Shown: one piece after another, positions 1 to 64,000 of the stretch
How positions within the stretch are numbered: position 1 is the first letter of the stretch
Layout: every line of letters starts with the position of its first letter
Source of the DNA: Bugula neritina
Taxonomy: Eukaryota; Bryozoa; Gymnolaemata; Cheilostomatida; Bugulidae
Direction of reading: 5' to 3'
DNA length: 64,000 nucleotides
Assembly (NCBI GenBank): GCA_964035545.1
Contig: OZ037766.1
Coordinates: 33,149,773-33,213,772 of the forward strand
Program-made: the position numbers and the translations under genes
Notes under the pieces: generated by a model
Databases searched by the model: none
What the model was told of the DNA's origin: nothing
What the model saw: only the letters and a program-made list of their open reading frames with translations

Positions 1-179
1 GTGGGAGTTAATGAGATCATTTAGTAGCCTAAGTATGTATGCACGTCATAATGTCACTAAATTTAGTTAATTCAACAATCTACAGGTACTAAGAAGAGAT
101 TAATAAACATTAATGTCACAATTTCTGGAGTGTAAGTTCCAACATAAACTCAACAGACATGGTTCTACTTCTCTACTAC

Positions 180-300
180 TCACTCACTTTGCTATTCACA
201 CTCTACTTCTCACTCTCTACTGTTCACACTCTCTACTTCTCACTCTCTACTGTTCACACTCTCTACTTCTCACTCTCTACTGTCCATACTCTCTAGTTAT
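180..300. repeat. 30-bp tandem repeat, about 4 copies
   Basis: Unit CACACTCTCTACTTCTCACT and neighbours. It starts right after the ABCG donor at 306-301. Confidence 0.85.
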
Positions 301-306
301 AGTTAC

Positions 307-455
307 CTACTGACACAGATTGTGACAGCGAGACAGTAACTAACGCTGCCCATCCAGTAACAGGATGTATTTGTGTCAACGACTTCTCAGAATTTATAAA
401 AATACGTCTGAACTGGCAGCAATAAAACGGAGAGAAGTAATCAGGCGCCTCCAGA
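307..455 (-). CDS. Probable ABCG exon: approach to membrane helix 1
   Basis: Encodes [18 protein letters not shown] followed by a hydrophobic run ending QSVSVG. ABCG proteins have a QF..(L/V).R stretch just before the first helix, and this fits. Acceptor TTGGCAG; donor GTAACT at 306-301. Length 149 nt is 1+147+1, so phase is consistent. Further exons lie beyond the left edge. Confidence 0.6.
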
Positions 456-3400
456 CTGCCAAGTTCACAATAATACATGCAAAAACAAACTTTAAAATAA
501 TAAGTCAGAAGCCAATGTGCTGGAAAATGAGAAAAATTGTATAAATCTTTTGCCTAAAAAAACTTTTGAATAAACAGTTAACAAACGCGAACCCGGTTGT
601 GGTGTTGTGTGAATATATATTTGTTGTTATTCGCGCGATCTTCATGGGGTTAATTAAAAACCAATATTTGCTTAGGTTACGGAGAAGGTTTCTGTTAGCA
701 ATGTCAAAAATCATAAGCGGTTATTCATGTTTACACAACATTTATTTTCCGCCTGTTTGTCGGCAGAGAATCAATGTCAAAAGATGAAAATGACTTGTAC
801 GAAGATGCGACCAACTTTTCCAGTATTTCAAGTAACCATTGTTTATCCATTCCACAGACTACTACTAGAATATATTCAACTACTGGTTTGAGAAGATGGA
901 AATTGCTTGTGTAAAATTCCAACAATAGTTGAGAATTTTAGAATCTATTTTAGAGCTGCATAACTTGAATATTAGACTAAAATATATGGAGAATATCCAG
1001 CTGATGTATCTGAAGACTGTGGAAGATGCTGACAGCACGGCAGCACGTAGATGATGGCGTTGACAAATTCAATCTGATTGGCCAGCACAAGATGTTTGAA
1101 GAAAGTACAACCATGTTGCAACACAGTTGATGATACACTGGCACTTCACTCTCTCTGTTGTATATAGTTGTATTAAACTTGTTGAGATAGAGTTGATACA
1201 GTATACAATACTCAGACTAGAGTACTAAGGTGAGATAGAGTAGTACAGTATACAGTACTCAGACTAGAGTACTAAGGTGAGATAGAGTAGTACAGTATAC
1301 AGTACTCAGACTAGAGTGCTAAGGTGAGATAGAGTAGTACAGTATACAGTACTCAGACTAGAGTACTAAGTTAAGATAGAGTAGTACAGTATACAGTACT
1401 CAGACTAGAGTACTAAGTTAAGATAGAGTAGTACAGTATACAATACTCAGACTAGAGCACTAAGTAAGATAGAGTAGTACAGTATACAATACTCAGACTA
1501 GAGTACTAAGTTAAGATAGAGTAGTACAGTATACAGTACTCAGACTAGAGTACTAAGGTAAGATAGAGTAGTACAGTATACAATACTCAGACTAGAGTAC
1601 TAAGTTAAGATAGAGTAGTACAGTATACAATACTCAGACTAGAGTACTAAGTTAAGATAGAGTAGTACAGTATACAGTACTCAGACTAGAGTACTAAGTT
1701 AAGATAGAGTAGTACAGTATACAGTACTCAGACTAGAGTACTAAGTTAAGATAGAGTAGTACAGTATACAATACTCAGACTAGAGTGCTAAGGTGAGATA
1801 GAGTAGTACAGTATACAATACTCAGACTAGAGTACTAAGTTAAGATAGAGCAGTACAGTATACAATACTCAGACTAGAGTGCTAAGGTGAGATAGAGTAG
1901 TACAGTATACAATACTCGGACTAGAGTACTAAGGTGAGATAGAGTAGTACAGTATACAATACTCAGACTAGAGTGCTAAGGTGAGATAGAGTAGTACAGT
2001 ATACAATACTCAGACTAGAGTACTAAGGTGAGATAGAGTAGTACAGTATACAATACTCAGACTAGAGTACTAAGTTAAGATAGAGTAGTACAGTATACAA
2101 TACTCAGACTAGAGTACTAAGTTAAGATAGAGTAGTACAGTATACAATACTCAGACTAGAGTGCTAAGGTGAGATAGAGTAGTACAGTATACAATACTCA
2201 GACTAGAGTGCTAAGGTGAGATAGAGTAGTACAGTATACAATACTCAGACTAGAGTACTAAGGTGAGATAGAGTAGTACAGTATACAATACTCAGACTAG
2301 AGTACTAAGGTGAGATAGAGTAGTACAGTATATAATACTCAGACTTACGGATATGATCTGCCAGGTTATAGTTAGTTGGACACTTGAGGTCGATGCTGCT
2401 AAAGAAGTCAGCACATCTCTGTATGTCACCGAAGAAGGCCACTTCGCCATCACACAATAGCAAGAGCTTATCAAACAGGTTGAAGATTTTACTTGATGGT
2501 TGGTGAATAGACACAATGACAGTCTTCCCGGAAATCCTAGCAAAGTCTTTAATGGTTGTGCATAGATTGTAGGCGGTGGAGGAATCTAAGCCAGAGGTTG
2601 GCTCCTAAAACATTTGGACAAATTAGCAAACGAGTGTATAAATTTCTCTTACAAACAGAATGACCCCCTTTCTGTATCCTACCATCTCTCTGTATCCTAC
2701 CAAGGTCTCTGTATCCTACCAACTCTCTCTGTATCCTACTAACCCTCTCTCTGTATCCTACCAACTCTCTCTGTATCCTACCAACTCTCTCTCTGTATCC
2801 TACCAACTCTCTCTCTGTATCCTACCATCTCTCTCTGTATCCTACTAACTCTCTTTCTGTATCCTACCAACTCTCTCTGTATCCTACCAACTCTCTCTGT
2901 ATCCTACTAACCCTCTCTCTGTATCCTACCAACTCTCTCTGTATTCTACCATCTCTCTCTCTGTATCCTACCAACTCTCTCTGTATCCTACCAACTCTCT
3001 TTCTGTATCCTACCAACTCTCTCTCTGTATCCTACCAACTCTCTCTGTATCCTACCAACTCTCTCTGTATCCTACCAACTCTCTTTCTGTATCCTACCAA
3101 CTCTCTCTCTGTATCCTACCAACTCTCTCTGTATCCTACCAACTCTCTCTGTATCCTACCAACTCTCTCTCTGTATCCTACCATCTCTCTCTGTATCCTA
3201 CTAACTCTCTTTCTGTATCCTACCAACTCTCTCTGTATCCTACCAACTCTCTCTGTATCCTACCAACCCTCTCTGTATCCTACCAACTCTCTCTCTGTAT
3301 CCTACCATCTCTCTCTGTATCCTACTAACTCTCTTTCTGTATCCTACCAACTCTCTCTGTATCCTACCAACCCTCTCTGTATCCTACCAACTCTCTCTCT

Positions 3401-6400
3401 GTATCCTACCATCTCTCTCTGTATCCTACTAACTCTCTTTCTGTATCCTACCAACTCTCTCTGTATTCTACCAACTCTCTCTGTATCCTACCAACCCATC
3501 CCTCCAATTTATCAATTCCACTATTAAAACTCAGCAAAAATACTGCAGATGTTACCCTGTATAGCATGAGATCTTATGACATATATTACTTGGGCCTTGA
3601 CTAGGTAAGTACGGGTAGTGGCGTAGGCTACCCAGTGCAGTGTGTTTGTGAATTGTCAGAGTCTGAGCTAGTACGTCATCAGAATGGTAAATGTCACAGA
3701 AGCTATAATGTCAGGTGGGGAGGTGAAAACTAAGCAGGCATTCTCTCTAAATGCGCATTACGGTCGTTGGCTTACAGCAGGCTGCTATGACGTAAGTAGA
3801 CAAATCAGCAAATATAAATAGAAAATCACATGTTGCTGTTTACGAGTCCAGATCACATATGAGTGGTTCTACCTTTGGAGTTTTTTTATAATCTAAATTC
3901 GTATGAATGTCAGTATTTCCACAAACAACATATCATAATAAAAACCATGGAGAGCAGAAGTTTTAGTGTATACCACAACTCACTTACATCTAACAGCATG
4001 AGGGTTGGGTTTGTCAGCAATTCACAGGCTATTGTGGTTCGCTTTCTTTCTCCGCCCGACAGTCCAGCATGTCCGGCATCTCCCACTCCTAAAGTATTAC
4101 AGCAAGTCACTCATATTACAGGTGGGCTGAAGAAAGACTTCTATTTTAGAATAAGTTTACATTTTTTATTCAAATGGATATAAATGTAAAAAGTTTAAAA
4201 ATAAAAAACATTTTGATAAGCAGGCTATGAGAGAAGAAGGGGTGGTCTGATACACCTGCCCATAGAGTAACACAAGAAGGTGGATATCTGTAAGTTATAT
4301 AGAAAGTGAGCGTATGCTTAGTACAGATGGAACCAGCTAGCTAAATAATGTGTCAGCTGATAATGTGTCAGTTAAATAATGTGTCAGCTGATAATGTGTC
4401 AGCTGGTAATGTGTCAGCTAAATATTGTCTCAGCTGATAATGTGTCAGCTGATGAAACAGAAACTCACTCGTGTTGATACATTTCCGCATTTCCAGGGCG
4501 TCGATGATTTCATACACCCTTTTCTTCTTTTCTGCCATCGGCATTGACCCTGGTAGACGGAGTAGGGCTGTGTACTAAATATAGCAACATTATAGCATAG
4601 TTAGTTAGTATATTTAAAATATATCAACATTATAGCATAGTTAGTTGATATATTCTAAATATATCAACATTATAGCATAGTTAGTTGATATATTCTAAAT
4701 ATATCAACATTATAGCATAGTTAGTTAGTATATTCTAAATATATCAACATTATAGCATAGTTAGTTAGTATATTCTAAATATATCAACATTATAGCATAG
4801 TTAGTATATTCTAAATATAGCAACGTTATAGCATAGTTAGCCTAGGGCCACACGGTGCGTATTTTCGCATGCGAAAATTGAAATCACAAGTAGCAAAGGT
4901 GTCCACTGTGCGCGTTGAGAAAACCTTCGCACTTGTCGTTCTGCATTTTCAACGCAAGTGCGAACCGTCTCTGTCGTCGTCACCTAATTGGCTGGTAGCT
5001 ATTCAGCGAGCCCAATTTTTTTATTTAGTGCTATATTCCAGTAAATTGCGTTTTATTGAAAGCGAGTGCGATTTAAAAATGAAAGCTTTATTTATCACGC
5101 ATCACTGACGCTACAGTGGACACCTTTGCTACTCGTGATTTTAATTTTCGCATGCGAAAATACGCACAGTGTGGCCCTAAGCTTAGTTGATATATTTAAA
5201 ATAGAATGTGATATTATTATTTATTTATTAACAGAATATGATATAATTATTAGATACCAAATCATATACTGTGATATTATAATATACGTATTAATAGAAT
5301 GTGATATTAGTAGATACTAAATAATAGAATGTGATATTAGTAGATACTAAATAATAGAATGTGATATTAGTAGATACTAAATAATAGAATGTGATATTAA
5401 TAGATACTAAATAATAGAATGTGATATTAGTAGATACTAAATAATAGAATGTGACATTAGTAGATACTAAATAATAGAATGTGACATTAGTAGATACTAA
5501 ATAATAGAATGTGATATTAGTAGATACTAAATAATAGAATGTGACATTAGTAGATACTAAATAATAGAATGTGATATTAGTAGATACTAAATAATAGAAT
5601 GTGATATTAGTAGAACTATACAGTCTAGGTCAGAAAGCTCACAGTACTAATCTAAAAACAGAACAGAACCTTTCTATGGATATATAAGTCTATGATGTCA
5701 TTTTAAGGCAGAATAAATGTATTACTGGATATTCCAAGAATTTCCAGACCAGCACATAAACAAGAGAGAGTTGGGTGAAGAAATGAGATTGTTGTCCCAA
5801 GGCCCTCAACATACAGGATGATTAAACAGTGCAGTGTTTAGCTAACACACATCAGCTGTTAGACAGGGCTCTGCATCAAACGGAATCAAAACATGCAAAG
5901 TTTTAGACCTTGGATAGAATTTGAGACGTTTGAACTTTTCAGAAAGAAAAGGCACAACTCCAGAACAGAAATAAAATCAACAGAACTTGTTTTTGATAAT
6001 AAATGTGTTGATGTTACAGAAAATGCCAAAACACAAGAGCTAAACTCAGACCAGAACCAATGACTATCTGTGTAACAAATAAGAACTCAATTCAGGCAAA
6101 TTCATTAATTTTATTGAAAAATTTTTTTATTTCAATAGATAATAATACTTCCATCACCTGAAAAAATATTATTGATCTATCAATCTATTGATCTATAGCA
6201 GGTGATAAATTAGTAGTCAAGGATGGATGGAGAACTGACACTTCACTCACCTTCCAAATATAATAATTGATGACTGTCAAGTTTAAAGGAAAGCTGGCAC
6301 ACCAACAGCTGTTATTTACAATTTTAAAGGTGTTTTTGATATTTTGCAATTTATCCATTTCAGCATTGGGATATGAAAACATGCTGCCCTATATGTAAAC

Positions 6401-9400
6401 AACACACTGGCAACTTGCATTTAGAGGCAGGCTCACAGAACTGAATGTTTATGCCACCTGGGGTGCCTTATTCTGGTCATGTCAAATAGCATATTATAAC
6501 TTGGAGTTGGAAACTTGACATTGAAATCAGCTACCTGCTCACAATGCCAAAATTGTGTTGGCATTGTGAGCAGGTAGCATACAGTGCCCTGGGATACACT
6601 GGCAATGCCCTTCAAAAGTACTTTACACTGCACTACTCTACTCTATACTCTACTCTATACTACTCTATACTACTCTACTCTATACTACTCTACTCTATAC
6701 TACTCTACTCTATACTACTCTACTCTACTCTATACTACTCTACTCTATACTACTCTACTCTACTCTACTCTACTCTACTCTACTCTACTCTACTCTATAC
6801 TACTCTACTCTACTCTATACTACTCTACTCTATACTACTCTACTCTACTCTACTCTACTCTATACTACTCTACTCTATACTACTCTACTCTATACTACTC
6901 TACTCTACTCTACTCTACTCTATACTACTCTACTCTACTCTACTCTACACTACTCTATACTACTCTATACTACTCTGCTCTATACTACTCTATACTACTC
7001 TATACTACTCTACTCTATACTACTCTACTCTATACTACTCTATACTACTCTACTCTATACTACTCTACTCTATACTACTCTATACTACTCTATACTACTC
7101 TACTCTATACTACTCTATACTACTCTATACTACTCTACTCTACTCTATACTACTCTATACTACTCTACTCTATACTACTCTACTCTACACTACTCTATAC
7201 TACTCTACTCTATACTACTCTATACTACTCTATACTACTCTACTCTACTCTATACTACTCTATACTACTCTATACTACTCTACTCTACTCTATACTACTC
7301 TATACTACTCTACTCTATACTACTCTACTCTATACTACTCTACACTACTCTATACTACTCTACTCACCCATATTGTCTCCCAACATGTTAGTTCAGATAG
7401 AAATATATCGTTTTGCAGAACAAAGGAGATTTTTCTCCGCAGCTGTTTGTTGATTGGTGAAAGGTCCATGCTGATGCTGCCGCTGTCCGCGTCCTTACGA
7501 CCAGCCAGACAGTTCAGCAGCGTCGACTTTCCAGCACCTGAAATCATAAACTATGTGTAGTTCTGATGGCTTCATAAAAACTTGAGAATATTTCTCACGG
7601 AGGTGGAATTTAGTTGGTACTGGAATGTTGGGCTGGGACAGCCACTCGCCTCTACAAAGCTGAACGCTGCCAGAAAACTGTCTGCCAGAATATTGTGAAA
7701 CTCATTAAATATCACCCACAGGGATTATGGGAACAAATAGATTTAGCTGAGAAATGTGTTGGAAGTGTTGGGTGTTGACACCAGAACTGATAGGTTCACA
7801 CAAGAGATACCTTAACTGTATACACCAAACAGGTTACACAGCTTAGTTTTAATTTAAATTCTTTTATGAAAAAAGGAATGAATGTTGAACTACAACTAAA
7901 GCATATCTAGCCTTCCTTAACCTTCATTCTAAGGTTAACTAAACCTTGGCAACTTTTTACAGAAGTCATAAAATAGTAATTTAATACTAAGAATGTTATT
8001 AAAGTTCATTTCTATAAATACCATCAATCAAAGTTCAACCTAAAGTTCGATGGCATTGAGTGACACGAAAGGAGGATCAGAAAGTAAAGACATTCTCAGC
8101 AGTTTCCAACATCTCAGCTTTACAAATATCAGACATATTGCAAACAATAAAGAGCAGATGCATGAAATTCACCTCATATGCAGCCCGAAATATGCTGTCA
8201 AAAAATTGCAAAGCAGCAACACGACTAGAAATGCACGACAGGAAATAGGAGTAGCTAATCTGAGTGGTGGAGACTTTCTCAAGGACATACTGGGGTCAAC
8301 TCACCGGAAGGGCCCATCAGTGCCAACATCTCTCCCGGTTCTGCCACTCCACTCACTCCGGAGAGGATGTCTTTCTTCCCGATCTGCACCCCAACATCCT
8401 TGAACACGAGTCGGCAGCCCCGAGATTGGTGCCTCTCTCCTGATCTACACACAGTTGTATACACTTACAGTTGTATACGCTTACAGTTGTATGTACTTAC
8501 AGTTGTATGTACTTATAGTTCTATATACTTACAGTTGTATGTACTTACAGTTGTATGTACTTACAGTTGTATGTACTTACAGTTGTATGTACTTACAGTT
8601 GTATGTACTTACAGTTGTATGTACTTATAGTTCTATATACTTACAGTTGTATATACTTACAGTTGTATATACTTACAGTTGTATATACTTGCAGTTTCAG
8701 TGCCATGAACTACTTTAACAATTACTTTAAAATATCAACAGGGAAAGATAGGGAGTTACCTGTACATGGAAACTACACGATTATAATACCATTCAGGAGT
8801 GAATTAAACATTGAAGCAGCAACACTGACCAGCTGTGGTTACTACACTGCAACCATCATCATCCTTATAAACTGAAAGACATTTCTAGTTTTGTCTGAAT
8901 ATGATGGAGCTTACTAGCACAGCATTAGCTTAGGGCAGGGCTAGTATATGACAGAGCTAGTATATGACAGAGCTAGTATATGACAGAGCTAGTATATGAC
9001 AGAGCTAGTATATAACAGAGCTAGTATATGACAGAGCTAGTATATGACAGAGTTAGCATATGACAGAGCTAGTATATGACAGAGCTAGTATATGACAGAG
9101 CTAGTATATGACAGAGCTAGTATATAACAGAGCTAGTATATGACAGAGCTAGTATATGACAGAGTTAGCATATGACAGAGCTAGTATATGACAGAGCTAG
9201 TATATGACAGAGCTAGTATATAACAGAGCTAGTATATGACAGAGCTAGTATATGACAGAGCTAGTATATGACAGAGTTAGCATATGACAGAGCTAGCATA
9301 TGACAGAGCTAGTATATGACAGAGCTAGTATATGACAGAGCTAGTATATGACAGAGCTAGTATATGACAGAGCTAGTATATGACAGAGCTAGTATATGAC

Positions 9401-10286
9401 AGAGCTAGTATATGACAGAGTTAGCATATGACAGAGCTAGCATATGACAGAGCTAGTATATGACAGAGCTAGTATATAACAGAGCTAGTATATAACAGAG
9501 CTAGTATATGACAGAGTTAGTATATGACAGGGCTAGTATATGACAGGGCTAGTATATGACAGAGCTAGTATATGACAGAGCTAGCATATAACAGGGCTAG
9601 CATATAACAGAGCTAGTATATGACAGAGTTAGCATATAACAGGGCTAGTATATGACAGAGCTAGTATATAACAGAGCTAGTATATGACAGAGCTAGTATA
9701 TGACAGAGCTAGTATATGACAGAGCTAGTATATGACAGAGTTAGTATATGACAGAGTTAGCATATAACAGGGCTAGCATATAACAGAGCTAGTATATAAC
9801 AGAGTTAGCATATAACAGGGCTAGCATATAACAGAGTTAGTATATGACAGAGCTAGTATATGACAGAGTTAGCATATAACAGGGCTAGCATATAACAGAG
9901 CTAGTATATAACAGAGCTAGTATATGACAGAGCTAGTATATGACAGAGCTAGTATATAACAGAGCTAGTATATGACAGAGCTAGTATATAACATAGCTAG
10001 TATATGACAGAGCTAGCATATGACAGAGCTAGTATATGACAGAGCTAGTATATGACAGAGTTAGTATATGACAGAGTTAGCATATAACAGAGCTAGTATA
10101 TAACAGAGCTAGTATATAACAGAGTTAGTATATGACAGAGCTAGTATATGACAGAGCTAGCATATAACAGAGCTAGTATATGACAGGGCTAGCATATAAC
10201 AGGGCTAGTATATGACAGAGCTAGTATATGACAGGGCTAGCACAGTATCTTGAAGTGGGCTGGCTACACACTCACCCCGCACTCAT
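307..10286 (-). CDS. ABCG/White-family half ABC transporter, spliced, 3' part off the left edge
   Basis: ATP-driven membrane half-transporter of the ABCG (White) type, with an N-terminal ATPase domain followed by six membrane helices; the family pumps lipids, pigments or their precursors as dimers. Coding order on the minus strand: 10286-10276 (tentative start), 8432-8305, 7537-7368, 4574-4469, 4088-3988, 2604-2349, 864-795 (weak end), 455-307. Counting from that start, Walker A GPSGAGKST is at residues 44-52, a Q-loop FVLQND follows, the signature LSGGERKR starts at 148, Walker B LMLLDE ends at 173 and the H-loop reads SIHQPS. The exons from 8305 to 2349 join in perfect phase. The linker exon ([11 protein letters not shown]) resembles the White-type stretch after NPADF, and the last exon looks like the first membrane helix. 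Remaining helices must lie left of the window. Which ABCG member this is, and its substrate, cannot be told. Confidence 0.9.
795..864 (-). CDS. Probable ABCG linker exon
   Basis: Encodes [20 protein letters not shown] when joined to the exon at 2349, similar in position and style to the linker after the ATPase in White-type ABCG proteins. The acceptor TTCTAG fits phase. The end at 795 is only a guess: the donor is weak (GTCATT), and was picked because it alone keeps phase with the next exon. Confidence 0.5.
1183..2342. repeat. 47-bp minisatellite, about 24 copies
   Basis: Unit around GAGATAGAGTAGTACAGTAT with variants (ACAATA/ACAGTA, AAGGTG/AAGTTA, TACTAA/GCTAA). It fills the intron downstream of the ABCG exon ending at 2349; on the minus strand the array starts within a few bases of that donor. 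Confidence 0.97.
2349..2604 (-). CDS. ABCG exon: D-loop, H-loop and end of the ATPase domain
   Basis: Encodes [14 protein letters not shown] (D-loop), [15 protein letters not shown] (H-loop), [10 protein letters not shown] and [11 protein letters not shown], close to the White-type ending CPTNYNPAD. Donor GTAAGT at 2348-2343, one base into a codon. Confidence 0.95.
2657..3497. repeat. 20-22 bp minisatellite, about 38 copies
   Basis: Unit CTCTCTCTGTATCCTACCAA with length variation of the CT run. Pyrimidine-rich on the plus strand, within an ABCG intron. Confidence 0.96.
3988..4088 (-). CDS. ABCG exon: signature motif and Walker B
   Basis: Encodes [16 protein letters not shown] and [15 protein letters not shown], ending exactly before the catalytic Glu, which is the first codon of the next exon. 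Donor GTAAGT. Confidence 0.95.
4340..4455. repeat. 15-bp repeat (AATGTGTCAGCTGAT)
   Basis: About seven imperfect copies ending just downstream (minus sense) of the ABCG donor at 4468. Confidence 0.8.
4469..4574 (-). CDS. ABCG exon: helical subdomain of the ATPase
   Basis: Encodes [13 protein letters not shown], then a helix with [15 protein letters not shown]. Acceptor ATATTTAG is chosen because it gives the family's YTALLRLP in phase 0 with the exon before. The donor splits an Arg codon (A|GA). Confidence 0.92.
4575..4840. repeat. About 38-bp minisatellite abutting an ABCG acceptor
   Basis: Unit around ATATCAACATTATAGCATAG. On the minus strand each copy carries ATATTTAG, the same sequence as the true acceptor at 4575, giving several decoy acceptors. 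Confidence 0.92.
4843..5179. mobile_element. MITE-like element with about 75-bp terminal inverted repeats
   Basis: The ends begin TAGGGCCACACNGTGCGTAT and run as near-identical inverted repeats for about 75 bases, past a palindrome TTTTCGCATGCGAAAA and a shared GTAGCAAAGGTGTCCACTGT. The interior (about 190 bp) has no coding signal. If the ends are taken as GGGCCAC, both flanks show TA, which would fit a TA target duplication. It lies in an ABCG intron between two tandem arrays. The family cannot be assigned by eye. Confidence 0.8.
5205..5612. repeat. 30-bp minisatellite, about 13 copies
   Basis: Unit TAGATACTAA ATAATAGAAT GTGATATTAG with a strict 30-bp period from about 5310; earlier copies are diverged. 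Confidence 0.95.
6530..6578. other. Perfect 21-bp hairpin with 7-base loop
   Basis: Arms 6530-6550 and 6558-6578 (GCTACCTGCTCACAATGCCA and its complement) with loop AATTGTG. It sits within an ABCG intron beside a simple-repeat block. It could be a small folded RNA or a remnant of an inverted-repeat element. Confidence 0.7.
6625..7367. repeat. TACTC/TATAC simple-sequence block
   Basis: About 740 bp built from TACTC, TATAC and CTACT words. On the minus strand it begins at the donor of the exon at 7368. All translations here are artefacts of the repeat. Confidence 0.97.
7368..7537 (-). CDS. ABCG exon: Walker A lysine and Q-loop
   Basis: Encodes [16 protein letters not shown], then FVLQND (Q-loop) and LTCWETIW. 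Acceptor TTTCAG; donor GTGAGT in phase 0. The intron that follows consists almost at once of the TACTC/TATAC simple-repeat block. Confidence 0.94.
8305..8439 (-). CDS. ABCG exon: N-terminal strand and first half of Walker A
   Basis: Reads ...[13 protein letters not shown]...LALMGPSG and ends with a GTGAGT donor that splits the Walker A glycine codon (G|GT). The acceptor is uncertain. A CAG before 8439 keeps two leftover bases. An AG before 8432 keeps one base and joins in frame to the ATG-bearing exon at 10276-10314. The intron upstream of it starts within a few bases of a 16-bp tandem array. Confidence 0.9.
8447..8694. repeat. 16-bp minisatellite (ACTTACAGTTGTATGT)
   Basis: About 15 copies lying immediately upstream (minus sense) of the ABCG acceptor near 8432-8440. 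Confidence 0.95.
8935..10243. repeat. 16-bp minisatellite, about 80 copies
   Basis: Unit AGCTAGTATATGACAG with recurrent variants (TATAACAG, GTTAGCATA, GGGCTAG). Variants recur in blocks, suggesting segmental duplication inside the array. Located in the first ABCG introns. Confidence 0.97.
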
Positions 10287-10314
10287 CTCTTGGCAGTCTG
10301 TAGACCCACAGGCT
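10276..10314 (-). CDS. Candidate ABCG start exon
   Basis: A 39-nt stretch bounded by TATTTTAG and GTGAGTG on the minus strand, containing ATG at 10286-10284. With the acceptor before 8432 it gives [16 protein letters not shown] in frame. The upstream acceptor (before 8439) would be out of frame. No RNA evidence. Confidence 0.4.
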
Positions 10315-13300
10315 CTAAAATATAAAAATTGACATAAAATATTTAACACAAACAGTTCTCACCTAAACAAGAAGTCTACAGGCACAAGACTAGTGAACTT
10401 AACATGTCTAGCAGTTCAACTCGCCTTTAGAGAGAGAGAGTTGTTAGAACCGGTACAGAATATTAGGAAATAAAGTGTTGTGCAGCATGTCAGTTTACCT
10501 GTAGGTGTTTACCTGTAGGTATTTACCTGGTTCATGGTCATACATAACTTTAAATTCAAAAACATCAAAAACTTGGCAATATTAAAATTAAATATGCATC
10601 CAGTTAATCAACATAAAGGATGTGAGAGAAAATGTAAATTTAAATGATGTATCACTGAAAATCAACAAAATAATGACAGTAACTGTGAATAGATTGATGG
10701 TTGCAGCATTGGACTTATCAGTTATTCAATAGTGCAGTGTGTAGTTCCCTGTGCCAGTGGCTGCAAGGTTACTCACACTTTGACCTTGATAAAGGTCGAC
10801 ATAGACAATATGAAATACAATACCATGACACGCCTTGCATCATACCAGTGAAATGCTTAACCTCACAGACAGGGGTGTAACCAAACTATGGCTTTAGGGG
10901 GCAAGTCATAGAGTCTACCATGTTACAGGCAACATGGTAGACTCTATATCTGGTCATTATAAAGAAGTGTAAGTATGTGTAACTTGGCAAGCTGTTAGAA
11001 GTGGTTGTATGATGACAATTGCTACATAAAGGTTGGACTCTGCAGGGGGACATGACTGTGACATTTCAAAGAGAGAGAGAAGGTGCGTTTTTTACTGCTT
11101 TCCTATTCAACACAAACCTCTATTTTTATGAATCAACTGATCCTGATAGCGTAAAAGAGCCAACTACAGCTGGAAAGATGGGATTATGTATGAACAGCAG
11201 GGATAACATTCATAATGCAACACTGAATGTTGTGGCTAATCAATAGGAGATTAAATTACTAAATGTTCAACACCAGGCAGGCTAATGTGGTGTATAATTA
11301 GCTCATGGTTAGTGTTACCCAGTATACTACATAATATGCTGTCAACTATCAGATAGTATGTCATAGTTATGATGTATTACACAGCTGCACCAATACTGGT
11401 AGAATGGTGGTAAGGATTGATTTCAATGTAAATGCATATTTAGCGAAAAAAACTCACAGTGAAATTCAAACATCTTTAAAACTCCTAAAGATAAAAACTC
11501 TGTTTTAAATTTCAAGCTGCAGTTGGCACTCATTTTTCAAGCACTTTAAAAGACAATGAAACTGAGTAAGCATGGAGAATCAAATATAATATATATCAAT
11601 ATCTTGCAGTTCAGTAAATATTTCCTATTTATACTAAAGGCAGGAATAGTAGCTTCACATTAAGCTGGGGTGATAGTGTGTGTTGAATAGAGACTATAGT
11701 TATTAGAGCTGTACTCTAGGGTATTCATTACTTTGTTAGGTGAAACAGACTGAAGCAGCAACAGCAGCAGCAGCAGAGCTATGCTGCTATAGGAATACAA
11801 GAGGCAGTAGTATTATCAGCTTCTAAGTGATGTACTGAAATTTTTTTCCCAGGGATGAAGGCTTGCTTATAGGTGGTTCAATATTACGGAGAATTTTAAA
11901 ACTAAAAGATGTTGGGGAGTGCAAGTGCACCAAAGTACACCTGATATAACCTACATAAAAGAGCCATTATAGAAGCAATAATGTTAGTACTTTGGTGTGT
12001 AATCAAAGGGCAGTGTGGAAGTTGGCATGGCCTGTAGGTATTGACTATCACTTTGATAGAATATGAGTGAGACACCCTGAGTTGTTAGAGTGTTGCTGGT
12101 AGATTGCTGTCAGTTCCCAGTACCACCATATAATACTATTTCTTTCAAATCATGTGTACATCACAGATATTTTATACCATTTATGTATACCTTAACTAGT
12201 CTACAGTATAAACCCAAAAGAAAACCAGGTTTACAAATTAGAATCAGTTATTTCAAATATAACTGGCTAAAATAACCTAATCATTTCTAGAAATGACTGA
12301 GAGGAGATTTCTGATCTTGAACACAGTTAGATTTTATCTAAAATCAAAGCTAAAATCATATGTAATTAAAATAAATAAAATTTATTTTGTCAAAACTTTA
12401 CAGTCTACATAAAGCAGTTTTATAATGTTTCTGTCTTGTACACAAATTTTACAACTTCCACAATGGAAGAGTCTGCAGCTAAAACCCTTTGACCAGAACC
12501 TAGAGTTCTAGCATCTGAATATCTCCCAGGTGATGAACTTTCAACACATACTTAGCAGACTGACTGAATGAGACTCATTTTCAAGTCAACAACCCATCAC
12601 TAGCTGCAATGTAGGTGCATGTGTTCTCAGATAGTAATTGCACTGCTCAGGGGGTTATCTTTATTATTAACACAAATAATTGAAAGATCTAAGTAAATAA
12701 AGTGTGGCATTTTGCAATTAACCAGCATGTCAAGTGTGCATGAAACTTAGGCTAAATAGAGATCAGTATGAGAGGTGTTGCACCTGCCCAGCAAATATTT
12801 CTCTTACGATACAACATTTAGTCTGATCTCCTGACATAAGGTCAAGACTGCCAGGCAGAGTCTTAAATCAGGCTGCCATTAGTTTTCATACAGCATATGA
12901 CTTACAGAGTATTACTTACAAAGTATTACTTACAGAATATCACTTACAGAGTATTACACTGTAAGTTCAAGATCTCACTCAGAGCAGAAGGAAGAGTGAG
13001 TTTTTAGTGAAATAATGGAAGTGTCAAAATGGGTCTCTTGACTTAAAAAAAGAACTTGGCAAACACTTGACTAGTCCGAGTTGGAAACATGCCCGAGTTT
13101 GCATTTACCAATTCTAAAACTAACCAAAATGAACTTATGCTCATGTCTCAGCCCCATTGACTTCAAGAGAGAATTTGAATAAAATCACAGGTTATAGAGC
13201 TAAAAGAGTTTAAATGTTTGCTCTCCACACTTCCTGTAACCAAGCTGTTCTCTAATTCAATTGGAGCACCAAATCAAATGTTACCTATACAGTGACTAAT

Positions 13301-13911
13301 AACTGTGAGTAGATTGGTTAACTCAGTGAACAGGAGTCACTGGTATGACTATGAGTGTGACACTGAGTGCGAGTAGTATTAATTTAGATACTAGCTTGTT
13401 GAAGTTGTAGGGATAATTTATTAATTAAATGAATTAGGTCACAAATATTAATAAATATGAAATGGAATAAGAAAGTGGCCATTGTAATTTAAATTTACCA
13501 ATTAAGTAATACTAAGTCTAACCGTAGAAGAATTGAGTATGTAGCAGCGGAAACATTGCACAGAACGTCTGAAGTAACCCTTATTAAGCTGATACAAATC
13601 TACTTTATAGACTAGATGATTGAAAGAGTAGATTGTTTTAAACTTAAAGTACTAATAGTATAATACTGAATTCGAAAATAAATCAAAATTATTAGCACCT
13701 ACCAAAGCCAACAGTAGCAGCTTACTAAGCTAGATCATGACTCAAAGCTAAGTTTTAGGTCAGCTAATTACAGGCACCTACATAACTAAACTTTTCACCA
13801 TGTGATTATGATTTGACTGCAATATTATTAACAATATTAATTTCAGGTTGAAATTTAGTTTTATATTTACATAATTCAGTTTTACTTCTACTCAACTTTT
13901 AAATAACTTAC
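10315..13911. other. No gene recognised (likely ABCG intron 1)
   Basis: AT-rich unique sequence. It holds a perfect 17-bp hairpin at 10908-10947, a short CAG/CTG run near 11754-11780 and a small TTACAGAGTATTAC repeat near 12901-12960. I saw no credible exon. Confidence 0.5.
10908..10947. other. Perfect 17-bp hairpin with 6-base loop
   Basis: Arms ATAGAGTCTACCATGTT and its complement around loop ACAGGC. Confidence 0.7.
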
Positions 13912-14050
13912 TAAGATGCTTCAGTCTTGCGATGCAGACGAACTCGTAGCCGTCTAGTAATCAGTACTTCAAACAGCAGACGCGTTAAGTAATTAACAAT
14001 GACGGCGTGAGGGCATCGTCCGACTAGCTGCTAGGTTAGCGTTCTACACA
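13912..14050 (-). other. Candidate non-coding first exon of the ABCG gene, with a short upstream ORF
   Basis: The GC content rises locally here. On the minus strand the stretch ends with a strong donor (TTA|GTAAGTT at 13911) and starts about 30 bases below a TATA box. It holds a seven-codon ORF, MPSRRHC, at 14016-13993, which could act as an upstream ORF. The first base is only estimated. Confidence 0.35.
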
Positions 14051-14075
14051 ATAAAAGTCTAGTCGCTTACTACTG

Positions 14076-14083
14076 CTTTTATA
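14076..14083 (-). promoter_or_regulatory. TATA box (TATAAAAG)
   Basis: TATAAAAG on the minus strand in a locally GC-richer stretch, with an E-box (CACGTG) at 14092-14097 just upstream. It is oriented toward the ABCG gene, whose first recognised coding exon is about 4-6 kb downstream. Confidence 0.35.
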
Positions 14084-14159
14084 AGTAGTCGCACGTGCGC
14101 AGCCAGGGGAGTATTATAAACATCGCGTCTAAAGGTAACCTCCGCGCAGTCAATAACCT

Positions 14160-15585
14160 CTCAAACCGATTTGTTATCTACTGTAATTCTTCTAAAATAT
14201 GCTGCTCAATAATAGAGCAAACGTAAATGTTAAGCATGCAACCCGATCAACTTCCATCAGAAGTTTGGCTGCTTTATTACATTACAAATTTTTCATTTGT
14301 AATTTCAAGGTGAATCAAAATTACATGCATAATTGGAAATAGTGACAAAGTCTAGGATTGTGTGCTCCTGACAAAATTGCGTCAGCCTATACTTGTAAAT
14401 ACCTAGACTGTAACTAAGCTAAAATTGCTATAACAGTAACAATGGAGTGAAGGAAATATAGTACCAGGCACTGCTGTTCTAAGAACAAAAAGAGTTAATC
14501 AAATCTGTCACTCAACTCACAGTCACTGGAAGCATTGGCTTCAGGAGCTTTTGATTGAACATATTTTGGTAAACAATTTAGTGAACGCTTTATGCTTGCA
14601 GATATTACGGTATATACGGTGCCTGCCATCTGCCAATCAAAAGCTAAACACGTTAGCTAATAGTAAGTAATAGCTTAAACCAACTACTACGCAGCAAACT
14701 AGAACCAGAAGTAGAGATTAGAGAATCTCAGGAAAGGCATTGTGTAGCCCAAAAGTTGCTTGCTTTAACTATTAGTTTATTATTTAGTAGCCAGTCAAAG
14801 ATACTTTTATCATAGTGACTCTACACACTTACTTAGTCCTAATTTAAGTTGTCAACTTACTCAGTACGTTGAAAATAACTCCACACGGACTGCTTCTCTT
14901 GAGTTTAGAATACTGAATACAAACATTTGAGTAGTTTCTGCCTTTATGGAGTAGTTATTGCACCATAATAGGCACATAATGCCCATCCTATCAGCTTTGG
15001 GAGTAAACACACCTGTCCATCCAATCAAATGCCTTTCCTTGCAGTTACTGGCGCAATATTACAGCTGCAGACGTGATAAGATTTATGTTAGCACATGTCC
15101 ACTTGTCAAGCTGACTTTAAAGAAGTAGGACACCGGCACTGACAGTGTCTATTTTTAACAACTACCTTCAGGGTCAGTAGCTTGCTTTAATAGACCAATT
15201 ACTAATGACGTTAGATATCACGTGACTCAAGTCTGGTAACCTTATTAATGTTTCACTGTGTATTATAATGGTACCAGCTTAATGCGAGGAGAATATCACA
15301 TTTATTATAAAATATCATTGCTTCAAAATTCGTTTGTACTCTGCAAAGAGTTTGGTAAAATATTGTAATGGTAGTCTCTACTTTCTAATAACCTAATTTC
15401 TTTTCATATTATATACATGGAATATTTATTGGGAGTGAAAACATCAATTATTACACAAAACCCTTTATGAGAAGTTTTACTAGAGCGCAGGCTCTGTCGT
15501 AGAAACATCAGTGATCGATGACAGAGTTTACGCAACAAGAGAACAGGGATTATCTCCAGCAAACTAATAATTATATATATATACA
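14160..15585. other. No gene recognised
   Basis: AT-rich unique sequence upstream of the candidate ABCG promoter. No conserved coding motif seen on either strand. Confidence 0.5.
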
Positions 15586-15993
15586 TATAATATACTATAC
15601 AATAATACACACTATACAATAATACACACTATACAATAATACACACTATACAATAATATACAATAATACACACTACACAATAATACACACTATACAATAA
15701 TATACACTATGCAATAATATACAATAATACACACTACACAATAATACACACTATACAATAATACACACTATACAATAATATACAATAATACACACTATAC
15801 AATAATACACACTATACAATAATATACAATAATGCACACTATACAATAATACACACTATACAATAATATACAATAATACACACTATACAATAATACACAC
15901 TATACAATAATATACAATAATACACACTATACAATAATACACACTATACTATAATACACACTATACAATAATACACACTATACAATAATACAC
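15586..15993. repeat. 10/15-bp repeat (ACACTATACAATAAT)
   Basis: Alternating 15-bp ACACTATACAATAAT and 10-bp ATACAATAAT words over about 400 bp. Confidence 0.95.
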
Positions 15994-16930
15994 AACAGTT
16001 CCTATTGTGTACCAGACTAACCACGTTGTGTCAATTGCTCAAACTCTACTGAAAGCTGCATGCCACTGTAAAGGTTATCCTTCATCTTGTTACACCACCC
16101 TATTCTTTTCTAAATATTATGTCCCAATAGCCTTATTTATATCCAAAACATCTATAAATTCCGGCTTCCACAATATGATTGCTAAATAATGTAAGCTAGA
16201 CAAAGTTGTGAAACACATGCATCAGTTATTTTTAGAAAGAAGAAATTATTGCATTCCATTGCATACATGTAGTTATGGATATTCTAATACTAACATTTAT
16301 AGAGCCAAGCTTTGTCTATGCCAGTCAATAATGTGTGTGATAACCGTTTGTATGTTGAGTATACATTCTGAGGCTATAGCCCAGTTTCTACCAATCTGAT
16401 TCTAAAGCCAAATGAGTTCATTACAACTTGCAGCAACTCTAATGGCTTTCATATACTCAAATCCTGATACCGAGAAGTCTGCGTTGGTGGGATAACTTCA
16501 CTGAAACCTCAACTAACAGTTTTGCTAAGCACATGCCTGCACAAAGCTTATGTTTGTAGTTGCAAATGTAGGCTAAACTCCTCTGTTTTTGTTAGCTGTG
16601 CACATCAAGTTACCACAGGTCAAGAGTTCATGTCTGTGACAGAAGTTGCAATAACCATTGAGTTAGTGTTGGTTCTTGGTTAAATACTTCAATTAGGCGA
16701 GAGATGTAAGCAACCGTCTTCTATTTTATTTCTTGTTCAGGATCGTAGGCTATAGAACTTGGTTTGTTATCTAAAACAATACAGAAGTCCAGTAAACACA
16801 CTAGAAACAAAATCTCAGCTAAGTGTTGCTGTGTTGATGTCCACTTGCCAATTCTATTTTTATCATTTAGTACTTTGACTTCGTCTGCTTGAAGCCAAGA
16901 ACGTTGACAGCTCGAGCATTGAGGGTAGAG
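15994..16930. other. No gene recognised
   Basis: Unique AT-rich sequence. Short open frames on both strands show no family motif. Confidence 0.45.
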
Positions 16931-16934
16931 CTGT

Positions 16935-17158
16935 TCTGTGTATGTCACATAGGAAGGACAACTCTATGTGTGTCACACAGGAAGGAAAAATCTATGTGTG
17001 TCACATAGGAAATATAACCCTGTGTATGTCACATAGGAAATATAACCCTGTGTATGTCACATAGGAAGAAAAACTCTGTGTGTCACAGAGGGAGGATAAC
17101 TCTGTGTATGTCACACAGGAAGGACAACTCTATGTGTGTCACACAGGAAGGAAAACTC
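16935..17158. repeat. About 26-bp repeat (TGTGTGTCACATAGGAAGGA)
   Basis: Eight to nine diverged copies with TCACATAGGAA or TCACACAGGAA cores. Confidence 0.88.
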
Positions 17159-17490
17159 TGCATTAAAACTTTTGTAGGCTTCAATGATTCTTGTATATTA
17201 TTTGTTTTTGTCTTTTAGCAGGCAGGAATCAGTGACATCACATGACATTGTAAAAGATATGGTTTCTGGAAGACACAACTTTTATATAAACCTTTAAAGC
17301 ACAAGACAATGATAATTCTAATGATATGCCACATACATAGAAGTAATGCTAGCTTGCCGGGTTTTAGGTATGTTGCTAGCTAGAGAGTTGCTATGCATCC
17401 CTTTACATGTTCAAATGGTTTATTACAAGCTATGTTACTGACTAGGAGGTGAAATCGTCTGCACCAGGAGTAGAGTTAAGCTAGTGGACA

Positions 17491-17527
17491 GCAGCAGCAG
17501 CAGCAGCAGCAGCAGCAATAGCAGCAT
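17491..17527. repeat. CAG/CTG trinucleotide repeat
   Basis: Nine to ten CAG units with one AAT AG interruption, then GCAGCATG. Not in a recognised exon. Confidence 0.9.
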
Positions 17528-17639
17528 GCCAGATTGTAAGATTTGTATAAACAAGTGATGTGTACAGTGAAATTCTGTAGTGATAGTAAATAATATGAGA
17601 CATAAAGTAATCTGAAATATAGATTACTTCTGTAATGCT

Positions 17640-17790
17640 CAGTAATTTTTATATATAGCCTAGTGTATGATGTATATAATATCATATATAATATAATATA
17701 ATGTATATAATATATAGTGTATAATGTATATAAAATGATATATAATATAATATAATGTATATATTATATAGTGTGTAATGTACGCAGAAA
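17640..17790. repeat. ATATAATGTATA low-complexity tract
   Basis: Diverged tandem copies of TATAATATAATATAATGTAT. Confidence 0.75.
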
Positions 17791-17799
17791 ACACTAAAC

Positions 17800-20700
17800 A
17801 ATATAAAAACCAAGTTTATTTCTCACTCAGAGCATATAAAGTTAGTGAAACATAATAATAATATTACAAGAGTGTTCAGAGTTGCTCGAGTTGTCAATTA
17901 TATAACCTCCAGCCTTGACCTCCTAGACACCCTGAACTGTCAGCTGACACACAAAAGTATATTTTTATACTTCAGGCAAATTAAGGAACACACCAAACAT
18001 TATTCTATAAATTTTGACTGCTTATGTAACATTAAAAAGTAGGCTTCAAAATATTTTTTTGTATTGTATGTAATTTACATAATTTGTGTTACCAGGATGC
18101 AGCTGGTTGTTATGTTACCTTTAGAGATTGTCATAAACTGGACAGTAGCTGTCTACACAGTATTTGCTGACCAGTACAGATATGATGCTCATGTTTATAC
18201 TGTAGAAGTAACCTACTTCACCAGAACTTGTACTCTATATAAATATTATACGCCACCTGGCGCTACAATGTAGGCTAATTGAGAAAATACTGTATATTAT
18301 GTACATATTGGTTTACTATATAAACCTCATTAATTTGTTCTGCTGATAGTATAAATATTGTGTATGAACAAAGGGGACATTAGCACCTGCTAAAGTGTAG
18401 AAATTGTATTTGTGTAGTTAGGTTTTAATGCTTTTACGCAAAAACAGAGTATTTCATGAAAGTTATTTTTGACTTATCTGGTTTATCAACCGTGACGTAA
18501 TGCAAACAGGTTCTACACTGAAACAAAGCGATTTAGTAGTAGAACAGGAAATGACCTTTACTATGTGTCTCGTCTGGCAAGAGAAAGTCTCTCCGGAAAT
18601 CACTTGCTTACTTGTACCGAGCAAAATATTAGTCTTATGGGCTACAGGCATATCTCCGTACTCAGACTACGATCTGTTCTTTACACTAGATTTATGTTCT
18701 TTTGATTCAGCAATCTGTTTAAATATTCCATAGTTAGAACACCACAAATTAATGTCACAGCCTTTTCTATATATTAACCAAACTTTCATTAACTTTTTTA
18801 TGACATTTAAACATTTTCAATTTTCACTTGTTGAGTGTTTGATTTGTTTTTCTTAAAATGTGAGTACGTGCATACTTAATGCATTGATTCTAGCTCAGCT
18901 ATAAAATTCACCTATAAAATCATTTTATTATACTAATAATAAGCTGTGCTTTGGCCATATTGTCTAGATCACAATTCTATAATAATTATGTTATTGTTTA
19001 CTTTTGAATAAAATACTTATATTATACAGCCTATTATAAACTTGTTACATGAATCCAATGTAACATGCCGGAAAGAGTATGAAGTTGAACAAGTGTTGCA
19101 GTAGAACTTGATATCATGACTTCGAAATAGCCGACACCTTTGAAATCAGTGAAATTAGATGAAAGCAATATTCTATCAACCATCCGCAATATGAAGTTCA
19201 CAGGCCACGCTTGATATTATAAACTTATAACTAATTCATTCACTGGGAAGCCATGTGCTGTAAACTTTGTAGTTATTACGTCTTGTCATGAGAAAAGTCA
19301 CGGTAGGTTGTAGAATGAGTTCAATGTTGAGTCTTTCAGAAATTTGAGTTCTGAGCTTGTAAATTTGTTATGAGTTGAGTAGAGTTGGTTTGAAACTTCT
19401 GAGCAAGATTTCTTTTTTTCCCTTATATAAAATAATAATACTACATAGTAGAATATGAGTATGAAATGATAATACTATACATAGTAGACTATGAGTATGA
19501 AATGCAAGCGTAAGATTTACAAAACTGATCATCTAAAATCTACTTTAAAATATTTATTATGTTTTTAGTTAGCAACAATTTGTTTGTGAATCAGTGAAAT
19601 ATAAATGAATATCAATCAGAGAGGATGTTTAAGGTTAAAGTTGCTTTAGATGTCAATGTGTTATGATAGATGGGTGCTGAGTTGAGGGATAGGTGGGAAA
19701 TCCTAATGGCTGGATGCCAAGCAAGTGTGAAAAGCACAACCTATTTGCTTTCTGGACAGCAACGTGACATAAATGTGTGTTGAGAACATCTTTGAACACC
19801 CCTATGGTTAGTCAAACATTATGCCTAAGCAAATACAGTACAACTTAATAGACACTGCCACTCTGTCCACATGTTCAAGGAGCACCTGGTAAAGTCAAGA
19901 GGTAACGCACTGGGTGTCTATAGTCACTCAAACAGCTCAAGTGAAGCAGCCACAATGTCTTATTGCAACCTATTCAATGACAGGGTTCTGTGATGAAATC
20001 TGGGGAGATTAATAACAGAACTTTAATAATACCTATAATTTATTTTATTTCGCAACAAATATTTTAAAAGCAGTTTGAATTTAAATTCATTATTGTTTTC
20101 CATGAAAAAATTGTAGTTTATGGAGTTGTGTGCTTTTCTTTGTTTAAGGATTTCCTTGCCTGTTGCAGCAAACCTCATTTGATGATCACTCAAAAGATAA
20201 CTCTTCGTGAATGATTTGATAAAATCTCCTATTGCGTGTTGCAGTAATTGTGCAAGATGTATTATTATTATTTAGAAAGAATTGTAATATATTTGGCGTG
20301 CTAATCAGCGAATTGAGCAAAGAGTAAGTGGCAACACTATACTCATATGATAGAGTATAGTGTTATGATATGATAGATAAGACAATTCCAGTAGTTATTA
20401 TGATCCTTTTGACTAATAATTTTTGATGTAATTTTCTCACTCATTGAAATTTGTCGAGTTACTGTGATTTCCTTCATTTTGGCGGTTACACTGGAAACAG
20501 TGATAGAGTAGAGTAGCTCCTTAATAGACAAAAGTTCACTCTTTGTAAGCCAGAGTTTTTAATTGATTATTTTGAGCTGTGCATTCAAACACATTTAGTT
20601 CATTCGAAATAATATTACACTCTGTAATAATGCACTCTGTAATACACTATATATTTACTCTATAATTCACTCTTAATATACTCTATGCATACTCTATATA

Positions 20701-21240
20701 TCATATATGCTATAGAATTCACTTTATGTTATACACGTATATACTTTATAGTACTACTCTACAATTTTGTAGAATAGTTTGCAAATCCTTTAGTAAAAAC
20801 ACATAAAATTAATATTATTTTTTAAGAACATGAAAGCTTTCAACTAAATTATGTTTATACAGTTTTGAAAAAAATATTTTTTAAAATGCAACATATAATT
20901 ATACCTGATTTATATGCAAAGTAGATCAAAAGTATAATGTCAAGAAAACAGAAAATAAGAGCTACACATTGGGTCAAGATTGAAATGACATGCTAGGAAT
21001 GGTGACGTCTATATGATGATCAATATTTCAACTCATTTTCAGTTAGCAGAATTGTTAAACTGTAACAGACAGTATAATGCATAAAACTGAATTTATGAAA
21101 ATAAATGTTATATTTGGACAAAAATATTCCATTTATGTAACTTTATAGTTCGTTCAATTAATTTACAGGGGCCAACGTATTTCATCCATTTTATTTCCTA
21201 ACGTACTAATTACAAGTATGGTAGAAAATAAACACGTGAT
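17800..21240. other. No gene recognised
   Basis: AT-rich unique sequence. An open frame at 18500-18733 (77 codons) has no recognisable motif and no supporting context. A 12-bp hairpin (AACACTATACTC arms) lies near 20333-20364. Confidence 0.45.
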
Positions 21241-21242
21241 AA

Positions 21243-21475
21243 ATGATAAGCATGTCAATATATAATATATTGTATCACCTACTGATAAGCATGTCAATAT
21301 ATAATATATTGTATCATCTACTGATAAGCATGTCAATATATAATATATTGTATCATCTACTGATAAGCATGTCAATATATAATATATTGTATCATCTACT
21401 GATAAGCATGTCAATATATAATATATTGTATCATCTACTGATAAGCATGTCAATATATAATATATTGTATCATCT
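21243..21475. repeat. 39-bp minisatellite, six near-identical copies
   Basis: Unit begins TGATAAGCATGTCAATATAT and ends GTATCATCTAC; copies differ at only a few bases. Confidence 0.97.
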
Positions 21476-21537
21476 TGTTGGGTTAAACCGGCAACTTCTC
21501 AGCTGATAAAGACAGTCTGTGAACATATTAGTTATAA

Positions 21538-21540
<3 letters not shown>

Positions 21541-21614
<74 letters not shown>
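21541..21614. repeat. (TA)n tract, left of the palindrome
   Basis: Uninterrupted TA dinucleotides directly abutting the palindrome's left end. Confidence 0.98.
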
Positions 21615-21619
<5 letters not shown>

Positions 21620-21647
21620 GAAGAAGTAAAATGAGATTTGATTAATA

Positions 21648-21716
21648 TAATGGCATTTATTACTAGTAGTTTCGTACACAAGAACAATGTGCACTCGTCA
21701 GATAAATTAGCCACTA
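21648..21716 (-). ncRNA. Type I hammerhead ribozyme, minus strand
   Basis: Mirror copy of the plus-strand ribozyme. Core CUGACGA lies at 21701-21695 and the predicted cleavage is after 21661. The only difference is in loop II (UUGUUCU), so all stems and core bases are kept. Confidence 0.82.
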
Positions 21717-21783
21717 GTGGCTAATTTATCTGACGAGTGCACATCGTTCTTGTGTACGAAACTACTAGTAATAAATGCCATTA
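21715..21783 (+). ncRNA. Type I hammerhead ribozyme, plus strand
   Basis: Core CUGACGA at 21730-21736 and GAAA at 21758-21761. Stem II is GUGCACA (21737-21743) with UGUGUAC (21751-21757) and loop UCGUUCU. Stem III is ACU/AGU (21761-21763, 21767-21769) with a 3-base loop. The cleavage site is GUA, after 21770. Stem I is UUUAU (21725-21729) with AUAAA (21771-21775), then an internal loop UAA/U, then UAGUGGC (21715-21721) with GCCAUUA (21777-21783). All conserved core bases are present, including G10.1-C11.1 and A15.1-U16.1. A very short stem III is typical of animal retroelement hammerheads. Confidence 0.85.
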
Positions 21784-21875
21784 TATTAATCAAATCTCAT
21801 TTTACTTCTTCTAATGTTTATGCTCTAGATTTATTTCTATAGAGCACTCTAGTAACGTTTTATAAACACTCATTT

Positions 21876-22021
<146 letters not shown>

Positions 22022-22534
22022 CCACAAGCCGAAAGGGGTGCATGTAGAAAAATTATATGTACAAAGAAGTTGTATTCTCTTGGACACCTAACTATTTTCT
22101 GAATGCAACTACTCAACAATAATGAAGATTTAAATAAACTCAGTTAGTGAAAATAGAGCCAAATGATTAAATGCTAATTGATTTGTTTAAGTTTTATTAC
22201 AAAATACAAACAATATCTTCAAAGAAATGTGTTTGTCAAGTTATAATGAATGTGCGTATCTAAGCTAGCAGGATATAAACATGGTACATCCACTTTGTAG
22301 TGTGCCTTGGTACTAATGCTTTTATACCTCTGGAAGATTGCATAAGAAGGCTTTCAGTCTATAATTTTCTATCTAAAGGAAAAAATCCAGCAATACAATT
22401 GAGAGTTGTTCCCACATATTCCAGAAACAAAACTAGCTCAATGAAGGAATAACGAAAGCCATCTCTAAAGGGTGCCTACATATGACAAAGGAAAATTGAT
22501 AACGTCATAAATCTAAGAAAAGCTATAGTTCGTT

Positions 22535-23068
22535 TACCAGTACCACATACTAGTGCCACATACCAGTACCACATACTAGTACCACATACCAGTACCACAT
22601 ACTAGTGCCACATACTAGTACCACATACCAGTACCACATACCAGTACCACATACTAGTACTGCATACTAGTACCACATACCAGTACCACATACCAGTACC
22701 ACATACTAGTACCCCATACCAGTACCACATACCAGTACCACATACCAGTATCACATACCAGTACCACATATTAGTACCCCATACCAGTACCACATACCAG
22801 TACCACATACCAGTACCACATACCAGTACCACATACCAGTACCACATACTAGTACTGCATACTAGTACCACATACCAGTACCACATACCAGTACCACATA
22901 CCAGTACCACATACCAGTACCACATACTAGTGCCACACACCAGTACCACATACCAGTACCACATACCAGTACCACATACCAGTACCACATACCAGTACCA
23001 CATACCAGTACCACATACCAGTACCACATACCAGTACCACATACCAGTACCACATACCAGTACCACAT
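22535..23068. repeat. 13-bp minisatellite (CAGTACCACATAC), about 41 copies
   Basis: Because 13 is not a multiple of three, a 39-bp frame cycle leaves every frame open (the Trp/Tyr/Cys-rich translations). This is not coding evidence. The right end is the most homogeneous. Confidence 0.97.
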
Positions 23069-23418
23069 GCAAAGTTCATATGAAAGCTAAACCATGTAGT
23101 CTTTATTTAACTGTTCCCTACATTGAGTGGAGAGGAGGGGGTCATAGGTAACGCAAAAATAATAATTAAACACTTGAAGCTTTTTTAATTGTAACAGTAT
23201 ATAATAACTTGCTTATAGCTACATTCTATAGACTTGTTAGTTTATATGCATTTTATATAGTATTTTCCTTGTACTCTATGTATGTTGTACGTTGCTATAT
23301 ATAATTTATAAACTTTAGATATTTTTTTATATATTTTGTATATTGCATATATTGCATATTATATATCCATTACCATTGAAAACAAAGAATTGATGTGGTG
23401 AATCGCTCGTCTGCCTGT

Positions 23419-23700
23419 AACAAGTGTGACTGTCTGAGACAAGTGTGACTGTCTGAGACAAGTGTGACTGTCTGTGAGAAGTGTGACTGTCTGTGACAAG
23501 TGTGACTGTCTGTGACAAGTGTGACTGTCTGTGACAAGTGTGACTGTCTGTGAGAAGTGTGACTGTCTGTGACAAGTGTGACTGTCTGTGAGAAGTGTGA
23601 CTGTCTGTGAGAAGTGTGACTGTCTGTGACAAGTGTGACTGTCTGTGACAAGTGTGACTGTCTGTGAAAAGTGTGACTGTCTGTGACAAGTGTGACTATC
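23419..23700. repeat. 19-bp minisatellite (TGTGACTGTCTGTGACAAG), about 15 copies
   Basis: Variants alternate GACAAG, GAGAAG and TGAGACAAG. Confidence 0.96.
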
Positions 23701-23704
23701 TAGA

Positions 23705-25590
23705 ATCACTCGTCTGCTAATAACTTGCTAATTAATGTCTCATGTCCAGCTTACCCTAGGTTCAGTAGATAATTCATCAGTTTCTTCTGTTGTTGATTTT
23801 TTAGACTACGATTTTGGATTTAGAGTTATGCTTCCATACTATAACTCGGAGATTTCTTTTATATTAGAAATCTGTAACTATGTATTATAATCATATTAGT
23901 TTATTTTGAAGCAAATCGTTATACATTATTCTATAACTTTGTATATTTTCAATACTGCTACATAATAATAAACAGATTGCTGGTGCTCATGTAGGTAGGA
24001 ATTTGATAATGTATACAGATTGTTGGTTAACATTTTTACCTGTTGACATCCCTGCAATACCTTTGTTACTCAGGTTTAATTTAAGCTAGAATGCAGTGTT
24101 TATTGCATGTGATATAAAAATTTATTGGTATGGCAAATTCTTTGTTTCTTCACAATTGTGATTCACTCAGTAATCCTTGAATTTGTCAGAAGTGTTGACA
24201 ACAAAGCAGTTAATCCGCTTCTAATAAATAATGGCTAGGAAATAGAACTTTGAGATGAGAGTTTATAAAAGTTAATCTCCAATTCATAAGTTATTCAGTG
24301 ACATAAATTTTGATACTTTCAAAACAATAAAACAATTATATTATTATAATAGGAGCAAAAACTCCTATTAATCTTTGCATAATTAGAATTATCAAGTTTT
24401 TTATGAAAATATTGAGAACCTGAGGAGGTGCAAGCTTCACAATTAGATTAAATTGAAATACATGTATAAGCAGTTAATGATACTGCAGTAGAAACAACAT
24501 ACAGGCTTTAAGACTAGCTAAAATCTAAAAGATACGAATTTAATAATAAAATAAAAACAATTTGAAGAAATCGTGAAGAAATCATCAACCCTATAGACTC
24601 TAACCCACTTTGAAGCTGCAAGTTTCAGTATTAGAAAGTAAAGATAATGCAGTACTATAAATATTATAATATCTGTGATAGTTCCAGCTACATACGTCGT
24701 CTCATAATGACCTCTAGCATATAGGCTGACAGCTGGCACTGCATGGTTGATTTACTTTAATATAGTTGATATATTTAGCTCCTTCATCCATAATACACTG
24801 GTTATATATAATGTTTACTCTTTAGAAAGTTAGGCTTCTAAATATGTTGATAGGTAATTTTGATCTTACCTATAAAACAAGATCTGAGATCTATCTATAG
24901 GTGACCTTTGTTAAGGTGACCTTTGTTATCATCACTGTTGTTGGTTAGGTTTGGTATATTATTAGATACTATAAATAACTTTGCAATGTTCCGTGTTTTA
25001 ATAGCAAATAGGTTACTGCTAGGTAAACTTTAGGTGCAAAATAGCCACAGCTTGTAATATGCTTTTTACTTTATTCTAAACCAGCAGACCTGCAACTATG
25101 TCAATTATAATATTCATCATGCTTTCCTAAAAATAACACTCTCCACTAGTTTCTCGGAAAGTCATTTGTCCTGAAAGCTTTGTGGAATCTGCATTAGTGC
25201 TCATTTCTAATCTATGAGAAATATTGGTACAGCGTTTTAATAAATTTAAAATATAATTAATATTTTTTTGCATTGTTTAATCTTTGACGGAATTTCATTG
25301 AAACAATCAGTGTTTGATGGCAACGCCAAACTGTAGCAGTTACTATGGCAACAGTAAGATGCACTGATAGCTTCTCTAGTAAAACTGCTGTTGTGTGGAG
25401 AAACTAGAGCTAGGACAGTTTATATCAATGATGAACTAGTTTGGTATATAAGGTTGTGTTAGGATAATAGACTCATAATATTACAAATAACCTTGTATAT
25501 TGATCAGGTCAAAGTTCATTCATACCATCTTTATTTTGCATACAGAAGCTAATGAAGCACGAAACAGCTCTACGGGAAGAAAGAGATTCA
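23705..25590. other. No gene recognised
   Basis: AT-rich unique sequence with no credible exon on either strand. Confidence 0.45.
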
Positions 25591-25599
25591 GAGTAGCTC

Positions 25600-25790
25600 A
25601 ACCTTCTGCAGTCTAACTTATTGTTTGTTGTATTAATAGCAGTGCATTGCCATAGAGTCTTATTATCAGCTATTGGAGGTCTAAATACGATGCAGTGGAT
25701 TGATTGAAATTAATTCTTCAACTTCAAAATTTATTTCAACTACTTACAAAGAAAGACTGAGCACTGGGAAAACCTGAATTTGTTGTTGTG
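25600..25790 (+). other. Possible non-coding first exon of the peptide gene
   Basis: Ends with a strong donor (TTGTTGTG|GTAAGTTC at 25791). A possible acceptor, TATTTATTTAAG, precedes 27071, 15 bases before the peptide ATG. This is an inference from splice signals; the exon start is unknown. Confidence 0.25.
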
Positions 25791-27085
25791 GTAAGTTCTT
25801 GTAAATTCTAAATGCAACATTTTAAAAATAGATATTGGATTTTATTTTCTCATTTCTCTAGGGAAATGTTTCAGTCCACTATTTAGTATTCAGATTTCGT
25901 ATGTGTGAACTTTCCAATAGAATATGGAAAGGTTACATGATTCAATGATGCGTTGATAGACAAGAAAGAGAAATATTCCAAACAGAGTAGTCAGGTGTAA
26001 GTGTGCTACATCTGGGTTACCTTCCCAATCAATCTCAATATGATATCACTTTACTCCGTGAATTCACTAAGGCTATAGCGTCTATAGGTACATTCTCAGC
26101 TTCCTTCAACACCAACAGCCAGGTTCTATTCAGATCAGCTAGGTGCTTATTGTAATAAGTTTTCTACTGGGAGCTGACAATGGTAGACATCTCCACCCTA
26201 TGATAGGGAGACTGGAGTGCAGGACAATGGCTATATTTCCTCCTTCTTATAGTTAGCCTTAGTGACTTGAAAGTTATTATACAATAATAATAGCATCAGG
26301 TGAGCTGGGGTGGGCATCACCGGAACACAAGCTCTGAAGGTTGTTTAACACTTGACATCTAGTAGCTGGCTGCATTTCAGTCATAAAATAGGTTTCTATT
26401 TAGAAACACAGCCGGTACATGAATGGCTGACTCTCAAATAGCAGCTCATGCTTGCTGTGTTTAATTTCTCATATAAGACATATTATTCTTTCCTTAAAGC
26501 TGAGTACTTGACAACTGCAGCAATGCTGTTGAGTCTAGACCAATAGCAGCCAAGCTGCTCCCCTTATAGGCAACTTTCTGTAACTAGAGGTTCTATGAAA
26601 GCACACGGAGCACCTGTACTGATTCTAACAGAAGATAGTTGAGTTGAGTGACAGATGAATGACAATGGAAAATAATTATTGTGCTGTGGTGTATCCTGTT
26701 TGGTTAAAACGAATAATTCCCTAATTAATAGTTCAGTATTGAAATGCAAATAAAAATAGAAAGATGTGGAAGTAATCGTTTGGAGCCACTCCTATGTTAA
26801 TTGTGTCTAACTTTGTCTTCTCTGTTAATTGCAAGACTGAACACTAATTTAATGTCTTGCATATTATAATGAACTTCTAAATCTCGCCCTAAACAACTCT
26901 AACCAATTCTACCAACTTAATGAGAACAGAAGAGCCGTTACTGGTATCTCTTCCTCTCCTCTCCTCCACTCCTCTCCCCCTCTCCTCTCCTCTCTCCCTC
27001 TCCGCAAAGTATAGCATGTGCTGATACAGGTGAACATCTATAGGACACTAACTTATAGTATTTATTTAAGGTGTCTCAGAAGAAG

Positions 27086-27516
27086 ATGAAAGGAATCTCT
27101 CTTTTAGCAACAGTTCTAGCCAGTTTCTTTCTCTTAGCCTGTGTTCTTCAGTACACTGACGGCTTCCGTTTCCGAAGTGTAAGTATATCTGTCCTACCTT
27201 GTGTATAACAGATTATGTTGGATAGTTGGTGTTCATGAGGATACAAGGCATATATAATAATGTATATATTACTGTAATATATTGAGTCTATTACTTCTAG
27301 TCACCTGATACAACGTATATTCCACTCAGATGCTCATATATACTTACTTGTTTTGACTAACTTTAGTTCTCACGCTGCTGCAAAGCCTACAAGAAGAGAA
27401 GACTGTGTACAATAAGACGCAAGCCTCGACGTTGTGTCACCCAGCGGATTTGCGCACAGCCATGTTTTAGGACTCCTCAGCCGCGATTGGCCATATTGGA
27501 CAACTTTTCTATGTGA
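27086..27516 (+). CDS. Secreted cationic six-cysteine peptide, two exons
   Basis: Not recognised as a known family. Exon 1 is 27086-27178 (31 codons) with donor GTAAGT; exon 2 is 27367-27516 (49 codons plus TGA) after TTTAG; phase 0 join, 80 residues. Residues 1-26 look like a signal peptide: MKG, then a hydrophobic core with LLATVLASFFLLACVL, then QYTDG. The mature part FRFRSFSRCCKAYKKRRLC... holds six cysteines at 35, 36, 45, 54, 60 and 64 and about 16 Arg/Lys, followed by a Cys-free tail ending DNFSM. Size, charge and even cysteine count suggest a disulfide-linked secreted peptide, for instance antimicrobial or a hormone, but the spacing matches no class I can name. ATTAAA near 27644 could serve as poly(A) signal. 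Confidence 0.75.
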
Positions 27517-27519
27517 TAG

Positions 27520-30170
27520 CCAATAGATATGTACTCTATGTTAAGCAGACACTCTTTGCAGCCAATGTTGGACTATGTTTCTATATAAGATGTTTTGTTG
27601 CTGTGTGAACAGGACTGCAGCTAAATAGCTGAAACTTACGCTAATTAAAATGTTTGGATGTAAGGGGGGGGGGGGGGAATTGAAACAATTATTTCACAAA
27701 ACATTATCCAAGAAGAACACCAACTAAACATCAACCATATTGGACATAACTGGTATACTAGATAGAACCTATATGTAGAATAGCTCCCGGAATTTCAGAC
27801 TAGCAGAGCAAAAACTCTCCATATGGAAAAGTTGATCGGTGAATTTAGATTATCAGCTGAATTCTGTTACTTTCTGCCTTAAATATTGGTTATTTGTGAA
27901 GTTTTTGAGAGAGAAAATATATTTCTGTATGCTCTCTCTGTATGTTCTCTCTGTATGCTCTCTCTGTATTTTCTTTCTGTATGCATCTATAAAGCAATCC
28001 GAAACAATCACTTTTGTGTTATGAACAAACATTTGCTATTGTTTTTACTTTCTGTTGAGTGTTGACTATTTGAGTTTAAAAAGCTCTCTCCCTAAGTACA
28101 GTATTACTTGAGTACATTGCTGGGAGTGCACTGACATGTCCACACTATTTATAATTTACTCTAGTTATGATACCTGATTTATTCTAATTAGAATGAGGCA
28201 TTAACATTAACTGTGGCACTTGTAAGAAATCTAATTATGTTACTCTAATTACAAATCGTTTTTATTAGCTTCTAAATTAGCTACTATACAGTTGGGTAAT
28301 GGAAGAATAATGCTGGAGCTACTGTGCACTTCTTAAACTAATAAAAACTACAATAATCTCTTCTGTTCAAAGATTTCATTCATATTATTTATGGCTGGCA
28401 CTCATAAGAAGCAATTTAAGTAATTTATTAGATCTATTATCATAAACCTGCGGTTCCCCTCTTCCTACTCACTTCCTGTCTCTAACTTTAAACTTCCAGT
28501 CTTCTAACAGAAGCTTTCTTATCTCACAAGCTAAAGAAAATGTTCTACCATAGAATGTAAAGTTAGGTTTTCCATACTAAGAGCTAAATCATGAAGAGCC
28601 TGCTGTATTCAGCTCCTCTGTTGTTTACTGGACGCTGTCACTAACACAGCTTCACATGCTGGCACATGCTTCCGGTTGTCAGGTCATCTGACAGTCTCAT
28701 TCAAACTGCTCATGACTCATTCTCACATTGTCACAACATGAACTACACTTTGAATATTATTATCACTTTGACAGAGCAATTAAAACAGGCATATACTTTT
28801 TTACAATTTTAATTTGCTATTGCTGGTCAATTTGTTTCCCCTAGGTGCCACCTATACCTGTCTATAAGATTTGTGTACGACATTGGCTAAAACAAACTAG
28901 TATCTGAGATACACACTTAGATTATACATACCTACTTTCATGTGAACTGAATATAATGAATTATTTTGCATTCTATTGCCTATTACACACTGTGAGAGAT
29001 TTTACATGTTGTATAAGTAAATTGGCAGGAATAAACAGAGTATGTTGCTCTGGTCTCCAACAGAAGTAAAGAATGCTTTGGTTCAGCTATAAAATTTGGA
29101 ATCACTAGAACATATAAACTGACAGCCGAGTTCTAGAATAAATTAATTGTCATGTATATTGATTATGGAAGGTAAATTTGAAGTCATTGTAAAAGCTTTG
29201 CTTTGTTTACATGAATATGGTGTGAAAGTTATTAGAGGTGTCTTGTGATAGTTAAAAGATAAGTACATTAATATAGTCTGTTTACACACAAGGAAAAAAA
29301 TATATGTATCTATCTATACACTGTACTATATAATCTATATACTCTATACACTGTACTATATAATCTACTATATACTCTATACTCTATACTAATGTATACT
29401 CAAATATCAGTCTGTAATGTGTAATGTGAAAGGTGCAACATACTGTAGAATCTATGACTTATCCAGAGTACTATATAATCTACCATTTATAGTCTATATA
29501 CTGTGAGATCTATACTCTGTAATGTATATAATGTAATCTTGCATCTACTCTATAATCTCTACTCTGTTATCTATACTCTATAATCTACATTCTACAAGAT
29601 ATAACTCACTATAATGATTATGAAGCTTAGCTTGGGCTTATTTTCTTTACTGCCAACTCCATCAAAAGACCAACATGTATAAATATATACATCTTCATTC
29701 ATGCATTTCCTATAGTGAAGATTCATAACTATACAACATTTGCCTTTAATAATATTACAAAACCATTTGTCATTCTTTCGGATGATTGAAGTGAAAACAG
29801 CTGAATTACAATGGAGGATGCAAAATAATTTATTGATCACAGTGAAAATTTATTGACTTTTTATTCTTTGTTTTAAGTTGAATCATGAACAATTCAGTTG
29901 CCAAAAAACCTGAACTAAAATTTGGTAACATAAATGCATGACATGGAGCTAATTATTTAAAGATGCAAATGCAGCCATTCAGCTGAATGAATCAGAACTA
30001 GCTTGACCTGGAATCGTTTGATTATTTTTATGCAAATTAATTCATGAAAATGTCACTTGGGCTGTTTTAATCAACCCGACAAAAAACTGGTTATAGACTC
30101 CAAAAGTTAGTCTGAGAACTTGAGCATTAGCCTGGGAACTACGCCATTTGCTAGCCTGTGAACAACGTAT
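27520..30170. other. No gene recognised
   Basis: AT-rich sequence with a 14-base G run at 27664-27677, a short CTCTCTGTATG repeat near 27930-27980 and ACTCTATA-type words around 29300-29590. Confidence 0.5.
27664..27677 (+). repeat. (G)14 homopolymer
   Basis: Fourteen consecutive G in otherwise AT-rich DNA, about 150 bp after the peptide stop codon; likely length-variable. Confidence 0.95.
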
Positions 30171-30274
<104 letters not shown>

Positions 30275-30685
30275 ATTGCGGTAATGAATAGCAAAGTATT
30301 TAAATTTTAAAAACACTTTTATTGACATAAGTGCAAGTTACAGGTGAAAATTGGAAAGCAATGCTAGATAAATAAATAGAGTAGAACATATTATACAGAG
30401 TAATACTAATAATAGATGTGCTATATATAGCCATGCGGCATCACCACAAACATAACACAATTTGATGAACAAACTAACAAATACTTGGAGAGTTGAAGGT
30501 GAATGACTCATCAAAGTTGAGAGTTTTGTCACGTAGTCAACATGTATAAACTGTACGTCTGAGTACATTGATAATGTATTAGAAGAAGGCGTAATTATTA
30601 ATATGACATTCTACATTGTTACTAGACGTCAATCTGCACCACCCCTCAGCATATATACATAATTTCCACTTGGTGAATTCCTAAG

Positions 30686-31529
30686 CTATGACTCATCATT
30701 GTAGGCATCACCCTTGCGTCCCCTGAAGCGCGTCCGCATGTCCAGAATAGAACGCTTGCATTCAAAGAAGGCGGTTCGGAGTTGGACACACTCCAAGGGC
30801 ACTCGGGCACCGTCACTGCCTTGCAGGCATTGCTTAGGGGTGAACTTGTCCTGCAATAGAAATACTTGACTATAGACTTGGCTATGAACTTGACTATATA
30901 CTTGGTCATGGACACTTGAATATATACTTGATTATGGACTTTACACAAAATGCTATTGACATTTTCCGTATAAATACTCATTTACATAACACTGAATCAT
31001 TATGCAGGTCGAAGTGAAAACGAATTTTCTAAAATAAAACAACAGAATGAGAAGATTGTGTCATTCGGTGACAGCTTAGCAACTTTATCAATTAAGCTAT
31101 AAACTGCATATCTGTGTTAAACAGGATATAAGATATTGAGTACACATAGTGCGAGAGCGAATAAATAAGAGAAGACAACTCTGGATAACTTAGCCAACTA
31201 AACAGATATAGCAACATACTGTACTTATTTCCATTAAATATACTTAAACACTTACCTATCAAGAATACTTACATACTTACCTGTCTCACACACTCACCAA
31301 CTTACAGGTAAGTATATTGACACACTTACCTGTCTCACACACTCACCAACTTACATGTAAGTATACTGACACACTTACCTGTCTCACACACTCACCAACT
31401 TACAGGTAAGTATACTGACACACTTACCTGTCTCACACACTCGCTCTCTAGCAAGCAGTACTTAAGATCGTCTCGTAAGACTTGACACGCAACAGGCACA
31501 TCGCCGAGGATCCATTGTCTGATACCCAT
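30686..31529 (-). CDS. COA5: Cytochrome c oxidase assembly factor 5 (PET191 family)
   Basis: Small intermembrane-space protein needed for assembly of mitochondrial complex IV; exact biochemical role in the family is unsettled. Two exons: 31529-31428 (34 codons) and 30850-30686 (54 codons plus TAG), phase 0, total 88 residues against about 74 in human. Twin CX9C is visible: C15-X9-C25 in ACQVLRDDLKYC and C55-X9-C65 in ECVQLRTAFFEC, plus cysteines in ESEC and KQC. The signature ending FFECKRSILD..RFRGRKG is typical of the family. A nine-residue tail DAYNDES-like extends beyond the usual end. The intron is about 577 bp and its first 150-170 bp consist of 49-bp repeats that copy the donor region. 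The start was chosen as the first ATG before the conserved part. Confidence 0.93.
31262..31440. repeat. 49-bp minisatellite copying the COA5 exon 1 donor
   Basis: Units contain CACTTACCTGTCTCACACAC, which on the minus strand is the last exon bases (GTGTGTGAGACAG) plus GTAAGTG. Each copy therefore offers a full decoy donor; the outermost copy is the real one. Confidence 0.9.
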
Positions 31530-31559
31530 AGCTGACACCTCTCTGACATATACTGGTTA

Positions 31560-31615
31560 CTCTGTATAGCTGACACCTCTCTGACATATACTGGTTACTC
31601 TGTATAGCTGACACC
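31560..31615. repeat. Short direct duplication upstream of COA5
   Basis: TAGCTGACACCTCTCTGACA is repeated with a 52-55 bp period across the COA5 start region. Confidence 0.75.
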
Positions 31616-31639
31616 TCTACTCTGTGTATCTACAACAGT

Positions 31640-34600
31640 TCAAGAAACTCTTCACTGACACACTGGTTCTCATGTATATATCTCAGTTGGCCTGTATTTA
31701 GACTGAAAACAGATTCAGCATTGAACAGGGCAACTCATACACTTGAGAGGTAGGAAAAGTGAGCTGACTGATTGCATTGTGTTATCAACAGAGGAAATAG
31801 TAGGTTACTAGTAGAAAATATAACACAATAAATAATCCAGCTGTGATGTAGTTAGTTTATTATTGCAACTTAATTTTACCTGCAGCCTTGTCAACTACTA
31901 GACTGAAAACTTACAAGTAAATTTCTTTAAACAAGAGCAGGTAACTCTGCAGGATTAAAGTGATTAGAAAATGTGTCTATTGAAAAAACAACTTTACAAA
32001 CTAACAGCAAAAGAGCTGAGAGCAGCTTTTCTTAATGTACTGTAAGTCATATGTGCTGCACACACCTATAAGGGTAGAATCATTCTGTTATTATACAGTA
32101 AATGTTATACTGCATAGAAATCTTACTGCATTACCAGAATAAAGCTTCACACCGAATAGATAAAATCAATTTCAATTAAACCCGTTTTAATGAAAATTAG
32201 CTTTTAGAATAGTTTTAAAATAGCATAGCCTGGGGACCCTACCACCAAGCTATCCAACTGGGCTACACACCTCATTGAAGTTAAACAAACCCACAAACTA
32301 ACAGAGAAGAGTCTAAGAGCATTGTACTAGCTATATATAGCTTTGCTATAATCTTTTTTATTTCAAAGACACTCTGTCCCAGAATAAGTGCTGGGTGTAT
32401 TTCACTGAAGCCTGTTTCTTCACACTTTCTATGTAAATATATTCATGTGTCTGGATACTCTTTAGTTCCACTATTGGTAGTACTACCAGTCTGTTACTAA
32501 CAGTATTATTATCAGTATTAAAGTTTGTCATAAACCTAAGACTTAGAGTTACTGTTATCACCATTAGTATTACTAGTAGTATTATATTTTGATTTATTCA
32601 TTACTGTAAATATAGGTACATTACTATAAGTATATGTACTTCTATTACTATTATTGTAATAATAATATTATTTTTTATTAGTAAAGCTCACTAGAAACAT
32701 CATTACCATGATTGCCATTATGATTATTGGTCAGTTAGTCTAACTAACTTAATTTTATGTCCCATAATCTAAATATAACTAATACTTCACTTAAAATTAT
32801 CTCTAACAATTGATTTATAAAAATACAAATATGAATTTTAAGATTATACTCTTATTTATAGCAAGATAAGAATCCAGAGTATCATTATCATAGCATCAAC
32901 ATCAGGTATCAGCATGACTACAAGCATCAGGTATCAGCATGAGCATAAGCAATCAGTCCATCAGTAGGCAATGTGAGTATCAATATCACTCTATTACTAT
33001 CAGCATGGTTATGCCTTAGACTTATGACCTAATCTTATCAGTATGAGTATAAATTACAGTTTGTAGGCAATCGTGCAGCAGTCACAATGACAATGTAATA
33101 GCTAATCTGTTAGTATTATCTAAGACTAAGAGTAACTTACTCAGCAAGTCTAATGTCTAAGAGTAAGTCTAATATAGTAATAAGCAAATGACTATAAGAA
33201 ATCAATAATTGCCAATTTCAATGTAAATCAGAATGACTAGAGCCTCAGTCAATGAACATGGGGCTAGGCAGATACAATGACCATGATCATGATGCCAGAA
33301 ATAACTACGACTAATGTCTAATCTAATCATTATAATGATGAGTGAATGTGATGGCCAATGGAAGGAAATTGAAAATGAATGACAGGAAACTTAAATTTTA
33401 AACACCAACACTGTAACAGCTGCTTCAAGTTCAACTTGCAAAAATTAAAAATAAATTATTATTAAAATTATAAACTTAAATTATAGATATTTATATTAAT
33501 ATAAATTAATTTGAATTTCAATTTGAAAAAAAAATTAAATACATCAAGAAAAATCAGATATAAAATAAATAAGAAATACACTGCAATCGATTGAAACTTT
33601 TAATTCCTGCAACATGAATTGATGAAAATAATCACGAGGGGAATGATTATGATTATGATTAATTACTATCATGATGACGATGATGAGTTTCAACTTGGAG
33701 ATGAACGGAATTTACCAAGTCGAAACTTTGAAATAGAAAAACAGTTTAACAGGAATTGCTGTAATGAATTGTATATAGTAGAATGATTGAGCAAAGACGA
33801 TGAAAAATGGGTCGCCAAGCTTTGCAATTTGGGCGTAGCTTCTTCGACTTTGCTCAGTGTTTACTTTAGAATCCAGGATTTGCGTGATAAGGTATTTGCA
33901 TAGAATACAATCGAAGCTAGGGCAAGGTGTTACAAGAGCCCGTCATTTGAAGCCGGCCAGAGGCTCATAAACTACGACCATAGAGTACAGATTACTGGCA
34001 TTTGTAGGTTTCAGTTTGTAATACCAGGAATGTTTGATCCCGTTGATGGACAATCACAAGGATAAAGATGCTGTAATTGAACTTAGCTAATAGTAATTAC
34101 TCAATTACAGCATGCACATCTCTTAGTCTTACAGCGCATATGTTATTTATTATGAATTCAATTATAATTATAATTTATATGTTATTTTCAATATTTTATT
34201 ATAATTTTTAGTTGAACTAAAAGAGTAAAACTTAATCACTAGAAGTAGAACTAGAAGTACAAGTAGATTAATCATAAACATAATCATAATGTTATTGTTA
34301 ATGCTAATGTTATACTTATACTTATGCTTTTAGTTATACACTTATACTTATAGTTATAGTTAATGTTATGAACTATAGTTTATCACTCATTTATGTATTT
34401 GTTATACTTAAATTGATAATAATCATAATGCTAATAACTAATACTAATAGCAATACTAATAGTATTAGTAATGAGTATTACTATTGCTATTACTATTAGT
34501 ATTACTATTATTATTACTTATTAGTATTACTATTAGTATTAGTATTAGTATTACTACTGAAGTAATATTAATAAAAATACAACCAAGTTTAATGAATAAA

Positions 34601-36150
34601 TATATTTATAGTTAATGTTATGCTTACAATATTTTTATTAAATTTGATGAATATAACATTAAATTGAATAAATGAATAATAAATATAATATTAATAATAA
34701 TAATATCATAGTGGTAATATCATAATAATAGTTAGTATCAATATGACTGAGTATCACTATGAGTATGAGTAATGATTTGATGATATGGTAATCACCATAA
34801 CTAATACTATCAGTATCACCATCATTACTGCTACTGATAGTGACAGTGATTACATGTACTCATAGGTAATGATGATGATATTTTTGTGGGATCTCAGTGC
34901 TCAGTAGACTCATGAAGCAATTGTAATCATAATGATGAGTCAAACTCAATGTCATAGTGATAGTTTTAATGTCGAACTCAGACCCAGTCAAAAGATGCAA
35001 TGCCAGAATGAGTATTACATTTACTAGTACTACTAGTACTTTTACCCTGGTAGTGAGTGTTGAACTGATATTGCAGACTAAATTTACTCTTACTAGTTAA
35101 TAATAACTTGAGTTATGTTTACCTGTCAAAAGGCCACAGCTCCTCTCTCAATACACTATCTCTACTCTTTTGTATTATGTTAATAGTAATTATGTAATGT
35201 CAACTGTTGTTTACAACAGCACTATCTGTAAGAGTTACTGGGTTGCAGACTTACACATATCACTAGTTTTATTGTCAGCCAAAGTTTCTGTATTAGCCAA
35301 AACATGTAGCATGCAACACTTTGTAATTGCATTTAAAGATAATCTTTTCAAGAAATGTGCTTGCTTTGGAGCAAATATGTAGTTTTTAGCTTACTGTACA
35401 AAAAAGATATACAATGCCTGGTAAAGGGTTCAGTAATTCAGATATTTTTAACGAGTGCCAAATGTACCATGTATGAAATGTCATAGGTTTTTTATAATAG
35501 TGTTGAAGTAAAACCCAGCATGAGCAAGCATTGTTTTATCCATTCACATATTATTAAGGCTAATAGTTTTAGTGCCGGTCAACATAAGTTATTTGCTTGT
35601 AAACTATATTTATTGCAAAACTGACATCTTGATATTTCATTGCTTAGTTTCACTGAGTATTTTATACATTAATATTAATAATTTGGTGACATTTTTGCTG
35701 TAATAGAATAATAAATACTACTATTCTGTAGTCATGATATGAATTCCTCATTATTCACCTGCCGCATTACCTACTGTAGGTCTCTGTTTTGAAACTACTA
35801 ATGTAGAATTCAACCTTAAATGGTATAGTTAATAGTTCTATACAATGTAATGAATGTCTACTATCTCACTAGCTACTTACATACTCACAATGAAAGTTGA
35901 AGACTACAGAGTATTAATGCCCTATTAGTATAATATTTGTACTGTACAAGTGTCAACCAAATGCTAAACTTAAGACTGTATTTCCAACCACTCAGTTCTG
36001 AACCCTCTGCTACTTCTAAAGTGATGACCTTTTAGATATGCCAATTTTTGAGTAGCTGAAGCTCCATGCAATATCTCTACTTAATTTAAATATCAACTAA
36101 GGATCTGAAGCTAGCAAGGCTTGGACCTGTATCTACCAGTAAGTAAGTAG
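31640..36150. other. No gene recognised; degenerate AGTATTAC-type low-complexity sequence
   Basis: From about 32440 to 35050 the sequence is dominated by degenerate words such as AGTATTACTAGT, ATAATAAT and ATTATGAT, including an inverted stretch at 34430-34560. A 13-bp hairpin (ATGCTGTAATTGA arms) lies at about 34068-34117. I found no credible exon. Confidence 0.5.
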
Positions 36151-36152
36151 CC

Positions 36153-56847
<20,695 letters not shown>

Positions 56848-57392
56848 GTGTCCATAGACTGAGTGACACTACACCACTTTATGCATCAATCTCAATGCAA
56901 ACTTTACCTGCTATACATTACGTTGTGTCACCATGAATATAGCTAGGCGCCGAGTGACCCAGCATTCTATCCACTTTCGTGTCCACTGGTAATCGCAAAC
57001 TTATGTATAGTCAATATATAAAAATAGACTGTTCTGTTTCCTTTGTGTGAGTCCCTTTGTAATACCAAGTCTATCACGCGCCATAGAATTTAGTAACTTT
57101 TATCGATATTTGCTCACTTTGATTTTATTTAAAGTAAATTCTAGTTTTTCGTTGGTGTTTCAATTATTTTCTGACTTGTTTTGTCTTTGATCAAGGAGTC
57201 TAGTGTGTGATCTAAGGAGTTCAAGTGTTATACCAGTTTACTGTATAATTTATAGTATTTTCTGTCTATTTGATGGAGCTTATTTATATAGCTTTACTCT
57301 GGAGAAATTTCATTTGAACAATATTCTAATATTATTATAAGACAACTTATTCTTGTTTGCTCTGTATTTCCCATGTTTCATAATTATGATTT

Positions 57393-57398
57393 AATAAA
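57393..57398 (+). terminator. Poly(A) signal AATAAA for the ABCC gene
   Basis: First canonical AATAAA on the plus strand that I see after the ABCC stop, giving a 3' UTR of about 560 nt. Confidence 0.6.
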
Positions 57399-57501
57399 AT
57401 GATTTCATACCTACACTCAGCAAAATACTATACGTGTGAATTTGTGGACAAAAAAGTAATTAATCTACCATGACTGTCTGGAAATAGCTAATAAATAATA
57501 A

Positions 57502-57845
57502 ATTGCATATATAGAAGGTATGTTGTGTAGAGTGAGATAGAATAGTACAGCTAGTTGTAGTAAGAGAGATTGCATATATAGAAGGTATGTTGTGTAGAGT
57601 GAGATAGAATAGTACAGCTAGTTGTAGTAAGAGAGATTGCATATATAGAAGGTATGTTGTGTAGAGTGAGATAGAATAGTACAGCTAGTTGTAGTAAGAG
57701 AGATTGCATATATAGAAGGTATGTTGTGTAGAGTGAGATAGAATAGTACAGCTAGTTGTAGTAAGAGAGATTGTATATATAGAAGGTATGTTGTGTAGAG
57801 TGAGATAGAATAGTACAGCTAGTTGTAGTAAGAGAGATTGCATAT
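57502..57845. repeat. 67-bp repeat, five copies
   Basis: Unit begins TTGCATATATAGAAGGTATG, copies almost identical; located between the convergent ABCC and ABHD14 genes. Confidence 0.97.
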
Positions 57846-57911
57846 GGTGTATATAAATAATAATTGAGTATACATAGATGAGAATGAATAACTTAGTGTT
57901 AGTAATATGGA

Positions 57912-58580
57912 GTATTGCAGAGATTCTGAGAGAGAGAAAGGGGCAGCTCTTACAGAGAGCTGAGAGAGAGAGAGGGGCAGTTCTTACAGAGAGCTGAGAG
58001 AGAGAGAGAGGGGCAGCTCTTACAGAGAGAGAGAGGCAGCTCTTACAGAGAGAGAGAGAGAGGGGCAGCTCTTACAGAGAGCTGAGAGAGAGGGGCGGCT
58101 CTTACAGAGAGCTGAGAGAGAGGGGCGGCTCTTACAGAGAGCTGAGAGAGAGAGAGGGGCAGTTCTTACAGAGAGCTGAGAGAGAGAGAGAGGGGCAGCT
58201 CTTACAGAGAGAGAGAGGCAGCTCTTACAGAGAGAGAGAGGGGCAGCTCTTACAGAGAGCTGAGAGAGAGAGAGAGGGGCAGCTCTTACAGAGAGCTGAG
58301 AGAGAGAGGCAGTTCTTACAGAGAGAGAGAGAGAGAGAGAGGGGCAGCTCTTACAGAGAGAGAGAGAGAGAGGGGCAGCTCTTACAGAGAGCTGAGAGAG
58401 AGAGAGAGGCAGCTCTTACAGAGAGCTGAGAGAGAGAGAGGGGCAGCTCTTACAGAGAGCTGAGAGAGAGGGGCAGTTCTTACAGAGAGCTGAGAGAGAG
58501 AGAGGGGGGCAGCTCTTACAGAGAGCTGTGAGAGAGAGAGGGGCAGCTCTTACAGAGAGAGAGAGAGAGAGGGGCAGCTC

Positions 58581-58622
<42 letters not shown>

Positions 58623-60180
58623 CTCTTACAGAGAGAGAGAGAGAGAGAGAGGGGCAGCTCTTACAGAGAGCTGAGAGAGAGAGAGAGAGGCAGCTCTTAC
58701 AGAGAGCTGAGAGAGAGAGGGGCAGCTCTTACAGAGAGCTGAGAGAGAGAGAGAGAGGGGCAGCTCTTACAGAGAGAGAGGCAGCTCTTACAGAGAGCTG
58801 AGAGAGAGAGGCAGTTCTTACAGAGAGCTGAGAGAGAGGGGCAGCTCTTACAGAGAGCTGAGAGAGAGAGGCAGCTCTTACAGAGAGCTGAGAGAGAGAG
58901 AGAGGCAGCTCTTACAGAGAGCTGAGAGAGAGAGGCAGCTCTTACAGAGAGCTGAGAGAGAGAGAGAGGCAGCTCTTACAGAGAGTTGAGAGAGAGAGGC
59001 AGCTCTTACAGAGAGCTGAGAGAGAGGGGCAGTTCTTACAGAGAGAGAGAGAGGGGGGCAGCTCTTACAGAGAGAGAGAGAGAGAGAGAGAGGGGGGCAG
59101 CTCTTACAGAGAGAGAGAGAGAGGGGCAGCTCTTACAGAGAGCTGAGAGAGAGAGGCAGCTCTTACAGAGAGCTGAGAGAGAGAGAGAGAGGCAGCTCTT
59201 ACAGAGAGCTGAGAGAGAGAGGCAGCTCTTACAGAGAGCTGAGAGAGAGGGGCAGCTCTTACAGAGAGAGAGAGAGAGGGGCAGCTCTTACAGAGAGCTG
59301 AGAGAGAGAGAGGCAGCTCTTACAGAGAGAGAGAGAGGGGCAGCTCTTACAGAGAGCTGAGAGAGAGAGAGGGGCAGCTCTTACAGAGAGCTGAGAGAGA
59401 GAGGCAGCTCTTACAGAGAGCTGAGAGAGAGAGAGAGGGGCAGCTCTTACAGAGAGCTGAGAGAGAGAGAGAGGCAGCTCTTACAGAGAGAGAGAGAGAG
59501 AGAGAGGCAGCTCTTACAGAGAGAGAGAGAGAGAGAGAGGCAGCTCTTACAGAGAGCTGAGAGAGAGAGAGAGGCAGCTCTTACAGAGAGCTGAGAGAGA
59601 GAGAGAGGCAGTTCTTACAGAGAGCTGAGAGAGAGAGAGGCAGTTCTTACAGAGAGCTGAGAGAGAGAGAGAGGGGCAGCTCTTACAGAGAGCTGAGAGA
59701 GAGAGAGGCAGCTCTTACAGAGAGCTGAGAGAGAGAGGCAGCTCTTACAGAGAGCTGAGAGAGAGGGGCAGTTCTTACAGAGAGAGAGAGAGGGGGGCAG
59801 CTCTTACAGAGAGAGAGAGAGAGAGAGAGGGGCAGCTCTTACAGAGAGAGAGAGAGGGGCAGCTCTTACAGAGAGCTGAGAGAGAGAGGCAGCTCTTACA
59901 GAGAGCTGAGAGAGAGAGAGAGGCAGCTCTTACAGAGAGCTGAGAGAGAGAGGCAGCTCTTACAGAGAGCTGAGAGAGAGGGGCAGCTCTTACAGAGAGA
60001 GAGAGAGAGAGGGGCAGCTCTTACAGAGAGCTGAGAGAGAGAGAGGGGCAGCTCTTACAGAGAGCTGAGAGAGAGAGGCAGCTCTTACAGAGAGCTGAGA
60101 GAGAGGGGCAGTTCTTACAGAGAGAGAGAGAGGGGGGCAGCTCTTACAGAGAGAGAGAGAGAGAGAGAGAGAGGCAGCTC

Positions 60181-60214
<34 letters not shown>

Positions 60215-60790
60215 AGCTCTTACAGAGAGCTGAGAGAGAGAGAGAGGCAGCTCTTACAGAGAGCTGAGAGAGAGAGAGAGGCAGTTCTTACAGAGAGCTG
60301 AGAGAGAGAGAGGCAGTTCTTACAGAGAGCTGAGAGAGAGAGAGAGGGGCAGCTCTTACAGAGAGCTGAGAGAGAGAGAGGCAGCTCTTACAGAGAGCTG
60401 AGAGAGAGAGAGAGGCAGTTCTTACAGAGAGCTGAGAGAGAGAGAGAGGCAGCTCTTACAGAGAGCTGAGAGAGAGAGAGGCAGCTCTTACAGAGAGCTG
60501 AGAGAGAGGGGCAGCTCTTACAGAGAGCTGAGAGAGAGAGAGAGGCAGCTCTTACAGAGAGCTGAGAGAGAGGGGGGCAGTTCTTACAGAGAGCTGAGAG
60601 AGAGAGGGGGGCAGCTCTTACAGAGAGCTAAGAGAGAGAGAGAGGCAGCTCTTACAGAGAGAGAGAGAGAGAGAGGCAGCTCTTACAGAGAGAGAGAGAG
60701 AGAGAGGCAGCTCTTACAGAGAGCTGAGAGAGAGAGGCAGTTCTTACAGAGAGCTGAGAGAGAGAGAGGGGCAGTTCTTACAGAGAGCTG
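57912..60790. repeat. 2.9-kb purine-rich minisatellite (AGAGAGCTGAGAGAGAG..CAGCTCTTAC)
   Basis: Dozens of 25-45 bp units built from CAGCTCTTACAGAGAGCTGA plus a variable (AG)n run, with larger blocks repeated (for example around 59040-59300 and 59780-60000). The distal end overlaps the last codons and stop of the ABHD14-like gene, so on the minus strand every unit repeats CTCTGTAAGA, including the stop TAA and, incidentally, a GTAAGA donor-like word. Confidence 0.97.
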
Positions 60791-62539
60791 AGGAATTTCT
60801 GAAGCTCATGATGCCACACATAAGGCTGATCAATGTAACACGGATGTCCTGCGTCAGCAATGACTACCTGATGACCGAGAGGCAGCGCTTTTAACTTGCT
60901 GTAACTCGTTACCCCCAGTGAATGGTCGTTGGCTCCCTGGACTATCAGAGTTTTCAGCTAAAATACAGTTAATTAACAACTACATGGGCTATTTTACACT
61001 TACAGTGATTTCACTCTCTACCTTCTAACCTAAAGAGTGGCTTATTTAAGATATTCATCTATTACATCACAACATCGTGACAAACCAGTCTTATGTGACG
61101 TCACAGCAGTCACAATCTGCAAGTGCGTATTTAGTATTGTGGAACTGATATCCCTGAGTTTACTTTTGATGAACTTGTAAAGCAGAGATAGCAACTCTAA
61201 GCCAGCTACTGATTTCACTGCCATTGCGGTTTCATAGAGGAATGCGGGAACGTGTAGAGGCGCCCCTACCTTATCGAGAGCCCTGAAGTCCTCCGCAGAG
61301 TAAGTTGGAGATATGACTGGTGCCACAGGAATATAGCCAGCAATCTCGCTCCAGTACTCTGCATTCAGTACGTAGGGGACAGAGTACGTGCCCGACATGG
61401 ATGGACTGACCACAACTACTTTACTAAGATGTAGAGCCACGACTATGTTGTGCAGCATCACTCCCTTAGTGACATCTTTATTATGTCTACCTGTAGTTAT
61501 CATACAACACATGTACTAGTTGTATTCTATTGCATAGTCTAATACATAGTCTAACACATGTCCTAATACACTACAACAGTTTACATTGTAGTAACAAATA
61601 CACCACAACGGTTTACATAGTAATAACAAATACACCACAACAGTTTACATAGTAATAACAAATACACTACAACAGTTTACATAGTACTGTAACAAATACA
61701 CCACAACAGTTTACATAGTACTGTAACAAATACACCACAACAGTTTACATAGTACTGTAACAAATACACCACAACAGTTTACATGGTAGTAACAAATACT
61801 CACACTCTTTGTTAATGTTTATAGCAACAGCTCTATAGCCCCATTCTCTCAACTTAGCCATCGTTCCTGTTTGCTTGTTCCAGGTTGCAGCATCAAAAGC
61901 GGCCCCATGCAGCAGAAGTAGCTTGGGCCTGGAGCTATCTGAAATATCTCCATTCACTTCCTGGTAGGAAATTTCACAGCTCTGCAAGAGAAAGAAATGT
62001 GTTCCATACCAAATGATGGCAATGAACTATGAATTCCAAGCAAGACATGACTAGCGTACCTTCCCATCTGCATCTACTGTTACAGTCTTTGTCTCCAGAT
62101 GTAGTGTGAGTTTGTTCCCCTCTCCTGGGGAACCCAAATCTTCTTTATCCGACACACCACTGTCAGGGTTTAAATCCTGCAAGTAATGCAGTGTCATTTG
62201 CTAGTATGTTTTATCAACAAAGTATATACAGCTGCAAGCAAACAACTCAAAGTATGCTACACGTTTTAATTTGAAATTAGTAATTCTAAAAAAATATTTA
62301 TATCAAATATCAACCAATATAAAGATGTAAAATTCTTTCCACAACCAATTTCATTGAATAGTAACATCTGCTTGCACTTTGAATATTTTTACCTGAACTA
62401 CTTCAAAGGGAGGCTGTGGCTGCATTCCCGCTCTACTATTGGGCCGACTATTGGAGCGTATCAGCAGAAACAGAGCAGCCAATGAAAGCAAAGCTATTCC
62501 GAATTTGATGATCATGTTATCTCGCATAGCCATATTCAT
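60778..62539 (-). CDS. ABHD14-like alpha/beta hydrolase, five exons, 280 residues
   Basis: Serine hydrolase of the ABHD14 (CIB) family; ABHD14B in mammals removes acetyl groups from lysine, ABHD14A is membrane-anchored. Exons: 62539-62393, 62176-62060, 61981-61804, 61490-61270, 60957-60778; phases agree and the sum is 843 nt. Residues 10-28 (IIKFGIALLSLAALFLLI) form an N-terminal membrane anchor, as in ABHD14A. Then come LLLLHGAAFDAATW (oxyanion loop), the nucleophile elbow SPSMSGTYS, the acid Asp in VQGANDHSLG and the His in DAGHPCYIDQP. The exon 3 donor GAGT|GTGAGT was chosen because the alternative GA|GTGTGA gives a stop. The final codons LSSL and TAA are encoded within the terminal minisatellite unit. 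It converges on the ABCC gene. Confidence 0.94.
61556..61800. repeat. 34-bp repeat after the ABHD14 exon 3 donor
   Basis: About seven copies of ACAAATACACCACAACAGTT with TACATAGTACTGTA, starting right at the donor on the minus strand. Confidence 0.94.
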
Positions 62540-62569
62540 CGTCCTACCAAAAATAAATAAAAGTTGGTC

Positions 62570-64000
62570 TGCTTAAAGCAATCAATGGGTTAGTTTAGAG
62601 ACTACAAGTTTAAATGCAACATTATCAGATAAACTCAAAGTGAAACTTTCATGTACTGGTATGCGAAGCTGAATGAACGCAGAACAAATGTTCTATAGCC
62701 AAGTGCATGCCATCTAATTCTATTGAGTCAAACTACCCATTCATAAGGCCAAAGGTTGTCACAAGAAACAAGAAGCACATAACAAATGTGATCCAACTAG
62801 CTCACATCATTGACTCCACTTGAGTTAAAGTTACTGAATGCTTTATACGTTAAATGAGGAAACAATTTAGATCATAAACTGACTGTAAAATGTTGTCGAC
62901 TAATAGCTATTTTGTTTATTGATTTTAAGAATTTTAAACACACTGATACTGATAGTGATACTTCATCAAACTCTTATACTTATAGATTAACTGACAAATA
63001 TTGAAAGAGGGAGTAAAAGTGTAACTGTAAGAAAAAGAAAGTTTAGCTGTAAAACTAAGTCTAACGCACTCTCAGTGACATTAAGTTTAGCAATAAGTAT
63101 AACTGCAACATTAACAATAACAGTAAGTCAAAGTGTAACTGCAACAATCACAGTGACAGTCAGTCACAGTGTAAGACTAAGATCAGGGTGAAGGTGTGCG
63201 AATAATTTGAATTTCTTACTTACCTTTGAGTATTACTATTAGCAATACTAATTATTGAATAATTAAAATAGCTTTAATGCAGTTGCAGTTGAACAGTTAT
63301 TTGCAAAGATACTTGGAAGCATATGTCTGGTAGACGAATGCATAAACTCCCTTTCACTACACACTTGAAACTAAATGTTAAACTTGTAGTTTATTGACTT
63401 GTCACTATTGCTTAGAAATGGTTAAATTCTAGCAGTAATAAAACAACCCAAATTCCTTAGACTATCTTCGTCATGTTCTTTCCTCCTCAAATATTACAAT
63501 GTCATATGCGGCATATCTTGATGCTCTAAGTCTATTAATAATGCTTGTTCGCACTGAAACATTTTTCGCAAAATATTGTAGCCCATCACGATTTTACTTG
63601 AGTCATAATTGAAAATGGTTGGACGGCATAAGATTTTCCATCTATTCTATAACAATTGTACGAAGTCTTCAAATATATATGGAATAAAAAGGTAAATTGC
63701 CTAACAATTATTTGAATTGCTGTGTGAACAATGTGCAAACTTGATTCCACTATCATAGTATAATTTCAACTTGAATTTCAGTTTGACCTTGGGCTCGAGT
63801 TCAACTTTAAGTTTAAGTTTAAACTTTAAAGTTTTAGGTTAACTTTAAGTTATTAGTATTAGTATTACTATTGCTATTGGTTAATCACCTAATCATAAAC
63901 CTAAAATGATAATCATAACTTCAAAGTGATCGTGTAAAATGCTAGTTGACTTATTGAGTTATTTTATTTTCAATTAAATTAACTAATTTTAATTCAAGTT
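62570..64000. other. Upstream region of the ABHD14-like gene; no gene recognised
   Basis: AT-rich, with AAGTGTAACTGCAAC-type degenerate words at 63000-63200 and TTTAAGTT words near 63800. No clear promoter element on the minus strand was identified. Confidence 0.45.

Follow-up and report, generated by a model that had tools for sequence, protein, structure and literature searches.

The window analysed here, a stretch of 64,000 nucleotides (G000:C2:33149773-33213772 in the 215.8-Mb assembly), carries an inverted repeat of 100+100 bp with no spacer at 21616-21815. Its arms are 99/100 complementary, with a single mismatch, between 21745 and the position opposite it in loop II of a predicted hammerhead ribozyme, and Tandem Repeats Finder places TA repeats on both sides. 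An earlier note had described this spacerless 200-bp palindrome, its single loop II mismatch and its (TA)n setting, and that description held throughout. A tail, absent from that earlier description, is present on the right side only and is followed by the next TA run. The features are:

21541-21615, no strand: target microsatellite (TA)n, portion left of the insertion (Tandem Repeats Finder, 75 bp, 100%)
21616-21715, minus strand: left arm of the inverted repeat, an inverted, tail-less pLTR end with outer end ATTAGAAGAAG
21655-21707, minus strand: type I hammerhead motif, predicted cleavage after 21661 (RF00163 at 28.3 bits, below gathering, and descriptor match)
21714-21717, no strand: head-to-head junction CCACT/AGTGG, where the two arms share a TA at their ends and arm 5' ends cluster genome-wide
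21716-21815, plus strand: right arm, a pLTR end in sense orientation (56 genome matches)
21724-21776, plus strand: type I hammerhead motif, predicted cleavage after 21770 (RF00163 at 28.3 bits, below gathering, and descriptor match)
21816-21879, plus strand: 64-bp tail (GTTTATGCTCTAG...CTCATTTTACT), in full-length copies the putative 5'UTR between pLTR and ORF (tail core found genome-wide; pre-ORF position in L116 and L117)
21880-22020, no strand: target microsatellite (TA)n, portion right of the insertion (Tandem Repeats Finder)

The window as a whole (1-64000) is rich in minisatellites: Tandem Repeats Finder lists 142 rows for it when overlapping ones are included, and the longest spans 57930-60792. 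One of these, a 39-bp minisatellite of 5.9 copies with 99% match, lies left of the target TA repeat at 21244-21475, and each of its units contains a small inverted repeat, as read by eye. A 157-aa ORF on the minus strand (61042-61515), which we take to recall an alpha/beta hydrolase, had one protein-database match, a metagenome protein 85% identical over 68%; a Pfam search of three window ORFs, this one included, gave no match.

A type I hammerhead descriptor (CTGANGA, stem II >=4 bp, GAAA, stem III >=3 bp, UH, stem I >=5 bp) matched the 64-kb window exactly twice, once per strand, and had no match in 60 dinucleotide shuffles, which rules out a chance hammerhead. On both strands the descriptor found the conserved core with three stems and an open stem I, the motif of a type I hammerhead; the loose pattern CTGANGA...GAAA alone was not significant (5 matches against 3.3 expected). 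Rfam at gathering cut-offs had no match in the window, and in a permissive Rfam scan of 421 bases Hammerhead_1 (RF00163) headed the 14 listed matches on each strand at 28.3 bits (E 5.7e-5) against a gathering score of 34. The covariance model proposed as a check thus names a hammerhead as the best match on both strands, at a score below its cut-off. The earlier claim of a hammerhead with all three stems on each strand stands as a motif, but the minimum-energy fold of one arm has stems I and II and lacks stem III as drawn, with a stability within the shuffle range (z -1.5 and -1.1). The complete 200-nt strand is computed to form one 100-bp hairpin of -156.5 kcal/mol, compared with -15.3 for one arm; the duplex that the earlier note had offered in place of the ribozyme folds is therefore the favoured fold on paper, and for a transcript of either strand double-stranded RNA would be the likelier form. 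Across the genome the descriptor is intact in 58/67 complete right arms, placing the hammerhead, as a motif, in the pLTR.

The element from which the arms derive

Judged from its longer copies, the arm is the pLTR end of an endonuclease-type Penelope-like element (PLE), and the suggestion that two Penelope-type terminal units meet head to head in the window is upheld. Tandem copies elsewhere in the genome have the order pLTR, tail, 706-codon ORF, pLTR, tail. In three loci (L116, L117 and L118) the tail is followed by about 45 nt, an uninterrupted ORF and then the pLTR; the ORF spans 714 codons from stop to stop in each and 706 from the ATG in L116, and in L116 and L117 a second pLTR with its tail lies 2428-2429 bp downstream. 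Because the tail precedes the ORF in these three loci, we take it to be 5'UTR, the position it should have if reverse transcription starts internally and thereby gives rise to the integrated ends. The join of tail to ORF occurs at 3 genome sites (at most 3 mismatches) compared with 147 sites for the tail, so few copies appear to retain the ORF start along with its 5'UTR.

The pLTRs are in tandem in L116 and L117 and inverted in other longer copies, in which the inverted arms enclose RT/EN coding sequence. In one of these, L009, the 3' part occurs twice, inverted on the left and within a longer, sense-oriented copy on the right. Its 489-aa ORF has at least 3547 homologues at E <=0.001 (7994 candidates scored), and among the 120 listed, three of the named rows are corals and one is a bryozoan. 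In an AlphaFold2 model of an ORF homologue, telomerase was the closest fold resemblance, and from this homologue the element protein is predicted to be a telomerase-like RT; the fold matches did not extend over the C-terminal part. For GIY-YIG, PF01541 matched 4/40 homologues with a best E of 5e-4, which is weak support, and the ORFs of L009 itself had no PF01541 match at E <=1; VYQA and TYIG residues were noticed by eye only. Pfam on the L009 ORFs gave nothing exceeding the cut-off, NCBIfam profiles gave nothing near one, and a PDB search by sequence had no match. Of the GIY-YIG/RT Penelope ORF that the earlier note would have sought near other copies, a telomerase-like RT part is predicted from a homologue and the GIY-YIG part is weakly supported.

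Part of the inter-arm stretch of L010 (2100-4095) is by eye unlike the PLE sequence of L009 and L011, and is perhaps captured host DNA or another transposon. A candidate 28-kb element with C8 arms at 3598752 and 3626938 was rejected, as L034 on its own contains an inverted copy and L039/L040 are without arm, tail or body match.

Palindromes and insertion ends across the genome

The arm query gave at least 56 genome matches, with 40 first-look candidates scored out of 224. Many are minus-then-plus pairs, spaced from a slight overlap to 2.9 kb, and others are single in the fetched flanks. A head-to-head junction pattern with a spacer of 0-12 nt occurs at 26 sites genome-wide, so the idea that the palindrome in the window is unusual in this genome is not supported. 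With <=3 mismatches allowed, the 35-base tail core has 147 sites in the genome and its reversed control has 0. Tail-less ends adjoin TA repeats at 137 genome sites (<=1 mismatch) and tailed ends adjoin TA at 132 (<=3 mismatches), a figure that includes the L071 array and internal copies. This array (L071:1-1030, G000:C3:9893782-9894811) repeats the tail seven times with a period of 110 bp, every tail copy being attached to the 3' part of the hammerhead arm, and is satellite-like and made from the PLE end. L014 (2001-3850) has three insertions of the same PLE family within ~1.8 kb, two of which are palindromes with the junction seen in the window, one with its outer left arm shortened.

We sampled 3' ends from the 100 listed of the 147 tail sites, exact 35-mer matches first, and retained 90/100 rows, leaving out seven of the L071 array together with L053, L083 and L099. 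With array and internal rows thus left out beforehand, the tail is followed by a TA run in 89/90. By script, 45/90 sampled 3' ends belong to body-less head-to-head inserts, and six further such inserts were recognized by eye (L048, L057, L060, L061, L064 and L096). The 45 inserts have 38 different combinations of ends and junction, and most palindromes therefore seem to have formed separately. Three solo arms beside TA repeats, of which one carries a mismatch, have the appearance of one-ended events, and two (L008 and L028) are flanked by TA on either side.

End pairs were drawn from 100 listed tail-less ends, 100 listed tails and 12 further tails, taking those convergent within 6 kb. Of 62 pairs, 61 joined a tailed to a tail-less end, one was tailed at both ends and none was tail-less at both, leaving 49 tailed and 39 tail-less ends unpaired. 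Most mixed pairs (44/61) are <300 bp apart. The sole pair tailed at both ends (G000:C3:14446306-14446457) is 117 bp apart.

We then placed the inner ends of the arms on a scale with coordinate 0 at the A of AGTGGC (21716), giving 90 right-arm and 61 left-arm ends, seven of the latter read by eye and one, an L014 end at -46, false because it belongs to a neighbour's arm. On the right, 27 ends reach at least 60 nt into the body, 10 lie at -59..-4, 29 at -3..+2, 8 at 3..13, 10 at 14..91 and 6 at 92..100; on the left, 5 reach at least 60 nt into the body, 7 lie at -59..-4, 34 at -3..+2, 10 at 3..13 and 5 at 14..100. Among ends between -59 and 91, the six positions from -3 to +2 thus hold 29/57 on the right and 34/56 on the left (5 of these 34 read by eye), against ~2 expected on each side if ends were uniform. 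The cluster coincides with the outer edge of hammerhead stem I, away from the cleavage site, and the centre of the palindrome in the window is where cDNAs of this PLE habitually end.

Positions 50-59, around the cleavage site at 54/55, hold 3/90 right and 1/61 left ends; this disfavours hammerhead-cleaved RNA as the usual template and suggests that such RNA is rarely copied. A structural block explains the cluster poorly, because the RT must read through the entire hammerhead. A template 5' end at the outer edge of the hammerhead is a good and probable explanation, and the RNA 5' end that we deduce from the cDNA ends would then also be the transcription start. By eye, no clear TATA box was seen at the usual distance from it.

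Proposed insertion from both target ends and its alternatives

We consider the palindrome most likely to be a body-less PLE insertion into (TA)n, made by double-ended priming on the 5'UTR of an uncleaved RNA. In this route the element enzyme would cleave the TA repeat on both strands, and reverse transcription would be primed by one target 3' end where pLTR and tail meet (site A) and by the other at the tail end, 64 nt further 3' (site B), both sites lying in the 5'UTR of an RNA left uncleaved by its hammerhead. Both cDNAs would run to the RNA 5' end, about 100 and 165 nt away, placed at or 1-3 nt beyond the outer edge of stem I. Their 3' ends (...CCACTAT or slightly shorter) would then join via a short self-complementary overlap, here the microhomology TA. 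The six right ends at 92..100, that is, at site A, look as if a site-B cDNA had met a site-A cDNA, an arrangement that is suggestive only. The repeat target masks target-site duplications, which are unreadable in (TA)n.

Only tentatively do we entertain a narrower version, in which a single RNA serves both ends in a concerted double-ended target-primed reverse transcription, with sites A and B 64 nt apart and the 5' end at the hammerhead edge. If this were true, monomeric RNA would yield abortive palindromes only, full-length insertion would require a dimeric RNA that came from a tandem source copy and kept its hammerheads uncleaved, and the hammerhead would set the frequency of real copies.

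In 38 palindromes (33 compared by script, 5 set up by eye), arms differ by 0.0095 per site within a palindrome versus 0.0236 in shuffled pairs, with 0/1000 shuffles as low. Rare variants, those in at most two arms, are common to both arms in 6 cases and confined to a single arm in 25; for commoner variants the numbers are 28 and 10. This similarity fits one template or one source copy, so that one RNA, or two from one source copy, may have been reverse transcribed, and it could also have other causes, namely gene conversion between the arms or subfamily age. It also counts in favour of self-priming, in which the 3' end of a cDNA (or antisense RNA) loops back so that the molecule serves as its own template and a head-to-head repeat results, a route proposed for Penelope elements of the rotifer Adineta vaga with palindromes at such junctions (PMC3846280). 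We nevertheless find self-priming improbable, because fold-back of a tailed arm should copy the tail, yet the tail is one-sided in nearly every pair. The extents of the arms also speak against it. In 8 body-less inserts the tail-less arm is at least 20 nt longer than the tailed arm. For 7 of the 8, the inner end of the tail-less arm lies at -3..+2 and that of the tailed arm at 24-99, so that the tail-less arm has sequence absent from the tailed one. Only L097, among 9 strongly unequal body-less inserts, has the shorter tail-less arm. The insertion ends speak for reverse transcription begun at both target ends rather than for self-priming.

Two adjacent insertions in opposite orientation, or a later deletion or recombination between the inverted pLTRs of a longer element, are a distinctly unlikely source. 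Clusters of insertions do exist, as three tails within ~1 kb in L014 attest, but two insertions should bring two tails, a configuration found in 1/62 pairs, and the arms in the window have neither TA repeat nor tail between them. Deletion would be expected to leave random ends, whereas arm ends are concentrated in six positions and 38/45 body-less junctions are different.

Among body-less inserts, junction overlaps of 1-4 nt are the commonest (26/45), some overlap being expected by chance alone, and an extra 1-16 nt is inserted in 12. Some junctions recur, with CCACTAGTGG at 7/26 head-to-head sites and CCACTATAGTGG at 6/26, and the 200-nt strand is a stable hairpin, as might suit a mobile non-autonomous unit, retrozyme-like or MITE-like, that copies as a palindrome. 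We give this idea little credence: cDNA ends self-complementary over 2 nt would be expected to give the recurrent junctions, the outer ends are unlike by the tail, and 38 different junctions in 45 inserts suggest mostly separate origins, which also tells against the small self-moving palindromic element envisaged in the earlier note. A TIR DNA transposon or MITE is ruled out by outer ends that differ by the 64-bp tail in 61/62 pairs, and an assembly artefact is rejected, by argument rather than from reads, because a fold-back would mirror complete reads with their flanks, not 100 bp with a one-sided tail, and because the same form occurs at dispersed loci with different junctions.

Double-ended priming remains our preferred account of the palindrome. 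The element itself adds a member to a family already known, and its interesting part is the insertion record: many young-looking insertions lie in TA repeats, their ends are a natural record of insertion, and dozens of body-less palindromic scars inform how PLEs insert. The mode of PLE insertion and the role of the hammerhead are the question on which these scars bear.

Comparison with known systems

PLEs, pLTR hammerheads, inverted pLTRs and tails are already known. In the portions of the open-licence literature covered, neither body-less hammerhead palindromes nor a comparable census of end pairs was found. Penelope families of Adineta vaga, as described in PMC3846280, have in common with this element inverted pLTRs, an optional tail at one pLTR, palindromes at head-to-head junctions and AT-rich targets. 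The main text of that study makes no mention of hammerheads; it describes copies that enclose an ORF or captured DNA, several with TSDs, and explains the palindromes by self-priming on an antisense template. Animal retrozymes, according to PMC7229834, likewise have a type I hammerhead with a weak stem III in non-coding units and are expressed as small circular RNAs. Here, in contrast, the cDNA ends suggest templates uncleaved at the ribozyme, and a circular unit was not seen in the sequence.

A close known counterpart is PAc, a Penelope/Poseidon-type PLE of the lizard Anolis carolinensis (Frangieh et al. 2024, PMC11167929); that paper states that nobody had earlier purified a full-length PLE protein in active form. 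PAc has RT and GIY-YIG in one ORF, an organization that the present element may share, GIY-YIG being weakly supported here. Both elements have pLTRs with a hammerhead in the pLTR region, tandem copies, a tail between two internal RT starts and AT-rich targets. In vitro, PAc is reported to cut AT-rich DNA, with both target strands cut and extended, and to start reverse transcription at two adjacent internal sites, the interval between them being the tail; hammerhead mutants had no effect on insertion. The main RT start of PAc lies 111-118 bp inside the ORF, whereas here the tail is upstream of the ATG. The reported in vitro reactions showed no strand difference, whereas the genome analysed here pairs tailed with tail-less ends, and half of its sampled 3' ends are body-less and head to head. 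The in vitro work on PAc thus supplies the enzymatic steps, to which this genome adds a near-strict pairing of site to end and a probable 5' end of the template.
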